Source: Defluviitaleaceae bacterium | GTDB lineage: Bacteria > Bacillota > Clostridia > Lachnospirales > WRAX01 | Direction of reading: 5' to 3' | Assembly (NCBI GenBank): GCA_009780415.1 | Contig: WRAC01000001.1 | Location: forward strand, 1 to 64,000 | DNA: 64,000 nucleotides | Part shown: positions 1 to 64,000 of the stretch, piece by piece | Numbering within the stretch: the first letter of the stretch is position 1 | Layout: every line of letters starts with the position of its first letter | Program-made: the position numbers and the translations under genes | The notes under the pieces: generated by a model | What the model saw: the letters and a program-made list of their open reading frames with translations, nothing else | The model's database searches: none | Told to the model about the DNA's origin: nothing

Positions 1-638
1 AGCTCCGCACGCAAAAGCCTTCCGATATTGGCTATCGGAAAGAAGCTAAGCGCTATAATGGGCAGTATCATTGAGTGGAACCTTGTCCAGTTCAGCTGCG
101 GCTCGGGGGCAAGGATGATCGGGAACCATCCCAGCTTGAAAGCGATAAAGTATTGCAACAGCGCCGCCACCACGAAGGACGGTGCGGATATGAACAAAAT
201 GGACAGGCTTGACACGGTATGGTCATAAGCGGTGTTCTTCCGCAGCGCCGTGGTTATACCCACAAAAAGGCCAAGCGGAAAAATCAGGAACAGCGTAAAG
301 AAATTAAGCTGTATGGTAACGGGCAGATGCTGCATCATTACTTCATAAACCGCCATATTCGGGCGCAGTATCAAAGAAATCCCGAAATCCAGCCGCAAAT
401 AATTGGTTATCATGTGGAAGTACTGTACGGGAAGCGGCTGGTCCCATCTGAATCTGGCCATTATTATGTCTATGGTATGCTGTGTCACCGCCCCGCCGCC
501 GCTTGCGCTTCCGCCAAAATTTATCAGCGATTCAATCAGGTTGTTGGGCAAGGCGCGTATAAGGAAGAATATAACGGTCATTATCACAAAAAACGTAAGT
601 ATCGCGGCCACTAATCTTTGCAGCGTATATCTTACCAT
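1..638 (-). CDS. peptide ABC transporter permease (DppB/OppB type), partial
   Basis: Inner-membrane subunit of a dipeptide/oligopeptide/nickel ABC importer. Read on the complement it begins MVRYTLQRLVAAILTFFVIM, the usual start of OppB/DppB permeases: a short basic stretch, then a first membrane helix at about residues 9-28 ending near FLIRALP. About 212 residues are visible and further hydrophobic helices follow. The window edge removes the C-terminal part, including the EAA loop that contacts the ATPase. The ATG at 636-638 has AGGTGGTG five bases upstream. It lies 92 bases downstream of the binding-protein gene and is probably its operon partner. Family assignment is by recognition of the translation. 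Confidence 0.9.
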   Translation of the reverse strand, partial: MVRYTLQRLVAAILTFFVIMTVIFFLIRALPNNLIESLINFGGSASGGGAVTQHTIDIIMARFRWDQPLPVQYFHMITNYLRLDFGISLILRPNMAVYEVMMQHLPVTIQLNFFTLFLIFPLGLFVGITTALRKNTAYDHTVSSLSILFISAPSFVVAALLQYFIAFKLGWFPIILAPEPQLNWTRFHSMILPIIALSFFPIANIGRLLRAE

Positions 639-691
639 GTACACACCACCTAGACGCCTTTAAAGAGCAATTAATAGTTAATATTTAAAGC

Positions 692-717
692 CGGCGGGGG
701 AGTTAGCTCCCCCACCG
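692..717 (-). terminator. intercistronic hairpin between binding protein and permease
   Basis: GGGGGAG (696-702) pairs with CTCCCCC (707-713) around a TTAG loop, and three more pairs continue past one mismatch. It lies just after the binding-protein stop on the minus strand and is followed by AT-rich sequence without a long T run. Such hairpins between a binding protein and its permease commonly protect the upstream message or partly terminate transcription, so that more binding protein than permease is made. The role here is inferred. Confidence 0.6.
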
Positions 718-730
718 AGCGGTTTTGGTT

Positions 731-2542
731 TTACCAATCCTTCATTTCGGCGTAGAGTTCATCGTCCCATACGAACTGGAAGTCGCCTGCGCGGAAGTCG
801 AAATGCCCGACTTCAAGGATGGACGACAGCCAGGGGCTGAACAGGAGACGGTCGCGCGTCTGGTACATGGGAAGGAAGGTATGGTCGTTAAGCAGAAGCT
901 GCTCGACAATCGCGCTGATCTCATTCCTAAGCTGCTGGTTCCTGAAGTTGGTGAAAGCCAAGTCAAATAAGGCGGTAAACGTAATCTGAGCCCACGGGGT
1001 CAATACGCAGTACTGGGTGGGGTAGGAATCGCGGTGTCCGGTGGTTATCCAGTTGGTGTTCCACCAGGGCTCGTTATCGATAATCTGCCAGATACGGCGG
1101 GCCGCCACTATTTCGTAGGTCATGGTGGTGCGCTGCAGGTTGTCAAGGGCTACCTGGAAGGGCACGGCCACAAGGTTGATCTGGAGCCGGTCCGCGCCGA
1201 ACAGGTTCTGCCAGCTTTCCTGAATGGCTTCCGCCCAGATCTGGTCGGCTTCGCCGCCGTCGGTGTACTGTACTTCAAAAGAGAGAGGCACACTGCCGTT
1301 GGCTGTATAAGCCAGCTCAAAATACGCCAGGGCGCGTTCGGGTTCGAATCCGAATTCACTCAATTCATGCCCGTTTATTGTAATGCTCTGGGCTCCCTCG
1401 CTGTCCCTGTAGGGGTGCTGGATGGCGTTTTCACGGAAATCAACGTCCCTCATTCTGGTCGCCCTGGGATAGAGATAAGCCTGCGGCAGCGCGGTGGGGT
1501 ATGCAGCCCTTACGATCCTTTCCCTGTCAAGACCCCAATACAGGGCGCGCCTGAAATTGATGTCCTGAAGGATGGGGTTGGATTCGCTGAAGGGATTGAG
1601 GAATATACCGTAGATAAAGGCGTCAGAGTAGTAGAACAGGTCGGGGTATTCGTCAAACCTTCTGGAGTTGGCGCGGGTCTGGTCCAACTGGCCGGAATCA
1701 AACAGCATCCACTGTGTGTCCTCGTTGGGGGCTATGTAGAAGCTGATGCGGTCGGCTGTGAACGTGTCGGAGATGGGACTGCCGTTCTCGCGCTTTTCGA
1801 TTTCAAGATACTGTTCGGGCATAAACGCCGAAATCCTGTAAACGCCGGAAGCTATGAAATGCTCCGGGGTCGTTCCCCAGGTGTTTTCGGTGCGGTCCTC
1901 ATTAAAGAGCGACTCGTACAACTCGGGATGCACAATGGCCGAGCCGAAAACACCATACCTCTCCATAACGTGGAACGCTCCCAGCTGCGGTATGCCCTCC
2001 GGGGTATAGGTAATCTGGATGGTGTAATCGTCGAGAACCTTGAAGCCCTCGACTTCATCCCACTCGATCTCGCCGCGCAGGTATTCCAAGCCGCCCACTA
2101 TCTGCCAGGCGTTTTCATTGCGCCAGAGCATTACGGGGTCGATAAGCATCTTTTGGGAGTACTCAAAAACATGGGCGTCGATAACTCTACCGTCGTCAAA
2201 GGTATAGCCCTGCTGGATCTCTATCTGCCATACCAGGCCTTCCTCGTCCATCTGCTTGGGGAAGTCCGCGGCAAGGTCGGGCACATAGCGCGTCCATTGC
2301 AGTTCGGGGCACAGCACCCTGTGGTACAGGTTCGCGGAGAAAAGCCTGTGCATGTCGTACTCGTTCTCAAGCCTCTGGACGTTGAAGGTAGCCGGGGTAT
2401 GGGGCAGCGCGAACGGCAGCCTCAAGTGCCGCTCAAGGCGCTCCGGCGCCGCTTCGGTAGCCGTTACTGTGGTGACAAACGCCGAAAGCGTCATGACCAC
2501 CGTGAGGAAAAGCGCTAAAATACGGGAACTGCGTTGATTCAT
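731..2542 (-). CDS. extracellular solute-binding protein, family 5 (peptide/nickel)
   Basis: Extracytoplasmic substrate receptor of a peptide-type ABC importer, 603 residues. It starts MNQRSSRILALFLTVVMTLS with a hydrophobic core ending near TVTATEAAP, a type I signal peptide. There is no lipobox cysteine, unlike the second family-5 protein at 23921-25456. The body shows the family pattern: 'DLAADFPKQMDEEGLVWQIE', then 'G..F.DG..IDAHVFEYS', and later 'NFRRALYWGLDRERIV'. The start has AAGGAGG eight bases upstream. It is 21 bases after a DUF3899-type gene and 92 bases before a permease, so the three form one leftward operon. Without a lipid anchor it may be held by the permease, or the anchor may have been lost. 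Substrate cannot be read from sequence. Confidence 0.93.
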   Translation of the reverse strand: MNQRSSRILALFLTVVMTLSAFVTTVTATEAAPERLERHLRLPFALPHTPATFNVQRLENEYDMHRLFSANLYHRVLCPELQWTRYVPDLAADFPKQMDEEGLVWQIEIQQGYTFDDGRVIDAHVFEYSQKMLIDPVMLWRNENAWQIVGGLEYLRGEIEWDEVEGFKVLDDYTIQITYTPEGIPQLGAFHVMERYGVFGSAIVHPELYESLFNEDRTENTWGTTPEHFIASGVYRISAFMPEQYLEIEKRENGSPISDTFTADRISFYIAPNEDTQWMLFDSGQLDQTRANSRRFDEYPDLFYYSDAFIYGIFLNPFSESNPILQDINFRRALYWGLDRERIVRAAYPTALPQAYLYPRATRMRDVDFRENAIQHPYRDSEGAQSITINGHELSEFGFEPERALAYFELAYTANGSVPLSFEVQYTDGGEADQIWAEAIQESWQNLFGADRLQINLVAVPFQVALDNLQRTTMTYEIVAARRIWQIIDNEPWWNTNWITTGHRDSYPTQYCVLTPWAQITFTALFDLAFTNFRNQQLRNEISAIVEQLLLNDHTFLPMYQTRDRLLFSPWLSSILEVGHFDFRAGDFQFVWDDELYAEMKDW

Positions 2543-2563
2543 TCTGTTTCCTCCTTGTTATAT

Positions 2564-2941
2564 TTATTGGTATTGCGCAAACCCCAACACAAAAGAAACA
2601 ATAAGAAACGGCAAGCCAATTATATAATATTCCTTCATAGTTTTAGGATTTTTTGCCAATTCATGGGCGTAATCAGCCATGGAAAGCGGGCGCGCCGAGG
2701 GATCGGCGTTTTTGTGCTTGCGGAACTGCCGCTTATATGACGCATAAGAAAACAGCTTAAACAGGCCCGCATTCCTGACATAAACGCAAAACCCTATCGA
2801 AACATGAAATATACCGATTATGAAAAAGATATTTATTAGATTATGCAAAAACCCATTTTGATTACTGATGTATGTATATAAACCCGCGATAATAATACTT
2901 ATTCCAAAAATTATAAGGTCTTTCTTTCTGAACACCCTCAT
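2564..2941 (-). CDS. DUF3899-like small membrane protein
   Basis: 125 residues. Two hydrophobic segments at about 9-25 and 30-55 are followed by a basic cytoplasmic stretch (SYASYKRQFRKHKN) and a third helix near the C-terminus. The plan and the phrases 'NIFFIIGIFHVSIGFCVYVRNAGLF' and 'YYIIGLPFLIVSFVLG' match DUF3899-type proteins. The protein at 25571-25966 has the same layout ('VLLGFGCMIRNSGQFRLLGYRGY', 'FLPFLIVGAPL') and also sits next to a family-5 binding protein. This one is the first gene of the operon. Function unknown. Confidence 0.75.
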   Translation of the reverse strand: MRVFRKKDLIIFGISIIIAGLYTYISNQNGFLHNLINIFFIIGIFHVSIGFCVYVRNAGLFKLFSYASYKRQFRKHKNADPSARPLSMADYAHELAKNPKTMKEYYIIGLPFLIVSFVLGFAQYQ

Positions 2942-2974
2942 AAATCACCTAAAGACATTCCAAACTTATTCCCC

Positions 2975-3004
2975 ATTATAACATATAAACAAAAAACATT
3001 GCAA
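2975..3004 (-). promoter_or_regulatory. sigma-A-type promoter for the leftward transporter operon
   Basis: On the minus strand TTGCAA (2999-3004) lies 18 bases upstream of TATAAT (2975-2980), about 35 bases ahead of the DUF3899 start. The -35 is palindromic and is shared with the rightward promoter at 2999-3027. Confidence 0.6.
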
Positions 3005-3027
3005 TATCTAATTTATTTTGTTAGAAT
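2999..3027 (+). promoter_or_regulatory. sigma-A-type promoter for the aminopeptidase gene
   Basis: TTGCAA (2999-3004), 17 bases, TAGAAT (3022-3027), about 28 bases upstream of the ATG at 3055. The -35 hexamer equals its own reverse complement and is also the -35 of the divergent promoter. Confidence 0.65.
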
Positions 3028-3054
3028 TGCGATATCAAAGGAAGGAGAGCAATT

Positions 3055-4299
3055 ATGGACAATTCATTTTACATAGCAAACAGGCGTTCGCTGTACGCGC
3101 GCCTTGAAAAGGGAGCCCTCGCCATCGTACACAGCGGCGCCGCTCCCAGAAAAACAAACGACGAATATTATCCGTTTTTTACCGACCGTAACTTTATTTA
3201 CCTTACGGGCATAGAGCAGGATAACGCGGTATTGTTAGGCATCGGCGGGGACGGCGGCGGCTTGGGCGAAACCCTGTTTATCCCGCCGCCGGATTTAATG
3301 CTGGAGCGCTGGAACGGCAGGCGCGTCAAGGCGGATGAAGCGTCGGGGATTTCCGGGATACAGGACATAAAGCATACCCCGGATTTTGACAGGCAGCTTG
3401 ACCGTTTCCTTGCTTCCGGCGCGCATGACATCGTTTACCTTCCCTTATTTAAATATACGTCCGATGAGCCGGACGGCCCCGCGTACCGCCTGGCCCGCTA
3501 TATCCGCGACCGCTTCCCGCACGTTGTCATAAAGGATTTGCTCCCGCATATAAAGGCTCTGCGCCTGATAAAGAAGCCCTGCGAGATAGAGGCGATGCGC
3601 AAAGCGGAAGCGGTCACCGGGGAGGGCATTCTTGCGATGATGAAAGCCGCCCGGCCCGGGATTATGGAATACGAGCTGAAAGCGGAGCTTGAGTACGCCT
3701 TCATGAAACACGGGGTTCTGCCGGCATCACCGCCCATTATCTCCGCCGGGGAAAACAACTTCTGCATCCACTACAACGCGTTCCGCGGATGCGCCGACGA
3801 CGGGGATCTGGTGCTGAACGACGTCGGGGCAAAGTGGGACAGCGTAATGACCGACGTTAGCCGCGCCTGGCCCGTAAACGGGCGGTTTAGCGAACGCCAG
3901 CGCATATTGTACCAATGCGCGTACGATACCTCCGAGCATTTATTTTCCATAATAAAGCCCGGTATGCCCATGCGCGACGTGGACGGCATTATACGCAAAT
4001 ACAATTTCGAGCGTATGCGCGATGCCGGCGTGTGCAAATCATGGGACGAGATAGGAACATACATGTGGCACGGCGGCGCCCATCACGTCGGCTTCGACGT
4101 GCATGACGTCGTGGCCGTCGCCCCGGACACTCCCCTTGCGCCGGGCATGGTGTTCTGCGTGGATATCGGTATATACCACATGGAATGGGGCATCGGCTTC
4201 CGTCTGGAGGATAACTGCCTGATTACGGAAAGCGGCTGCGAAAACCTGTCAAAGGACATCCCCCGCAGCATAGAGGAAATCGAAAGCGTGTTTAATTAA
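3055..4299 (+). CDS. pepP: Xaa-Pro aminopeptidase (aminopeptidase P, M24B)
   Basis: Cytosolic metallopeptidase that removes an N-terminal residue preceding proline, 414 residues. The N-terminal AMP_N domain (about 1-130) is followed by the creatinase-fold catalytic domain. All five metal ligands are visible: D256 (in VLNDVG), D267 (in MTDVSRAWP), H344 (in GGAHHVGFDVHD), E385 (in FRLEDN) and E396 (in SGCENL). The start has AAGGAGAGC upstream and its own promoter. It stands opposite a peptide ABC importer, which fits use of imported peptides. Confidence 0.95.
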   Translation: MDNSFYIANRRSLYARLEKGALAIVHSGAAPRKTNDEYYPFFTDRNFIYLTGIEQDNAVLLGIGGDGGGLGETLFIPPPDLMLERWNGRRVKADEASGISGIQDIKHTPDFDRQLDRFLASGAHDIVYLPLFKYTSDEPDGPAYRLARYIRDRFPHVVIKDLLPHIKALRLIKKPCEIEAMRKAEAVTGEGILAMMKAARPGIMEYELKAELEYAFMKHGVLPASPPIISAGENNFCIHYNAFRGCADDGDLVLNDVGAKWDSVMTDVSRAWPVNGRFSERQRILYQCAYDTSEHLFSIIKPGMPMRDVDGIIRKYNFERMRDAGVCKSWDEIGTYMWHGGAHHVGFDVHDVVAVAPDTPLAPGMVFCVDIGIYHMEWGIGFRLEDNCLITESGCENLSKDIPRSIEEIESVFN

Positions 4300-4317
4300 T
4301 CAGCGGTTACATGCCTT

Positions 4318-4349
4318 TCTTTGTGTTTTTTTGTGTTTTCTGTGGTTGA
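4318..4349 (+). repeat. dispersed T-rich repeat, copy 1
   Basis: About 30 bases made of a TTTGTG, TTTTTTTGTG, TTTTCTGTGG, TTGA series, just after the aminopeptidase stop. Close relatives lie at 32762-32795 and 47293-47324 in the same orientation, and at 45446-45480 and 58747-58779 inverted. All are at gene ends or between genes. Confidence 0.7.
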
Positions 4350-4465
4350 ATAAAAAATCATTAGCTTGTTTTGAACTTTTCCGTAATATTCGTTAAAACA
4401 GAGTATAAATTTCCATAATTTCCGCCTATACTAACCTTACATCAACAATCGAAAGGGGTATGCGC

Positions 4466-5347
4466 GTGGATAATAAGAAATGGAATTTATATATCGGGAT
4501 GGGAGTGCTTCTGACATCGTTCGCGATGATTTTGTTCGCCGGGTCGCTGATACGGCCCGGCAATCTGGGCGCGTACGTCCTTCAAACGCAAAACCGGCTG
4601 GAAATCCCCATAGACGCTACGCTGAAGGAAGCGGTGGAAGCCACTTATGACGTAAGCTTCGCTTTTCCAAGGCGCGGCACGGAAAATGTATCCTTGTATA
4701 TACCCGAGTACGATTATATCGAGTTTGAGCAGGCGGAGCTGTATCTGAACACCTTTGATATCGGAGCGCTTATCCGCGGCGGTGAGGAGGATGACGGGGG
4801 CGCTTTCCACATTTTCAAGGGGGAAAAGGGCGAGCTGCACGTGAATAAATATTATAACCGCATTATCGCGCGGTTTATCGGCCCCTTTTATGGCGATTCG
4901 GCAAACCCCTTGGATCAGGAATCCGTGCTGCACGCGGCTTTGGAATATATCATCGGCACTTCCCTGCCCTTTGATTACGCGGTAAGCACGGCGGCCCGCC
5001 AGGACGGCGGCTGGTCCGTTTCCTTTTACCGCGAAATAGGCGGGCTTATCTGCCGCGACCATCCCGTAAGCATTACCCTTGACGCGTACGGTAATATTTT
5101 AGGCGTCGATTATTACCTCCTAAGCTACGAAAAAATTGCGCAGGCCAGCCTTATTACCACGAGGGAGGCCTATTACAGCCTACCGCCCCTTTGCGTGGAT
5201 TCTAAGGTTGACTTAAAGAAATGCGCGCTGGTGTACAAGTTCGAGGACAGCATTTTACAGCCCGTTTATCTGTTCGAGGGTGAAATTGTGCAAGCCGGGG
5301 AAGTCAAGCCTTTCAGTTATTATATAAACGCGGCGAAATTTAATTGA
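4466..5347 (+). CDS. membrane-anchored protein, possibly YycI-like
   Basis: About 293 residues. One hydrophobic helix near the N-terminus (YIGMGVLLTSFAMILFAG) precedes a long extracytoplasmic domain. The C-terminal half, with 'YDYIEF...', 'GWSVSFYREIGGLICRD' and a closing 'LQPVYLFEGEI...YYINAAKF', recalls the YycI/YycH regulators of the WalRK system, but this is weak and no walRK genes are nearby. Two starts are in frame: ATG 4460 has AAAGGGG only one base away, while GTG 4466 gives a seven-base spacer and is preferred. It precedes a GerS-like lipoprotein by 79 bases. Confidence 0.5.
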   Translation: MDNKKWNLYIGMGVLLTSFAMILFAGSLIRPGNLGAYVLQTQNRLEIPIDATLKEAVEATYDVSFAFPRRGTENVSLYIPEYDYIEFEQAELYLNTFDIGALIRGGEEDDGGAFHIFKGEKGELHVNKYYNRIIARFIGPFYGDSANPLDQESVLHAALEYIIGTSLPFDYAVSTAARQDGGWSVSFYREIGGLICRDHPVSITLDAYGNILGVDYYLLSYEKIAQASLITTREAYYSLPPLCVDSKVDLKKCALVYKFEDSILQPVYLFEGEIVQAGEVKPFSYYINAAKFN

Positions 5348-5426
5348 CGCCTTATAATATCCCGTATAAATCTCCCAAGCCCCTAGTATAAATAGTACAG
5401 ACCATTTTATTTCTAGGAGGCTGTTA

Positions 5427-6071
5427 ATGAAAAGATTTCGTTTTACTACGGTTATCGCTCTGGCAAGCCTGATGCTCTTCACCGCCGGGCTTGCCGGGTG
5501 CCGGAACAAGGCAGAGGCGGACCGCGACGCCTACGAAAGAATCCAGAACGCGCTTCTGACCATGACCGGATACGCGGCCGAAGCGACTGTTACGTACATA
5601 TCGAACAAAAGTCAGCACACATACCAGGTAAGGCAGCAGGCCCGCATGAGCGGCGAATACCGCATCGAGGTAACGGGCCCCGAACGCGTGGCGGGCAACA
5701 TCACCGTCAGCGACAATAAGACGATTACCCAGTTCAACACCCGCGTGCAGGGCCGTTTCAGCGTGCTGCCCGACGAGGCGCCGGAGCGCCTTGAGCTGTT
5801 TGTCACCTCTTTCGTTAAAAACTATCTGCGCTCGCAGGAGGTCACAATCAGCGTCGCCAGCGTGGGCGAGAGCCTTTGCACCGTACTTGAGGCAACGATA
5901 CCCGGCGAACATCCCTATCTGCGGACGGAGAAACTGTGGGTGTCCAACACCACCCACAAGCCCGTAAAGCTTTCAATCTACGACCCGGACGGCGTTGAGC
6001 GCGTCACCGTCACCTTCGAGAGCTTCGAGTTTAACGTGGATTTTGACGACAGCGTATTCAGAATGCAATGA
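5427..6071 (+). CDS. GerS/LolA-like lipoprotein
   Basis: Secreted lipoprotein of 214 residues. The signal peptide ends in the lipobox LAGC with C25 as the lipidated residue. The rest reads as a LolA/LolB-like half-barrel with many alternating beta strands ('TYQVRQQARMSGEYRIEVTGPE', 'TEKLWVSNTTHKPVKL'). This matches the Bacillus YdcC and clostridial GerS germination lipoprotein group. Its position just before an EndoA toxin gene agrees: in Bacillus and Clostridia the usual order is ydcC/gerS - alr - ndoAI - ndoA. Here alr and ndoAI are missing. A germination role is inferred from family and context. Confidence 0.75.
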   Translation: MKRFRFTTVIALASLMLFTAGLAGCRNKAEADRDAYERIQNALLTMTGYAAEATVTYISNKSQHTYQVRQQARMSGEYRIEVTGPERVAGNITVSDNKTITQFNTRVQGRFSVLPDEAPERLELFVTSFVKNYLRSQEVTISVASVGESLCTVLEATIPGEHPYLRTEKLWVSNTTHKPVKLSIYDPDGVERVTVTFESFEFNVDFDDSVFRMQ

Positions 6072-6161
6072 TAATTTTTCAAAACTGTAATGTATACAAA
6101 AAAGGAAAGAAGTGAATAATATGTATAACTAAAATGTTTCGCGCATGTTGAGGTGTATTGA

Positions 6162-6506
6162 ATGTTGATAAGACGAGGTGACATATTTTATGCGGATCTT
6201 AGCCCGGTGATAGGCTCCGAGCAGGGCGGGGTGCGCCCCGTTTTGATAATCCAGAACGACGTGGGCAACCGTTACAGCCCCACTATCATCTGCGCCGCCA
6301 TAACCTCACAGATAAACAAGGCTAAACTGCCTACCCACATAGAGATAGATTCCAAGGATTATACTCTTGTAAGGGATTCCGTAGTGCTGCTTGAGCAGGT
6401 GCGCACCGTTGACAAAAAACGCTTGAAGGAAAAGATTTGCCGGCTGGACGACGACCTGATGGATAGGGTCGATAAAGCCTTGCTGGTAAGCTTCGGGTTG
6501 GGATAG
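6162..6506 (+). CDS. ndoA: EndoA/MazF-family mRNA interferase
   Basis: 114-residue ribosome-independent endoribonuclease of the PemK/MazF family, very close to Bacillus EndoA. It starts [15 protein letters not shown] and continues [26 protein letters not shown] and [15 protein letters not shown], with the conserved arginine and threonine segments present. TTGAGGTG precedes the ATG. No antitoxin (EndoAI-type ribbon-helix-helix) gene lies in the 90 bases upstream. That gap holds only a six-codon reading frame (GTG at about 6112) with its own AAAGGAAAG. A strong terminator follows. Confidence 0.95.
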
Positions 6507-6515
6507 GATACATAA

Positions 6516-6570
6516 TAAAGCCGGGATGGCAGGGTACGGCGTACCCAGCATCCCGGCTTTATTTATTTTG
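6516..6570 (+). terminator. intrinsic terminator after ndoA
   Basis: AAAGCCGGGATG (6517-6528) pairs with CATCCCGGCTTT (6549-6560); an inner GGGTAC/GTACCC stem extends the hairpin. ATTTATTTT follows. It separates ndoA from the tRNA promoter. Confidence 0.9.
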
Positions 6571-6571
6571 C

Positions 6572-6600
6572 TTGACAAAACGGGTTTCCTTGGATATAAT
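6572..6600 (+). promoter_or_regulatory. consensus sigma-A promoter of tRNA-Thr
   Basis: TTGACA (6572-6577), 17 bases, TATAAT (6595-6600): a perfect match to consensus, ending ten bases before the tRNA 5' end, as expected for a stable RNA gene. Confidence 0.92.
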
Positions 6601-6609
6601 ATCCGCATT

Positions 6610-6680
6610 GCTACTGTGGCTCAGGGGTAGAGCAGCGCACTCGTAATGCGCAGGCCGCGAGTTCAAATCTCGCCAGTAGC
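6610..6680 (+). tRNA. tRNA-Thr (anticodon CGT)
   Basis: A 71-base cloverleaf: acceptor GCTACTG/CAGTAGC (7 bp), D arm GCTC/GAGC, anticodon arm GCGCA/TGCGC with loop CTCGTAA giving anticodon CGT (reads ACG), a five-base variable loop, and T arm GCGAG/CTCGC with loop TTCAAAT. No CCA is encoded; TTA follows. It has its own promoter and terminator, so it is a single-gene unit. Confidence 0.97.
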
Positions 6681-6687
6681 TTATGGT

Positions 6688-6722
6688 AAAACCGCCGCAA
6701 ATCAACGATTTGCGGCGGTTTT
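6688..6722 (+). terminator. intrinsic terminator after tRNA-Thr
   Basis: AAAACCGCCGCAAATC and GATTTGCGGCGGTTTT are perfect 16-bp arms around an AAC loop, eight bases after the tRNA. Confidence 0.95.
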
Positions 6723-6909
6723 CATATATCAGAATACGTTGATTTTCCCAACCTCCATTAATTCTACCTGATTCGCCGGTTTGTATTCCCGTCCTATTCA
6801 TGTTATAATTCATCTGTAGTTTTGTGGTTAAGGGTAATGAAATGGCCCGCCCTTCTCAAATATCCGGCAGGTTTAAATTTGCCGGATATAGTGAAGGGAG
6901 GTGAACTGC

Positions 6910-7044
6910 GTGCCATTCTTTTACTTTTTAGCCAATGCCTTGGCGTCTATCGTCTGCTCTATTCTTGCAAGCAAGTTAGAGCCGGTATTAGACCGTCTTA
7001 TGCGGCGGCGAAAAAAGGAAAAGAGCCCCAACCATCCAAAGTAA
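6910..7044 (+). CDS. 44-residue hydrophobic peptide, candidate type I toxin
   Basis: Starts at GTG 6910 with GGGAGGTG five bases upstream and ends TAA 7042-7044. The peptide has a hydrophobic N-terminal half (MPFFYFLANALASIVCSILA) and a strongly basic tail (RLMRRRKKEK). This is the plan of small membrane toxins of Clostridia and Bacillus type I systems. The leader holds a hairpin (ATATCCGGCA/TGCCGGATAT, about 6858-6888) before the ribosome site. The last codons lie inside a hairpin that acts as terminator for a convergent antisense transcript (7011-7099). Toxicity is inferred from architecture. Confidence 0.65.
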   Translation: MPFFYFLANALASIVCSILASKLEPVLDRLMRRRKKEKSPNHPK

Positions 7045-7099
7045 AGGCTCTTGACCACCTGAGATAGGGAATTTGCGTCATCCCTCTCTTTGTTATTCT
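7011..7099 (-). ncRNA. candidate antisense antitoxin RNA to the 6910 peptide
   Basis: A minus-strand promoter at 7106-7134 would start an RNA near 7099. It runs about 88 bases, has a 5' stem built from GAGAGGGA and TCCCTATCTC, and ends at hairpin AAGAGCC (7046-7052)/GGCTCTT (7021-7027) followed by TTCCTTTTTT. It overlaps the 3' end of the toxin message, like RatA with txpA. No expression data; read from promoter and terminator alone. Confidence 0.6.
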
Positions 7100-7105
7100 A
7101 CCCCC

Positions 7106-7134
7106 ATTATAGCGCATACATTACATTTTTGCAA
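7106..7134 (-). promoter_or_regulatory. promoter of the antisense RNA
   Basis: On the minus strand TTGCAA (7129-7134), 17 bases, TATAAT (7106-7111). No gene is correctly placed downstream on that strand, so it most likely drives the antisense RNA. Confidence 0.75.
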
Positions 7135-7172
7135 GTATTTATTTACTGCCGGCCGGATATCTTTTGATTATC

Positions 7173-7745
7173 TCAGCCCAAATACTGATTAATACCTTTT
7201 GCCAATGCCGCCGCCATATCAGCCCGCCTGTCCCTTAATATTTGGACATCGGGGTTCTGCGGCGGGCTGTCGATAAACGCAAGCTCTATCATAATCGCGG
7301 GCATGTCGGTATGCCGCAGAACGCTTAAAGAGCCCGCATTGGACTCCGTGTCTAACTTAACGCCCCTGTTGCGCAAATTCATAGCGGCGGCATATGTATC
7401 GTTAACAGCCAGCGCAAACGCTCTGTCATCCGGTTTCGTGGCGGCTATGAAGGTTTCGGCGCCGGTGCCGCCCCCGGCGTTCACGTGGACAGAGATGAAA
7501 TAATCCGCTCCCCATTCGTTGGCCATTTGCCAGCGGACGTTTATGGATGAATTAGTATCGGTCCCCAAATTAGTTTCAAGCGTTGGACGGCTTAGACGGA
7601 TATCAAAATTACTTTTTAATATTTCCCCAAGGAGAAACGACACCTCAAAAGTAATGTCCTGCTCCCTCATACCGTTTCCTTCCGCCCCTGTGTTGAATTG
7701 GCTGTAATTATGCCCGGCGTCGATGAATATTTTAGTCCTGCTCAT
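7173..7745 (-). CDS. N-acetylmuramoyl-L-alanine amidase (Amidase_3)
   Basis: 190 residues, a bare Amidase_3 zinc hydrolase that cleaves the amide between muramic acid and the stem peptide. Zinc ligands and catalytic residues are visible: H in IFIDAGHNY, E in GMREQDITFEV, H in FISVHVNAG, and E in MIELAFID. There is no signal peptide, membrane helix or cell-wall-binding repeat. It would therefore act inside a mother cell, be released by lysis, or be exported another way; such stand-alone forms occur in phages and spore formers. AGGAGGT precedes the ATG. Confidence 0.9.
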   Translation of the reverse strand: MSRTKIFIDAGHNYSQFNTGAEGNGMREQDITFEVSFLLGEILKSNFDIRLSRPTLETNLGTDTNSSINVRWQMANEWGADYFISVHVNAGGGTGAETFIAATKPDDRAFALAVNDTYAAAMNLRNRGVKLDTESNAGSLSVLRHTDMPAIMIELAFIDSPPQNPDVQILRDRRADMAAALAKGINQYLG

Positions 7746-7867
7746 GAAATACCTCCTGATTACGTAATTATTTATATTCTTCTCTTTCTATCTTATGCAG
7801 GCCTCGGCCCTTTATGAGATAACAGTATAAGGCTTGCGCAACGGACGAAAATTGTGTATTATTGTAT

Positions 7868-8035
7868 CTAGTACTCCTCCCCGCCCAATCCACTTGAATA
7901 TTTGCGGTCTTTTTGCCGCAATGCGTCGTCACAAAAAACCTTCCGTACCTTTGGGTACGCGCGGTTTTTCGTTCCTAGCCTTGCAACAAAAATCCTCGCA
8001 AATATTCAAGTGTCTTAGACGGGAAGGAGTACTAG
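7868..8035. repeat. MITE-like palindromic element
   Basis: A 168-bp segment bounded by perfect 11-bp inverted ends (CTAGTACTCCT at 7868-7878, AGGAGTACTAG at 8025-8035). Inside lies a second perfect pair, CACTTGAATATTTGCG (7891-7906) with CGCAAATATTCAAGTG (7997-8012), and a central hairpin AAAAACC...GTACC-TTTG-GGTAC...GGTTTTT near 7930-7970. It encodes no protein. It fills most of the 343-base gap between the amidase and the kinase gene. Structure suggests a miniature inverted-repeat element or a long hairpin RNA. Confidence 0.8.
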
Positions 8036-8088
8036 CGGGTATATCAACCCACGGGATGTTTTTGTTGATATTTCGGGAGAAGACAGTT

Positions 8089-11000
8089 ATGAGTATCAGA
8101 AAAAGAATTCTTATTCCAATGATTGCGTTAACGGTCGGATGCGGCGCAGCCGTGCTGATCTCGTCCATATTGCTTTTCAACCGGGAATTGAACAGCGCAG
8201 CGCACACGGGCGGCGAGGCCGCCGGGACGGTCTTCGCCGGGCATTATACGGCGGAGGATACGGGTAAAATACTGCCGCTCGTCATGAACGGCGCGCTTAT
8301 AACGCTGTTTATGCTGGTGGCTGCCGTTGTGCTGGCAAGGGCTATATCGGGGGTTATAGAGCGCCGTCTTGAAAATATGAATGAGCTGAACGAGGCTCAG
8401 CTTGCGAAGCTGAACTTTGTTGTAAAGGCGGCGAAGATAGGCTTGTGGGACATGGAGGTCGTGAAGGACGACCCGGTTAACCCCGCAAATGCCTTTATGT
8501 GGTCAAACGACCTCCGGCAAATGCTGGGATACTCCGGCGAAGGCGACTTCCCCAATGTGCTGGGAAGCTGGAGCGGTTTGCTGCATCCGGACGACAGGGA
8601 AAGAACCCTTGAGGCCTTCACGGCGCATTTGCTTGACGTAACGGGCAAAACGCCCTATGACGCGGAGTACCGTTTGCTTAGGAAAAACGGCGGGTACTCG
8701 TATTATCGGGCTTACGGCGAAACCATCCGCGATAAGGACGGCAATCCCGTCCGCGCCGCGGGCGCGCTGAGCGATATATCGGAAATAAAGGATTCCATCG
8801 GCAAAATGCGCGATGCCAACGAGCGCGCCATGCTGATGCTGGATACGCCGCCTATGTGCGCCCAGATATGGGACAGGAGCCTTAAAACCATAGATTGCAA
8901 CGAAGTGGGCGTAACGCTGTTCGGCTTTAACAACAAGGCGGAATACATCGTCCGGTATATGCCGGAGTGCTCCCCCTTATACCAGCCCGACGGGCAGCTC
9001 TCGCACGATAAGCTGGCGCGGCTTGTGAACCAGGCGTTTGAGGAAGGCCAATGCGTCTTTGACTGGATGCACAGGATACCCGAGGACGACGCGCCCCTGC
9101 CCGCCGAAATTACCCTTGTCAAGGCAAAATACGGCGATGAGGACGTCGTTATCGGATATACCCGCGATATGCGCGAGCATGACAAGATGATGAAGGGTAT
9201 CAAGCAGCGGGACGATACCATGCAGGCAATCAACCAGGCCGCGGAGTTGCTGCTGAACGCGGATAACGGCGCGGATATCGCGGGCCCGCTTATGGAAAGC
9301 CTTGACCTTATAGGGAACGCCGTAAACGCCGACTGTATCCATATCTGGAAGCTGGAGTCCGCGGACGGCGAACCCTATGCCGTCCATACCTATAATTGGA
9401 GCAACGAGCTGGGCAGGCAGCTGAGGGTGCTGCCCCTGGGCGCGGAATTACCCTGCGCGGACAAAATCGGCTGGATAAAGAAATTCCAGCACGGCGAATA
9501 TATCTGCGGGCCCGTTTCAAAGCTTCCTCCAAGCGACCGGCAATTTCTGGAAGCCTTTAAGATTAAGACCGTCGTGCTGATACCCCTGTTTATAAACGAC
9601 CGGCTTTGGGGATTCTTCAACATTGACGACCATACGAGGGAGCGGGAGTTCGCGGAGGATGAGATCGCTATCCTGCAATCGGTGTGCTTTATGCTGGCAA
9701 GCGCGATAAGCCGCCATCAGTACCTTGTCGAGATGGAGAACACGCAGGAGAGCCTGCGCGCCGCCCGTGACGCGGCTGAAACCGCGAACAAAGCCAAATC
9801 AATCTTTTTGGCGAACATGAGCCATGAAATAAGGACGCCCATGAACAGCATCCTCGGTTTTTCGGAGCTTGCGCTGGATTATGACATCCACGTCAAAGCG
9901 AGGGATTACCTTAACAATATACGCGAAAGCGCGAACTGGCTGCTGAACATCATCAACGATATCCTGGATATTTCAAAGATCGAATCCGGCAAGGTCGAAC
10001 TGGAGCATATACCCTTCGACATGCCGGAGATATTCGAGCATTGCAGGCAGTCGGTCTTGCCGAAAGCCGCGGAAAAGGGGCTTATACTGCATTGCTGTGC
10101 AGAGCCGGTTCCCGGCAAAAAGACCATGGGCGACCCTGTCAGGCTGCGTCAGGTTGTGCTGAACCTGCTGTCCAACGCCGTCAAGTTTACGAACAGCGGC
10201 ATTGTAAAGCTGTCCGCGTCGGTTAAAAGCAACGACGGCGAAAGAGTGACGTTAAGCTTTGAGGCGAAGGACACCGGCATCGGCATGACGCCCGAGCATG
10301 TGTCGCGGATATCTGAGCCGTTTATGCAGGCGGACACCAGCATTTCGCGCAAGTTCGGCGGCACGGGACTGGGGCTTGCGATAACGAAGAATATTATCGA
10401 GCTGATGGGCGGCTCCCTGAGCGTGGAGAGCATGGTAGGCGCCGGCACTAAGTTCGGCTTCGAGCTGACGTTTGATTTAATTGACAGCGATGACACCGAT
10501 GCGCCCGATACAATCTCGGTAAAGCAATTCGAGAAGCCTAATTTCAAGGGCGAGGTTCTTGTGTGCGAGGATAACGGCATGAACCAGCAGGTTATCTGCG
10601 ACCATCTGGCGCGGGTGGGCCTGAAAACCGTTGTGGCCTACGACGGCAAGGAGGGCGTTGACCTCGTTGCCAAGCGCTGGGAAAACCGCGAAAATCCGTT
10701 CGACTTGATTTTTATGGATATATATATGCCCGTTATGGACGGCTTGGAGGCCGCGTCCAAAATCACCGCGCTGGGGGTAAAAACCCCGATTGTCGCGCTG
10801 ACCGCCAACGCGATGACCAACGAGCTTGACCTTTACAGGTCCTGCGGGATGTTTGACTTTGTGAGCAAACCCTTTTCGTCCCGGGAGCTGTGGAACTGCC
10901 TTGTGAAGTATATCCCCGTGGAGAGCTACTCCGAGACAGACCGGGAGAACCAATCCGGCGAAGAGCAGAAAATGCTGAAGAGGCTGAAGCTGAACTTTGT

Positions 11001-11481
11001 GACGGACAATCAGGACATATGCGCCAAAATCAAGGAAGCCGCGGACAACGGCGACATAAAGACCGCCCACAGGCTGGCCCACACGTTAAAGTCAAACGCG
11101 GGGCAGATTGGCGAAAGGCGGCTGCAAGCCGCCGCGGTGACGGCGGAAGCGATGCTGGAGGAAGGCCGTAACCTGCTTAACAAGGAGCATCTGAACAGCC
11201 TTGAGCACGAAATGAAAGCCGTCCTTGAGAAGCTGGCGCCGCTTTTGGCCGAGGCCGGCGCCAAGAACACGGTTAAGACCACCGACGCGGAGCTTGTGCG
11301 CGAAATAATCCAAAAGCTTGAGCCGATGCTTATAAACAGGAACCCGGACTGTGAGGATATGCTGGACGATATCAACCGGATACCGGAGGCGGGGGGCCTT
11401 GTAAAGCACATAGAGCGGTTTAAGTTCAAGGACGCGCTGGAGGAACTGGCAAGGATAAAGAAAGGCAGGGGGATTGAATGA
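8089..11481 (+). CDS. hybrid sensor histidine kinase (TM-PAS-PAS-GAF-HK-REC-Hpt)
   Basis: About 1130 residues. Order: helix at about 9-31, short loop, second helix at about 62-87, PAS (about 108-230), second PAS-like region (245-360), GAF (385-535), HisKA with H579 in NMSHEIRTP, HATPase with N and G boxes (LRQVVLNLLSNAVKFT, GGTGLGLAITK), REC with D877 in FMDIYMPVMDG, and Hpt with H998 in AHTLKSNAGQIG. A conserved tail (LEPMLINRNP, HIERFKF) follows. The open frame reaches back to 7834 through the repeat element, but ATG 8089 (upstream GGGAG) begins directly at the first helix. A phosphoryl group could pass H-D-H within one chain. It overlaps the next gene by ATGA. Confidence 0.92.
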   Translation: MSIRKRILIPMIALTVGCGAAVLISSILLFNRELNSAAHTGGEAAGTVFAGHYTAEDTGKILPLVMNGALITLFMLVAAVVLARAISGVIERRLENMNELNEAQLAKLNFVVKAAKIGLWDMEVVKDDPVNPANAFMWSNDLRQMLGYSGEGDFPNVLGSWSGLLHPDDRERTLEAFTAHLLDVTGKTPYDAEYRLLRKNGGYSYYRAYGETIRDKDGNPVRAAGALSDISEIKDSIGKMRDANERAMLMLDTPPMCAQIWDRSLKTIDCNEVGVTLFGFNNKAEYIVRYMPECSPLYQPDGQLSHDKLARLVNQAFEEGQCVFDWMHRIPEDDAPLPAEITLVKAKYGDEDVVIGYTRDMREHDKMMKGIKQRDDTMQAINQAAELLLNADNGADIAGPLMESLDLIGNAVNADCIHIWKLESADGEPYAVHTYNWSNELGRQLRVLPLGAELPCADKIGWIKKFQHGEYICGPVSKLPPSDRQFLEAFKIKTVVLIPLFINDRLWGFFNIDDHTREREFAEDEIAILQSVCFMLASAISRHQYLVEMENTQESLRAARDAAETANKAKSIFLANMSHEIRTPMNSILGFSELALDYDIHVKARDYLNNIRESANWLLNIINDILDISKIESGKVELEHIPFDMPEIFEHCRQSVLPKAAEKGLILHCCAEPVPGKKTMGDPVRLRQVVLNLLSNAVKFTNSGIVKLSASVKSNDGERVTLSFEAKDTGIGMTPEHVSRISEPFMQADTSISRKFGGTGLGLAITKNIIELMGGSLSVESMVGAGTKFGFELTFDLIDSDDTDAPDTISVKQFEKPNFKGEVLVCEDNGMNQQVICDHLARVGLKTVVAYDGKEGVDLVAKRWENRENPFDLIFMDIYMPVMDGLEAASKITALGVKTPIVALTANAMTNELDLYRSCGMFDFVSKPFSSRELWNCLVKYIPVESYSETDRENQSGEEQKMLKRLKLNFVTDNQDICAKIKEAADNGDIKTAHRLAHTLKSNAGQIGERRLQAAAVTAEAMLEEGRNLLNKEHLNSLEHEMKAVLEKLAPLLAEAGAKNTVKTTDAELVREIIQKLEPMLINRNPDCEDMLDDINRIPEAGGLVKHIERFKFKDALEELARIKKGRGIE

Positions 11482-13664
11482 GGAAAAAGATATTCATAGT
11501 GGACGACAGCATTGTAAAGATGGAAATGGCGAAGCGCGCCGTTATAGGCGCCTATGACGTCGTGACGGCCAATTCCGGGAAAACCGCGCTGAATATGCTT
11601 GAAGGCGAAATGCCGGATTTGATCCTCCTTGACGTTGAAATGCCCGAAATGGACGGTTATGAGGTTATACAGGAGATAAAGTCGCGGGAAAAATTGAAGG
11701 ATATTCCGGTTATATTCCTTACCGCGCGGACGGACGCCGCCGCCGAGCTGTTCGGTCTGTCCCTCGGCGCGGTGGATTATATCACAATCCCCTTCTCCGC
11801 GCCCCTTTTACTGAAGCGTCTGGAGCTGCACCTTTCGCTGGTTATGCAGAGGCAGGAGCTTATCAACTACAACGACCACCTGATGGACCTGGTTGCGGAG
11901 CGCACGGCGGAAATTGAGGAAAGCAGGGAAAAGCTGCGCGCCGCCCTTGAAATCGCCGAAGCCGCCAACAGGACGAAATCCGTTTTCATCGCCAATATGA
12001 GCCACGAAACGCGGACGCCGCTGAACAGTATTATCGGATTCTCGGAGCTTGCGCTGCTTGACGAGATCTCCGAGAAAACCGCGGGCTACCTTGCAAGCAT
12101 TAAGCAAAGCGCGGGATGGATGCTGGATATCATCAACGATATCCTGGACATTTCCGTGATGGGGCTGGGTAAGATCGCTCTGGAAAGCATCCCCTTCGAC
12201 TTCAATGAAATATATGATTACTGCCGCGCCAAAGCCGCCCCCAAGGCCATGGAAAAGGGCCTTTCCATAAGCTTCCGCATGGAGCCGGCTATCGAGAGGC
12301 GGCTGAAAGGCGACCCGGCCAGGCTGCGCCAGGTGCTGATGAACCTTTTGTCAAACGCCGTAAAGTTCACGAACGACGGCGCAATTGAGTTTCTGGTGTC
12401 CGTAATAAGCGACAATGGCAAAGCCATTTCGGTGCTGTTTGAGATAAACGACACAGGCATAGGCATGAGCCCCGAGCAGATCACTATGATATACGAGCCC
12501 TTTGTGCAGGCGGACGACAGCTCTACGCGCAAGTTCGGCGGCACGGGGCTGGGGCTTGCGATAACGAAAAACATACTGGAGCTGATGGGCGGCGCGCTTA
12601 GCGTGGAGAGTACCGTCGGCGCGGGCAGCAGGTTCAGCTTCGGGCTTACGTTTGAGACGTCCGGCGGAACAGGCGCCGAGCCGCCCCTGGATTTATCCCG
12701 CCTGGAGCATGAAAAGCCCGGCTTCGCCGGCGAAATCCTGATATGCGAGGACAACAGCCTGAACCAGAAAGTACTATGCGACCATTTGGAGAGGGTTGGA
12801 CTGAAATACGCCGTGGCGCATAACGGCAAGGAGGGCGTGGACTTTATCACAAGCCGCATAAGGAGCGGCGAAAAGCTGTTCGATTTGATTTTCATGGATA
12901 TACAGATGCCCGTGATGGACGGACTTAAAGCCGTTTCCAAGATTATCGAGCTGGACGTAAAAACGCCGATTGTGGCGCTGACCGCCAACGTGATGCCCAG
13001 CGACCTGGAGCTTTATAAAATCAGCGGAATGTCCGATACCGTCAGCAAGCCGTTTACCACGCATGAATTATGGAGCTGCCTGGCAAAATACCTGCCCGTG
13101 GTGAGTTATACCGCCGTAGACGCAGGCAAGCAGTCCGAAGAGGACGAGAAGCTGTTAAGGCAGCTGAAGCTCAACTTCGCGCAGGATAACCAAACCGCCT
13201 TCACGGATATCTTAACCTCCGTCGCCAAGGGCGACATAAAGACCGCCCACAGGCTGGCCCACACATTAAAGGGCTGCGCGGGGCAGATCGGAGAGAAGCC
13301 GCTGCAGCAAGCGGCGGCGGCGGTTGAGGGCGTGCTTAAAGACGGCTCTTACCGGATTGGCGAGGAGCTTCTGGACGTTTTTGAATCCGAGCTTAAAGCG
13401 GTGCTTGAAAGGCTTGCGCCGCTGCTTTTAGAGGCGGCGGCGAAAAGCGCCGGTAAAATCGGCGACGCGGCGAAGGTGCGGGAGATACTTGATAAGCTGG
13501 AACCGCTGCTGCTCAACAAAAATCCCGAAGTTGAGGACCTTCTTGACGATATCCGCACAATACCGGGCGCGGAAGACCTTGTTTACCATATTGAAAGGTT
13601 CAAGTTCAGGCAGGCCATTGAAGAACTCGTCAATGTAAAAAAAGAGTGGGGAATCGGATCATGA
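11478..13664 (+). CDS. hybrid histidine kinase (REC-HK-REC-Hpt)
   Basis: 728 residues, soluble. REC (D52 in LLDVEMPEMDG), a short linker helix, HisKA with H176 in NMSHETRTP, HATPase (LRQVLMNLLSNAVKFT, GGTGLGLAITK), second REC with D474 in FMDIQMPVMDG, and Hpt with H595 in AHTLKGCAGQIG. From the HisKA on it closely resembles the upstream kinase, including the tail after Hpt, so one arose by duplication with exchange of the sensory part. The N-terminal REC replaces PAS/GAF input, so this kinase probably receives signal as phosphate. ATGA overlaps on both sides indicate translational coupling. Confidence 0.92.
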   Translation: MRKKIFIVDDSIVKMEMAKRAVIGAYDVVTANSGKTALNMLEGEMPDLILLDVEMPEMDGYEVIQEIKSREKLKDIPVIFLTARTDAAAELFGLSLGAVDYITIPFSAPLLLKRLELHLSLVMQRQELINYNDHLMDLVAERTAEIEESREKLRAALEIAEAANRTKSVFIANMSHETRTPLNSIIGFSELALLDEISEKTAGYLASIKQSAGWMLDIINDILDISVMGLGKIALESIPFDFNEIYDYCRAKAAPKAMEKGLSISFRMEPAIERRLKGDPARLRQVLMNLLSNAVKFTNDGAIEFLVSVISDNGKAISVLFEINDTGIGMSPEQITMIYEPFVQADDSSTRKFGGTGLGLAITKNILELMGGALSVESTVGAGSRFSFGLTFETSGGTGAEPPLDLSRLEHEKPGFAGEILICEDNSLNQKVLCDHLERVGLKYAVAHNGKEGVDFITSRIRSGEKLFDLIFMDIQMPVMDGLKAVSKIIELDVKTPIVALTANVMPSDLELYKISGMSDTVSKPFTTHELWSCLAKYLPVVSYTAVDAGKQSEEDEKLLRQLKLNFAQDNQTAFTDILTSVAKGDIKTAHRLAHTLKGCAGQIGEKPLQQAAAAVEGVLKDGSYRIGEELLDVFESELKAVLERLAPLLLEAAAKSAGKIGDAAKVREILDKLEPLLLNKNPEVEDLLDDIRTIPGAEDLVYHIERFKFRQAIEELVNVKKEWGIGS

Positions 13665-15397
13665 ACGCCAGAAGGAAAAACAGCATCCTGATTGTTGACG
13701 ACGAGAGGTCGAACATCAGCGCGCTCAGGAACATGCTGAGCGCGGATTATACCGTTTACGCGTCAACCGACGGGCATGACGCCGTTGCCACGGCGGAAGA
13801 GTTCGTGCCCGACCTCATTCTGCTTGACATCGTCATGCCCGATATGGACGGGTACGATGTGATTAAGGTGCTGAAAAATTCCGAAAAAACGCAGGGTATC
13901 CCGGTTATATTCATCACGGGGCTGGATAATTCCGAGGCGGAGGAAAAAGGCCTGGGCTTAGGCGCGTCGGATTATATTCCAAAACCCTTCAACCCCGCCA
14001 TCGTTAAGCTGAGGGTAAGGAACCAGATAGAGCTTATCGAGCAGTTCCGGCAGCAGGTGCTGATGACGAAGATATCGCATAATTTCCTTTCCGACGCGTA
14101 TATTGATTCGCTGTTCGCGGACACCCTCAGGGTAGTCGGCCTGTTTATGGACGCGGCGCAGGTGCTTTTATATAAATTTGACGACAACGTCCTTATCTGC
14201 CAGAGCGAGTGGATGCTGCCCGAGCTGGATTTAGTGACGCAAATCGGCACAAGGATTGAGCTTAATGAACCGCTTGTTTCGATTATCGGCAGCCTTAAAA
14301 CGGACAGCGAGGGCATTGCGCATTCCCAATACCCCTCCTTTGCGGCGGCAATGGCGCCCTACCGCACGGGCTTCGGCAATTACGTCACAAGGCCTATCTT
14401 TGTTAAGGGAAAAATGTGCGCGGTTCTTGATTTTTCAAGGGAAGACGAAGGGCAGGAGTGGAGCGGGAGCGAATTGAACCTGGCCGCTCTTATAGCCGAC
14501 ATATTCTCCGGCGTTTTTGAGCGGGACGCCATGGAGCGCCAGTTTTCCATTGTTGAGAACACCCCGGATTTGGTTCTGTCCATCACAACGGACGCCGCCG
14601 TGGAATATGTTAACCCAGCGGTTTCCACCGTTACCGGCTATACGAAGAACGACCTCTTCACGGAGGGGCTTGGCATCATTTTCGCGGAGGACACGCTTGA
14701 CGACCTGAAAAAGAAGCATATCCCCAACGCGATGCGCGGCGAGCCCGTGCAGTTTGAAATCGACATTTTCCGCAAGTGCGGCGAAAAGCGCATACTGACT
14801 GTTTCCGTTTTCCAAAGGGACAAGAACAGCCTGGGCGTGATTTTCAGGGATTTGACCAAGATACGCGAGCTTGAGGAAGAAAACGAGAAACTATTCTTCG
14901 ACGGGCTGACCGGCATATACAACAGGCGGTTCTTTGACGAGACTATTTTGCGTATAATTAAATCCCTGTCGCGTTCGGGCAGCGTACTGAGCCTGATGAT
15001 GATTGACATAGACTTTTTCAAGGATTATAATGACACCTACGGTCACAGCGCGGGGGACGACTGCCTTAAAGCCGTCGCCGCCCTCCTCAGCAAAAACGTG
15101 CCCAGGGCCGACGATTTCGTGGCGAGGTACGGCGGCGAGGAGTTTGTGATCGTTCTGCCGAACACCGATGAAAACGGCGCGCGTATAGTCGCGGAAAGAT
15201 TGCTTGCCGGCATACGGGAACGCGCCATCCCCCATAAAACCAGCGCGGTGGCGGATCATGTGACATTTTCCATAGGGTTTGTGACGGACAACGTAAAGCA
15301 TACCCATACCGCCGGGAATTTCATTAAGCGCGCCGACGAAATGCTGTATAAATCCAAACATAGCGGACGTAATATGTATAACTTTGAAAGGCTTTGA
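13661..15397 (+). CDS. response regulator diguanylate cyclase (REC-GAF-like-PAS-GGDEF)
   Basis: About 578 residues. REC with D56 in LLDIVMPDMDG, a GAF-like region (about 140-290), PAS (about 300-410) and a GGDEF domain with the active-site GGEEF at 491-495. The inhibitory I-site RxxD is present as RADD (482-485), so the enzyme should make cyclic di-GMP from two GTP and be product-inhibited. ATG 13661 overlaps the previous stop as ATGA; a GTG at 13646 is also open. Coupling to two Hpt kinases makes it the likely output of the relay. No EAL/HD-GYP enzyme or PilZ receptor is in the window. Confidence 0.92.
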   Translation: MNARRKNSILIVDDERSNISALRNMLSADYTVYASTDGHDAVATAEEFVPDLILLDIVMPDMDGYDVIKVLKNSEKTQGIPVIFITGLDNSEAEEKGLGLGASDYIPKPFNPAIVKLRVRNQIELIEQFRQQVLMTKISHNFLSDAYIDSLFADTLRVVGLFMDAAQVLLYKFDDNVLICQSEWMLPELDLVTQIGTRIELNEPLVSIIGSLKTDSEGIAHSQYPSFAAAMAPYRTGFGNYVTRPIFVKGKMCAVLDFSREDEGQEWSGSELNLAALIADIFSGVFERDAMERQFSIVENTPDLVLSITTDAAVEYVNPAVSTVTGYTKNDLFTEGLGIIFAEDTLDDLKKKHIPNAMRGEPVQFEIDIFRKCGEKRILTVSVFQRDKNSLGVIFRDLTKIRELEEENEKLFFDGLTGIYNRRFFDETILRIIKSLSRSGSVLSLMMIDIDFFKDYNDTYGHSAGDDCLKAVAALLSKNVPRADDFVARYGGEEFVIVLPNTDENGARIVAERLLAGIRERAIPHKTSAVADHVTFSIGFVTDNVKHTHTAGNFIKRADEMLYKSKHSGRNMYNFERL

Positions 15398-15454
15398 AAG
15401 GCCTTTTAAAACAAATCAATTCCGTTGAAATATGAATGAATGAGGGACTTGGCT

Positions 15455-15832
15455 ATGGATGGGGAGAAAAAGAACAGCGTCTTGATCGTGGATGATGAAA
15501 GATCGAATATCAGCATGTTACGGAGCATATTGGGCCAGGATTACACCGTTTACGCGTCAAGCGACGGGCAGGCCGCCATTGAGACGGCTGAGGAATTCAC
15601 GCCGGACGTTATTTTGCTTGACATTATCATGCCGGATATGGACGGATACGACGTGATCGCCGCGCTGAAGGATTCCAAAACAACCAAGGACATCCCCGTT
15701 ATTTTCATTACGGGGCTTGATAATCCAGAGGCCGAGGAAAAGGGCCTGGCGTTAGGCGCCGCGGGCTTTATACCAAAGCCGTTCAACCCCGCAGCCGTTA
15801 AGCTGAGTGTGCAAAACCAGCTTAATAAATGA
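15455..15832 (+). CDS. stand-alone receiver domain protein
   Basis: 125 residues: one REC domain with D56 in LLDIIMPDMDG and no output domain. It is strikingly like the REC of the adjacent cyclase (NS-LIVDDERSNIS, DYTVYAS-DG, PVIFITGLDN-EAEEKGL, PKPFNPA-VKL), which points to recent duplication. ATG 15455 has GAGGG eight bases upstream and is preferred to 15440. It may act as a phosphate sink or shuttle competing with the cyclase for the same Hpt donors; this is inference. Confidence 0.9.
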   Translation: MDGEKKNSVLIVDDERSNISMLRSILGQDYTVYASSDGQAAIETAEEFTPDVILLDIIMPDMDGYDVIAALKDSKTTKDIPVIFITGLDNPEAEEKGLALGAAGFIPKPFNPAAVKLSVQNQLNK

Positions 15833-15861
15833 ATCAGTAAATTTATATTTAGAGGCAGGTT

Positions 15862-16356
15862 ATGAACGATACTAAAAAATTACTGTTCACTGATTCCGGC
15901 AAAAATCATACTTTAATAAAACGGCAGTGGGTTGCGGCAATCTTATCTCTGATAAGCTTAGGCTTAACATTCTACAGCCGTTGGAACAACTGGCAAATCC
16001 GAAATCAATTCTATCGGTTATGGGACGAATTGCCGTCATTTCCGTTTTTTGCGGATTTACTGGTTCTTGCTATCCTTATAGTCATCCTCGCCAGCGCAGC
16101 AGGGAAGGCCATCGGCAGGAGCGAGATACATATCTATGACAACGGCATTGAGGGTTATGGATTCAAATTTTGGGACTTCCGGCCAAAGATGCATAACTTC
16201 GCGCTTAGATATGATGATATAAGGTCTGTGAAGAAACACAGATGGGGACTATCCATCCGTTCAGCGGAAGGGCGGTATAACTTAATTGTCCGCAGCCCGG
16301 AGATATGCGCTGAAAAAATAAATAATATTATTAAGCGAGGCGATTACAATATTTAA
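15862..16356 (+). CDS. membrane protein with PH-like domain, unknown function
   Basis: 164 residues. Two hydrophobic helices (about 24-42 and 63-82) are followed by a soluble part 'SEIHIYDNGIEGYG...ALRYDDIRSVKKHRWGLSIRSAEGRYNLIVRSPE' that reads as a bacterial PH-like fold: strand, a 'Y-DI-SV' turn, strand, 'I--A--I' helix. AGAGGCAGG precedes the ATG. It overlaps the next frame by about 14 bases. No specific family recognised. Confidence 0.7.
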   Translation: MNDTKKLLFTDSGKNHTLIKRQWVAAILSLISLGLTFYSRWNNWQIRNQFYRLWDELPSFPFFADLLVLAILIVILASAAGKAIGRSEIHIYDNGIEGYGFKFWDFRPKMHNFALRYDDIRSVKKHRWGLSIRSAEGRYNLIVRSPEICAEKINNIIKRGDYNI

Positions 16357-16972
16357 ACTAACAAAGCGGTTTGCCGCTAAAACCATAATTATCTTCATCC
16401 TGCTTATCGCGGTTGTATTCGGCATATACAACTTAGTGTGGCTTCATTATGTACAAACCGGATTTAAACCGTTCATAAACAGATTAGACGCGTCAGAGCT
16501 TACGAAGGGTTCCTTTTTTTCATCGGAAAACCCTTCGAGGGACGGCCGCTGGACCATGTATACATACCATGATTATCAAGGAACCGGCTACAATTATCAA
16601 ATATCTTATGTGTATTTGGATTTCGGGGGCAATATTATAGTGCAGGAGTCGATAAACGACGGGTTTATAGAGGGCGGGGAGTTTGACGGCTTCCCCATTG
16701 TCAAACCCGATTTGCCGGATGTCAGGGTGAGCCTGTCTATTCAGCCCCGGAAATGGACCTACAGGCTGGGCTTAATGGACAGGACGACAGGGGAGAATAT
16801 CATCAGCAGCGCTTATGTGGATAAATACGGAGTCCCGGAGGAGCTTGCCCCGGATGACCCCGAATCCGAACGGCATAACGAATGGCTTGCTCTTTACGAA
16901 AGGGCGTACGGGCAGATTGTAGAGCTGTTCAGGGAAATTCACGAATTCTTTGGCGAGGATATATTAAAATAA
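16343..16972 (+). CDS. membrane-anchored protein of unknown function, start unusual
   Basis: The first ATG/GTG/TTG in this frame is GTG 16436, but the frame is open back to about 16328 and encodes a basic stretch plus membrane helix (KRFAAKTIIIFILLIAVVFG) that a start at 16436 would delete. The only start-like codons ahead of it are ATT 16343 and ATA 16349; GCGAGG at 16335-16340 is well placed for ATA 16349. The extracytoplasmic part (about 180 residues) contains 'TYRLGLMDRTTGENII'. It overlaps the preceding gene and probably forms an operon with it. Function unknown; start uncertain. Confidence 0.6.
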   Translation: MTIFKLTKRFAAKTIIIFILLIAVVFGIYNLVWLHYVQTGFKPFINRLDASELTKGSFFSSENPSRDGRWTMYTYHDYQGTGYNYQISYVYLDFGGNIIVQESINDGFIEGGEFDGFPIVKPDLPDVRVSLSIQPRKWTYRLGLMDRTTGENIISSAYVDKYGVPEELAPDDPESERHNEWLALYERAYGQIVELFREIHEFFGEDILK

Positions 16973-17026
16973 TAATTGCAATCACCCGCATACTCAACCG
17001 CCATATTGACAACAGGAGAATAAATA

Positions 17027-17479
17027 ATGCGCATTGTATTGCAACGGGTATCACAGGCATCCGTAACCGTGGACGGCGCGGTGGTCGGCGAAATCGGGCC
17101 CGGCTTCGTCGCGCTGCTTGGCGCGGGGGAAAACGACACCAGGGAAATTGCCGCAAAAATGGCCGAGAAGATATCGAAGCTGCGCGTTTTTGCGGATGAA
17201 AACGGTAAAACGAACCTGAGCCAGGCCGATGTCGGCGGGGAGATTCTTGTGATATCACAGTTCACCCTGTACGCGGATTGCAGAAAAGGCAACCGCCCCG
17301 GCTTTACGGGCGCCGGTTCACCCCGGCAGGCTTGTGAGCTGTACGAATATTTCGCCGATGTGTGCGAGGGTTTGTTCGCCCGTGCCGCGCGCGGGGTCTT
17401 CGGCGCGATGATGAGCGTAAGCCTTGTGAACGACGGGCCGTTCACCGTAATCCTTGACAGCGGCGATTTAGGCTATTAA
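17027..17479 (+). CDS. dtd: D-aminoacyl-tRNA deacylase
   Basis: 150 residues, the usual DTD length. It removes D-amino acids (and glycine from tRNA-Ala) mis-attached to tRNA. The hallmark segments are present: MRIVLQRVSQASVTVDG, then ISQFTLYADC with the SQxTLxAD catalytic motif, and the C-terminal SLVNDGPFTVILDS with the NxGPxT motif. AGGAG lies upstream. It converges on the ZIP gene with a 14-base gap and no clear terminator between them. Confidence 0.97.
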   Translation: MRIVLQRVSQASVTVDGAVVGEIGPGFVALLGAGENDTREIAAKMAEKISKLRVFADENGKTNLSQADVGGEILVISQFTLYADCRKGNRPGFTGAGSPRQACELYEYFADVCEGLFARAARGVFGAMMSVSLVNDGPFTVILDSGDLGY

Positions 17480-17493
17480 TTTAAACCCCTGCC

Positions 17494-18285
17494 CTACCCC
17501 AGCGCCACATCCAGCGCCATCATCACGCAGAACCCCAGAAGAACGCCAATTGCCGCTACTATTTTGTTATCTTTATATGATTCCGGGATAAGCTCCGAAC
17601 ACGCGACGGCGATCATTGCCCCGGCGGAAAAGGACAGGGCGAGGGGCAGCGCGCTGCGCATCGTCATTGCGAACAGGACGCCCAAAACGCCGGCTATGGG
17701 TTCGACGATGCCGGAGGCCTGGCCTATAAGGAAGCTTTTCGCGCGGGAAACGCCGTCGCGGCGGAGCGGCAGGGCTACGCAGACGCCCTCGGGGAAGTTT
17801 TGCAAGCCGATGCCGAAGGCCAGAAGTATCGCGCCCATTAACGTCGCGCCCTCCAGGCCGATTGCGACGCTGCCGAACGCCACGCCTATCGCCATGCCCT
17901 CGGGTATGTTGTGGAGCGTTACGGAGGAGGCTAGCAGGATGGAGCGTTTGTAAGTCGTGCCCTTGGATTGGATAATTGCCGCCCTGGAGAGCATCAAGTC
18001 CGCCCCGATTACGAGTAAGCCGCCCGCGATAAAGCCCGTGACGCATATAAACCACGCGTTTATGCCAAGCTCATGCGAAAGCTGTATGGCCGGGTCAAGA
18101 AGCGACCAGAACGACGCGGCTATCATTACGCCGGCGGCAAAGGCCATCATCAGGTCCAGGATTTTTTGGTTCATTGACTTGAAGAAGAAAACCAGCGCCG
18201 CGCCCAGCGCCGTTACGAGATATGTGAAAAGTGTGGCGTACAATGCCTGCAAAACAGGGTTTAAGTTTATAAACCAATCTATCAT
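17494..18285 (-). CDS. ZIP family divalent metal transporter (GufA type)
   Basis: 263 residues with about eight membrane helices, importing Zn2+ or related metals. It begins MIDWFINLNPVLQALYATLF, the normal start of GufA-type ZIP proteins. The metal-binding helices carry HNIPEGMAIGVAFG and GIGLQNFPEGVCVALP; the second motif has N-PEG where many ZIPs have H-xPEG, as usual for this branch. The ATG lies directly after a T6 run that ends a strong terminator hairpin, leaving no normal ribosome site. Confidence 0.92.
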   Translation of the reverse strand: MIDWFINLNPVLQALYATLFTYLVTALGAALVFFFKSMNQKILDLMMAFAAGVMIAASFWSLLDPAIQLSHELGINAWFICVTGFIAGGLLVIGADLMLSRAAIIQSKGTTYKRSILLASSVTLHNIPEGMAIGVAFGSVAIGLEGATLMGAILLAFGIGLQNFPEGVCVALPLRRDGVSRAKSFLIGQASGIVEPIAGVLGVLFAMTMRSALPLALSFSAGAMIAVACSELIPESYKDNKIVAAIGVLLGFCVMMALDVALG

Positions 18286-18335
18286 AAAAAATCACGCCCG
18301 TATAGAATCTCTATCTATTCTATGCGGGCGTGATT
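18286..18335 (-). terminator. intrinsic terminator abutting the ZIP start codon
   Basis: Arms AATCACGCCCGTATAGAAT (18290-18308) and ATTCTATGCGGGCGTGATT (18317-18335) pair over 19 bp with one wobble. On the minus strand a T6 run (18291-18286) follows and touches the ATG of the ZIP gene. It ends the leftward operon of small membrane proteins and is also the immediate leader of the ZIP gene. Confidence 0.85.
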
Positions 18336-18370
18336 AATTAGTAAGCTTAATTAATTAGTAAGCTTAATTA
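18334..18370. repeat. 17-bp tandem duplication
   Basis: TTAATTAGTAAGCTTAA occurs twice head to tail (18334-18350, 18351-18367) with the start of a third unit. It spans the gap between the terminator and the stop codon of the 18364 gene, and looks like a local slippage duplication. Confidence 0.85.
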
Positions 18371-18627
18371 TTTTGCTTGATTTGAGGAATCTCTGAATCA
18401 TCGCTGTTGGTCATGTCGATGATTTCCTCGTGCTTGCGGCTTTTACCGCGCTTCTTACCGATCTCGACAGGCGGGTAGCCGTTGCGCAGCCGTTCTATGT
18501 TTTCCTCATGCTGCAATTGTTTTAAGCGCATTTGATGAATGCCTTTTACTCCGTCAACAATTATCGCCGTGATGGGTATCGTAAAGGCTAGTATGGCAAC
18601 TAAAGCCCATGGCTCTGCAAAGAACAT
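18364..18627 (-). CDS. small single-TM protein, NIERL-GYP family member 1
   Basis: 87 residues. An N-terminal helix (about 5-28, EPWALVAILAFTIPITAIIV) is followed by a charged cytoplasmic-looking tail: QLQHEENIERLRNGYPPVE, basic linker, then EEIIDMT and an acidic end. Two upstream neighbours share helix, N-ERL--GYP core and IDMT box, so the three are tandem paralogs. GGAGGCGG precedes the ATG. Last gene of the operon before the terminator. No known family recognised. Confidence 0.85.
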   Translation of the reverse strand: MFFAEPWALVAILAFTIPITAIIVDGVKGIHQMRLKQLQHEENIERLRNGYPPVEIGKKRGKSRKHEEIIDMTNSDDSEIPQIKQNN

Positions 18628-18655
18628 TTTTCCGCCTCCTTAATAAATGGACAAA

Positions 18656-18937
18656 CTAATTCCCCCGGCGTGTTTCCGGCGAATAATCCGGTTCATGGGC
18701 CGTCATATCAATTACCTCGGCGGATTTAAGCGCCTTTACTTCCCGTCCCTTATCGTCAATCGGCGGATACCCGCCGCGTAAGCGCTCAATATTTTCCTGA
18801 TGCCGGAGCATTTGCACCTGCGTGTTCGCCCGCGTAACATACATCTTCTTCATGCTATCCATCACAATCGCCGTTATCGGTATAAAAAAACCTATACCGA
18901 AAACCATCATCCACCAACCGGTTCCGAAGAAAAACAT
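18656..18937 (-). CDS. small single-TM protein, NIERL-GYP family member 2
   Basis: 93 residues. Helix at about 8-30 (GWWMMVFGIGFFIPITAIVM), then MLRHQENIERLRGGYPPID, a linker KGREVKALKS, and AEVIDMT with an acidic tail. Closest to member 1 ('PITAIV-D--K' after the helix is shared). GGGGGTTC precedes the start; 28 bases separate it from the next gene. Function unknown; the helix-coil-short-motif plan suggests a membrane-tethered partner protein. Confidence 0.85.
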   Translation of the reverse strand: MFFFGTGWWMMVFGIGFFIPITAIVMDSMKKMYVTRANTQVQMLRHQENIERLRGGYPPIDDKGREVKALKSAEVIDMTAHEPDYSPETRRGN

Positions 18938-18960
18938 TTTGAACCCCCTGTAACTATCAG

Positions 18961-19200
18961 TTAATTGCTTCCGGGATAACGGACGTCCGGTTCCTCGGTC
19001 ATATCTATGTAACCGGCGTCCTTTGCCCCGCCCGGCAAAGATTTTGTCGTGTGTCCCTCAAGCGTGGGATAGCCGCGCTTGATGCGCTCCATATTCTCGC
19101 TGTATCTGGTTCCGATCCTTACCACGTTTCCGATGCCCCACCATGTAACGCCCACAACGCCTACAATCATAACCAATGTAAAGAAACCCATTTTATTCAC
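18961..19200 (-). CDS. small single-TM protein, NIERL-GYP family member 3
   Basis: 79 residues. Helix at about 5-25 (FFTLVMIVGVVGVTWWGIG), then RYSENMERIKRGYPTLEGH and GYIDMTEEPD. It is the most diverged of the three but keeps N-(I/M)ER(L/I)--GYP and IDMT. First of the set in transcription order. The region before it (19201-19249) is too short for a strong promoter call. Confidence 0.83.
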   Translation of the reverse strand: MNKMGFFTLVMIVGVVGVTWWGIGNVVRIGTRYSENMERIKRGYPTLEGHTTKSLPGGAKDAGYIDMTEEPDVRYPGSN

Positions 19201-19249
19201 TCCATCCTATTTTTAATGATATACGGCATAAATCCAATTAAGTTTATGT

Positions 19250-19696
19250 TTAGATATGCTTTTTATGTTTGTTCAGCGCGTCCAGGGTTTGGCGGCGGAA
19301 TGCGGGGGTGCGGGCTTTGGCGGAATCGGGCGCGGCGGGGAAAAGGTTTCCGTTTTTCAATTCCTCGGCGCGTATGGCTATATCCAGCTCCAGAACCCTG
19401 CTGATAAGGGCTTGAAGCTGGATTATATCTTCGCCGCACTCATCTTTTCTATATTCAAGCTCATGCTTAACGGTATCGAACATACGCTGGAATACCTCGT
19501 CGTACTCCAGGATGCCGTCGATATGCTTCTGCTTTTCGGCGGTTGTCCGCGCGAAGAACATGGCGCGTTCCGGCGAAGGCGGGCTTTGCATGATGGTTTC
19601 CTGGTTTTGGGAGATATTGAGTACGCCCAGCAGCGCTTCCTGCTTTTTCTCCAGAATTTCCTTTAAAACCTTCAGTGTTATCAGAAGTTCGTCCAT
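19250..19696 (-). CDS. coiled-coil protein, possibly FlgN-like
   Basis: About 148 residues, nearly all helical: MDELLITLKVLKEILEKKQE, then heptad-like stretches to the end. The opening and the general plan are like FlgN-type export chaperones, but no flagellar genes are present, so the name is tentative. The frame opens at 19756, inside the deacetylase gene; ATG 19696 lies four bases after that gene's TAG with GGCGAGG ahead of it and is preferred. Confidence 0.7.
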   Translation of the reverse strand: MDELLITLKVLKEILEKKQEALLGVLNISQNQETIMQSPPSPERAMFFARTTAEKQKHIDGILEYDEVFQRMFDTVKHELEYRKDECGEDIIQLQALISRVLELDIAIRAEELKNGNLFPAAPDSAKARTPAFRRQTLDALNKHKKHI

Positions 19697-19700
19697 ACGC

Positions 19701-21080
19701 CTACCTCGCCGTGCTTTTGCCGCTTCTGTAAGTGACCCCCGGCACAAGCCCGTCATTCATGTTGATCAATTCTTCAACGGTTACAAACACAAAGTCCTTT
19801 TCGCTGAGGGTTTTTATGACGATTTCGGCGGCGTCCGCCGTCCATTCGTAGACATCGTGCATAAGGATGATGCTGCCGTCCTGCGCGCGCTGGACGATGT
19901 GGTCCGCGATGCTTTGCGCGTTGGAATTCGTCCAGTCCCTCGGGTCGATATCCCATGTGATAATGGACATGTCAAGGCTTTTGGCAAAATCCGTAATGCG
20001 GGAGTTTGAGTCGCCGTAAGGCGGGCGCAGTAAAATAACCTGGGAGCCGGTGATGGACTCAATCAACCGGTTTGTTTCCAGTATCTGCCAGTTCATTTGC
20101 GATGACGTCACCTGGGTAAGCTGCCTGTGGTTGTAGCTGTGGTTGCCCACGCTGTGGCCTTCGCGGAACATACGCTCGACAATATCCGGCAAAATGGGGA
20201 TTTTGTGGCCCAGCACGAAGAAGGTCGCCTTTGCGTCGTACTCGGCAAGGGCGTCCAGTATCCGCGTGGTTACGCTGCGGCAGGGGCCGTCGTCAAAGGT
20301 CAGCGCGATGTATTTTTTGTTATCTTGGAACGCCGGTTTCACCTTTTCCTCGAACAAATCCAGGAGAGGGTTGATTTTACGCCATCCCGGAGGTAAGGAC
20401 GCGTCGGCCGGGAAGTGGGCGTCCTCGGCGGTGTTTTCCGCGAAGCCCGCGCCGGCGGTGATGTTCGTGTAATAATCAGCGGCGCGGAAAAACTTGCCAA
20501 ATTCGGAAATTGGCATTATAATCTCAGTATCCAGATATAGATAGAGGTTTTCCGTATCAAAGGCAAAGGAATTAAACTCCTTCCCGGCAAGCTCGAAACC
20601 GAAGCCGCCGTCCACCAAGTCGCCCAGTACAAGGCGGTTTGCGGTGAGGAGGTCGTAGGCCAGGCCCCTTGCGCGGTTTAACACAACCTCGCCCTCCCCG
20701 TTCCAGCCGACGGCGGTTATCTTGAAGCTTACCAGAAGCCGGTTGTAAGAGCGCGCCTCATAGCGCATCTCAAACCCGCCGCTTTCCGCCAAGGACTTGA
20801 AATAGTCTATTTCACCTTGTACATACGCTAAAATATCGCGGTTTATCTCGCCGCTTTCGGTTTTTGGAAAAACCGCCGATATATTATAAACGCCGTCCTC
20901 ATTGTACATCGCCGGCGATACGCCGTGCAAGGTGTCAAAAACCAACGCGCCGGGCTGGCTGCCCCCGCCGCTCAGCACCCCTGTGTCGGGATGGGTTAAA
21001 GCGTCAAAATCCGGATAACCCGCTCCGGATACGAATATAATTATTAATAAAACCGCGGTAAGTGTAATTGTTTTTTTCAA
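19701..21080 (-). CDS. polysaccharide deacetylase (NodB, CE4) with N-terminal domain
   Basis: 459 residues, exported: the N-terminus is a signal/anchor (KKTITLTAVLLIIIFVSGAG). Residues about 60-240 form a domain resembling DUF3298/DUF4163. The NodB domain follows with all five CE4 motifs: TFDDGP (catalytic base and metal aspartate), GNHSYNH (two metal histidines), RPPYG, W-IDPRDW, and ILMHD. It should de-N-acetylate peptidoglycan or another cell-surface glycan in a metal-dependent reaction. The following coiled-coil gene starts four bases after its stop. Confidence 0.93.
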   Translation of the reverse strand: MKKTITLTAVLLIIIFVSGAGYPDFDALTHPDTGVLSGGGSQPGALVFDTLHGVSPAMYNEDGVYNISAVFPKTESGEINRDILAYVQGEIDYFKSLAESGGFEMRYEARSYNRLLVSFKITAVGWNGEGEVVLNRARGLAYDLLTANRLVLGDLVDGGFGFELAGKEFNSFAFDTENLYLYLDTEIIMPISEFGKFFRAADYYTNITAGAGFAENTAEDAHFPADASLPPGWRKINPLLDLFEEKVKPAFQDNKKYIALTFDDGPCRSVTTRILDALAEYDAKATFFVLGHKIPILPDIVERMFREGHSVGNHSYNHRQLTQVTSSQMNWQILETNRLIESITGSQVILLRPPYGDSNSRITDFAKSLDMSIITWDIDPRDWTNSNAQSIADHIVQRAQDGSIILMHDVYEWTADAAEIVIKTLSEKDFVFVTVEELINMNDGLVPGVTYRSGKSTAR

Positions 21081-21122
21081 TGTAATCCCCCATGTGTCGT
21101 TCTTACACTTATTATGTTCTTT

Positions 21123-21824
21123 TTAATTAAAATTATCAAGGGCCGCCTGTACGGTTTCGTAACTTTTTATAAGCGCGGCGGGGGGAGATTTTTTTTGAAA
21201 ACCGGAAATAAGCTTTTTTATTTTTGCTTCTTCCCTTTTAAGTAAAATCAATAAGCCGGCGTCCTTGCTTTCAAGGAGCCTTGCTCCAAAGCGGTAGCCC
21301 GCGTCCGTATAGGCCGGCTCCGTGCCCGGGCGCGCGTCAATGGCAGCATAAAAATGCCCGTTCTCCGGCGTTAACGTTTCACGGGAAATATAAAAGCCCG
21401 CGGCATGTAAATAACGCCGCAGAGCCTCATGGTCCCGCTCGGGCGAAAGGATAAGCTGCCGCAGGCTCCCCGCGACCTCCGGCGACGCGCTCAGGATGGA
21501 AATAATGCTCATCCCGCCCATTCCGGCAACAGCGCAAACGGAAACCTCACCGGGAGACAGTACGGTCAGGCCGCCGCCCAACCGTAAGTCTATGTAATCC
21601 GACAGCCCAAAACGCCGGAACGTCTCCGCGGCGGCCCGCAGCGGGCCGGGGTTTATATCCGACGCGACGGCGCGTGAAAATATGCCCCTCTGTATAAGGG
21701 AGGCGCAGAGCAAGCCATGGTCGCAGCCGATATCGGCAAAACCCCCGCCGCCCTTGACCCAAGCGGCCATTTCAGCCAAAGCCTCCAGCCGCTTGGATAA
21801 TCTGATGTTACCTCGCTTCGACAA
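21123..21824 (-). CDS. trmK: tRNA (adenine22-N1)-methyltransferase
   Basis: About 230 residues, SAM-dependent enzyme making m1A22 in tRNA. The family's N-terminal RLSKRLEALAEMA is followed by the SAM loop FADIGCDHGLL, then SDINPGPL and CAVAGMGGMSI. The start is unclear. The frame runs to TTG 21857 inside spoVS; TTG 21824 is the nearest standard codon but lacks a ribosome site. GCGAGG, four to five bases upstream of ATC 21806, would place the initiator exactly where TrmK proteins normally begin (M-RLSKRL). Confidence 0.92.
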   Translation of the reverse strand: MSKRGNIRLSKRLEALAEMAAWVKGGGGFADIGCDHGLLCASLIQRGIFSRAVASDINPGPLRAAAETFRRFGLSDYIDLRLGGGLTVLSPGEVSVCAVAGMGGMSIISILSASPEVAGSLRQLILSPERDHEALRRYLHAAGFYISRETLTPENGHFYAAIDARPGTEPAYTDAGYRFGARLLESKDAGLLILLKREEAKIKKLISGFQKKSPPAALIKSYETVQAALDNFN

Positions 21825-22068
21825 TAAAGCGTATGGATGTCTTGGTCTCGCCGTCAACCTCTATTTCCTGGAACGCCGGTATCGCAACCAGGTTTATGTT
21901 TTCTTCGGAGACAAAGCTCCGGGCGACGCAGATGCTCTTCACAGCCTGATTTACGGCCCCCGCGCCGATAGCCGATACTTCAACGCTTTCACCGCGCCTG
22001 ACTACGGCCGCGATTGCGCCGGCAACGCCCTTTGGGTTCGAGCTGGCTGATACTTTTAATGTTTCCAT
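21808..22068 (-). CDS. spoVS: stage V sporulation protein S
   Basis: 86 residues, the standard SpoVS size: METLKVSASSNPKGVAGAIA, then SVEVSAIGAGAVNQAVKS and the closing FQEIEVDGETKTSIRFIVEAR. A small Alba-like nucleic-acid-binding protein of spore formers, needed for late sporulation in Bacillus. The ATG at 22066-22068 has GAGGAGGC upstream. Its 3' end overlaps the trmK frame. This gene is the best evidence that the organism can sporulate. Confidence 0.97.
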   Translation of the reverse strand: METLKVSASSNPKGVAGAIAAVVRRGESVEVSAIGAGAVNQAVKSICVARSFVSEENINLVAIPAFQEIEVDGETKTSIRFIVEAR

Positions 22069-22115
22069 GATATGCCTCCTCTTTGGGGATGTCGAAAAGC
22101 AAAACAATTTCTTAC

Positions 22116-22144
22116 ATTGTATACTAAATAATCGAAACATGCAA
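22116..22144 (-). promoter_or_regulatory. promoter of spoVS
   Basis: Minus strand: TTGCAT (22139-22144), 17 bases, TACAAT (22116-22121), about 48 bases before the ATG. Confidence 0.65.
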
Positions 22145-22151
22145 GGTGTCA

Positions 22152-22180
22152 TTGTATTTTTTTTGTTCTTAGTGTATAAT
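22152..22180 (+). promoter_or_regulatory. promoter of yhaM
   Basis: TTGTAT (22152-22157), 17 bases, TATAAT (22175-22180), 34 bases before the ATG; back to back with the spoVS promoter. Confidence 0.7.
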
Positions 22181-22213
22181 TATGTATCAGTTAAAACCAG
22201 AAAGGCAGATATT

Positions 22214-23149
22214 ATGCGATATATCGAAGATATCCGGGACGGGGACGCTATTGTTGGGCATTATTTTTGCAAAGATAAGCAGACGTTAAAATCACGCGCG
22301 GGGAAAACCTATCTCAGCATAACCCTTACCGACCGCACGGGCGCGCTGAACGGCAAAGTCTGGGAGCTTGGCAACAACATCCAGAGCTTTGAGGCCGGTG
22401 ATTATATCAAGGTTGACGGCTCCGTGTCCACATTTAACGACGAATTGCAGCTAAAGATAAATAAGATACGCAAGAGTATGCCGGGCGAATACCAGATGTA
22501 CGATTATATCCCTTCAACCCGCATGGACGTGGACGAGATGTACGATGAGCTTGCCGGATATATGCGCGGCATCCAGAACCCTTTTATTAAAGCTCTTATC
22601 GGGAATATTTTCGGCGACGAGGATACCGCGCAGAAATTCAAGCTTTCAACCGCGGCGAAAACCCTACACCACAACTATGCCGGCGGGCTTTTGGAGCATA
22701 CCCTCTCCGTCGTGCAGCTGTGCGATTTTATGAGCGGACGTTATAAATCCGTAAACCGCGACATCCTTATCGCCGCCGCCATGCTGCACGATATCGGCAA
22801 GATATGGGAGCTTACGGGCTTCCCGGAAAACGGGTACACCGACGCGGGCCAGCTTCTGGGGCATATCTACATGGGCGCGGAGCTTATCACCAGGGAGGCA
22901 GGTAAGATCCCCGATTTCCCCGCGCAGCTTGCCATGATTTTGAAGCACTGCATCCTGGCGCACCACGGGGATTATGAGTTCGGTTCGCCCAAGCTGCCCA
23001 GCGTCATAGAGGCGTTTATACTGTTCAATTGCGACAATCTGGACGCAAAGGTGTTCGCGTTCATCGACATTATCGACAAGGACAAGACCCCCGGCAAGTG
23101 GACGGGCTATAATAAAATGTTCCAGCGCAGTATACGCAAGACGGAATGA
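22214..23149 (+). CDS. yhaM: 3'-5' exoribonuclease YhaM family (OB-fold + HD)
   Basis: 311 residues. An OB-fold nucleic-acid-binding region (about 1-90, MRYIEDIRDGDAIVGHYFCK) precedes the HD domain: H in LLEHTLSVV, the HD pair in MLHDIGK, and later HCILAHHGDYEFGSP. Typical of YhaM/CBF1 exonucleases acting on single-stranded RNA or DNA. The frame is open from 22067, but ATG 22214 (AAAGGCAG upstream) matches the family start. The stop overlaps the next gene's ATG region. Confidence 0.95.
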   Translation: MRYIEDIRDGDAIVGHYFCKDKQTLKSRAGKTYLSITLTDRTGALNGKVWELGNNIQSFEAGDYIKVDGSVSTFNDELQLKINKIRKSMPGEYQMYDYIPSTRMDVDEMYDELAGYMRGIQNPFIKALIGNIFGDEDTAQKFKLSTAAKTLHHNYAGGLLEHTLSVVQLCDFMSGRYKSVNRDILIAAAMLHDIGKIWELTGFPENGYTDAGQLLGHIYMGAELITREAGKIPDFPAQLAMILKHCILAHHGDYEFGSPKLPSVIEAFILFNCDNLDAKVFAFIDIIDKDKTPGKWTGYNKMFQRSIRKTE

Positions 23150-23439
23150 GCGCGGGTAAGCTTGAAAATTTAAGCGCGGGAGAGATTAACAAATACGTCT
23201 ATTGCCCGCTGCAATGGTATTATACGCGCGTATACGGCGAGGCGGAGCTGCGCGCGCGCTACCGCGAGCTTCACCCGGAGCGTCATGGTGAAAACCCCCA
23301 TTTCAGGCGCGGCAGGGATTTTCACGGCAAATACGCGAAAAGGGAAGCCGCAAGGCGGGTTTGGCGCGGGCTGCTTGCGGCGGCCGCGCTGATTGTATGC
23401 GTGCTGGTATGCTATTATGTTTTCCGTCAAAGAGGTTAA
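23146..23439 (+). CDS. N-terminal half of a membrane-anchored Cas4-like nuclease
   Basis: 97 residues. LSAGEINKYVYCPLQWYYTR resembles the first cysteine segment of Cas4/Dna2-type nucleases (a YCPxxxYY motif with one Fe-S cysteine). A charged stretch is followed by a membrane helix (LLAAAALIVCVLVCYYVF). It overlaps yhaM by ATGA and the next frame by about 22 bases. The nuclease core and the other three cysteines are in the overlapping +1 frame, so this is half of a split or frameshifted gene. Confidence 0.7.
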   Translation: MSAGKLENLSAGEINKYVYCPLQWYYTRVYGEAELRARYRELHPERHGENPHFRRGRDFHGKYAKREAARRVWRGLLAAAALIVCVLVCYYVFRQRG

Positions 23440-23911
23440 GCCAAAACTGAGGATAAGAGGCTACCGCCTGTTTTACGCCGACAGGAAGGCAGACAGGAAG
23501 GCGGACAGGGACGATAGCGTAATTTACGGCAGGCTTCTGCGTTCGGAGAGGCACGGCCTGTCCGGCAAGCCCGATTTTATCTTTAACAGGGGGAACAAAT
23601 TTATTCCCGTTGAGTTAAAAAGCGGCAAGCTGAACGGCGCGGGGGAACCGCGCCCGGGCGACCTGATGCAGCTTGTTTCCTATTTCGTCATAATCCAAGG
23701 CGAATTCGGGCGCAAGCCGCGTCAGGGGCGGCTGATTTACGGCGACACCATGTTCATAATAAAAAACCGCCGGAAGCTGCGGAGGCGGCTGTTCCGGACA
23801 ATGTCCGAAATGCGCCGCGCCCTGGAGTCCGGCGGGCCTGCTGCCGATGCCGCGCGGGAATATCATAAGTGCAGATACTGTAATTGCAGGGAGACGGTTT
23901 GTATATTTTAA
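23417..23911 (+). CDS. C-terminal half of the Cas4-like PD-(D/E)XK nuclease
   Basis: About 164 residues. LSGKPDFIF and FIPVELKSGK give the D and ExK of the PD-(D/E)XK active site; GDLMQLVSYFVI is the following helix with the QxxxY motif of RecB/Cas4 nucleases. The C-terminal CRYCNCRETVC supplies three cysteines that, with the one in the upstream frame, would make a Cas4-type 4Fe-4S cluster. ATG 23417 is internal to the upstream gene. A short duplicated DRKADRKADRD stretch lies near the N-terminus. No cas genes or repeats nearby. Confidence 0.75.
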   Translation: MFSVKEVKPKLRIRGYRLFYADRKADRKADRDDSVIYGRLLRSERHGLSGKPDFIFNRGNKFIPVELKSGKLNGAGEPRPGDLMQLVSYFVIIQGEFGRKPRQGRLIYGDTMFIIKNRRKLRRRLFRTMSEMRRALESGGPAADAAREYHKCRYCNCRETVCIF

Positions 23912-23920
23912 CGCGGGTTT

Positions 23921-25456
23921 TTAGTCATGAAAAAACGGTATCGCCGGCACATACTCATAAAGCATCCGTTCCATTTCAATTAAGGCGTCAATCTTACCCG
24001 CGTAATCCGTCATAAGCTCCCCAAAGGCGCACTCATATTGCAGCTTGTCAAATTCCGCGCTGTAAAAGCTGTCAAGCTTCCCCGGGTAATAGGACGTCCA
24101 CACCGCCATTGTGGCCCATACGTCAATGCTGTTATGGGTCAGCGCGCCGAACGCCATCTCGTATTCGCCGCTCTCCATCGCCCTGTAGGCCTCGTCAGCG
24201 GTCTTAAAATCCAGCAGCAGGTGGAAGCGGTCAACCCCGCCGAAAAGCTGCGTCCACCAATCCCGCACGCCTATCGCGAGTCTGCCCCACCAATCCTCGG
24301 GCTCGTCAAAAACCGTTATATATATGGTAATCTTTTCATTCCCGTTGTTTTCAAAGGCCTTCTCAAAATACTCCAGCGCAAGCCGGGTATTCATGCCGTA
24401 ATCGGACGGCCGCGCGAAGGCTGCCTCCGGCAAATCCCCGTACATGCGCAGCCCTGTCATTGCGTCGCCAACCCAGGAAGCCTGCGGCACAAAACCCGCT
24501 ATGGGCGTATATCCCCCCTCAATACTGCCAATTACGTAAGACCGGTTAAGCCCGTAAAACAGGGCTTTGCGCAGATTCTCATCCGCCAGCGCGGGGACGC
24601 CGGGGTTGTCCGTATTAATATAAATGAACCACGGGTTGCCGCCGCGCTTAGGTTCGTCCCCGCCGTCCGGGAAGATATGCAGCCGCTCCGCGTCATATTT
24701 AAAGAAATTCGGGTAAAGCCCGTTCTTTTCAAGCGTAATACGCTCACCCGGAATATATTCCGCCACCCTGTAAGGCCCCGATACCGGGAAATCCAATATG
24801 CCCTCCGGCGCGCCGTAAGAGGTTGACCCGCGCGCGGGCTCCATGCCGGCCTCGTAAAACTCCCGGTTCACAAGCGGTATGTTAAGCGTTTCAAGCCCCA
24901 CGGGCGTAGGGACGGGCTCCTCCAGCGTAATTTGCAGGGTCAGCCGGTTCGGCGCGAAAACCCCCACGTCGTTCCAGCCAACGCCGCCCTCCCCCATGGC
25001 ATAGGCCCTTGCCCCCGCTATTTTTACCGGCCCCCAGAACCGCCGGGCCGAGGGGTATGCCAGCCGCGGGTCAAGCCACATCCGCATGGCGTATTCAAAG
25101 GCATGGGCGTCGATGGGCGTGCCGTCGCTGAATATCAGCCCTTCGCGTATCCTGTACGTCCACACCATGCCGTCGGCCGATACGGAGGGCAAATCCTCCG
25201 CCATAGCCCCGATATAGCGCCTTTCGCCCGCCGGGCTTTCCGGGTCAGCCTCCGTGAGGCTCCCCGTTATCAGCCCGGCAACAAAGGCACAGGCGCTGTC
25301 TTTTCCAACGGCGTGGGGGTTCAGCGTTTCCAACGGGCGTATACTCATTTCAAACCCCGGCAACAAAGGCGCGGCGGCTTGATTCCTGTTTCTCGCCGAA
25401 CCGCATGAAACCAGCAGCGCGCTTAAAATAAAAAAGCATATTATTTTTTTTAACAT
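23921..25456 (-). CDS. extracellular solute-binding lipoprotein, family 5
   Basis: 511 residues. The signal peptide ends LVSC with C18 the lipidated cysteine. The body follows family 5: 'GLITGSLTEADPES', 'GLIFSDGTPIDAHAFEYAMR', 'NLRKALFYGLNRSYVIG', 'AYRAMESGEYEMAFG'. Peptide or nickel-type importer receptor; no permease or ATPase genes are adjacent, so it is an orphan receptor. ATG 25456 with AGGTG six bases upstream is preferred to GTG 25465. A DUF3899 gene lies divergently upstream. Confidence 0.9.
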   Translation of the reverse strand: MLKKIICFFILSALLVSCGSARNRNQAAAPLLPGFEMSIRPLETLNPHAVGKDSACAFVAGLITGSLTEADPESPAGERRYIGAMAEDLPSVSADGMVWTYRIREGLIFSDGTPIDAHAFEYAMRMWLDPRLAYPSARRFWGPVKIAGARAYAMGEGGVGWNDVGVFAPNRLTLQITLEEPVPTPVGLETLNIPLVNREFYEAGMEPARGSTSYGAPEGILDFPVSGPYRVAEYIPGERITLEKNGLYPNFFKYDAERLHIFPDGGDEPKRGGNPWFIYINTDNPGVPALADENLRKALFYGLNRSYVIGSIEGGYTPIAGFVPQASWVGDAMTGLRMYGDLPEAAFARPSDYGMNTRLALEYFEKAFENNGNEKITIYITVFDEPEDWWGRLAIGVRDWWTQLFGGVDRFHLLLDFKTADEAYRAMESGEYEMAFGALTHNSIDVWATMAVWTSYYPGKLDSFYSAEFDKLQYECAFGELMTDYAGKIDALIEMERMLYEYVPAIPFFHD

Positions 25457-25506
25457 TTTTATCACCTACCGGATAATTTTATCATATACGTTACATAAAC
25501 GCCAGC

Positions 25507-25535
25507 TTGATTTAAATAATTAATTATGATATAAT
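25507..25535 (+). promoter_or_regulatory. promoter of the DUF3899-yebC-dnaD-dnaC-like operon
   Basis: TTGATT (25507-25512), 17 bases, TATAAT (25530-25535), 36 bases before the ATG. Confidence 0.75.
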
Positions 25536-25570
25536 GCCTGAATAAGTAATTTTTCAAGCGGGGTATCAAA

Positions 25571-25966
25571 GTGAAAAAACCTGATAAAACCGCCGTTATG
25601 CGGATTGCTGTCCTTAGCGCGCTGCTCATCGCCGCCTACATAGCCTTCAACCGGCGGGAGGAAATTTTTCTGCGTATTATAAACGGGATATCGCTGGCGG
25701 GCATTGGGAACGTCCTGCTGGGTTTTGGCTGTATGATAAGGAACAGCGGGCAGTTCAGGCTTCTGGGCTACCGCGGTTACGCAAACCATACAGGCGAGCT
25801 GAAGAAACGCGTCGCCTCCGGCGAACTGCCCGAAGACACCGATATCCCTACATTCAACGAATACAGCGCGTCAAAATACGAAAAAAAGTGGCGGTTCCTG
25901 CCGTTTTTAATAGTCGGGGCGCCGCTGACGGCGGCTGCTGTTATACTGTCAATAATATACATGTAG
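25571..25966 (+). CDS. DUF3899-like small membrane protein
   Basis: 131 residues with three hydrophobic segments (about 10-25, 36-56 and 105-128). Same plan as the protein at 2564-2941: 'IGNVLLGFGCMIRNSGQFRLLGYRGY' against 'IGIFHVSIGFCVYVRNAGLFKLFSYASY', and a C-terminal 'FLPFLIVGAPL' helix. Divergent from a family-5 binding protein and nine bases before yebC. Function unknown. Confidence 0.75.
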   Translation: MKKPDKTAVMRIAVLSALLIAAYIAFNRREEIFLRIINGISLAGIGNVLLGFGCMIRNSGQFRLLGYRGYANHTGELKKRVASGELPEDTDIPTFNEYSASKYEKKWRFLPFLIVGAPLTAAAVILSIIYM

Positions 25967-25975
25967 GAGGCTCAC

Positions 25976-26713
25976 ATGGCGGGCCATTCAAAATTCTCAA
26001 ACATCAAGCATAAAAAGGAACGCGCGGACGCCGTCAAGGGCAAGATTTTTACGAAGCTCGGACGCGAGATCGCCGTCGCCGTAAAAAGCGGCGGGCCTGA
26101 CCCCGCCTCCAACATGACGCTGAAGAACATTATATTAAAAGCCAAGGCCAGCAACATGCCGAACGACACCATAGACCGCAGCATAAAGAAAGCCGGCGGC
26201 GACCCGGGCGCGATCAACTATGACAGCGTAATCTACGAGGGTTACGGCCCGAACGGAGTCGCCGTTATGGCGGAGGCGCTGACCGACAACAAAAACCGCG
26301 CCGCCGCCAATGTCCGCAACGCCTTCACCAAGGGCGGCGGGAGCATCGGCGCGATGGGCTGCGTCAGCTATATGTTCGCGAGGCAGGGCGTTATTTTAAT
26401 TGAGGCCGGACAGGACGGGGGCCTGTCCGCCGACGGCTTGATGGAGCTGGCGCTGGACGCGGGCGCGGAGGATTTTATTGCCGGGGACGACGGCTATGAA
26501 ATCCTCACGGGCGCGGACGGCAATGTGTTCGGCGCGGTTTCGGACGCGCTGTCCGGGAAGGGCATACAGCCCGTTTCCGCTGAAATTACCATGGTTCCGG
26601 CGGTTTATGTATCCTTGACGGACGCCGGCGACCTGAAAAGGATGAATAAGCTTCTGGAGCTACTGGACGATGAGGATGATGTTACCAATGTCTATCACAA
26701 CTGGGAGCAATAA
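25976..26713 (+). CDS. yebC: YebC/PmpR family DNA-binding regulator / translation factor
   Basis: 245 residues, full length. Opens MAGHSKFSNIKHKKERADA and carries the family's AVKSGGPDPASNMTLK and IDRSIKKAGG. Members bind DNA and some relieve ribosome stalling at proline stretches. AGGAGGCT precedes the ATG. Following the DUF3899 gene by nine bases and two bases before the DnaD-like gene, it is part of an operon. Confidence 0.96.
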   Translation: MAGHSKFSNIKHKKERADAVKGKIFTKLGREIAVAVKSGGPDPASNMTLKNIILKAKASNMPNDTIDRSIKKAGGDPGAINYDSVIYEGYGPNGVAVMAEALTDNKNRAAANVRNAFTKGGGSIGAMGCVSYMFARQGVILIEAGQDGGLSADGLMELALDAGAEDFIAGDDGYEILTGADGNVFGAVSDALSGKGIQPVSAEITMVPAVYVSLTDAGDLKRMNKLLELLDDEDDVTNVYHNWEQ

Positions 26714-26714
26714 C

Positions 26715-27659
26715 ATGACTCCCGTACCGGATATCATTATAGACGAGCATTTAACGCGGGCGAAACCCGAGTATATCGCGGTCTGCCTGTATATTTTACG
26801 CTGGCGCAAGGAAGCCGCCAATCAGGAGCCCTCGATTGAGAGAACCGCCATGGCGCTTGGGCTTACCAACAGCGCCGTGGCCGACGCGCTTATGTATTGG
26901 GCCGGCTTTGGATTTAACCTGGCGCATAAGCCGCCGGAAACCGCGCGGCTTCTCAACCGCCCCGCCTACAGCGTCGGGGAGATTGAGAAAGCCGCCGGAA
27001 GCTCCGACGACGTGCGCTTTATGTTTGGCATGGCCGAACGGATATTCGGCAAGCCGCTTACCTACAACGACATGAGCCTGCTTATGGGCTTTTACGACTG
27101 GCTGGCGCTGCCCGTCCCCGTCATAGAGGTTTTGCTGGATTACTGCGTTTCCAGCAACAAGAAAAACAGCCGTTACCTGGAAAAAGTCGCCATAAACTGG
27201 GCCGACAGCGGCATAACAACCGTTGACGAGGCCGAGGCCTATATTAAAACCTGGGGAAACGATTACCGCGAGATCCTCAAGGCATTCGGGCATTCGCGCC
27301 GCGACCCCACCTCAAAGGAAGTCGCGTATATGCGCAAATGGCTGCGCGAATATGAGCTGCCCCTTGAACTGGTTCTTGAGGCCTGCGGCGCCACGGTGAT
27401 AAATACCGGGGGCACGAGCTTTGCGTACGCGGACAGCATCATTGAGAATTGGCGCAAAAAGGGCATAACAACCCTGGAGCAGGTCAAGGCCGACGACCAG
27501 GCCTTCCGTGACGGCAAGGCGTCCGTTGAGCGGATGGAGAAACCGGCGCCCGCCGCCCGCCAGAAATCCCGGTTTGCCAACTACAAAGGGCGTGAATGGG
27601 ATTTCGCTGAATTGGAGCGGCTTGCCGCGGAATATGCGGACAAGGCGGCGGAGGGTTAG
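26715..27659 (+). CDS. DnaD-domain replication initiation protein
   Basis: About 314 residues. N-terminal winged-helix part, then two DnaB_2/DnaD-type C-terminal modules, each with the family pattern: 'AERIFGKPLTYNDMSLLMGFYDWLALPVPVIEVLLDYCV' and 'KAFGHSRRDPTSKEVAYMRKWLREYELPLELVLEACG'; both are followed by 'ADSGITT'/'RKKGITT'-like segments (YxxxWxxxGI type). Primosome protein that helps load the replicative helicase. Directly followed by a DnaC/DnaI-like ATPase, its usual partner. ATG 26715 is two bases after yebC; an earlier in-frame start overlaps it. Confidence 0.92.
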   Translation: MTPVPDIIIDEHLTRAKPEYIAVCLYILRWRKEAANQEPSIERTAMALGLTNSAVADALMYWAGFGFNLAHKPPETARLLNRPAYSVGEIEKAAGSSDDVRFMFGMAERIFGKPLTYNDMSLLMGFYDWLALPVPVIEVLLDYCVSSNKKNSRYLEKVAINWADSGITTVDEAEAYIKTWGNDYREILKAFGHSRRDPTSKEVAYMRKWLREYELPLELVLEACGATVINTGGTSFAYADSIIENWRKKGITTLEQVKADDQAFRDGKASVERMEKPAPAARQKSRFANYKGREWDFAELERLAAEYADKAAEG

Positions 27660-27662
27660 CAT

Positions 27663-28655
27663 ATGTCAACACAGGTTGTAAACGAAGTTCTGCGCGAGTT
27701 TGAAAGGCGCAGGGATAAGGCCTCCGCGCTGCGCGAGGCGCGTTTGGCGGAAATATACGGAGCCGCGCCCCGGATAAAGGAAATTGACGAACGGCTGGTT
27801 ATGCTTGGCATCGAGGTGTCGCGCGCCGTTTTAACCGGCGGGGACGCCGCCGCGCTGACCGCGGAGCTGGCGCGCGAAAGCGAAGCCCTGAACGCCGAGA
27901 AACAAAGGATTTTGGCGCAGCTTGACGGCTTGCGCGAAAATTATCTGGACGGGGTTTACGCCTGCGCTCTGTGCAAGGACACGGGTTACGAGGGTAACGC
28001 GCGCTGCGCGTGTTTCCGCCAGCGGCTTATTGAGGGGCATTACCGGTTTTCCAACCTGAATAAGGTCTTAAAGAAGGAGAATTTCGAAAGCTTTGATATT
28101 GAGCTGTTTTCTCCCGATACCGACCCAAAGACGGGCGTTTCCGCCAGAAACGTTATGGTCAAAAACCTTAACATTGCCAAGCGTTTCGTGGAAAATTTCA
28201 GCGATAAGGCCGAGAATCTGCTCCTGCACGGCATTTCCGGCCTTGGCAAAACCTTTATGTGCAACTGTGTGGCTAAGGCCCTTTTGGATCAAGGCCGCTC
28301 CGTCATCTACGTCACCAGCCCCCAGCTCTTCAAAATGGTCGAAAGCGCAAGGTTTGACAAAGACGACAGCGTCAGCGAAAAAGAGGTTTTCCTCGAAATG
28401 CTCCCCGAAGTGGATTTACTGATAATCGACGACCTGGGCACAGAGGTCTCAACCATAGTAACCACTTCCGAGCTGTTTAACATCCTGAACTCGCGCCTGC
28501 TGCACAACCGTTCCACCATAATCTCCACAAACTACAGTGTCCCGGAGATAACCAACATTTATTCCGACAGGATCACATCGCGCCTGTTCGGCAACTACAT
28601 CATATGCAGTTTTACGGGCGAGGATTTAAGGATAAAGACAAGGTATAAAACATAA
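27663..28655 (+). CDS. DnaC/DnaI-like helicase-loader ATPase
   Basis: 330 residues. A helical N-terminal region (about 1-100) leads to a zinc-ribbon-like CALCKDTGYEG...CACFRQ, then an AAA+ domain with Walker A GISGLGKTFMCN, Walker B LLIIDDLGTE, sensor-1-like ISTNY and a C-terminal arginine (DRITSRLFG). This is the DnaC/DnaI/IstB group that delivers DnaB-type helicase to DNA. The zinc site fits chromosomal DnaI-type loaders of Clostridia rather than transposon IstB. GAGGG lies seven bases ahead of the ATG. Confidence 0.93.
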   Translation: MSTQVVNEVLREFERRRDKASALREARLAEIYGAAPRIKEIDERLVMLGIEVSRAVLTGGDAAALTAELARESEALNAEKQRILAQLDGLRENYLDGVYACALCKDTGYEGNARCACFRQRLIEGHYRFSNLNKVLKKENFESFDIELFSPDTDPKTGVSARNVMVKNLNIAKRFVENFSDKAENLLLHGISGLGKTFMCNCVAKALLDQGRSVIYVTSPQLFKMVESARFDKDDSVSEKEVFLEMLPEVDLLIIDDLGTEVSTIVTTSELFNILNSRLLHNRSTIISTNYSVPEITNIYSDRITSRLFGNYIICSFTGEDLRIKTRYKT

Positions 28656-28679
28656 TGACGCGCTTTGCCCGCCCGCGCC

Positions 28680-31097
28680 CTAGCCCCGCAAAACCGCCCC
28701 AAACCGCTTTTTCAGCGCGTCCAGCACGGCCTGCACCGTCTCCGACGTCTCCGCGTCGGTAAGCGTCCGCGCGGGATGGCGGAAATGCATCGAAAACGCC
28801 AGGGAACGCTTGCCCGGCTCTATCCCGGCCCCCGTATACGCGTCGAAGAACGCCGCTTCCTCAAGGAATTCGCCGCCCGTTTCGCGTATCGCGGCAAGGA
28901 TATCGCCTACGGTATGGGCGTTGTCCGTAATCAGCGCAATGTCCCTGCGCATGGCGGGGAAGCGCGGCAGCGGATTGTACGCGGGCTGTTCAGCGCGGGC
29001 GAAGAGCGCGTCAAGGTACAGGGCGCAGACATAAGCGCGCGTATCAAGCCCGTAATCCTCACGGACAGCCGGGTGAACCTCGCCGATAAAGCCCGCGAAC
29101 ACGCCGTCCACGGCAATACAGGCCTTTCTCCCCGGATGAAGGAACGGAAGGTCTGTCGCATGCGGCGCGCCCTTAACCTCCTGCTCCCGCACAAACGCCG
29201 TCTTATTCGGATCCGCGCCGATCTTGCCCGCAACATACTCCGCCGCGCCTTTTATATCGTAAAAATCCCTGTTTCCGTACAGCCCCATGGTCACGATGTC
29301 AAGCTCGTCCGGCAGCTCCGTCATCGGAACGGATTTCGGCAGGTATACGCGGGCTATCTCGTACAGCGCGGCCTCCTCGTTCCGCCGGTTGTAATTAAGC
29401 GCAAGTGAGGTGAGCATCGCCGGGACCGTGGTAGTCCGCATGATGCCGTACTCCTCGCCCAGCGGGTTTTTAATGACGGCCGCGCGGCGCAAACCGCTGT
29501 TTCCGTCAAATCTTAAACGGTCAAAAACCGCCGGGCTTTCAAACGCGAAGCTGAGCGCCTCATGATAGCCCAGGGCCGACATAGCCTCCCTGACCCGGTC
29601 ACGGAGAAGCTGCCGGTCATTTTTTTTGCCTATGCCGGAGGAGCCGGCAAGGGTCGTTTCGATGTTGTCATATCCGTACAGCCGCGCCACTTCCTCGGCG
29701 ATATCGGCTTCGGCGATTAAGTCTGGGCGGAAGGTCGGGATTTTTGCCGCGCCGTCCTTTGCGGATATCCCAAGCCGCGCAAGGAAACCCTCTATTTCGG
29801 CGTCCGTAAGCTTCAAGCCCAGCAGGGCGTTTATCTTATTCCCATTATACCGTACTTCCCAAGGCTCACGCACGCCGGGATACGCATCCACAGCACCCTT
29901 AACGACGCTGCCCGCGCCGATTTGCTCAATCAGCTCAGCGGCGCGGTTTATTGCCGTAAGCGCAAGGTTTGGGTCAAGGCGTTTCTCAAATTTGGCGGAG
30001 GAATCTGTGCGCATGCCCAGTTTTTTTGCCGTCAGGCGGACATTTATGCCGTTGAAGTTGGCGGATTCAAGCAGAACGGCCCCCGCAACGCCCGTGATCA
30101 TCGAATCCTCGCCGCCCATAACCCCCGCTACGGCAAGGCCGCGCTCTTTATCCGCTATAACCAGCATGGAGGGGTCAAGGCTCCGCGCCGTGCCGTCCAG
30201 CGTGGTCAAAACCTCGCCGGGCCGCGCGTTCCGCACAATAATCTCGCCGCCGCGCACACAGCCTATGTCAAAGGCGTGCATGGGCTGGCCCAGCTCAAGC
30301 ATCACGTAATTCGTTACGTCCACGATATTGTTTATCGGGCGAAGCCCCGCCGCCGTAAGCCTGTGCCGCAGCCATTGGGGAGAAGGCCCGATTTTCACGT
30401 TCCGCACAACCCTGGCGCAGTACCTTGGGCAAAGCTCCGGGTTGTCGATCCTTACCTTAATAAAGTCGCCGACGTCGTTTCCGGCGGTCTCTCCGGGGTT
30501 GATTTCCCCGGCTTTAAGCGGGCGGTTAAAAGTGGCGGCGGCCTCACGCGCTATGCCCAGAACGGAGAAGCAATCCGGCCGGTTGCTTGTAAGCTCAAAC
30601 TCCACAACGTCCTCGCGCAGTTCCAGGATAGGCGCGGGGTCCGCACCCAGCTCCACAGGCTCCGCGAACACGTAAATCCCGTCCTCGGGCGCTTCGGGAT
30701 AGCTGTCGCGGTCATAACCCAGCTCCTCGATGGAGCACAGCATCCCGTCGCTTAATTCCCCGCGCAGCTCGCCCGCCGCAATCACCTTGTTACCCGCCAA
30801 AACCGCGCCGTCAAGGGCAACGGGCACATAATCGCCCGCTTTCAAATTCGTCGCCGCCGTAACGATCTGCACAGGCTCGGCGCGCCCTGTGTCAATTTTG
30901 GTTATCAGCAGCTTATCCGCGCCGGGATGCTTGTCTATGGACAAAACGCGCCCCGTCACAACGCCCGTGATATCCGCGCCCAGCGCCTCAAAACCCTCCG
31001 CTTTGGAACCGCTCATGGTCATGCGGTCCATAAACGTCTTTATATCCACATCGCCAAGGTCAACGAAATCATTCAGCCATGTCATCGGTATTTTCAT
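28680..31097 (-). CDS. pheT: phenylalanyl-tRNA synthetase beta subunit
   Basis: 805 residues, normal bacterial length. MKIPMTWLNDFVDL start; tRNA-binding/EMAP domain (about 40-150); B3/B4 editing domain with PRYCARVV; B5 domain; core domain with AMLTSLALNYNRR; C-terminal ferredoxin-like anticodon-binding domain ending in 'PARTLTDAETSE'. It forms an (alpha-beta)2 enzyme with PheS. ATG 31097 has GGAGG eight bases ahead. PheS is not in the window: the gene upstream on this strand is a Sua5-type gene. Confidence 0.97.
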   Translation of the reverse strand: MKIPMTWLNDFVDLGDVDIKTFMDRMTMSGSKAEGFEALGADITGVVTGRVLSIDKHPGADKLLITKIDTGRAEPVQIVTAATNLKAGDYVPVALDGAVLAGNKVIAAGELRGELSDGMLCSIEELGYDRDSYPEAPEDGIYVFAEPVELGADPAPILELREDVVEFELTSNRPDCFSVLGIAREAAATFNRPLKAGEINPGETAGNDVGDFIKVRIDNPELCPRYCARVVRNVKIGPSPQWLRHRLTAAGLRPINNIVDVTNYVMLELGQPMHAFDIGCVRGGEIIVRNARPGEVLTTLDGTARSLDPSMLVIADKERGLAVAGVMGGEDSMITGVAGAVLLESANFNGINVRLTAKKLGMRTDSSAKFEKRLDPNLALTAINRAAELIEQIGAGSVVKGAVDAYPGVREPWEVRYNGNKINALLGLKLTDAEIEGFLARLGISAKDGAAKIPTFRPDLIAEADIAEEVARLYGYDNIETTLAGSSGIGKKNDRQLLRDRVREAMSALGYHEALSFAFESPAVFDRLRFDGNSGLRRAAVIKNPLGEEYGIMRTTTVPAMLTSLALNYNRRNEEAALYEIARVYLPKSVPMTELPDELDIVTMGLYGNRDFYDIKGAAEYVAGKIGADPNKTAFVREQEVKGAPHATDLPFLHPGRKACIAVDGVFAGFIGEVHPAVREDYGLDTRAYVCALYLDALFARAEQPAYNPLPRFPAMRRDIALITDNAHTVGDILAAIRETGGEFLEEAAFFDAYTGAGIEPGKRSLAFSMHFRHPARTLTDAETSETVQAVLDALKKRFGAVLRG

Positions 31098-31158
31098 TGC
31101 TAAAACCTCCACAATCCAATAATTCTTTTGCTTTCAGAAACCCTTTCCCCTGTCTTTC

Positions 31159-32196
31159 CTATAATTTCACAATATTGTAGCCCGACGCCTTCTCCAGCCT
31201 GTTCATGACGCTCAACCCCAGCTCCGTATCGTAAAACGCCTCGGAGTAAACCCGCGCCGCGCCCCAAAGGTCAAACCGCCGCAGCGCGCCGAACAGCGAA
31301 CGCGCGATAGTTTCGGGCTGCGCGCGGCTTCCGGCGGAAATCACCCGGGCGTTTTTATATAAATCAGCTGTCTCATCCGATGCGAATACGCCCAGCTTCT
31401 CCGCGCCAAGCCCGGATTCCCGGCACATATTATTAATATACTCAACCGTTTTCCCGGCAGAGCCGTCCACAATGATAAGCTCCGCCAGCGGCGCGTAGTG
31501 GGCGTACCTCATGCCGGGCGCCTCCGGCGTGTCCAGCGTGGCGGGGCTTTGGGAAATCCCGTGCTTCAAGACGTTTTCGACCGTGCTCTTTGTAATAAAG
31601 CCCGGGCGCAGAAGGCGCGGTTCGCCGGTCATGTCGATTATCGTCGATTCTATCCCCACCGGGCAGGGGCCGCCGTCAAGGACGGCATCCACGCGCCCGT
31701 CCAGGTCTTGTTTCACATGGTCGGCGCCCGTCGGGCTCGGGCGGCCCGAGATATTCGCGCTGGGCGCGGCAACGGGCGTTCCGGCGGCTTGGATGAGCCT
31801 TCGCGCAATCGGATGGGCGGGACAGCGCACGGCAACCGTGCCGCGCTTTCCCGTAGCCGCCAGCGGTATCGAGGGGCCTTTTGGAAATATCATGGTCAGC
31901 GGGCCGGGCCAAAAGGCCTCCATCAGAAGCCGCGCCGACTCCGACAACGCCGAAACGCAGACCGCCAATTCGTTTACCGACGCTATATGCACAATCAGCG
32001 GGTTATCGCAGGGGCGGCCCTTGGCTTCGTAAATCCTCAGCAAGGCTTTCTCGTCAAAAACGTTCGCGCCCAGCCCGTAGACCGTCTCCGTCGGAAAAGC
32101 GACCAGCCCGCCGCCCTTAATGATCCCTGCGCAATGCGCCAAAACCTTGTCGTTATGCGGTTCGTCGCCGGGAATAATGTTCAGGTATTCCGTCAT
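31159..32196 (-). CDS. L-threonylcarbamoyladenylate synthase (Sua5 type)
   Basis: About 345 residues. It makes threonylcarbamoyl-AMP from threonine, bicarbonate and ATP for t6A37 of tRNA. YrdC domain (about 10-200) with [31 protein letters not shown] and [11 protein letters not shown]; then the Sua5-specific C-terminal domain with the linker '[17 protein letters not shown]'. ATG 32196 overlaps the previous stop by ATGA, so the two genes are coupled. Confidence 0.95.
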
Positions 32197-32690
32197 GACG
32201 ACCCGCAGCATTTCTTGTATTTTTTACCCGAGCCGCATGCGCACGGGTCGTTCCGCCCGGGCTTCTCTCCGGCGACATAGGTGCCGGACCGGCGCTGCTC
32301 CTCTATCATGCGCTCCTGCGCCGCAACGTCGAAAAACGCGCTCCACTGCGGCAAAGTGTACAAATGCCGGGCTTTGTACTCAACCATTTTCCTGAATAAT
32401 TTTTCGTAATCAAACTTTATGTCAATAATATAGTCCTCTGTTATTGATTCCGCGTCAATTTCAGAATCTATCGCCCCGCCGATGCCATCCAAAAAACCCA
32501 CGGCGTGTTCGGGCTTCAACCCGTATTTTTTAGCAAATTCCATAAGCGGCGCATTCAACGCGCCCTGCCCTTCCGTCAGCAAATCCTCATAAATCCGCGT
32601 TTCAACCGGCATATATGTTTTCCAAAACGTCTTGTCGCTCTGCCCCTGGCTGTCATAGGCGGCCTTTATCCATGCCTCGTATAAACTCAT
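32193..32690 (-). CDS. SEC-C metal-binding domain protein
   Basis: 165 residues. A helical N-terminal domain (about 1-135, [15 protein letters not shown]) is followed by the SecA-like zinc motif [19 protein letters not shown] at the C-terminus (CxC-8-CC). Small proteins of this build occur widely in Firmicutes; the tail may contact ribosomes or SecB-like partners. It is the first gene of a leftward pair with the Sua5-type gene. Function otherwise unknown. Confidence 0.85.
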
Positions 32691-32761
32691 TTCCTGTTCC
32701 CCTCTCTGTCAATACAAGATATTTTATAACACAAATTTGCTTTTGTCTATTTATCTTTAGA

Positions 32762-32795
32762 TTTTTTTGTGTTTTTTTGCGTTTTTTGTGGTTAA
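32762..32795 (+). repeat. dispersed T-rich repeat, copy 2
   Basis: Same TTTTTTTGTG/TTTTTTTGCG/TTTTTTGTGG/TTAAA series as copy 1, with a few changes, between the SEC-C gene and the L,D-transpeptidase gene. Confidence 0.65.
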
Positions 32796-32825
32796 ACTAA
32801 AAAGAAATGGGGTGGGAGTATAAAT

Positions 32826-33611
32826 ATCTTAGCCAATAAATTCGGAACCCTTGCTTGCGCATTGCTTTTCCTGTTTAACGCAAAGCTGCCTTATGTCACG
32901 AAAAACGCCGAGCCGCAGCCCGACTATAACAAAAGCGAAATAATCAATATGATCAAGGAAACCCGCGTGGAGGGCTGTGTGACCCAAATCGCGGCACTCC
33001 GCGCCGATATGTCGGACGCCGCGGCGGTGGTAACCCTTCTGCCCGCCGGGTCACAGGTCGAGATCCTGCGGGACAGCGGCGAAATCTGGTACTTGGTCCG
33101 CGGCTTGAACTCCGGCAAGCCCGGCTGGGTGAGGCGCGAAGCGCTGACCATCACGCCGGACGGCCCAACGGACACAACCCGCATGAACAAAACCCAGCTT
33201 GAGGATTACGCCAACATAATGGGATACAACAGCCAGACGCGCTTCCTCGTAGTCGTCGATATCAGCCGCCAGCAAACCCATGTGTTCAAGGGCGAAAAGC
33301 ATAAATGGGAGCTTATAGCGTCAATGGGCGTCTCCACCGGCAAAAACGAGTCGCCTACAGTGCGCGGCGACTTTAAGCTTACGGACAGGGGGCTTTGGTT
33401 TTACTCCGAACGCCTGCGCTCCGGCGCGAAATACTGGGTGCGTTTCGACGGGCCGTACCTCTTCCATTCCGTCGCAATGGACAGGGACGGCAACGTCACC
33501 GACGGCACGCTGGGCCGGAAAAGCTCCAACGGCTGCATCCGGCTGTCCGTTCCCGACGCCGAATGGTTCTACAAGAATGTGCCTGATAAAACTCGCGTAG
33601 TAATAATTTAA
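32826..33611 (+). CDS. secreted L,D-transpeptidase with SH3-like domain
   Basis: About 261 residues. A basic residue and hydrophobic stretch (NKFGTLACALLFLFNAKLP) act as signal/anchor; an SH3-like domain (about 45-105) is followed by a YkuD catalytic domain with HSVAMD and SSNGCIRLSVPDAEW (catalytic C in the SxNGCIRL motif). It should form 3-3 cross-links in peptidoglycan. The first standard start, TTG 32862, lies inside the hydrophobic stretch and has no ribosome site; GGTGGGAG (32811-32818) points to ATC 32826 (spacing seven) or ATA 32820. Start is uncertain. Confidence 0.88.
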   Translation: MLANKFGTLACALLFLFNAKLPYVTKNAEPQPDYNKSEIINMIKETRVEGCVTQIAALRADMSDAAAVVTLLPAGSQVEILRDSGEIWYLVRGLNSGKPGWVRREALTITPDGPTDTTRMNKTQLEDYANIMGYNSQTRFLVVVDISRQQTHVFKGEKHKWELIASMGVSTGKNESPTVRGDFKLTDRGLWFYSERLRSGAKYWVRFDGPYLFHSVAMDRDGNVTDGTLGRKSSNGCIRLSVPDAEWFYKNVPDKTRVVII

Positions 33612-33688
33612 TTTAATGCTACACTTTTCTCTTCCTTTCTCCGATATAAAAAGCGAGGATGGAATTCTTTTCAAGGAGGAGAAAGTTT

Positions 33689-34273
33689 ATGAAGGTATCC
33701 AACAATACCAATACCCACGCGCAAACCGCCGCTCCTGCCGCAAACGACAATAAACAGGCGAACAATAAGCCCGCCGAAACAAAGCCGGCTTCAAACAGCC
33801 CCGCAGCCGAGTTTACAAGGTCTAAAAACCCTGTCGACAGGGCCGCGATAGACAGGCTTTTGAGGGAAAGCGACAATCAGGCGCAGATGTTCGAGAAGCT
33901 TGTATCCAGCGTCTTCAACAAACAGGGCCGCAACTTTGCCAAGGCTTGGGGCGCCGCCGAAAAGTCGGGCAACCTGAAGTCCTTGTTCCAAAACTTAAAC
34001 GTCGATGCCGCCACGCGTGACAAAGCCCGCGAAATGGTTTCCGATGACGGGTATTTCGGCGTTAAGCAGACATCCGAGCGGCTTCTCAGCTTCGCCAAGG
34101 CCTACGCCGGGGACGACCCCGCTAAAATAGCCGAGATGCGCAGCGCCTTCGAAAAAGGCTTCAAAGCCGCCGAAAAAGCCTGGGGCGGCAAGCTTCCCGA
34201 AATATCCTACAAAACCCACGAAGCGGTAATGAAAGGCTTCGACGAAATGGAAGCAAACGCCCGCAAAGCCTGA
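33689..34273 (+). CDS. hypothetical helical protein, unstructured N-terminus
   Basis: About 194 residues. The first 45 are rich in N, A, T, P, K (intrinsically disordered), then two helical repeats: 'DRAAIDRLLRESDNQAQMFEKLVSSVFNKQG' and 'GDDPAKIAEMRSAFEKGFKAAEKAWGGKLPEISYKTHEAVMKGFDE'. No transmembrane segment or signal peptide. ATG 33689 has AAGGAGGAG seven bases ahead. A terminator follows. No family confidently recognised. Confidence 0.75.
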   Translation: MKVSNNTNTHAQTAAPAANDNKQANNKPAETKPASNSPAAEFTRSKNPVDRAAIDRLLRESDNQAQMFEKLVSSVFNKQGRNFAKAWGAAEKSGNLKSLFQNLNVDAATRDKAREMVSDDGYFGVKQTSERLLSFAKAYAGDDPAKIAEMRSAFEKGFKAAEKAWGGKLPEISYKTHEAVMKGFDEMEANARKA

Positions 34274-34299
34274 CATACCAATAACCAACAACCAAAGCA

Positions 34300-34327
34300 A
34301 AGGGTCCCCTCTAAAAAGGAGACCCTT
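34300..34327. terminator. terminator between convergent genes
   Basis: AAGGGTCCCCT (34300-34310) pairs with AGGAGACCCTT (34317-34327) with one mismatch; T-containing tracts on both sides. It would serve the rightward 33689 gene and leftward clpA. Confidence 0.7.
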
Positions 34328-34344
34328 CGCTTATCTTTTACCTA

Positions 34345-36597
34345 TTACTTATCAATTAACAGCTCTCCGTCCCTAACCGCCACCTTTATTTTTCCGCCCT
34401 CCGCGGCCCTAAGCGCCGCGGTTGCCAGCTTCCGCGCTATGTCCTTGTTCACGATGCGCATAATCTCCCGCGCGCCGTATTCGCGGGACATCCCCTTCGA
34501 GGCTATCCAGTCCTCCGCGGCTTTCGTGACGTCCAGAGACAGGCCCTTCGCCTGCAGCCTGCGCCGTATTTCGTTCAGGGCCTTCCGGGTTATCGACGCC
34601 GCCATTTCGGGGCTTATGTGGTTGAACATGATCACCTCATCCAGCCGGTTGCGGAATTCGGGCGAAAACACGCGCTTTACCTCCGCGTCCAGCTCAATGC
34701 CGCCGCTGCTGCGCTCGTCAAAGCCGATAAACCGCTTGCCCAGCTCGCTGGCCCCGGCGTTCGACGTCATTATAATGATAATATTGCGGAAATCCGCCTT
34801 TTTGCCCGTGTTGTCGGTCATTGTGCCGTAATCCATCACTTGCAGCAGCATATTCATGATATCCCTGTGCGCCTTCTCTATTTCGTCCAGAAGCAGCACG
34901 GCGTGCGGGGTTTTGCGCACAGCGTCCGTCATCAGCCCGCCGTTTTCATAGCCCACGTAACCGGGCGGCGAACCGATCAGGCGGCTGACGGAATGGCTTT
35001 CCTGATACTCGCTCATATCATAGCGCAAAAGCCCGATATTCAGGCAGTTCGCAAGCTGTTTAGCGATCTCCGTCTTGCCGACCCCCGTCGGGCCTACGAA
35101 CAGCAGGCTGGCAACCGGTTTATCCGTACCGCCAAGCCCCGCGCGGGATACGCGCACAGCCGACGTTACGGCCTCGATAGCGGAGTCCTGTCCGAAAATA
35201 GTCTCCTTCAACCGCGCGTCCAGTTGCAGCAGGCTCTTTTCCTCCTGCTCGGTCACGCCCGATTCCGGGATTTTCGCCATCAGCGCAACGGTGCGCTCAA
35301 CGTCGGGTACGGCGGCTTCAATCGGCTCATTTCCGGGGTTTTTGATGCGCAGGTACGCGCCCGTTTCATCCAAAACGTCGATGGCCTTGTCCGGCAGCCG
35401 CCTGTCGCTCAGGTACCGCCCGGCAAGCTCGCAGGCGCGGTTTATGACGGATTCGTCAAAGGTAACGCCGTGGAACTCCTCGTATTTGGATTTTACGCCC
35501 ATCAGCATCTTAACGGTCTCCGCAACGTCCGGCTCCGGCACGTCTATTGACTGGAAGCGCCGCGACAAAGCCGCGTCTTTCTCGAAATATTTCCTGTACT
35601 CGTCAAATGTCGTCGCGCCTATGAATTTAAGCGTGCCCTTTTGCAAATACGGCTTCAGGATGCCCGAAGCGTCCATCGCCCCGCCGCTTACGGCCCCCGC
35701 TCCCACAACGGAGTGTATCTCGTCGATAAATACAATCGGGTTGACAAGGGACGCGCAGGCATCCAAAATGCTGATAAGCCTCTCCTCAAAGTCGCCCCGG
35801 TATTTTGTCCCCGCTAAAACGCCGCCCATCTCCAGGCTTACAATCGTCGCGCCTTTCAGCTTATCGGGGACGTCGCCGGAAGCGATAAGCTGCGCCAAGC
35901 CGTGGGTTACGGCGGTTTTGCCCACCCCCGCGTCGCCCACATGGACGGGGTTGTTCTTCACGCGGCGGCACAGGGCCTGTATGGTGCGCTCAAGGAGCTC
36001 CCCGCGCCCGATCAGCGGGTCAAGCTGCCCCTCCCGCGCCATTTTTGTCAGGTCAACGGTGTACGCGGAGAGGGTTTCGGCGGCGGACACGGCCTTCTGA
36101 GCCGCCGTCTGCGCCGTCGCCTTCGCGTCCTTTTTCGCGCCGTGTGATATATGGCGCAAAAGCTTCAGCTTCGTCACGCCGTTTTTATTCAGGATGTAGA
36201 CGGCGAAGCATTCGGGCAGATGGTATATCGCCGCCAGGATATCGCCCAGCGCGACCTCTTCCTTGCCCGCGCCCGACGCGCTCCCCGCGGCGATCTCGAA
36301 CATCTTCATAAACGCGAAGCTCTCAATCGGCACATCCGGCAAAACCGTCGATTTCGCGTACTCATTATCCGTATCGGGCGCGGTGCTCAGTTTGGTCATA
36401 TAACGCCTGAAATAATCCTCAATGCTCGCCGAAATGCCGTTAATCACGCCGCCGCTGGCCTCCAGCATGGATTTGCCCGCGTCGAACATAAGCGCCGCGT
36501 ACAAAAAATGCTCCGGGGTCAAAAATTCGTGAAGCTGCATCTTCGCCTCGTTAAAGGCAACGATGTATATTTGGTTGGAAATGCTGTCCAGTTTCAT
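34345..36597 (-). CDS. clpA: ATP-dependent Clp protease ATPase subunit ClpA
   Basis: 750 residues, AAA+ unfoldase feeding ClpP. N-domain (about 1-150) with LTPEHFLYAAL; D1 Walker A GDAGVGKT and GTKYRGDFEERL; D2 Walker A GPTGVGKTEIAKQLA and Walker B 'AVLLLDEIEKAH'; a C-terminal region ending 'AREIMRIVNKDIARKLA'. It is the ClpA class (no middle coiled coil of ClpB/ClpC). ClpS starts upstream with an ATGA overlap, the usual clpS-clpA arrangement. One odd point: D1 reads NNPVHVGDAG where most have NNPLLVGEPG. Confidence 0.96.
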   Translation of the reverse strand: MKLDSISNQIYIVAFNEAKMQLHEFLTPEHFLYAALMFDAGKSMLEASGGVINGISASIEDYFRRYMTKLSTAPDTDNEYAKSTVLPDVPIESFAFMKMFEIAAGSASGAGKEEVALGDILAAIYHLPECFAVYILNKNGVTKLKLLRHISHGAKKDAKATAQTAAQKAVSAAETLSAYTVDLTKMAREGQLDPLIGRGELLERTIQALCRRVKNNPVHVGDAGVGKTAVTHGLAQLIASGDVPDKLKGATIVSLEMGGVLAGTKYRGDFEERLISILDACASLVNPIVFIDEIHSVVGAGAVSGGAMDASGILKPYLQKGTLKFIGATTFDEYRKYFEKDAALSRRFQSIDVPEPDVAETVKMLMGVKSKYEEFHGVTFDESVINRACELAGRYLSDRRLPDKAIDVLDETGAYLRIKNPGNEPIEAAVPDVERTVALMAKIPESGVTEQEEKSLLQLDARLKETIFGQDSAIEAVTSAVRVSRAGLGGTDKPVASLLFVGPTGVGKTEIAKQLANCLNIGLLRYDMSEYQESHSVSRLIGSPPGYVGYENGGLMTDAVRKTPHAVLLLDEIEKAHRDIMNMLLQVMDYGTMTDNTGKKADFRNIIIIMTSNAGASELGKRFIGFDERSSGGIELDAEVKRVFSPEFRNRLDEVIMFNHISPEMAASITRKALNEIRRRLQAKGLSLDVTKAAEDWIASKGMSREYGAREIMRIVNKDIARKLATAALRAAEGGKIKVAVRDGELLIDK

Positions 36598-36914
36598 CTG
36601 CCTGTAGCCTCCATTACCGAGACCCTTAGCGGGAAATTCTTCTCCTCGGCCATCCTTTCGGCCAGAAGCCGCTTCGTGACGGCGATATCAAAGGGATAAA
36701 CCCCCGCGACGCCCTCACCGTTGATATGCACGTCGGTCATGATACGCGCGGCTTCCTCCGCCTGTTTCTGAAAAACGCGCATAAGCACGGCCACCACGAA
36801 ATCCATGGTGGTGTAGTCGTCGTTGTGCAAAACGACCGCGTAAAGGTTCGGTTCCCTCAGTTCCGGCATAAACGCGTTCCCGCGCTCCTCAATTCTACGG
36901 GTTTCGCCCGGCAT
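36594..36914 (-). CDS. clpS: ClpS adaptor
   Basis: 106 residues. ClpS core with NLYAVVLHNDDYTTMDFVV and FQKQAEEAARIMTDVHINGEGV; it binds N-degron residues and hands them to ClpA. An N-terminal extension of about 30 residues precedes the core. ATG 36914 has GGAG seven bases ahead; an earlier in-frame start lacks a site. Couples to clpA by ATGA. Confidence 0.95.
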   Translation of the reverse strand: MPGETRRIEERGNAFMPELREPNLYAVVLHNDDYTTMDFVVAVLMRVFQKQAEEAARIMTDVHINGEGVAGVYPFDIAVTKRLLAERMAEEKNFPLRVSVMEATGR

Positions 36915-36948
36915 ATAAATGCTCCTTTTTTCGCATAGCAAATATATA

Positions 36949-36978
36949 TTGATTTTACCACCAGTTATCTGTTACAAT
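36949..36978 (+). promoter_or_regulatory. promoter of the 37008 gene
   Basis: TTGATT (36949-36954), 18 bases, TACAAT (36973-36978), 29 bases before the ATG. Confidence 0.55.
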
Positions 36979-37007
36979 CAATACTAAACTTTTTATCGGA
37001 GATTCGG

Positions 37008-38630
37008 ATGCTAAACATAAGCGAAATTGATAATGAATATTACAATTATCTGGGCATGGTGGCGGGCTTGTTCACCGAGCAATGGGAAGGGGCAATTGAG
37101 TTCCTGCGCCGTAAAACGCCGAGAAACATCAAAAAGCTTGACGCCTACATGCCCATTATATACCGCCGCTGGTATTTCAGCTCCCTGACCGAGGATTCCC
37201 TGCTGTCGCCCGCAAACCTTATCGCCGTGCTGAACCGCCACTACGGGCTGCCCGAAACCGCGGCCCTGCGCCTTTGCCAAAAGCCCGGAAAAAAAGGGTT
37301 TGAATACAGCCTGACATTCTTCGAGGCCGAAAACCACCCCCTGATAGCAGACCTGAAACATTTGATGGAAAACATAGGGCCGACATACGACGCCGCGGAG
37401 CCGGGAAACTGGAACCTTCAAGGCCTTACCATGCGCGACGGCGAATACCTGCGTTTCCTGCACAGCCTTGCCCTGAACCTGCGGCTTGCAAAGAAAATGC
37501 CGTCCGTCGGCAGAGCCGTGGGCATGGTGAACAGCACGTGGAAAGCGTTTTTCGATAACGAGCCCGAATCGGTGCTTAAAAGGCTTGCCGGCGCGGTATT
37601 GGACATTTGCATCGAGGCCCTTGGCGAGATTCTTCCCCTTAAAAAAACATATAAACAAAAAATGATGAGGTACTTTACAAACCCGAAACCCGTGGACGAG
37701 ATATTCAACGACCTGTTTGCCGATTCGGGCATAGATATTATAGGGCTTTTTAACGAGTTTGACTACAGCGCCGAGTTACTTGACGAATTGAACGATGATT
37801 TTGACGGCTCAAGTAAAAACACGGGGCTTGCAAGCCTGCACGCGGATATCATGAGCGGGGCGTTTTTTATGGGCGTGCAGCTTGACCGCCTGTTTTTTAC
37901 GCCCCTTGCCTACTACTGCCGGTTTATCCAGCCCCTGTACATCCTGCCCTGCAATGTCAAAAATGAGCTTGAGTGCATGCTGGACATGCTTGGGCAGAAA
38001 AAAAACGCGGTAAAAAACGATGGGTTTGATGAGCTGGACGTTTTGTCCATGGTCTACTCGCCCTGCACAATATACGCGCTGACCGCGCTTGGCTTCGACA
38101 TTGCCGGGGAGGGCGCCAGTAACACGGAAAAGGTCTTTTTGCCGCCCGACACGCCGGTCAAGGCGATTATACCGGAGCTGCGCGGGCTTGTGAGCCGCAG
38201 TTTTGAGAAGGGCGGTGAATGCGACGTTGTGACCGTTAAAATCATACCGCGCGGCTTCAAAAGCTTCTGGGTGAACGCGGAGCTTGACGCCGCGATGCCC
38301 CTGAACGCCCTGCACCTCTTTATCTGCGCGAATTTCAGCATAATTCCGGGCCATGACTACAGCTTTTACCCCGGGCGGGGCGAGAACCCCTTTGCCGAGT
38401 ACACCAACCGCCCGCCGCGCAAATCCCGGCTCTCCGCCCCGCGTGAGAACACGCCCGCCAAGACGAAAATCGCGGATCTGGCCTCCCAGCCGGGCGACGC
38501 GATTTTTCACAAAATCGATTTTCAGGACCGTGAGATGCATTTCGACATCACAATCATGAAAACAGAGCGCAAGTCCGCCGATTCCCTGCCAAGGATCGCG
38601 CGGCGCGGAAAGGGGTATACGGAACAATGA
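37008..38630 (+). CDS. protein with C-terminal pRiA4b ORF-3-like domain
   Basis: 540 residues, soluble. The first 400 residues are mainly helical and unrecognised (YYNYLGMVAGLFTEQWEGAI; 'ELLDELNDDFDG'). From about residue 400, 'VVTVKIIPRGFKSFWVNAELDAAMPLNALHLFICANFSIIPGHDYSFYPG' fits the pRiA4b ORF-3/IS1096 TnpR-like domain. A basic, disordered tail ends the protein. GGAG is six bases before the ATG; the stop overlaps the DUF4364 gene by ATGA, so the two are coupled. No transposase is nearby, so the mobile-element link is only historical. Confidence 0.65.
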   Translation: MLNISEIDNEYYNYLGMVAGLFTEQWEGAIEFLRRKTPRNIKKLDAYMPIIYRRWYFSSLTEDSLLSPANLIAVLNRHYGLPETAALRLCQKPGKKGFEYSLTFFEAENHPLIADLKHLMENIGPTYDAAEPGNWNLQGLTMRDGEYLRFLHSLALNLRLAKKMPSVGRAVGMVNSTWKAFFDNEPESVLKRLAGAVLDICIEALGEILPLKKTYKQKMMRYFTNPKPVDEIFNDLFADSGIDIIGLFNEFDYSAELLDELNDDFDGSSKNTGLASLHADIMSGAFFMGVQLDRLFFTPLAYYCRFIQPLYILPCNVKNELECMLDMLGQKKNAVKNDGFDELDVLSMVYSPCTIYALTALGFDIAGEGASNTEKVFLPPDTPVKAIIPELRGLVSRSFEKGGECDVVTVKIIPRGFKSFWVNAELDAAMPLNALHLFICANFSIIPGHDYSFYPGRGENPFAEYTNRPPRKSRLSAPRENTPAKTKIADLASQPGDAIFHKIDFQDREMHFDITIMKTERKSADSLPRIARRGKGYTEQ

Positions 38631-39181
38631 TCCAGCAGAATCTATATCCCGACGAGGAAAACAGCGACGCTCAGCTAACCAAAAAAATAACGCTTCTGTA
38701 CCTTGTCAATAAATTTGATATCCCGCTTGCTTCCACTCATATCACGCAGTTCGCATTAGAACAGGGATTAATGAACTATTACCAGGTTTTGACATATTTA
38801 CAGGAAATGGTGGATGTGGGATATCTTGACAAATCCTCAAACCACGGCTCAAACCATTTCACTATCACGGGCGACGGCGCGGCGGCCCTGGAATCCTTTA
38901 TCAAGCTTGTAAACAACGACGTGAAAAATAAGGTAACAAAATTCGCCGGCGAAAACCGGCGAAATGTTAAAAAGGACTTTGAAAATATCGCGAATCATTT
39001 CTATGACCGCACTACAAAGGAATATATAGTAAAATGCGGCGTTTACGAAGAGGATATGACCTTGATGGAGCTGAACCTCTCCGTGGTGTCCAAGGAGCAG
39101 GCCGTGGCGATCTGCACGAACTGGAAGGCCAATGTGGCGGGGCTGTACGGTGAGATATTAGGGCTTCTGCTGAAAAATTAA
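38627..39181 (+). CDS. DUF4364 winged-helix protein
   Basis: 184 residues. LTKKITLLYLVNKFDIPLAS, then QFALEQGLMNYYQVLTYLQEMVDVGYL is a winged-helix DNA-binding pattern, followed by a C-terminal alpha/beta part with KEYIVKCGVYEEDMTLMELNLSV. This is the DUF4364 family, common in Clostridia near nucleotide and stress genes. Likely a small transcriptional regulator; target unknown. Its 3' end overlaps the convergent zinc-ribbon gene by four bases. Confidence 0.85.
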   Translation: MIQQNLYPDEENSDAQLTKKITLLYLVNKFDIPLASTHITQFALEQGLMNYYQVLTYLQEMVDVGYLDKSSNHGSNHFTITGDGAAALESFIKLVNNDVKNKVTKFAGENRRNVKKDFENIANHFYDRTTKEYIVKCGVYEEDMTLMELNLSVVSKEQAVAICTNWKANVAGLYGEILGLLLKN

Positions 39182-39765
39182 CTATGTACATCCTCGGCAT
39201 ACTTTTCATTTCCGCATATGCCGCACAGCCATATTTTTTTAGCGGGAGCCTCTTCCCCGCGGTGTCCCGGCCCTTCGGGTATTTGGCCGCGCAAGGTTTC
39301 TATCGCCTGCGTTACGGCTCCGCATCCGGCGCAGGGCGCCTCCAAGGCTTTTTCCCGCGCGGCGGCTTGCTCTTTTTCCTTCTGTTCGGCGGCTTCCCTC
39401 CGCCCTCTTTGCTCCGCCGCTTCCGCTTCCATTTTCTCCAGTTTTTCCTTTTCCTTCATCTGCGCGACTTTTATTTGATGGTTAGCGACCGTTACGGGGT
39501 AAGCCGCGAGATTATAACCGCAATCGGGATTCGGGCATTTCCTGGATTTGACGTAAACGCCCTCCCTGCCGCAGTCCGGGCAGACCACAAGGTTCTGCGG
39601 CGGCAAAGCCTGCTCGGGCTTTTGATTCGCGGGTATTTTAAACAAGCGTTTGCGGTATCTCCATTTCAGTCCAAAATTAGTGCTGAAGCCCGCCAATTCC
39701 AATAAATTTATGACGGCTACCGCCAAAGCGATGGCGGCCATCAGCCCCGCTATCAGCTTCCCCAT
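39178..39765 (-). CDS. membrane protein with two zinc ribbons and a coiled coil
   Basis: 195 residues. N-terminal helix (about 4-25), then a zinc ribbon VVCPDCGREGVYVKSRKCPNPDCGYN, a long charged coiled coil (AQMKEKEKLEKMEAEAAEQRGRREAAEQKEKEQ in outline), and a second ribbon CAGCGAVT...IWLCGICGNEKYA. Unknown function; the ribbons suggest protein or nucleic-acid contacts next to the membrane. It ends four bases inside the DUF4364 gene. Confidence 0.7.
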   Translation of the reverse strand: MGKLIAGLMAAIALAVAVINLLELAGFSTNFGLKWRYRKRLFKIPANQKPEQALPPQNLVVCPDCGREGVYVKSRKCPNPDCGYNLAAYPVTVANHQIKVAQMKEKEKLEKMEAEAAEQRGRREAAEQKEKEQAAAREKALEAPCAGCGAVTQAIETLRGQIPEGPGHRGEEAPAKKIWLCGICGNEKYAEDVHS

Positions 39766-39783
39766 TCCAAACCCTCCCGATAC

Positions 39784-40476
39784 TTAGGGTGTATTCTGCC
39801 TCTGCTTCCCCCAAGCCTCCGCCAGCCCGGCTTCCATCCTTGCCAGAACCGCTTTTGTCTGGGGTTTGTTATGCCCCGATACGCAAAAATCGAAATCGTA
39901 TCTTTTGTAGGTTTCGATAAGTTTCCGGAAAGTCTCCATATCCGTGTCGATCCACGGCACAATTTCCTCTTCCGTGTCGCCGATGTTGTCCCCGGCGTGC
40001 AGAACCTTGTCAACCGCGTCATAAACGCTTATGCAGTCCGCCGAGTGGCCCGGCGAGTGGAAAATGACGACCCCGTCCTCCGGGAAGCGTATCTCGCCTT
40101 CAAACACCGTATTTGGCAGGCATTTGCGCATTTCGCCGTCCTTGTATTTCGCGCATCCCCTGTCTATTTCATCCCAATTTTTCTCTATTAACTCACGGCA
40201 TGCCGAATGGGCGATTATAAAGCTTTTCTCAAAAACAAAGTTTCCAAAGATATGATCCCAATGCCAATGGGTATTGACGGCAATAACCGGCTTCCCGTCA
40301 TTGGCGGTATATTCAAGGACCGGCGCGACACTGCCGCTGCCAAGCCCCGTATCTATCACATAATTGTATTTATTCCCCAAAATAAGCCCCAGGTTCAAAT
40401 CGTAGCCCTCGCCCATGGGCTGGGTGAACATAATGTTGCGTTCGGTAATTTTAACGGGCTTCATTGCCGGTTTCAT
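39784..40476 (-). CDS. MBL-fold metallohydrolase
   Basis: 230 residues, metallo-beta-lactamase fold. HWHWDHIFGN is the HxHxDH metal motif; further ligands are H in HSPGHSADC, D in HAGDNIGD and H in CVSGHNKP. Members are glyoxalase II-like or unspecific esterases/hydrolases; substrate not readable. Its ATG overlaps the glyQS stop (TAATG), so it is translated from the synthetase message; ATG 40464 is also possible. Confidence 0.93.
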   Translation of the reverse strand: MKPAMKPVKITERNIMFTQPMGEGYDLNLGLILGNKYNYVIDTGLGSGSVAPVLEYTANDGKPVIAVNTHWHWDHIFGNFVFEKSFIIAHSACRELIEKNWDEIDRGCAKYKDGEMRKCLPNTVFEGEIRFPEDGVVIFHSPGHSADCISVYDAVDKVLHAGDNIGDTEEEIVPWIDTDMETFRKLIETYKRYDFDFCVSGHNKPQTKAVLARMEAGLAEAWGKQRQNTP

Positions 40477-41858
40477 TAATATTTCAACCTTTCAGCCAAA
40501 TATGCTTTAAGCTCCGCAACGGCGACACGCTCCTGCTTCATGCTGTCGCGCTCGCGTATGGTTACGCGGTTGTCCGTCTGCGAATCGAAATCGTAGGTTA
40601 TGCAGAACGGCGTGCCTATCTCGTCCTGGCGGCGGTAGCGCTTGCCGATGGAGGACGCGTCGTCGAAATCGCAGTTCCATTCCGCGCGCAAATCCCTGTA
40701 AATCTTATAGGCGTCCTCGGAAAGCTTCTTTGAAAGCGGCAGAACCGCGGCTTTTACGGGCGCAAGGGCGGGATGCAGGCGCAGGACTATGCGGATATCT
40801 TCCTTTTCGCCCTCGGCGGCAAGGTTCTCCTCGTCGTAAGCGCCGCAGAAAAACGCCAGAAGCATACGGTCCACGCCCAGCGCCGGCTCTATTACGTACG
40901 GGATGTAGCGACGGTTTTGCTCCTGGTCGAAGTAGGTCATGTCCTCGATGCTGTGCTCGTTGTGGGCCTTCAAGTCAAAGTCCGTGCGGTCGGCGATGCC
41001 CCACAGCTCGCCCCAGCCGAAGGGGAACAGGAATTCGATGTCCGACGTGGCCTTGGAGTAATGGGACAGCTCCTCCGCCTCATGGTCGCGCACGCGGAAG
41101 TTGGATTCCTTTAAACCCAAGCCCTTCACCCAGTCTATGCAGAAATTCTTCCAGTATTCAAACCATTCGAGGTCCGTTTCAGGCTCGCAAAAAAACTGCA
41201 TCTCCATCTGCTCAAACTCGCGGGTGCGGAAAATGAAGTTTCCGGGCGTTATCTCGTTGCGGAAGCTCTTGCCTATCTGCGCTATGCCGAAGGGCACCTT
41301 TAACCTTGACGTGCGCTGGACGTTCTTAAAGTTGACGAAAATGCCCTGGGCCGTCTCGGGACGCAGGTAAACCACGTTCGCCGTATCCTCCGTAACGCCC
41401 TGAAATGTCTTAAACATCATGTTAAACTTGCGGATATCGGTAAAATCATAACCCTTGCAGCTTGGGCAGCAGATTTTCTTCTCCGCGATATAAGCCTTCA
41501 TGTCAGCGTCGCTCATCGCGCCCGCGTTTACCGTTATCCCGTTCGCTTCGGCGTAGTCCTCAATCAGTTTGTCCGCGCGGAAGCGCTCCTTGCACTTGCG
41601 GCAGTCCATCAGCGGGTCGGCGAAGCCGGCCAAATGCCCGGAAGCCGCCCACACCTTGGGATTCATAAGAATCGCCGCGTCCAGGCCCACGATATTTTCG
41701 TTCTCCTGCACAAACTTTTTCCACCACGCGCGTTTAACGTTGTTTTTCAGCTCCACGCCCAGCGGGCCGTAGTCCCATGTGTTCGCCAGGCCGCCGTAAA
41801 TCTCCGAACCCGGATATATAAAACCTCTATTTTTCGCAAGAGCCACGATTTTATCCAT
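40476..41858 (-). CDS. glyQS: glycyl-tRNA synthetase (dimeric, GlyQS)
   Basis: 460 residues, single-chain alpha2-type enzyme, class [25 protein letters not shown] start; motif 2 '[25 protein letters not shown]'; motif 3 region '[10 protein letters not shown]'; C-terminal anticodon domain. An insert with CRKCKERF and CPSCKGY gives a zinc-binding site. ATG 41858 has GAGGAGG eleven bases ahead; further start codons in frame lie upstream. The leader is short and shows no T-box. Confidence 0.97.
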
Positions 41859-41889
41859 TATCTGAAATGCCTCCTCAATAATTCCGTCT

Positions 41890-41918
41890 ATTATACCACA
41901 CAGGCGAAAAAAAAGCAA
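41890..41918 (-). promoter_or_regulatory. promoter of glyQS
   Basis: Minus strand: TTGCTT (41913-41918), 17 bases, TGG-TATAAT (extended -10; TATAAT 41890-41895). It lies just before the Hol-Tox promoter on the other strand. Confidence 0.7.
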
Positions 41919-41922
41919 GGCA

Positions 41923-41951
41923 TTGCGCCGGCTTTAATTTTATGTTATTAT
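41923..41951 (+). promoter_or_regulatory. promoter of the Hol-Tox mRNA
   Basis: TTGCGC (41923-41928), 17 bases, TATTAT (41946-41951), about 60 bases before the toxin ATG. Confidence 0.6.
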
Positions 41952-42011
41952 TTTCTTGTAGGTAGTGAAAGCAGACAGGCGAGCCTAACATCTTGTTAGG
42001 AGGTGATGCCG

Positions 42012-42101
42012 ATGAAAAAGAACGTTGACCTTTTTACTTTATTATTCGCGTTCGGTATCTTTTTGTTGGCGTTGCTCACTTTTATCTTTTCTTTCGGATA
42101 A
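42012..42101 (+). CDS. 29-residue holin-like (Hol-Tox) type I toxin
   Basis: 29 residues: a charged start, then a single hydrophobic helix (FTLLFAFGIFLLALLTFIFS), as in the putative holin-like toxin family of Firmicutes. ATG 42012 has AGGAGGTG six bases ahead; the stop is at 42099-42101. In the leader, CCTAACA (41984-41990) can pair with TGTTAGG (41994-42000) whose last bases belong to the ribosome site, so folding could hide it. Directly downstream is a symmetrical hairpin and an antisense RNA. Toxicity is inferred from family. Confidence 0.85.
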   Translation: MKKNVDLFTLLFAFGIFLLALLTFIFSFG

Positions 42102-42109
42102 AAAGTAAT

Positions 42110-42138
42110 CCACTCTGCTACTACCAATAGCAGAGTGG
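42110..42138. terminator. shared hairpin between toxin mRNA and antisense RNA
   Basis: Perfect 11-bp inverted repeat CCACTCTGCTA/TAGCAGAGTGG around a seven-base loop. It can end both the toxin mRNA and the antisense RNA, and in both transcripts it is the region of complementarity. Confidence 0.85.
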
Positions 42139-42165
42139 ACAAAGCAACACGCATTTTGCTATAAT
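42136..42165 (+). promoter_or_regulatory. possible promoter of the ptb-buk block
   Basis: TGGACA (42136-42141), 18 bases, TGC-TATAAT (TATAAT 42160-42165) with an extended -10, about 80 bases before the ptb start. It lies within the Hol-Tox antisense region. Confidence 0.5.
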
Positions 42166-42200
42166 GTAGGTTCGCCACCGGTGAATAGCTACCTACACTT

Positions 42201-42228
42201 ATTATAACACAGATTTATTAAATGTAAA
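42201..42228 (-). promoter_or_regulatory. promoter of the Hol-Tox antisense RNA
   Basis: Minus strand: TTTACA (42223-42228), 16 bases, TGT-TATAAT (TATAAT 42201-42206), extended -10. Confidence 0.7.
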
Positions 42229-42245
42229 CAGAAATTTTCGGGAGA

Positions 42246-43160
42246 GTGTTCGCGATAGATGCGTTGAATAATCTGCTTCCGCGGCTGCGGGGGCAAGGGA
42301 AAAAAGTTGTGGCGGTAGCCGCCGCCGCCGACGCGCATGTCCTTGAGTCCGCCGCGCGCGCCCGGGAGCTGGGAATCGCGGATTTTGCGCTGTTCGGGGA
42401 CGTTGGGAAAATAAAGGATATCTGCGCGGGGCTGGGCGTTGACCACGGATTGTTCGAGCTGGTTCAGGCAGATACGGACGCCTGCGCCGCAAGCCTCGCC
42501 GTCAGCCATGTCGCCCGCGGCAAGGCAAGCGCCATCATGAAGGGTTTGTGTGAAACCTCAACCATCATAAAAGCCGCCCTGGATAAGGAACACGGCATCC
42601 GCGCAAGCCGCCGGCTCTCGCATATGGCGATGTTCGCGCTGCCCGCGGAATTTTACCATAAACCGCTGTACGTCACGGACGCGGCGGTTAATATCGCGCC
42701 GGATTTTGAGCTTATGAAGGAGATCATCGAAAACGCCGTGAACGCGGTGAAAAGCCTTGGCCTTGCGGAGCCTAAGGTTGCTTTGATTGCGGCTAAGGAA
42801 AAATCCGACCCTAAAATGCCCGTTACCCTGGAGTTTGACGAGTTGACCAAGCTTAACGAAGCAGGCTGGCTGCCGGGCTGTTCTGTGCGGGGGCCGCTGG
42901 CGCTGGACTGCGCCGTATCGCTGGAGGCCGCAAAAACCAAGGGCTTGGACGGCCCCGTGATAGGCGACGCGGACATTATTTTCTGCCCGGATATAGAGGC
43001 CGGAAATGTGCTGTACAAATCCCTGACCATGTTCACAAAAGCGGCCGCAGGCGGCGTAATCCTGGGCGCGAAGGCGCCCGTCATCCTCACCTCGCGCTCC
43101 GACTCCGCCGGCAACAAGCTCCTATCCATCGCGCTTGGCGCGCTTATTAAAGGAGAATAA
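42246..43160 (+). CDS. ptb: phosphate butyryltransferase
   Basis: 304 residues. Exchanges CoA of butyryl- or branched-chain acyl-CoA for phosphate. Family signs: HVARGKASAIMKGLCETSTI, the RRLSHMAMFALP segment, and the C-terminal GVILGAKAPVILTSRSDSA of the phosphotransacetylase/butyrylase group. Start is GTG 42246 but GGGAG abuts it; ATA 42255 would have better spacing. It is three bases from buk and opens the block that runs to vorC. Confidence 0.95.
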   Translation: MFAIDALNNLLPRLRGQGKKVVAVAAAADAHVLESAARARELGIADFALFGDVGKIKDICAGLGVDHGLFELVQADTDACAASLAVSHVARGKASAIMKGLCETSTIIKAALDKEHGIRASRRLSHMAMFALPAEFYHKPLYVTDAAVNIAPDFELMKEIIENAVNAVKSLGLAEPKVALIAAKEKSDPKMPVTLEFDELTKLNEAGWLPGCSVRGPLALDCAVSLEAAKTKGLDGPVIGDADIIFCPDIEAGNVLYKSLTMFTKAAAGGVILGAKAPVILTSRSDSAGNKLLSIALGALIKGE

Positions 43161-43162
43161 AT

Positions 43163-44233
43163 ATGCTGATTCTGACAATCAATCCCGGTTCGACATCAAC
43201 GAAGCTCGGGATTTTTAATGGGGACAGAGACGGGCTTAAAGAGCTGCACACAGAGACTATCCGTCATGAAGCCGGCGAACTTGCGGCGTTTCCGACGCTT
43301 ATCTCTCAGCTTGGCTTCCGCAAGGAGCTGATTATCCGGGCCGTAAAAAACGCCGGGCTTGAAATGGGCGATATCGGGGGTTTTATCGGGCGCGGCGGGC
43401 TTATCCGTTCAATTGAGAGCGGCTGTTATAAGGTTAACGAAGCGATGCTCGCGGACGCCGGGAGCGGCTTGCAGGGCGTACACGCCTCTAATCTGGGCAG
43501 TCTGCTGGCGCACGCCGTGGCGCAAACCCAGGGTAAGGACGCATACATAGCCGACCCGGTAGTCGTGGACGAATTAATGCCGGAAGCCCGTATTTCCGGG
43601 CATCCGCTGATGGAGCGCGTAAGCATCTTCCACGCGCTTAACCACAAGGCCATCGCCAAAAAGCATTGCAAAGACCATGGCCTTGATTACGCGGAGGCTA
43701 ACCTCATAGTCGCGCACATGGGCGGCGGCGTGAGCGTTGGCGCGCACAGGAAGGGCCGCGTAGTTGACGTGAACAACGCGCTGTACGGCGAGGGGCCGTT
43801 TTCGCCGGAACGCTGCGGAACCCTGCCCGCGCGGCAGTTGATAGACATTTGCTTCTCCGGCAAATATACGAAAGAGGAGATTTGCGCCATGGTGCAACCG
43901 AAGGGCGGCCTGGTGGCGTATTTCGGCATAAACGATTTCAAAAAGGCCGTGGAAATGGCCGGAACTGACGAAAAAGCGCGGGTTGTGCTTGACGCCATGC
44001 TTTATAACATAGCGAAGGCGGTCTGCGCCTGTGCCGCCGCGCTTTGCGGCAGGGCGGACGCGGTTTTGCTGACCGGGGGCATGGCGTACAGCGCTTATCT
44101 GGTTGAATATATTACGCGGCGCGTTGAATTTATCGCTCCCGTGTACGCTTATCCCGGTGAGGACGAGCTGTGGGCGCTGGCTTCGGCGGTTTTCAGGGTT
44201 TTGACGGGTGAGGAAGAGGCTAAGGTTTATTAA
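43163..44233 (+). CDS. buk: butyrate kinase
   Basis: 356 residues, ASKHA-fold acyl kinase: LILTINPGSTSTKLGIF, then ISGHPLMERVSIFHALNHKAIAK, VAHMGGGVSVGAH and 'VLLTGGMAYSAYLVEYI'. It converts acyl phosphate plus ADP into carboxylic acid plus ATP. AAAGGAG precedes the ATG, two bases after ptb's stop. With branched-chain dehydrogenase and VOR downstream its natural substrates may be isobutyryl-, isovaleryl- or 2-methylbutyryl-phosphate. Confidence 0.96.
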   Translation: MLILTINPGSTSTKLGIFNGDRDGLKELHTETIRHEAGELAAFPTLISQLGFRKELIIRAVKNAGLEMGDIGGFIGRGGLIRSIESGCYKVNEAMLADAGSGLQGVHASNLGSLLAHAVAQTQGKDAYIADPVVVDELMPEARISGHPLMERVSIFHALNHKAIAKKHCKDHGLDYAEANLIVAHMGGGVSVGAHRKGRVVDVNNALYGEGPFSPERCGTLPARQLIDICFSGKYTKEEICAMVQPKGGLVAYFGINDFKKAVEMAGTDEKARVVLDAMLYNIAKAVCACAAALCGRADAVLLTGGMAYSAYLVEYITRRVEFIAPVYAYPGEDELWALASAVFRVLTGEEEAKVY

Positions 44234-44290
44234 TACAGTCATTCTAGTTTAAAACTGATTTTCAACTGTAATGACTATTTGGAGGTAGTT

Positions 44291-45457
44291 ATGAAAAACC
44301 TTATTTTAGAGGCGATTGACGGTATCCGGGGAGAGTTGGTTGAGTTATCGATGGAAATCCACAGAAACCCGGAGCTGGCGTTTAAGGAGTATAAGGCTTG
44401 CGCCGCGCTGGCTGAGTTTCTGCGGAAGCATGGGTTTACCGTGGAGACGGGTATTGCGGGGCTTGAAACCGCGTTCCGGGCGGTTAGGGATTTTGGCGAA
44501 GGGCCTACGGTGGCCTTTATAGCCGAGTATGACGCGCTGCCGGAGATCGGACATGCCTGCGGGCATAACTTGATCGCCATGATGGCGGCGGGCGCGGCGG
44601 CGGGGCTGGCGGCGGCCGGGGATGGTTTTAAAGGCAAAGTAACCGTACTGGGTACGCCCGCCGAGGAAGGGCTTGGCGGCAAGCTGAACATGCTGGACGG
44701 CGGGGCCTTTGACGACGTGGACTTCGCACTGATGGTGCATCCTAGCGGCGAGAACCTTATAAACCGCACCAGCACGGCGTTACAGCACTGGACAGTTGCC
44801 TTCGCCGGGAAAAACGCCCATTCGTCGAACCCTCAAAACGGCATAAACGCGCTGACCGCCGCCATGCAGACGTTCCATAACATCGACGTGCTTCGCCCTC
44901 TGATGCCCTTGACGGCGAACATAAACGGCATCATCACCGAGGGCGGCACGGCGGCGAATATTATCACGGACCGCGCGGTTGCGGAGTTTACCGTACGCGC
45001 CAAGACCTTGGACGACCTGCATATTGTCTGCGACTACATCACGCGCGCGGTGAAGGCCGCGGAAGTCCTGACCGGCGCTTCGGCAACCGTTTGCCGCGAC
45101 GCCTGCTACGCCGAGTTCCATCCCAACCGCGCCATGAACCGGGCTTTTGGGGACAACATGTCCGGGCTTGGCATAGTTATGAATGAGGCCGATAACGAGG
45201 GCAAATACGGGTCTTCGGACATCGGCAACGTTTCGCTGAAGGTGCCCTCCGTCCACGCTTATCTGGAGATCGGCTCGAACTATCCCGGGCATCATTTGGG
45301 GTTCACGGAGGCCAGCGCTTCGGACTATGCGCACATAATGGCTGTGAAAGCCGCTAAGGGGCTTGCTTTGACGGGGTTTGACATTATGGCTGACGAAGCG
45401 CTGCGGAAGAGAATCAGGGATGAGTTTGAGAAGGAAGTACTTTATCCAACCACATAA
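44291..45457 (+). CDS. M20 family amidohydrolase
   Basis: 388 residues, M20D type (aminoacylase/hippuricase/PmpD-like). Metal and catalytic elements: EYDALPEIGHACGHN, GTPAEEGLGGK, the small dimerisation domain with 'WTVAFAGKNAHSSNPQNGINAL', and SSDIGNVS near the end. It hydrolyses N-acyl or amide bonds of amino acids or short peptides. ATG 44291 has GGAGG five bases ahead. Its stop codon lies inside a T-rich repeat copy. In the branched-chain catabolic block it may liberate amino acids. Confidence 0.92.
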   Translation: MKNLILEAIDGIRGELVELSMEIHRNPELAFKEYKACAALAEFLRKHGFTVETGIAGLETAFRAVRDFGEGPTVAFIAEYDALPEIGHACGHNLIAMMAAGAAAGLAAAGDGFKGKVTVLGTPAEEGLGGKLNMLDGGAFDDVDFALMVHPSGENLINRTSTALQHWTVAFAGKNAHSSNPQNGINALTAAMQTFHNIDVLRPLMPLTANINGIITEGGTAANIITDRAVAEFTVRAKTLDDLHIVCDYITRAVKAAEVLTGASATVCRDACYAEFHPNRAMNRAFGDNMSGLGIVMNEADNEGKYGSSDIGNVSLKVPSVHAYLEIGSNYPGHHLGFTEASASDYAHIMAVKAAKGLALTGFDIMADEALRKRIRDEFEKEVLYPTT

Positions 45458-45480
45458 AGCACAAAAAAACACAAAAAAAT
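45446..45480 (-). repeat. dispersed T-rich repeat, copy 3 (inverted)
   Basis: AACCACATAAAGCAC followed by AAAAAAACAC blocks: the reverse complement of copy 1, overlapping the M20 stop codon (45455-45457). Confidence 0.65.
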
Positions 45481-45526
45481 GCAAAAAATTTAAAATAAAT
45501 CATAAAACATATCAGGAGGCAATCGC

Positions 45527-46609
45527 ATGAAAATCTTTGATTACATGCAACAGTACGGATACGAGCAGCTGGTTTATTTCCACGACAAAGCCACCGATTT
45601 AAAGGCCATCACCTGTATCCACTCCACTGTGCTTGGCCCTTCTCTTGGCGGCACGCGGATCTGGAACTATCAGGACGAGGACGAGGCCACGCTGGACGTT
45701 CTGCGCCTTGCGCGGGGCATGACGTACAAGTCGGCCTGCGCGGGGTTGAATTTGGGCGGCGGCAAAGCCGTTATCATCGCCGACCCTCAGGAGCTTCGCA
45801 AGGACATCGTGCGCCGCGAGGCATTCTTCCGCTCCTTCGGGCGTTTTGTGGAGGGACTTAACGGGCGTTACATCACCGCCGAGGACATGAACACCACCAC
45901 GCAGGACATGGATTATATCAACATGGAAACGAATTTTGTCGTAGGCCTTGAGCATAAATCCGGCAACCCCGCGCCGTTCACGGCTTTGGGCGTTTATAAG
46001 GCCATTCTGGCCTGCTGCGAGGCCGAATACGGCAGCACCTGCCTGAAAGGCAAAAAGGTGCTGGTGCAGGGCATCGGCGCGGTTGGCTACAGGCTTTGCC
46101 AGCACTTGCACGAGGACGGCGCGGAGCTGTTCGTTTCCGAGCTGAACAGGGAACGCGTGGCCGCCGCCGTCGAGAAATTCGGCGCCGTAGAGGTTGACGG
46201 CAACGACGTTTACGGCTTTGACTGCGATATCTTCGCCCCCTGCGCGAAGGGCGCGGGACTGAACGACGAGACGATCCCCCGCCTGAAGTGCAAGATTATC
46301 GCGGGCGCGGCGAACAACGTGCTTGCCGATATCAAGAAACACGGGCAGCAACTGCATGACCGGGGCATTATCTACGCGCCGGACTATGTGGCCAACGCGG
46401 GCGGCGTGATTAACGTGTACTGGGAGCTGCACACCTACGACGTGGAGACGGTAAAGCGCGGCATTGAGCGCATTTACAGCCAGACGCTGGAGATTATCCT
46501 CACATCGCGCGAGAAAAACCTTCCCACCGCTCTTATCGCCGACCAGATGGCCGAGGCGAGGATTGACGCTATGAGGCATGTTAACAGCATTTACTTAAAC
46601 AAAAGGTGA
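45527..46609 (+). CDS. bcd: branched-chain amino acid (leucine) dehydrogenase
   Basis: 360 residues, Glu/Leu/Phe/Val dehydrogenase family: MKIFDYMQQYGYEQLVYFHD start, GPSLGGTRIW, the lysine-containing GLNLGGGKAVII, and the Rossmann motif 'VLVQGIGAVGYRLCQHL'. It oxidatively deaminates leucine, valine and isoleucine to 2-oxo acids with NAD+. AGGAGGC precedes the ATG. With VOR, Ptb and Buk it completes a route from amino acid to acid plus ATP. Its TGA overlaps the next GTG. Confidence 0.94.
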   Translation: MKIFDYMQQYGYEQLVYFHDKATDLKAITCIHSTVLGPSLGGTRIWNYQDEDEATLDVLRLARGMTYKSACAGLNLGGGKAVIIADPQELRKDIVRREAFFRSFGRFVEGLNGRYITAEDMNTTTQDMDYINMETNFVVGLEHKSGNPAPFTALGVYKAILACCEAEYGSTCLKGKKVLVQGIGAVGYRLCQHLHEDGAELFVSELNRERVAAAVEKFGAVEVDGNDVYGFDCDIFAPCAKGAGLNDETIPRLKCKIIAGAANNVLADIKKHGQQLHDRGIIYAPDYVANAGGVINVYWELHTYDVETVKRGIERIYSQTLEIILTSREKNLPTALIADQMAEARIDAMRHVNSIYLNKR

Positions 46610-47286
46610 ATTTTCCGGTAATCGTAACGGGCTGCTACGGCGCGGGGAAAACGGAGTTTTGCGTGAATTATGCGATTTCCCTGGCGGTGATTTTTCCGCC
46701 GGAACATTCTATGCCTGAACCTGTCAAGCTTGCCGATATGGATGTGATGAACCCGTATTTCCGCAGCCGCGAAAAGGCTGAATTCCTTGCCCGGCGCGGC
46801 GTTCAGGTTATCGGCAACTTGACGGGCAACAGCGGCAATCAGGATGTCCCGGCTATCGGCGGGGATGTGCTGCGGGCCGTTCTTGCAAGGGACGCGCTGG
46901 TTGTCGATTTGGCGGGTTCCTCTGCGGGTTTGCACGCGCTGGCGTTTTTTCGGGAACACCTGACGGGTTACGAGCTGTGGGTGGTTTTGAACGCCTTCCG
47001 CGAGGAATCGGCGACCGTTGACAAGGGCCTCAGGTTTATCCAAACGGCGGAGAAAGTCAGCGGCCTGCGCGTTACGGGCATTGTGAACAACAGCCATATG
47101 CTGCGGTTTACAACTGCGGACGACGTGCTGCGGGGGCAGGAGCTTTCGGCGGATGTGGCTGAAAAGACCGGAATTCCCGTGAAATACACGTTTACGCATA
47201 CGGAAATCTATAACGTGATTAAGCATGAGCTGATTTCACCCGCTCTTACCTTTAACAAATTGATAATGCGGGACGATTGGCTGTAA
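46606..47286 (+). CDS. P-loop NTPase of SIMIBI type, function unknown
   Basis: 226 residues. FPVIVTGCYGAGKTEFCVNY carries a Walker A (GCYGAGKT); 'VKLADMDVMNPYFRSREKAEFL' looks like the switch region of ParA/MinD-like or metal-cluster-inserting NTPases; VVDLAGSSAGLHAL is the Walker B region. Starts at GTG 46606 overlapping bcd's stop by three bases. Position between bcd and vor suggests a maturation or regulatory role for the oxidoreductase; this is inference. Confidence 0.8.
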   Translation: MNFPVIVTGCYGAGKTEFCVNYAISLAVIFPPEHSMPEPVKLADMDVMNPYFRSREKAEFLARRGVQVIGNLTGNSGNQDVPAIGGDVLRAVLARDALVVDLAGSSAGLHALAFFREHLTGYELWVVLNAFREESATVDKGLRFIQTAEKVSGLRVTGIVNNSHMLRFTTADDVLRGQELSADVAEKTGIPVKYTFTHTEIYNVIKHELISPALTFNKLIMRDDWL

Positions 47287-47292
47287 ACGCTA

Positions 47293-47324
47293 TTTTTGTG
47301 TTTTTTTGTGTTTTCTGTGGTTGA
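47293..47324 (+). repeat. dispersed T-rich repeat, copy 4
   Basis: TTTTTGTG, TTTTTTTGTG, TTTTCTGTGG, TTGA: nearly identical to copy 1, seven bases after the P-loop gene's stop and ahead of vorD. Confidence 0.7.
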
Positions 47325-47356
47325 TAAATGGTTTTATTTATAGAAAGGGGCTAGAA

Positions 47357-47578
47357 ATGGCTAAAATCAAACTGACCTTCGCCCAGGACTTTTGCAAGGG
47401 ATGCCTGCTGTGCGTGGACACCTGCCCTAAGAAGATCCTGCGGCTGAACTTGGAGAACGTGAACCAGAAGGGGTATAATCCCGTGGAATGCGTTGATATG
47501 GGCGTTTGCACGGGCTGCGCTATGTGCGCGTTCATCTGCCCGGACTCTGTTATCGGAATGGAGCGTGAGGATTCATGA
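47357..47578 (+). CDS. 2-oxoacid:ferredoxin oxidoreductase delta subunit (2x4Fe-4S)
   Basis: 73 residues, a small diferredoxin: CKGCLLCVDTCPKK and CTGCAMCAFICPDS bind two 4Fe-4S clusters and pass electrons from the catalytic subunits to ferredoxin. The frame is open from 47306 but the upstream part is the T-rich repeat; ATG 47357 has AAAGGGG ten bases ahead. The stop overlaps the alpha-subunit ATG (ATGA). Confidence 0.94.
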   Translation: MAKIKLTFAQDFCKGCLLCVDTCPKKILRLNLENVNQKGYNPVECVDMGVCTGCAMCAFICPDSVIGMEREDS

Positions 47579-48633
47579 AAACTTTGATGAAAGGCAACGA
47601 GGCCGTCTCCGCCGCCGCCATCGCCGCGGGCTGCAAGGCGTTTTTCGGCTATCCCATCACGCCCCAGAACGAGATTCCCGAGTATATGTCGGCTAAAATG
47701 GCCGAGTCGGGCGGCGTTTTTGTACAGGCCGAATCGGAGATCGCCGCTATTAACATGATTTACGGCGGCGCGGCAGCCGGGGCGCGGGTTATGACGTCAA
47801 GCTCCTCGCCGGGCATCGCGCTGAAGCAGGAGGGCATTTCGTACCTTTGCGCCGCGCGCCTGCCCTGCCTTATCGTCAGCGTAATGCGCTGCGGGCCGGG
47901 GCTTGGCGGCATTCTGCCCAGCCAGGCGGATTACTTCCAGGCGACAAGGGGCGGCGGCAACGGCGACTACAACACCCCCGTCTACGCGCCGAACAGCATC
48001 CAGGAGGCAACGGACCTCGTACAGAAGGCCTTTAACGTGGCGGAGCAGTATCGCACGCCCGTAATGGTCGTGATGGACGGCCTGCTGGGCCAGATGATGG
48101 AGCCCGCCGAAATCAAGCCAATCCCGCGTTTTAAGAACGATACCGACAAGTACGCCACAAACGGCGAAAGCGGCAGACGCGGGCGCAATATCGTTAATTC
48201 GCTGAATTTGCAAGCCGCCGCTCTGGAGCAGTCCAATCTGCGGCTTGCCGAGGTTTATAAGGAAATTATCAAAAACGAAGTTATGTATGAAAGCACGGTT
48301 GAGGACGGCGACGAGCTGGTTATCGCGGCGTACGGCACGCCCTCGCGCATCGCGCAGAACGCCGTCGCGGAGCTTCGCGCCAGAGGTATTAAGACCGGGC
48401 TTATCAGGCCGGTAACACTGTGGCCCTTCCCGGACCTTGCGTTCCAGTCCCTTCCGTCAAGCGTTAAAAACGTGCTGGTGTGCGAGCTCAGCATGGGCCA
48501 GATGGTGCAGGACGTGCGCCTTGCGCTTAACGGCAAGCTTCCCGTGCATTTTTACGGGCGCACGGGCGGCGTGATCTTCGAGCCGGAAGAGATTGTTGAA
48601 AAAGCCTTAGAAATAGCGGGAGGTGGGCAGTAA
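47575..48633 (+). CDS. 2-oxoacid:ferredoxin oxidoreductase alpha subunit (VorB/KorA)
   Basis: 352 residues. MKTLMKGNEAVSAAAIAAGC opening, then FFGYPITPQNEIPEYM, the alpha-subunit signature, and 'MTSSSSPGIALKQEGISYL'. It resembles the 2-oxoisovalerate (VOR) and 2-oxoglutarate (KOR) enzymes. Together with delta, beta and gamma it decarboxylates 2-oxo acids to acyl-CoA, reducing ferredoxin. VOR is favoured by neighbouring bcd, ptb and buk. TAATG overlap with beta. Confidence 0.94.
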   Translation: MKTLMKGNEAVSAAAIAAGCKAFFGYPITPQNEIPEYMSAKMAESGGVFVQAESEIAAINMIYGGAAAGARVMTSSSSPGIALKQEGISYLCAARLPCLIVSVMRCGPGLGGILPSQADYFQATRGGGNGDYNTPVYAPNSIQEATDLVQKAFNVAEQYRTPVMVVMDGLLGQMMEPAEIKPIPRFKNDTDKYATNGESGRRGRNIVNSLNLQAAALEQSNLRLAEVYKEIIKNEVMYESTVEDGDELVIAAYGTPSRIAQNAVAELRARGIKTGLIRPVTLWPFPDLAFQSLPSSVKNVLVCELSMGQMVQDVRLALNGKLPVHFYGRTGGVIFEPEEIVEKALEIAGGGQ

Positions 48634-49376
48634 TGGCGGTTATCTACGAAAAGAGCAAAGGGTTGAACGAGCGGGCGCTGACCTATTGCCCGGGCTGTAC
48701 CCACGGCATTGTGCATAAGCTTGTGGCGGAAACGCTGGTCGAATTGGATGTGCTGGGCCGCGCGGTGGCCATCGCGCCCGTCGGCTGCTCCGTGTTCGCC
48801 TACGATTTCTTCAACTGCGACGGCGTGCAGGCCGCCCACGGGCGCGCTCCCGCCGTAGCCACGGGCATCAAGCGCTGCGCGCCGGATTCCATTGTTTTCA
48901 CCTATCAGGGCGACGGCGACCTTGCCGCAATCGGCACCGCCGAGACCGTCCACGCCGCGCACAGGGGCGAAAACATCACCGTCATCTTCATCAACAACGC
49001 CATCTACGGAATGACGGGCGGGCAGCTTGCCCCCACCACGCTGATCGACCAAAAGACCTCAACCTCGCCCTTCGGACGCTCCCAGTCCGCCCAGGGCCTG
49101 CCGATAAAGGTGTGCGAAATGCTTGCCGCCATCCCTTCCAGTTTTTACCTGGAACGCACATCCGTACACGACGTTCCGAATATACGTAAAACCAAAAAAG
49201 CCATCAAAAAGGCGTTCCAATATCAAATTGAGAACCGCGGCTTCACGATGGTCGAAATCCTGTCCACCTGCCCCACGGGCTGGAACCTCACACCCGTTGA
49301 TTCCATGGGCTTTGTGAAGGATCAGATGATGCCCTACTACCCGCTGGGCGTTTATAAAGACGGAGGTGCCGAATGA
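48633..49376 (+). CDS. 2-oxoacid:ferredoxin oxidoreductase beta subunit (TPP)
   Basis: 247 residues. Thiamine-diphosphate-binding subunit: LTYCPGCTHGIVHKLVAE, then the TPP motif TYQGDGDLAAIG...NNAIYGMTGGQ (GDGD to NN). Shares stop/start bases with the neighbours on each side, so all four subunits are coupled. Confidence 0.95.
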   Translation: MAVIYEKSKGLNERALTYCPGCTHGIVHKLVAETLVELDVLGRAVAIAPVGCSVFAYDFFNCDGVQAAHGRAPAVATGIKRCAPDSIVFTYQGDGDLAAIGTAETVHAAHRGENITVIFINNAIYGMTGGQLAPTTLIDQKTSTSPFGRSQSAQGLPIKVCEMLAAIPSSFYLERTSVHDVPNIRKTKKAIKKAFQYQIENRGFTMVEILSTCPTGWNLTPVDSMGFVKDQMMPYYPLGVYKDGGAE

Positions 49377-49918
49377 ACGAACGCATCCTAATTGCCGGAT
49401 TCGGCGGGCAGGGCGCGCTGACCGCCGGGCAGCTCATCGCCTCGCTGTACCTGAACCGCGGGGTTAACGTGACCTGGATGCCGTCCTACGGCGCGGAAAT
49501 GCGCGGCGGCACGGCAAACTGCTCCGTCATAGCCAGCGACGGCGTTATCGGCAGCCCAATCGTCTCCGCAAACGCCGGCATAGTTATGGCCCTGAACAGC
49601 CCGTCACTGGACAAGTTCGAGCCTGTCGCCGCTCCCGGCGGTACGGTTATCCTGAACACATCCATCGTGACGCGCGGCTTAAAGCGCGGCGACGTAAAAT
49701 CAATCAAAATCGACGCGTCCAACATCGCCGTCAATGAGCTTAAAAACATCAAGGTCGCCAACATGGTCATGCTGGGCGCGTATCTCACGCTGCACCCGGA
49801 GTTTACCGACGACGAGATTGAGCGCGTCCTTAACGACCGGTTCGGCGCGAAGGCCGCGGCTTTGATCCCCCTGAACATGAAAGCCATCGCAAGCGGGAAA
49901 GCCAATGCCGCACGGTAA
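49373..49918 (+). CDS. 2-oxoacid:ferredoxin oxidoreductase gamma subunit
   Basis: 181 residues. ILIAGFGGQGALTAGQLIAS opening and PSYGAEMRGGTANCSVI are the gamma-subunit signatures; the domain helps bind CoA. Overlaps beta by ATGA. The PP2C-like gene begins within its last five codons. Confidence 0.95.
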   Translation: MNERILIAGFGGQGALTAGQLIASLYLNRGVNVTWMPSYGAEMRGGTANCSVIASDGVIGSPIVSANAGIVMALNSPSLDKFEPVAAPGGTVILNTSIVTRGLKRGDVKSIKIDASNIAVNELKNIKVANMVMLGAYLTLHPEFTDDEIERVLNDRFGAKAAALIPLNMKAIASGKANAAR

Positions 49919-50576
49919 CAAGCCTTACGGCCGCACACCCCCGGAAACGGTATGTTTGCAGGGGAGCGGCGCGCAAAACGAAGATTTCTTCGGGTATAAC
50001 GATAATTGGTATTGGGTGTTCGACGGGACGAACCTTTCAACAAGCGTCACCTGTTTTGCCATGGTTATGGCACATATCGGGGAGAAGAACATTGATATTG
50101 CCTGCCTCAGCGACTGCGCCGCCATTATTTGGCGGCGCGGCTCATGTGAAGCCGAGGTTTACACCGATACGCGGATTGATAAATTTACAAAGCGGACAAA
50201 ACGGGTACTGGATTATGCCCGGAAGAACGGGCTTTCCGGGGCCGGGGGCCGTGAACTGGCTCTTAGGCAGATTGTTAAAAACCGGAGGTCGATGAACAAA
50301 CCGGGCGGGTATTGGGTCGGCACGGCTGACGGCGCGGGGTTTGACCAGGCTTTGACTTGGAGCGTTGATATAAAAAACGCGGATCAGGTTCTGCTCTGCT
50401 CCGACGGTTTTATGCGTTTGTTTGAATACAACATTATGAGTATGCATGATTTTTTCATAAACGGGGTAACTTTAAATGAAGCCGCGCGGCTTTTACGCGC
50501 GTTTGAGCGGGATATACCGGACTTTACGGAGCTGAAGCGGCATGATGATGTTACCGCGGTTCGGGTGACGGTTTAA
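49905..50576 (+). CDS. PP2C-like phosphatase, shortened
   Basis: 223 residues. NEDFFGYNDNWYWVFDGTNL is the first metal motif (DG), and VLLCSDGFMRLFEY plus KRHDDVTAVRVTV are the C-terminal PP2C/SpoIIE-type motifs with the metal aspartates. Between DGTNL and 'ACLSDCAAIIW' there is little room for the usual helices and the GGT-like segment, suggesting an internal deletion of some tens of residues. It may be a degenerate copy or a minimal form. Starts 14 bases inside vorC. Its substrate is unknown. Confidence 0.75.
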   Translation: MPHGNKPYGRTPPETVCLQGSGAQNEDFFGYNDNWYWVFDGTNLSTSVTCFAMVMAHIGEKNIDIACLSDCAAIIWRRGSCEAEVYTDTRIDKFTKRTKRVLDYARKNGLSGAGGRELALRQIVKNRRSMNKPGGYWVGTADGAGFDQALTWSVDIKNADQVLLCSDGFMRLFEYNIMSMHDFFINGVTLNEAARLLRAFERDIPDFTELKRHDDVTAVRVTV

Positions 50577-50683
50577 CTAGCTCCTTAAAAATGTAATTTA
50601 ATTTTACGTTTTGACAGACTTATTGGTTACCATTGCGTAATTATTAGTTACATATCTATCATTCTACTTTAGGAGGTAGCACC

Positions 50684-52051
50684 ATGAAAAAAGTTTTTAC
50701 CCTGTTCCTCGCCGCGGTAATGGTTTTAAGCGGCTGCGTCACACAAATCGGCACGAAGCAAGCCGAGCCTGCCGAACCAATCGGCATTGCCGCTGCATTT
50801 GTTGAAATGATTGGAACCGGCGCGTACGCCGAAGCTTGGGAAATGCTTGACGAAACCATGCGCTCCGTGATTCCAAGCGCCGATGTGCTTGCGGAGGCAT
50901 GGGCGTCCATCACCGCGTTCACCGGCGAATTTCAGGAAATTGTGCGGACGGACGCCGAGTTTAACCCCGCCGCGGGGACGACGGCCTACGAAATTATCGC
51001 CCTGCACGAGGAGCCGTCCATGCTTACCCACACCACCGTTATTTTTGACGAGGACGGCAAAATCCCGGGTTTTAGCATCGTTATCATTGCAAACCCGGAA
51101 TTTGCGGCGGAGGCCTCCGACTTATTTACAGAGGAACCGATCTTCGTCGGCGCCGGCGGCAAATACCCGCTTCCCGGCCTGCTTACCATGCCCGCCGACG
51201 CGGAAGGCCCCGTGCCCGCCGTTGTGATCGTACACGGCTCCGGCCCCATCGACAGGGACTGCACGATTTTTTACACCAAGCCTTACCGCGATATCGCCCA
51301 TTACCTGGCGGCGAACGGCATCGCTTCCGTGCGCTATGACAAGCGGACTCTGGTTTACGCGGAGGAAATGGTTTCGCCGATTGAGTACTATATGGAATAT
51401 ACGGTTGATTGGGAAATGGTTGACGACGCGCTTCTCGCCAAGGAACTGCTGGAAGCCGACCCGCGCATTGACTCCGGCCGCATTTACGTCATCGGGCACA
51501 GCCTGGGCGGCGTCCTCGCTCCCGAAATCGCCGCAACCGGTGATTTCGCGGGGTTTGTAATCATGGCCGGTACGCTGATTCCTCTGACAGAGGCGGTAGT
51601 TCACCAATACGAACACCTTCTGCAAGACGTGCCGGCGGAAATCGCGGAGCCGCTTATGGCTGAGGCGCGGCTCGCCCACGAGCTGTTCCTTGAGGCCATG
51701 ACCAAAACCGAAGAGGAAAATAAGACCTACTTTATCCATGGCTTTCCGGCGAATTATGTTGTGAACCTTGCAAAACGCAGCCCCGTGCCGTTCATTCAGG
51801 CATGGGAGCGCCCGGGGCTTATCCTGCACGGCGACATGGACTATCAGTGCCGCTGGGACATTGATTTTGTAGAATATATGCGCATTACCGAGGGCATGGA
51901 CAATATTGAGGGTATCCTGTACGAAAACCTTACGCACCTGTTCACGCAAAGCTACAGCACAACGGGCATGGGCACGGCTGATGACTACGCCGTCCCGGGG
52001 CATGTGGACGAGGCGGTTTTAAGGGATATCGTGAGGTTTATCCTGAATTAG
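50684..52051 (+). CDS. lipoprotein alpha/beta hydrolase with DUF3887-like domain
   Basis: 455 residues, exported: lipobox LSGC with C18. Residues about 30-150 form a DUF3887-type domain ('AAFVEMIGTGAYAEAWEMLDETMRSVI'). The hydrolase domain follows: VVIVHGSGPIDRD is the oxyanion region, GHSLGG gives nucleophile S273, and GDMDYQC and 'ENLTHLF' supply the acid and histidine. Probably an esterase or peptidase-like hydrolase on the outer face of the membrane. AGGAGGT precedes the ATG. Directly followed by a decayed Hol-Tox locus that may end its message. Confidence 0.9.
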   Translation: MKKVFTLFLAAVMVLSGCVTQIGTKQAEPAEPIGIAAAFVEMIGTGAYAEAWEMLDETMRSVIPSADVLAEAWASITAFTGEFQEIVRTDAEFNPAAGTTAYEIIALHEEPSMLTHTTVIFDEDGKIPGFSIVIIANPEFAAEASDLFTEEPIFVGAGGKYPLPGLLTMPADAEGPVPAVVIVHGSGPIDRDCTIFYTKPYRDIAHYLAANGIASVRYDKRTLVYAEEMVSPIEYYMEYTVDWEMVDDALLAKELLEADPRIDSGRIYVIGHSLGGVLAPEIAATGDFAGFVIMAGTLIPLTEAVVHQYEHLLQDVPAEIAEPLMAEARLAHELFLEAMTKTEEENKTYFIHGFPANYVVNLAKRSPVPFIQAWERPGLILHGDMDYQCRWDIDFVEYMRITEGMDNIEGILYENLTHLFTQSYSTTGMGTADDYAVPGHVDEAVLRDIVRFILN

Positions 52052-52059
52052 CGTTTAAT

Positions 52060-52200
52060 GTTCACCGATGGCGAACCTACAATTACAGAGCCGGTGTTGC
52101 AATGTCCGCTCTGCTATTCCGGTAGCAGAGCGGATTACTTTTATTCTGAAAGTAAAGATAAAAGAATAACATATTACTAAAAACGCCGCAATGGCTTTAT
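52060..52200 (-). repeat. decayed second copy of the Hol-Tox locus
   Basis: The inverted strand repeats the locus at 42000-42200: the toxin end (TTTATCTTTACTTTC against TTTATCTTTTCTTTC), AAAAGTAATCC, the symmetrical hairpin, and TGTAGGTTCGCCAtCGGTGAA. The toxin stop is lost (GGATAA became AGAATAA), the upstream part has diverged and the outer antisense stem and promoter are missing. What is left looks like a truncated, non-functional copy. Confidence 0.75.
52106..52140 (+). terminator. hairpin after the lipoprotein hydrolase gene
   Basis: CCGCTCTGCTA (52106-52116) and TAGCAGAGCGG (52123-52133) form a perfect 11-bp stem followed by ATTACTTTTATT on the plus strand. It comes from the decayed Hol-Tox copy and now sits 55 bases after the hydrolase stop, where it would end that message. 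Confidence 0.75.
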
Positions 52201-52219
52201 TAATTCTTATAAAAAACAC

Positions 52220-52248
52220 TTGTACTAATAAATCAACTATGCTATAAT
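52220..52248 (+). promoter_or_regulatory. promoter of ftsQ-ftsZ
   Basis: TTGTAC (52220-52225), 17 bases, TGC-TATAAT (TATAAT 52243-52248) with extended -10, 54 bases before the ftsQ ATG. Confidence 0.75.
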
Positions 52249-52301
52249 CAAAATGTGCGCTCATATGATTACCATAAATTTACAATATTGGGATTTTTGC
52301 T

Positions 52302-53030
52302 ATGAGAAGACGATTTTTCGGCATTAAATTTTTCTTAGCCGCGTTCTGCGGCGTAATTACGTGTTTAGCCGTTTTAGCCTCGCCTTATTTCAGCATCAAG
52401 GCTTTGGACTTTTCGGGCCATAATGTGTATTCCGAGGCATTTTTGTCAAGCCGTATGGGCCTTGACCCAGGCGGGGGCGACAGCATTTTTTACCGCTCGG
52501 CGCGGGGCATGGAGAGGCAGCTTGAGGCTCTGCCCTACATTAAACACGCGAGGGTTGCCAAGCAGTTTCCGGGAACCTTGGAAGTGGCGGTTACCGAGCG
52601 CATACCGCGCGCCCTTGTCCTTGACGAGAAGCTGAACATTTTCCTAACCATTTGCGACAACGCCTACGTGCTTGGCATAAATGACAGGCTGGACAGCGGT
52701 TTGCCCGTTATATCCGGCATAAAGCTTGCGGGCTATTCGGTCGGGCATGAGCTGGTTTCCGACGGCGGGGTAAACCAAATGACCACCGTTACGCGGCTTT
52801 CGATGATTTTGGCCCGGTACGGCAGCGAAAACATCTCCAGGGTGGACATCTCCGACCCAGCCGACATCAAGCTGTTCATAAACAACGTAACCGTACGCAT
52901 CGGCTCAATGGACGGCGCGGAGGAGAAAATTCTAATGGCCCTGTCCTGCGTGGAAGCCATAAGCCCCGTAGTTACGGGAACACTGCACGCCTACAACACC
53001 AACAGCATGCATCTATCAATCGGACGATAA
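52302..53030 (+). CDS. ftsQ: cell division protein FtsQ/DivIB
   Basis: 242 residues. Short cytoplasmic tail (MRRRFFGIKFF), one membrane helix (about 12-30), a POTRA domain beginning 'SIKALDFSGHNVYS' and continuing 'AVTERIPRALVLDEKLNIF', and a beta domain. It links FtsL/FtsB to the divisome outside the membrane. Shorter than average for DivIB. 49 bases before ftsZ and sharing its transcript; ftsA and murein-precursor genes of a usual dcw cluster are missing between them. Confidence 0.88.
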   Translation: MRRRFFGIKFFLAAFCGVITCLAVLASPYFSIKALDFSGHNVYSEAFLSSRMGLDPGGGDSIFYRSARGMERQLEALPYIKHARVAKQFPGTLEVAVTERIPRALVLDEKLNIFLTICDNAYVLGINDRLDSGLPVISGIKLAGYSVGHELVSDGGVNQMTTVTRLSMILARYGSENISRVDISDPADIKLFINNVTVRIGSMDGAEEKILMALSCVEAISPVVTGTLHAYNTNSMHLSIGR

Positions 53031-53079
53031 TTTTACAACGGTTTTTATTACCTATTACCTGATTTAAAGAAGGGTGGCT

Positions 53080-54252
53080 ATGAATTTGATTGACGTGGAT
53101 ACGACATTTGGCAGAGAGGCTAAAATCTGCGTGATCGGCGTTGGCGGCGGCGGGAATAACGCCGTCGACAGGATGATCGAGGACGGGATTGGGGGCGTCG
53201 AGTTCGTGGCCGTCAATACGGATAGCCAGGTCCTGAAAAAATCCCATTCCCCGAAACGCGTACAGATCGGCGAGAAGCTGACGCGGGGCCTTGGGGCCGG
53301 GGGCCAGCCGGAGATCGGCAAACGCGCCGCCGAGGAAAGCGTGGATGTTATAGCCGAAATTGTTGACGGCATGGATATGGTGTTTATCACCGCGGGGATG
53401 GGCGGCGGCACGGGAACCGGCGCGGCGCCTATTATCGCGGGGGTTTGCAAGGGCAAGAACGTGCTGACCGTGGGCGTTGTGACGAAGCCTTTCGAGTTCG
53501 AGGGCAACAAGCGCATGAAAAACGCCAACGACGGGCTTGGCGAGCTTATAAAGAACGTAGATACGCTGGTGGTTATCCCCAACCAGCGGATTCTTGATAT
53601 TGTCGAGCATGACATGAGCCTGCGCGACTCCCTGAAAAAGGCCGATGAGGCCCTGCGACAGGGCGTGCGCGGGATTTCCGATTTAATAACCAACCCGGGA
53701 GACATTAACCTGGACTTTGCCGACGTACGCACTACCATGGCGGACAAGGGCGTGGCGCATATGGGCATAGGCCGCGCTTCGGGCAAGAACCGCGCCGAGG
53801 CCGCCGCCGATATGGCCATAAACAGCCCCCTGCTTGAGACGACGATGGACGGCGCGAAGCATGTGCTGATAAACGTCAGCGGCGGGCTGGGCATCACGCT
53901 GGGCGATTTTAACAAGGCCAGCGAGCATATAAAGAAAACCGTCGCCAACGACGCGGAAATAATTATCGGTACCAGCATTGACGAGAAATTGGACGATGAA
54001 ATCGTTGTAACCGTGATTGCCACGGGCTTTTCAGGACGTACACACCGCAACCTGCATAATATACAGGAGCAAGCCCCGCGTGAGTACAATCCCAATCCCT
54101 CCTCGCCAATCCCCCACCCCGCCGCGGAAACGCAGCAGTTTCACCGGAAGGAGCGGGACGATCTGGGAAGCATCAAGGAGGTTACGGAAAATTCCGAGGT
54201 GCTGACGCTGCCGGTGTTTTTGCAGAACAGCAGGAACAGGCGAAGGGATTGA
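53080..54252 (+). CDS. ftsZ: cell division GTPase FtsZ
   Basis: 390 residues, tubulin-like. ICVIGVGGGGNNAVDRMI nucleotide loop, the GTP signature GGGTGTG at 108-114, the T7 loop region 'NLDFADVRTTM', and a disordered linker with a C-terminal segment VLTLPVFLQNSRNRRRD. ATG 53080 has AGGG five bases upstream and is preferred to GTG 53074. A short 47-residue gene follows before nifJ. Confidence 0.97.
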   Translation: MNLIDVDTTFGREAKICVIGVGGGGNNAVDRMIEDGIGGVEFVAVNTDSQVLKKSHSPKRVQIGEKLTRGLGAGGQPEIGKRAAEESVDVIAEIVDGMDMVFITAGMGGGTGTGAAPIIAGVCKGKNVLTVGVVTKPFEFEGNKRMKNANDGLGELIKNVDTLVVIPNQRILDIVEHDMSLRDSLKKADEALRQGVRGISDLITNPGDINLDFADVRTTMADKGVAHMGIGRASGKNRAEAAADMAINSPLLETTMDGAKHVLINVSGGLGITLGDFNKASEHIKKTVANDAEIIIGTSIDEKLDDEIVVTVIATGFSGRTHRNLHNIQEQAPREYNPNPSSPIPHPAAETQQFHRKERDDLGSIKEVTENSEVLTLPVFLQNSRNRRRD

Positions 54253-54289
54253 ATATCAGGTAATAAGTAATAGGTAATGAGGAGGGTTT

Positions 54290-54433
54290 ATGGAAATGAC
54301 CGATTTTCAATTTAAGGCGATAATGACGATGGTTTTAGAAATCGCAAACAGCACCGACGATATAGATAAAATAAGAAAAGCCTTTGAAAAGCTTGCGACG
54401 GGCAAGTTGACGGAAGGGGCTAATGACGAATAA
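54290..54433 (+). CDS. 47-residue helical protein of unknown function
   Basis: ATG 54290 with GGAGGG five bases upstream; stop TAA 54431-54433. One amphipathic helix (DFQFKAIMTMVLEIANSTDD) and a second charged helix (DKIRKAFEKLATGK). No membrane segment. Similar small helical proteins occur in Clostridia without a name. It lies between ftsZ and nifJ, 37 bases from the first. Confidence 0.65.
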   Translation: MEMTDFQFKAIMTMVLEIANSTDDIDKIRKAFEKLATGKLTEGANDE

Positions 54434-54443
54434 ATTTTGTAAA

Positions 54444-54461
54444 CAACTTCCACCAGGAAGT
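54444..54461. promoter_or_regulatory. inverted repeat in the nifJ leader
   Basis: AACTTCC-ACCA-GGAAGTT, perfect 7-bp arms, 23 bases ahead of the nifJ ATG. It may be an operator or a short RNA hairpin near the ribosome site (AAAGG at 54470-54474). No known operator matched. Confidence 0.4.
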
Positions 54462-54483
54462 TAAGATAGAAAGGATGAACCAG

Positions 54484-57400
54484 ATGGCAGAGTTAAAGAA
54501 CCGCTCGGTCAAGAAGACCATTGACGGCAATGAAGCCGCGGCCCATGTTTCTTACGCATTTACAGAGGTTGCCGGGATATATCCCATCACACCTTCGTCC
54601 AACATGGCAGAGCATGTGGACCTATGGGCCGCCAACGGACGGAAGAACATTTTCGGCCAGCCGGTAAGGGTTATCGAGATGCAGAGCGAAGCGGGCGCGG
54701 CGGGCACCGTACACGGTTCCTTACAGGCGGGCGCGCTTACAACCACCTACACGGCCTCTCAGGGGCTGCTGCTTATGATCCCGAACATGTACAAGATCGC
54801 GGGGGAACTGCTGCCCGGCGTGCTGCATGTCTCGGCAAGGGCCGTCGCGGGCCACGCCCTCAGCATTTACGGCGACCACTCCGACGTTATGGCTTGCCGT
54901 CAGACCGGTTTCGCCATGCTCGCGTCAAGCAACGCCCAGGAAGTTATGGACATCGGCGCGGTTGCGCACTTGGCGTCAATCAAGAGCCGCGTGCCGTTCC
55001 TGCATTTCTTTGACGGCTTCCGCACCAGCCACGAAATTCAAAAGATCGACGCGCTTGACTATGACGATTTGGCTGAAATCGCTGACCACGACGCCATCCG
55101 CAAGTTCCGCGACAACGCCCTGAATCCGGAGCATCCGGTAACCAGGGGCACGGCGCAGAACCCCGACGTTTTCTTCCAGGCCAAGGAAGCCAGCAACCCC
55201 TTCTACGACGCGGTTCCCGCCATTGTAGAGCAGTATATGGAAAAAATCAACAAGCTTACCGGGCGCAACTACAAGCTCTTTGACTACTACGGCGCCGAGG
55301 ATGCCGAGCATGTGGTCGTCGCCATGGGCAGCGCCGCGGATACGATTAAGGAAACCATCGACTACCTGAACGAGAAGCAGGGGCGCAGGCTCGGCCTCGT
55401 GAACGTGCATCTGTACCGCCCGTTCTCCGCGAAGCACCTGTTACAGGCGATTCCGGACACCTGCGCGAAGATTTGCGTGCTTGACCGCTGCAAGGAGCCC
55501 GGCGCGCCCGGCGAACCCCTGTACTTAGACGTCGTGGCCGCTTTCACCGAAATGAACGTCCAGATGGAGATCATCTGCGGGCGTTACGGCCTTGGCAGCA
55601 AGGACGTTACCCCGGCCCAGATCGTCGCCGTTTTCGACAATATGACGAAGCTCGGCCCTAAGAACCATTTCACAGTGGGCATTAAGGACGACGTGACCAA
55701 CCTGAGCCTTGAAGTGGGCGCTGAGATCGACATTACGCCGGAAGGCACCACAAGCTGTAAGTTCTGGGGATTGGGCGCGGACGGCACTGTCGGCGCGAAC
55801 ACGAACTCCATCAGGATTATCGGCGACCATACCGATATGTACGCCCAGGCGTATTTCTCATACGACTCAAAGAAATCGGGCGGCGTTACGCAGAGCCACC
55901 TGCGTTTCGGCAAAAAGCCCATCCGCAGCCCCTACTTGGTTAAGACCGCGGACTTCGTGGCCTGCCACAACCAGAGCTATATCGACAAATACGACATGAT
56001 ACGCGACCTCAAAGAAGGCGGCACCTTCCTGCTGAACTGCATGTGGAGCCCGGAGGAGCTTGAGGATAAGCTGCCCGGAGCCGTTAAGCGCGCCATCGCA
56101 AGCAAAAAGATTAAGTTCTATACCATAGACGCTACGACCATCGCCCGCTCAATCGGCCTTGGAAACCGCGTAAACACGACGCTTCAGTCCGCGTTCTTCA
56201 AGCTTGCCGATATTATACCGATTGATGAAGCCGTCAAGTTCATGAAGGACGAGATCGCCCACACCTACATCAAGCGCGGCGAGAATGTCGTAAAGATGAA
56301 CTGCGAAGCCGTTGACCGCGGCTTGGACGGGTTCGTACAGGTTAAGGTGCCGGCGGAATGGGCCAACGCCCCCGACACCAAGTTCGGCGCGCCGGAAGTG
56401 GACGACGAATTCGTGCAGAACGTCGCGTTCCGCATGAACTACCTGCATGGTGAGAGCCTGCCGGTGTCCACGTTTAAGGGCCGCGAGGACGGTTCGTTCC
56501 CGATGGGCACCTCCCAGTACGAGAAGCGCTCCATCGCCGTGGACATCCCGCGCTGGATCCCCGAAAACTGTATCCAGTGCAACCAGTGCTCCTACGTCTG
56601 CCCCCACGCCACCATCCGCCCGTTCCTGCTTAAAGAGGACGAGAAGAAGGAGGGTATGGCGACCTTAAAGGCCACGGGCAAGGGATTTGAGGATTATCAG
56701 TACCGCTTGCAAATTGCGCCCGAGGATTGCCCCGGCTGCGGCAACTGCGTACAGGTCTGCCCGGCGAAGGAAAAGGCCCTTGTTATGGAGCCGCTTGCCA
56801 GCCAGCAGCATGAGATCGAGAATTGGGAATACTGCATACACACCGTGGGCCACAAAGAAAACCCCGGCACGAAGGAAACCGTCAAGGGCAGCCAGTTCGA
56901 GCAGCCGCTGCTTGAGTTCAGCGGAGCCTGTACGGGCTGCGGCGAGACGCCTTACTGCAAGCTGATCACCCAGCTTTTCGGAGACCGCATGTATATCGCC
57001 AACGCCACGGGCTGCTCCAGCATTTGGGGCGCGTCCGCTCCGTCCACGCCGTACACCACCAACAAGAAGGGCCACGGCCCGGCATGGCAGAACAGCCTGT
57101 TCGAGGACAACGCCGAGTTCGGCTACGGCATTATGGTGGGCGTGAAGCAGCGCCGCGAATTGCTTAAAATGAAGGCTGAGAAGCTTATCGCTATTGATTG
57201 GGCCACAAAAGAGCTGAAGGAAGCCTTGCAAAAGTGGGTATCGGCGTTCAACGACGGCGAGGCCAGCAAGGCCGCGTCCGCCGAGCTTGCGGCCGCTTTG
57301 GAGGACGCCGTGTATTTCGAGAACGGTAATTTCTTCCAGGGCGAATACGCCAAGTATTGGGATAAGGTCAATAAATGGTGCGTCTGCGACGCTTGCATGC

Positions 57401-58086
57401 TGGCGCGGGAGATGCTTGCCGAGAAGGACGTTTTCGTGAAGAAGTCCGTCTGGGTGTTCGGCGGCGACGGCTGGGCCTATGACATCGGCTTCGGCGGGCT
57501 TGACCATGTGCTTGCCAGCGGCGAGGATATCAACATCCTTGTCATGGATACCGAGGTGTACTCCAACACCGGCGGCCAGGCGAGCAAATCCACGCCCACG
57601 GCTGCCACTGCCAAGTTCGCGGCAAGCGGCAAGAAGATCCGCAAGAAGGATCTGGGCATGATGGCGGCGAGCTACGGCTACGTCTACGTCGCGCAGGTTT
57701 GCATGGGCTACGACCAGAACCACGTCCTGAAATGTATGCTGGAAGCGGAGAAATACGACGGCCCCAGCATGGTCATCGCCTACGCGCCCTGTATCGCGCA
57801 CGGCATGGCAAGCGGCATGGGACGGATTTACGAGCATTCCAAGAAGGCCGTCGAAGCCGGGTACTGGCATTGCTGGTCTTACAACCCCGAGCTTGCCGAC
57901 GAGGGCAAGAACCCCTTCGTAATGCGCTCCAAGGAGCCGACGGGTGATTTCAAGGAGTTCATCACCAGCGAATCCCGCTACACCGCGCTCCAGACCGCGT
58001 TCCCCGATATCGCCGACCAGCTCTTCGACCAGGCCGCGCTGGACGCCAAGGCGCGTTATGAGAGCTATAAGAAGATGGCGGATTAA
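54484..58086 (+). CDS. nifJ: pyruvate:ferredoxin (flavodoxin) oxidoreductase
   Basis: About 1200 residues, full-length single-chain PFOR: KKTIDGNEAAAHVSYAFTEV, then AGIYPITPSS; the domain V ferredoxin motifs CIQCNQCSYVCPH and CPGCGNCVQVCPA; the proximal cluster CTGCGETPYCKL; and the TPP site GDGWAYDIGFGGLDHVLAS to SNTGGQASKSTP. It oxidises pyruvate to acetyl-CoA with reduction of ferredoxin. ATG 54484 (AAAGGA nine bases ahead) is preferred to ATG 54475, which abuts that site. It has its own strong terminator. Confidence 0.97.
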   Translation: MAELKNRSVKKTIDGNEAAAHVSYAFTEVAGIYPITPSSNMAEHVDLWAANGRKNIFGQPVRVIEMQSEAGAAGTVHGSLQAGALTTTYTASQGLLLMIPNMYKIAGELLPGVLHVSARAVAGHALSIYGDHSDVMACRQTGFAMLASSNAQEVMDIGAVAHLASIKSRVPFLHFFDGFRTSHEIQKIDALDYDDLAEIADHDAIRKFRDNALNPEHPVTRGTAQNPDVFFQAKEASNPFYDAVPAIVEQYMEKINKLTGRNYKLFDYYGAEDAEHVVVAMGSAADTIKETIDYLNEKQGRRLGLVNVHLYRPFSAKHLLQAIPDTCAKICVLDRCKEPGAPGEPLYLDVVAAFTEMNVQMEIICGRYGLGSKDVTPAQIVAVFDNMTKLGPKNHFTVGIKDDVTNLSLEVGAEIDITPEGTTSCKFWGLGADGTVGANTNSIRIIGDHTDMYAQAYFSYDSKKSGGVTQSHLRFGKKPIRSPYLVKTADFVACHNQSYIDKYDMIRDLKEGGTFLLNCMWSPEELEDKLPGAVKRAIASKKIKFYTIDATTIARSIGLGNRVNTTLQSAFFKLADIIPIDEAVKFMKDEIAHTYIKRGENVVKMNCEAVDRGLDGFVQVKVPAEWANAPDTKFGAPEVDDEFVQNVAFRMNYLHGESLPVSTFKGREDGSFPMGTSQYEKRSIAVDIPRWIPENCIQCNQCSYVCPHATIRPFLLKEDEKKEGMATLKATGKGFEDYQYRLQIAPEDCPGCGNCVQVCPAKEKALVMEPLASQQHEIENWEYCIHTVGHKENPGTKETVKGSQFEQPLLEFSGACTGCGETPYCKLITQLFGDRMYIANATGCSSIWGASAPSTPYTTNKKGHGPAWQNSLFEDNAEFGYGIMVGVKQRRELLKMKAEKLIAIDWATKELKEALQKWVSAFNDGEASKAASAELAAALEDAVYFENGNFFQGEYAKYWDKVNKWCVCDACMLAREMLAEKDVFVKKSVWVFGGDGWAYDIGFGGLDHVLASGEDINILVMDTEVYSNTGGQASKSTPTAATAKFAASGKKIRKKDLGMMAASYGYVYVAQVCMGYDQNHVLKCMLEAEKYDGPSMVIAYAPCIAHGMASGMGRIYEHSKKAVEAGYWHCWSYNPELADEGKNPFVMRSKEPTGDFKEFITSESRYTALQTAFPDIADQLFDQAALDAKARYESYKKMAD

Positions 58087-58103
58087 TTTCCAAATATTAC
58101 AAA

Positions 58104-58149
58104 GCAAAGCCTCCTGCCGCGGGATATAAGCCGCGGCAGGAGGTTTTGC
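58104..58149 (+). terminator. intrinsic terminator after nifJ
   Basis: GCAAAGCCTCCTGCCGCGG (58104-58122) pairs with CCGCGGCAGGAGGTTTTGC (58131-58149), 19 bp with one wobble and an eight-base loop, with T4 inside the 3' arm. Confidence 0.92.
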
Positions 58150-58175
58150 AATGCGCATATAAATCCGGGGTGAGT

Positions 58176-58730
58176 ATGGAGTATTTTAATATTTATAACA
58201 AATACGGGGAAAAAACAGACGGAATAATCGAACGCGGCGAAGCCCATAAACGCGGGATATACCATAGGGTAGCTCATTTATGGATTTTAAACCGCCGCAA
58301 CGAGCTGTTGATTCAACAGCGCAGCGCTGACAAAGACGCGGGCGCCGGTTTTTGGTATGTGTCAGTCGGCGGCCATATTGACGCCTCCGAAAGCGTTGAA
58401 AGCACTTTAATACGCGAGACAAAGGAAGAATTGGGGCTGGATATCTCGAACCTAACGGATTCGCTTACTTATCTTTACACATTCATAGATCATGTGACAA
58501 TAAATAACGGCGGGTATATAGATAATGAATTCTATGATGTATTCGTATTAAAGGCTGACTTTGATATTGACCGGATTACGATGCAGGCTGATGAGGTGCA
58601 GGCCGTAAAGTATATAAAATATGAAGATTTCAAAAAAATAGTGATTGAACGGGATAAGTCATTCTGGCAGCATAAGGTTGGGTATAAGATGCTGCTGGCG
58701 GCGTTGGATGACTTTTTGGGTTTACAGTAA
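58176..58730 (+). CDS. Nudix hydrolase
   Basis: 184 residues. Nudix box 'GGHIDASESVESTLIRETKEELGL' in outline, fitting GX5EX7REUXEEXGU with GHIDASE and RETKEELG visible. The opening 'EYFNIYNKYGEKTDGIIERGEAHKRGIYHRVAHLWILN' is like isopentenyl-diphosphate isomerase-type/Nudix proteins of the YfcD group. ATG 58176 has GGGGTGAGT ahead; the earlier frame start lies in the nifJ terminator. Substrate unknown. Confidence 0.93.
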   Translation: MEYFNIYNKYGEKTDGIIERGEAHKRGIYHRVAHLWILNRRNELLIQQRSADKDAGAGFWYVSVGGHIDASESVESTLIRETKEELGLDISNLTDSLTYLYTFIDHVTINNGGYIDNEFYDVFVLKADFDIDRITMQADEVQAVKYIKYEDFKKIVIERDKSFWQHKVGYKMLLAALDDFLGLQ

Positions 58731-58746
58731 TTATAGTTTTTGATTT

Positions 58747-58779
58747 TCAACCACAAAAAGCACAAAAAAACACAAAAAG
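58747..58779 (-). repeat. dispersed T-rich repeat, copy 5 (inverted)
   Basis: TCAACCACAAAAAGC followed by ACAAAAAAACAC and AAAAA: the reverse complement of copies 1 and 4, 16 bases after the Nudix stop. Confidence 0.7.
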
Positions 58780-58840
58780 AGCGGATGCTTCCGCGCCCGC
58801 CCCACACACGGGTTCGGAAGCGGCTCTTTACAGTTAGACT

Positions 58841-59374
58841 TTAAATATTTTTAAACCCGTTAAACCAGGCACGTTCACCAAACGGCTTTTTCTCCGGGTG
58901 GCTGATGGGCTGGGCCGCCACGCCGATTGGCAGGAAGCAAACCAGCTCGTAATCGTCCGGCACGCCTAAGACATCCGCCATTTTCCGGCCTATTTTATCA
59001 ACGTCCGTGATTCTTCCCTCATACCAGCAGGTTTCATAACCCAGCTCAACCGCCGCAATCAGCATATTTTCGATTGCCGCGGAATAATCGTGGACGCTGA
59101 AGCATCTGTCCCTATAGGCTATAATTTGCTGCGTCAGCACGCAGATCATTGCGGGCGCTGTGTCGGAAGGCTCCAACGGGCCGATGACCCCGCGCAGCTT
59201 ACCCAGTAACTCGGGGTTATCCACCGCAATGAGGCTCGCCGTCTGCTTATTGCACCCGGACGGCGCCGCCAGCCCCGCTTCCATTATCTTTATCAAAGCC
59301 TCGCGCGGCACCGTTTCATTTGTGTATGTACCGCGGTAGCTTGTTCTGTTTTTAATCGCCGTAAGCGCCGTCAT
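58841..59374 (-). CDS. nitroreductase-family flavoprotein
   Basis: 177 residues. IKNRTSYRGTYTNETVPREAL with the FMN-binding R-S-xR pattern, then EAGLAAPSGCNKQ and GVPDDYELVCFLPIGV. Cytosolic NAD(P)H-dependent reductase. GGAGG is seven bases before the ATG. Shorter than typical NfsB-type enzymes but normal for the small subgroup. Substrate unknown. Confidence 0.9.
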   Translation of the reverse strand: MTALTAIKNRTSYRGTYTNETVPREALIKIMEAGLAAPSGCNKQTASLIAVDNPELLGKLRGVIGPLEPSDTAPAMICVLTQQIIAYRDRCFSVHDYSAAIENMLIAAVELGYETCWYEGRITDVDKIGRKMADVLGVPDDYELVCFLPIGVAAQPISHPEKKPFGERAWFNGFKNI

Positions 59375-59402
59375 TTTTTGGCCTCCGTTAAAAATTAATC
59401 TA

Positions 59403-60590
59403 TTAGTCTAATCCATACAGCAATTCCCCGATAGGAACATGGCTCCCGTCGCCCGCCTCAACGACATCGCGCCGCGGCATATGCAGGTAGAAGAAACCGA
59501 ATTGGCTGTGACAGCGGATGAAGCTTTCGTTATCGGTACCGACGATGTCAAAGGTTATGGCGGCGGGCAGCGTGAAGCTGTCGGCTTCCTTCTCGGGCGC
59601 GGCGTACGCGGTTAATTCGGCAAGCGAGAAAACGGAGTGGAAGGCGGTGAAGTCGTAGTAGCCTTGCGCCGGTATTCCGCCGGGGACGAGGCTGTCCGCT
59701 CCGTCAAGCACGGCGGTGCCGAAGATAAACCAGTCCTGTATGACGCTGTTTTGGCTCATAAAGGCGACGCCGGGCGCGCTGATTTCGCGCAGGCCGGTAA
59801 TGCCCACGGGCAGTTCACCCGCGTAGAAGGCGTTCACGCCGTCAAAATAATATACGAAAGACCGCGAGGACAGATGCGAGAAGGAATTATCGGAGCAAAC
59901 AAGCAGGTAGTTGCGGTCTCCGCCGTAGCGGATGGCGGTTACCATATTGTCGGGCCATTCCAGGTCTTCCTTAACGAACTCGGCGCCCGCTATGGTGATG
60001 GCGTAGCCGTTTTCGCGCGCCTCAAACGACACGGGGACGGCGGTGCCGTCGTCGTTTATAATTATATCGGTAACCCCGTCCGGCTCAAAGAAGTAAAATT
60101 CCCCGGGCTGATCGTAACCCTGCGGGCCGCCCGTGCCGAATATCCGGGTCAGCTCGTTCATCCGCATAAAATCAAGGAGCGCGAAATTATACGCGTCGGC
60201 CTCGGTCATACTGCCGTCCGAGGGCGGACGGCCGCTCATCGCGTTAAACTGGTATTTGCGCTGGATATCCTCGTGTATGTCCATCAGCTGCGCGAAGGTA
60301 AGCTCGGTTGTATGGGGGTTGATTTTTTCGCGCGGGGTGGAGACCATGAACAGGTTAACGATAATAAAAGTCGCCGCAACGATAAACAGTGCGCAAGCCC
60401 CGATGCCGCCGCGCAGATACAGCTTGGCCTTCTTGGGCGGCAACGCGTCGATCCAGCGCACCAGCCACGTCTGCCGCTCCGCTTTTTTCTTTTTCTTCGG
60501 GGTTTTCCGCACGCTCTGCCTGCGGAATTCCGCCGCCTTTTTTTCCTTCTCCGTCACTTCCTTCTTAGGCTGTTTCCCGTACTTTGCCAA
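59403..60590 (-). CDS. membrane-anchored hypothetical protein
   Basis: 395 residues. A basic cytoplasmic tail (about 1-55, KKEVTEKEKKAAEFRRQ, KTPKKKKKAERQ) leads to a membrane helix (about 60-82, GGIGACALFIVAATFIIVNLF) and an extracytoplasmic region of about 310 residues without a recognised domain ('FTLPAAITFDIVGTDNESFIRCHSQFGFFYLHMP'). Starts TTG 60590 with GGAGGG six to seven bases ahead. No family recognised. Confidence 0.8.
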   Translation of the reverse strand: MAKYGKQPKKEVTEKEKKAAEFRRQSVRKTPKKKKKAERQTWLVRWIDALPPKKAKLYLRGGIGACALFIVAATFIIVNLFMVSTPREKINPHTTELTFAQLMDIHEDIQRKYQFNAMSGRPPSDGSMTEADAYNFALLDFMRMNELTRIFGTGGPQGYDQPGEFYFFEPDGVTDIIINDDGTAVPVSFEARENGYAITIAGAEFVKEDLEWPDNMVTAIRYGGDRNYLLVCSDNSFSHLSSRSFVYYFDGVNAFYAGELPVGITGLREISAPGVAFMSQNSVIQDWFIFGTAVLDGADSLVPGGIPAQGYYDFTAFHSVFSLAELTAYAAPEKEADSFTLPAAITFDIVGTDNESFIRCHSQFGFFYLHMPRRDVVEAGDGSHVPIGELLYGLD

Positions 60591-60633
60591 AACCGTTCCC
60601 TCCTATGTTTTTATAGCTGTCAATTACTAACCG

Positions 60634-61458
60634 TTAGTTCCGCGCCCGGGGATGCCGGGGGCGGGGAACATCAAATTTGCCTTTGCGCCCAAGGATGTAC
60701 AGCTCCAGAAGCGCGTCCTTATCGCGTTCGGAGAGCTTGCGGCGCAGCAGATGCTCGGCGTGGTTATACAGAAGCCGGATGTTTACCGAGTTTACGCGGC
60801 TTATGATGTGGTCTTGAAGGCTTTTGACGTCCAGTATCTGCGGGAGCGCGGCGCTTGGGGCTTTTTTATCGGCAAGCACGCGGGCTAAAACCTCCGCCGT
60901 GTACTCCGCGTCGGACAAAGCCGTGTGGAAAGGCCGCTCCATCGGGATTCCAAGGCCCTCAATCGCGTTGCGCAAGCCAATCTGCTGCCGCGACGGCTGC
61001 TCCGCTTCCCCGTTTTCCGCTTTTTCGCCGTGTATCGCGGCGTTATATGATCCGTACAGCTTTTGGACGTTCAAAAACCGCCGTGTCAGGCGTTTGTGGT
61101 TTAAGTCATAATACAGGATGTTGCGGTACAGCTCTTTTATGTCGTCGTTTCCCCACGTGCAGAAAACCGCGCGTTTGCCGAACGCGAAGCCGAAAAAATC
61201 CTCGAACGCGTCGGGAAAGGCCGGGGCCTGACGCAAGTCGTCCTTGCTGATGCCCGTTATGCGTTCCACGTACGGGTGCAGGCGTTTGTAAATCTGCGGC
61301 CTGACGAGGGTTTCGCGCCTGAGTTTTATATTCAGCTTGTCGTCCATCACCACAACGCCCATCTGGATTATCTCCGCCGGGCACGCGGGCTCCGGCTGGC
61401 GGTTGTCGTGAAAGTCGAAATATTGGTTATATTCCAGATCCAGGATGTAATATGGCAT
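60634..61458 (-). CDS. 3'-5' exonuclease (DEDDh, KapD/ERI1-like)
   Basis: 274 residues. YYILDLEYNQY is the exonuclease I motif (DxE), 'TWGNDDIKELYRN' motif II with D, and FHTALSDAEYTAEVLARVL motif III (HxxxxD). Members trim RNA or DNA 3' ends. C-terminal extension (NHAEHLLRRKLSERDKDALLELY). The ATG at 61458 has no clear ribosome site. Confidence 0.9.
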   Translation of the reverse strand: MPYYILDLEYNQYFDFHDNRQPEPACPAEIIQMGVVVMDDKLNIKLRRETLVRPQIYKRLHPYVERITGISKDDLRQAPAFPDAFEDFFGFAFGKRAVFCTWGNDDIKELYRNILYYDLNHKRLTRRFLNVQKLYGSYNAAIHGEKAENGEAEQPSRQQIGLRNAIEGLGIPMERPFHTALSDAEYTAEVLARVLADKKAPSAALPQILDVKSLQDHIISRVNSVNIRLLYNHAEHLLRRKLSERDKDALLELYILGRKGKFDVPRPRHPRARN

Positions 61459-61520
61459 GGGTTGATGATATCATTTTTATGGAGGAATGTCAATAAATTC
61501 GTAGGTTGGAACGCGCGTTC

Positions 61521-61549
61521 TTGAAGGCGGCGCCGTGCCGTGCTATAAT
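61521..61549 (+). promoter_or_regulatory. promoter of the 61605 gene
   Basis: TTGAAG (61521-61526), 17 bases, TGC-TATAAT (TATAAT 61544-61549), extended -10, 56 bases before GTG 61605. Confidence 0.7.
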
Positions 61550-61604
61550 GGGTAAAGAAATTGCTGATTCATCGGAACAGCATTATGATGAAAGGGGTAG
61601 CAAG

Positions 61605-62543
61605 GTGAATATTACAAAAATTGATGAAGGCTATCGAATTACAAAACTCAGCGGCGGGTCTGTCGGTCATGTAGAGCTTGTAACCGGTACCTACGACAAC
61701 AAGCCGTTTAAGGCGGTTATAAAAACACAGAAAAAATGGGAGCGCCCCGGCGACCCTAATTCGTGGCGAAGGGAGTATGACCTTTATACTTCGGGTTTAA
61801 GCGAGATTTTTACGGAAACTTTTCGTTGGCCGAAATGCTATCATGCTGAGATAAGCAACGATGAAACTAAATTATGGACGGAGTACATCGAAGGCGTTTC
61901 AGGTTCTGACCTGACTGTGGAAATGTATGAAAAGATTGCGGAGGGCTTGGGGCGTTTCCATGGTAAGCTATTTGCTGAAAAGTTTACACTGCCAACCGAA
62001 AATTTATGTAACGCAGATGGTATGAAAGACTTCTACCGCTACAATCGTTCAAAGAAGGAACTTTATAATTATATTCGCCGGTCTGACTGTAAAATACCGC
62101 GGCATTTATGCAAAATGATTGCTGATATGGACGAAAAATCAGACAAAGTATGGGCAGAGATTGAAAAATTGCCAATCGTACTCCGTCACGGAGATTTCTT
62201 CCCGCCCAATATATTTTATGCGGATGACAAAATCATTCTGATAGACTGGGACAGCGCAGGTTGGAGTTATTTGGGTGAAGATATTGTAAACTTGATAGCA
62301 GACTCAGGTGACGTTGACCATATGGCGGAATATTATCACACTTGTGTTCCTGCCTATTTGAAAGGTTTCTCGGAGTTTTCAGATGCTTCGCAGATAGAAA
62401 GCCTATATATTTACGAACGCATTGTCATGCATTTTGGTTACAGGCTTATAGGCGGCGTTACTTGGCGAAACGATGTGAAGACGCCGGAAGAGCAAAAATC
62501 AGACCTTAATGTGCTGCAAAAAATATATGAGATGGAAAATTGA
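61605..62543 (+). CDS. aminoglycoside phosphotransferase-like kinase
   Basis: 312 residues. APH/choline kinase fold: nucleotide-binding part with VIKTQKKWERPGDPNSW, catalytic HGDFFPPNIFYADDKIILIDWDSAGWSYLG (HxDxxPxN and the metal DWD). The gene is visibly more AT-rich than its neighbours, and codon choice changes (many AAA, TTA, TAT), a sign of recent transfer. GTG 61605 has AAAGGGG seven bases ahead; the frame is open to 61506. It may phosphorylate a small alcohol or antibiotic; substrate unknown. Confidence 0.85.
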   Translation: MNITKIDEGYRITKLSGGSVGHVELVTGTYDNKPFKAVIKTQKKWERPGDPNSWRREYDLYTSGLSEIFTETFRWPKCYHAEISNDETKLWTEYIEGVSGSDLTVEMYEKIAEGLGRFHGKLFAEKFTLPTENLCNADGMKDFYRYNRSKKELYNYIRRSDCKIPRHLCKMIADMDEKSDKVWAEIEKLPIVLRHGDFFPPNIFYADDKIILIDWDSAGWSYLGEDIVNLIADSGDVDHMAEYYHTCVPAYLKGFSEFSDASQIESLYIYERIVMHFGYRLIGGVTWRNDVKTPEEQKSDLNVLQKIYEMEN

Positions 62544-62556
62544 CAGCCTGGGGGGC

Positions 62557-62573
62557 GGACACAAAGTCTGTCC
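62557..62573. repeat. short palindrome in the 62544-62715 gap
   Basis: GGACA-CAAAGTC-TGTCC, 5-bp arms next to a G6 run. It resembles the small GGGGACAGACTTTGTCC type palindromes often seen between genes. Nothing else is certain in this 172-base gap. Confidence 0.4.
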
Positions 62574-62715
62574 CTTAGATTATTGACTATATACGTTTTA
62601 AAGTCCGTGAATGTTGCATTCCGGGCTTGTAAAAATCAGTTATATCCAAACAATATGTTGATACGGTTAATTCATTGTGATAATGTTAACGGGAAAGCAC
62701 GAACGGAGGGTTTGT

Positions 62716-63564
62716 ATGGATATATCCGTAAGCCGCGGGGGAGAGCCCGCGTATGAGTTAATGTTCGACACACTGATGACGGAGGTTTACGGCTTCTCCT
62801 TCTCGCCCTGGCTTGAGCGCAAGCTGTGGGACGAACGGTACGAGAGCTATTCGTTTATAAGGGACGGCAAAATGCTGTCGAACGTCTGCATATACAAAAC
62901 CGATCTGCTGATACGGGGGGAGCGCGTCCGCGCACACCAAATCGGCGCGGTCGCCACGTTGGAGGGCGAGAGGGGCAAGTCGCTGTCACGCACGCTGATA
63001 GAGCATATTTTAGGCGCGTACCCCGGCACCCCGGCGTTTTTGTACGCGGGCGCGGATGTACTGAATTTCTATCCGCGCTTCGGGTTTCAAAGGAAGTACA
63101 CCTATCGCCCGGTGCTTGGGGCTTCGATAAATAACAAAACGGAAAATGCCGTGAAGTACCTGCCCGACGACGCGTTTGTGCAGAAAATGCTTTACGGGGG
63201 GCGTGTTTATTCGGATTTGGCGGACGCAATGAACATGCAAAGCGTGCAGATGTTCCGTTTGCTGATGTCCTACACCGACAACATTTATTTCCTGCCCGGC
63301 TGCGGGGCGCTGGTTGTCGCGAGGCAGAAGGATGATAAGCTGTTCATTGCCGATGTGATTACGGAGAAGCCGCTTGCGTTTGACATACTTTGCAACGAGC
63401 TGCCCTTTAACGGGGTGGAGCTTGTTGAGTTTGGGTTCTGCCCGGATTGGCTGGGCGCCGTTCCGCGCTGGGAGCGGATGGATTGGGACAGGGAGCCGGT
63501 TTTTTTCTTTGGCGATTGGGAGCTGCCCGAGATATTCCGTTTTCCGGTTTTGTCGGCGACGTAG
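62716..63564 (+). CDS. GNAT-like N-acetyltransferase with C-terminal domain
   Basis: 282 residues. An Eis-type or GNAT N-terminal domain: 'VCIYKTDLLIRGERVRAHQIGAVATLEGERGKSLSRTLIEHIL' shows the acetyl-CoA binding loop (G--GKSLSRTLIEHI in place of RGxGxG), then FLYAGADVLNFYPRFGF, the normal end of the fold. A second, shorter domain follows. ATG 62716 has GGAGGG five bases ahead; the frame is open from 62677. Target unknown. Confidence 0.88.
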   Translation: MDISVSRGGEPAYELMFDTLMTEVYGFSFSPWLERKLWDERYESYSFIRDGKMLSNVCIYKTDLLIRGERVRAHQIGAVATLEGERGKSLSRTLIEHILGAYPGTPAFLYAGADVLNFYPRFGFQRKYTYRPVLGASINNKTENAVKYLPDDAFVQKMLYGGRVYSDLADAMNMQSVQMFRLLMSYTDNIYFLPGCGALVVARQKDDKLFIADVITEKPLAFDILCNELPFNGVELVEFGFCPDWLGAVPRWERMDWDREPVFFFGDWELPEIFRFPVLSAT

Positions 63565-63598
63565 AATCGGGGGTGCAACTCAGATTGTAAAAAATTAC

Positions 63599-63627
63599 TT
63601 GACACAAAGAACTCGTCAACGTATAAT
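63599..63627 (+). promoter_or_regulatory. consensus promoter of the 63666 gene
   Basis: TTGACA (63599-63604), 17 bases, TATAAT (63622-63627): perfect consensus, 38 bases before the ATG; the strength suggests high expression. Confidence 0.9.
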
Positions 63628-63665
63628 ACAGATAGTGACAAAATATAAACTAAGGAGTGAATTTT

Positions 63666-64000
63666 ATGTTGAGAAAAAAGAAGCTGTTTGTAGCTGCGTT
63701 AATGGCGGTTGTGCTTGTGCTTTCATTAACGCCTGTGTCCGCCGCCTTTGACGGCGCGGCGAGGCCGCAAAGCCCGGTCAACGTTTCGGACTTAGCTTAT
63801 CGGGTGCTGGCGGCAACCGAAGCGAACGAGGCATACAGAGCCGGAAGGATGAGTTTATCTGAAGCGCCTCACATACATATAACATTTGATGAATTTGTGG
63901 CGTTACGGAACTCAAGGCTGCCGGAGGCGATGGCGGCTAACGCGGCTTTGGAAGCGTTAATGGCTTCTTCTTCGTCTGTTGGTTACGGAGGGTACACAAA
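63666..64000 (+). CDS. secreted protein, partial
   Basis: About 111 residues visible; truncated by the window edge. A signal peptide (LRKKKLFVAALMAVVLVLSL, cleavage near PVSAA) is followed by an alanine-rich segment ('LAYRVLAATEANEAYRAGRMSLSEAP', 'LPEAMAANAALEALMASSSSVG'). ATG 63666 has AAGGAGTG six bases ahead. Family unknown; the consensus promoter and signal suggest an abundant secreted or surface protein. Confidence 0.8.
   Translation, partial: MLRKKKLFVAALMAVVLVLSLTPVSAAFDGAARPQSPVNVSDLAYRVLAATEANEAYRAGRMSLSEAPHIHITFDEFVALRNSRLPEAMAANAALEALMASSSSVGYGGYT

Follow-up and report, generated by a model that had tools for sequence, protein, structure and literature searches.

Small membrane proteins are under-annotated. 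CcoQ, CydX and KdpF are examples of small subunits of membrane complexes, either enzymes or transporters. The described family that comes closest to the three small proteins considered in the present work (P1, P2 and P3) is DUF6249 (PF19762), in which an N-terminal transmembrane (TM) segment is followed, as it is in P1-P3, by the pattern [HY]xExxxxIKxGxxP. DUF6249 proteins differ in that they continue into a second hydrophobic half with a GG(L/F)(I/L)P region, which in the alignment only DUF6249 has, whereas P1-P3 carry instead a hydrophilic tail which is predicted to be disordered and which contains an IDMT box. A further point of comparison is offered by Toastrack, which has been assigned to phage-shock/Lia-type envelope-stress modules (PMC11237479); like the proteins described here, the small membrane proteins of these modules face the cytoplasm, but no Toastrack, PspC or LiaI-LiaF-TM gene adjoins any family member seen. 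The flagellar chaperones FlgN and FliT are also relevant, although the likeness to them belongs to the product of a neighbouring gene and not to P1-P3, and that gene, unlike those of the chaperones, lies outside any flagellar cluster. Keyword searches of the literature returned nothing on such small proteins and nothing relevant for DUF6249.

P1, P2 and P3 lie in tandem on the minus strand of the window (the whole 64,000-nucleotide stretch of DNA that was analysed), with gaps of 23 and 28 nt, and they follow the genes for SpoVS, TrmK, a polysaccharide deacetylase and a helical-bundle protein, in that order (Table 1).

Table 1. Features of the operon-like run and of the hairpin beyond its last gene.
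Feature	Position	Strand	Size or supporting value
SpoVS	21808..22070 (start approximate)	-	PF04232, E 2e-33
TrmK-type tRNA methyltransferase	21123..21857	-	PF04816, E 1e-40
Polysaccharide (peptidoglycan-type) deacetylase	19701..21080	-	PF01522, E 6e-39
FlgN/FliT-like helical-bundle protein ("coiled-coil protein")	19250..19696	-	148 aa
P1, small membrane protein assigned to type A	18961..19191	-	76 aa from ATG
P2, small membrane protein assigned to type B	18656..18937	-	93 aa
P3, small membrane protein assigned to type B, P2 duplicate	18364..18627	-	87 aa
Terminator-like hairpin and U-run 3' of P3	18294..18335	-	-27.9 kcal/mol, z -7.1

The first-pass annotation, which was made from the DNA letters alone, had described three adjacent paralogous genes of 79-93 residues, and the presence of three homologous open reading frames at these positions is confirmed. 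Its sizes hold for P2 and P3, while P1 is better read as the shorter product in the table than as the 79-residue product of a GTG start at 19200, because the starts of relatives lie close to the ATG at 19191 and because the spacing there (GGAG-TGAATAAA-ATG) is better. Each gene is preceded by a plausible Shine-Dalgarno sequence (GGAG for P1, AGGGGG for P2 and AAGGAGG for P3). The identity between P2 and P3 is about 42% (E 4e-16), and P1 is more divergent from both (E 0.02 in a single-sequence search). When an independent HMM, built from 16 relatives which all lie outside the window, was run against the 819 six-frame segments of the window, it recovered exactly these three genes, with E-values of 1.3e-17 for P1, 1.2e-11 for P3 and 6.8e-9 for P2, the next segment being at 0.18; a search of the genome found no fourth copy. 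The differences between P2 and P3 at codon positions 1, 2 and 3 (40, 32 and 62 among 87 codons) follow the pattern of coding sequence. P1-P3 thus constitute a real small family without a name, whose homology is established by computation.

No usable Pfam, NCBIfam, PHROG or PDB-sequence family was found for P1-P3, the best Pfam, NCBIfam and PHROG values (about 0.01 to 0.5) being at chance level for the number of comparisons made. Across 19 members, Pfam listed no match at E <= 1 to PspB, CcoQ, CydX, TatA or other small TM subunits, a result which presumes that models for these exist, and the phage, plasmid and viral collections contained no relative, one plasmid scan giving chance-level matches only. 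No profile search of Pfam, NCBIfam or PHROG therefore placed all three proteins in a known family with an assigned function. The view that they belong to no known family is accordingly borne out as regards named families, and it must be qualified by the resemblance of their core, profile to profile, to the N-terminal third of DUF6249.

The predicted architecture of the family, which is well supported, consists of a TM helix that continues as a cytoplasmic helix with [HY]xExIERIKxGYP as its cap, and of a disordered tail. Each of P1-P3 has a single hydrophobic stretch near the N-terminus with positive charge after it, and the relatives likewise have an N-terminal hydrophobic stretch that is preceded by hardly any charged residues and followed by a segment whose net charge is mostly positive; because of this asymmetry the orientation is predicted to be N-out, C-in. 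An AlphaFold model of P2, computed from a 19-row alignment, consists of one helix from residue 6 to residue 54 which ends at GGYP and is followed by an unstructured, low-confidence tail, with block pLDDT values of 83-93 across residues 11-60. The single N-terminal helix per protein which had been proposed at the outset is upheld. The strongest conservation falls in the cytoplasmic ExIERIKxGYP rather than in the TM segment: within ExxxRIKxG, all 19 sequences compared have the E and the G, and nearly all have the R.

Of eight tails, which come from the window's own bacterial family and one outgroup (G021), seven contain the motif [IV]D[MLI]T, as against a mean of 0.02 and a maximum of 2 for shuffled tails. 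Its carriers are P1, P2, P3, G004a, G004b, G006 and G021; it is missing from G003 and from most f5 members, and in the distant f24 versions VDLR or MDLR stands at its position. Of the two conserved motifs that were originally reported, both hold, but among the sequences collected only the TM segment and the ExIERIKxGYP core are general to the family, the IDMT box being restricted to the window's own bacterial family and the outgroup, with the MDLR/VDLR form in more distant relatives. The tails of P1-P3 had also been called acidic, which is true only mildly, since the net charge of their last 25 residues is -2 to -3.

Two subtypes are distinguished on the basis of sequence comparison, with P1 as type A and P2 and P3 as type B. 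The best Smith-Waterman-type scores of P1 are with the G006 protein (Z 29) and G004a (Z 24), while P2 and P3 are each other's best match (Z 36), with G004b in second place (Z 17); the type B proteins (P2, P3 and G004b) have a longer linker between TM segment and core, and a proline in the TM segment. The A-then-B tandem order is repeated in G004, a genome of another genus, at an unlinked locus that has no deacetylase or bundle gene, the bundle gene of that genome lying behind a deacetylase on another contig (L081), and this recurrence suggests that A and B are used together. A phylogenetic tree cannot prove such joint use because the proteins are so short: it gives firm support only to P2 with P3 (100/98) and to one group of G248 copies, and is otherwise mostly unresolved.

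The kinship with DUF6249 was evaluated by profile-profile comparison against eleven DUF6249-type proteins from Bacillota. The matching part is the family core (TM segment plus [HY]xExxxxIKxGYxP) and the N-terminal third of DUF6249, for which hhalign gave a probability of 71% with the whole alignment and 80-85% with the core (E about 1e-5 over 27-36 columns), the latter figure being somewhat flattered because DUF6249 was picked post hoc, after weak matches had been seen. Thirty control alignments with shuffled juxtamembrane regions reached at most 29%, and a reversed alignment 0.5%. The weak matches were those of two distant short relatives to PF19762, at 15.3 and 15.2 bits against a curated cut-off of 33 bits; P1-P3 have no PF19762 match, and none above the 33-bit cut-off was found in the 12 carrier genomes. 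One relative, G248d (MFWVFMIVLVSLTFAFLMVLLDNAHKERMERIKHGLPP), forms a visible bridge to DUF6249 (MNWMLFLIVLMVLAAMVFAFLVRYFIHLERMALIKKGYIPP). P1-P3, which have no counterpart to its second half, are not members of DUF6249 but appear to be a truncated cousin of it. In Bacillota, DUF6249 genes occur beside Toastrack-type DUF4097 genes (L107 and L118 by test, L108-L111 alike by sequence) and, at L113 and L114, directly after genes for an ECF sigma factor and a small TM protein; this last protein is a putative anti-sigma factor, and the three genes possibly form a three-part sigma regulation unit. In the loci seen, no sigma factor or Toastrack gene immediately adjoins a family member.

Of 16 genomes from the window's own bacterial family, 4 carry the small proteins, as do 7 of 38 from a second family of the same order and one (G021) from a third; more distant versions occur in three f24 genomes. 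Samples of the class and phylum, about 390 genomes, contained nothing convincing and two weak phylum matches. Two more weak matches in the second family were rejected because they are sited in long frames, and the matches in G063, G232 and G203, like most of those with E 0.001-0.01, were set aside as chance, those that were checked lying in long unrelated frames. Because the distribution is patchy, the function is dispensable in most relatives. The named relatives are Defluviitaleaceae or Clostridiales MAGs which, according to their record names and to a paper on termite-gut MAGs that includes 67 Defluviitaleaceae genomes (PMC7024585), come from termite guts, and the window and the JAI- records are inferred to have a similar origin. 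One carrier genome, G248, has a four-copy tandem array of short versions (L045:7700-10610) beside a BlaI/MecI-type repressor gene (PF03965, 3e-24), copies 2 and 3 each having the palindrome AAACTTTAAGTTT upstream and the repressor a form one base longer, AAACTTTAAAGTTT; this operator-like palindrome was not found in the window. There are also three copies of an interspersed repeat of about 110 bases, starting with CATATCCCAAAATTCCG or similar, placed around the final member of the array and ahead of the repressor gene (L045:8930-9960).

The operon-like run with a coiled-coil protein and a cell-wall deacetylase, to which the first-pass annotation had drawn attention, is present as described, the genes being on one strand and closely spaced with a hairpin only at the end. 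The hairpin has an 18-pair stem interrupted by one internal mismatch and appears to mark the end of a transcription unit; the region that includes it has no Rfam match. The start codon of a ZIP transporter gene (17494-18285) lies at the end of the U-run, too close for an ordinary ribosome site to fit; the hairpin could also be a regulatory leader. In NCBIfam the deacetylase is PgdA/PdaB-like, under the equivalog cut-offs. The bundle protein has homologues in 28 of 41 relatives, several of them directly after a fliS-like gene; Pfam FlgN matches these homologues at 2e-5 at best and the window copy at 0.61, an AlphaFold model is all-helical (pLDDT 88), and a PDB fold search returned generic helical bundles such as syntaxin, none at E <= 0.001. 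Deacetylase, FlgN-like bundle and VOC-type genes form a recurrent trio in the window's bacterial family (L070-L078). Other loci place the family genes beside wecB-type epimerase, SLH, sporulation, cobalamin or transporter genes, several of which were named by sequence reading. In G006 the P1 orthologue is followed directly downstream, at the position of P2 and P3, by an element that carries an integrase and a Rep-like protein (L037:523-4036), and in one f24 genome a MarR-type regulator gene separates the distant homologue from a MATE-type gene. No neighbour is constant across the relatives' loci and genera, the deacetylase and coiled-coil protein included, and the neighbourhoods accordingly point to no partner.

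These neighbourhoods bear on the idea that P1-P3 are accessory proteins which anchor or regulate the deacetylase, or the helical-bundle chaperone, of the same operon. The spacing of 4 to 58 nt, the common strand and the terminal hairpin speak for such a function, and the order trmK-deacetylase-bundle-P1 is kept in G006, of another genus, where a trmK-like gene (by sequence reading) precedes the deacetylase at L037. This is, however, the only other genome that keeps it: the deacetylase-bundle pair is common in f1 genomes, and in the others that were read it occurs without family genes and, as a rule, with a VOC-type gene after it, while in most other carriers the small proteins lie apart from the pair. 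The shared run is consequently weak evidence for a joint function, because the pair is conserved separately and the relatives' sites are unrelated; since the deacetylase, moreover, works outside the cytoplasm and the conserved tails are predicted to lie inside, an accessory role of this kind is rather improbable. A role as small subunits within an enzyme or transporter complex of the membrane, with the TM helix as the important part and the tail as no more than an appendage, would fit the size and the single TM segment observed; some short relatives (46-57 aa) are hardly more than TM segment and core, and in two f24 genomes (L130/L134; L136) the distant homologue, with its VDLR or MDLR tail, lies near a MATE-type transporter gene (named from sequence). 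Conservation nevertheless peaks in the cytoplasmic ExIERIKxGYP instead of the TM helix, and no one enzyme or transporter recurs as a neighbour, so that this explanation too is unlikely.

The patchy occurrence, the tandem arrays (three copies in the window and four in G248) and the integrase-bearing element that adjoins the G006 copy could alternatively be read as marks of rapidly duplicating mobile or selfish peptides, similar to type I toxins, which are often spread and lost. This is very improbable in view of the long conserved hydrophilic half, the operon position, the lack of matches in phage, plasmid and viral collections, and the failure to see an antitoxin-like partner. In type I systems toxicity is repressed by an antisense RNA; the region has no Rfam match.

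The preferred reading, to which a probability of about 0.4 is assigned as a whole, is that P1-P3 are membrane-anchored adaptors. They would be single-pass inner-membrane proteins with the N-terminus predicted to be outside and the C-terminus inside, in which the TM helix extends into the cytoplasm as a charged helix up to the Gly-Tyr-Pro cap, after which a flexible tail would bear the short linear motif [IV]D[MLI]T. The juxtamembrane ExIERIKxGYP may make a conserved contact, either with a membrane partner or between an A and a B paralogue, and the tail peptide may dock a cytoplasmic protein at the membrane. The binding role at the membrane which had been suggested from the conserved motifs is thus plausible, although the absence of the IDMT box from most f5 members means that binding through the tail cannot be what the family as a whole does. 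Given the remote relationship to the N-terminal third of DUF6249, the process most likely to be involved would be envelope homeostasis or stress signalling; the link to stress is possibly real, its basis being a distant post hoc profile match and the neighbours of other proteins. The G248 array beside a BlaI/MecI-type repressor gene also counts in favour of the preferred reading. A more specific version, in which an undescribed family of paired A and B tail proteins, largely from termite-gut-type Clostridia and akin to the N-terminal part of DUF6249, uses the GYP-capped helix and the IDMT box as a two-part dock for one cytoplasmic partner, is doubtful.

The present work is a modest advance rather than the discovery of a new kind of system, as the family is narrow and patchy and has a detectable cousin. 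What is new is the existence, judged from sequence, of two subtypes with a recurring tandem order, and the match of the core to the N-terminal third of DUF6249. An unnamed family can thereby be described by a profile, by its division into two subtypes and by two motifs, and has been linked distantly to DUF6249; the partner of the tail, once found, would inform on both the P1-P3 family and DUF6249.
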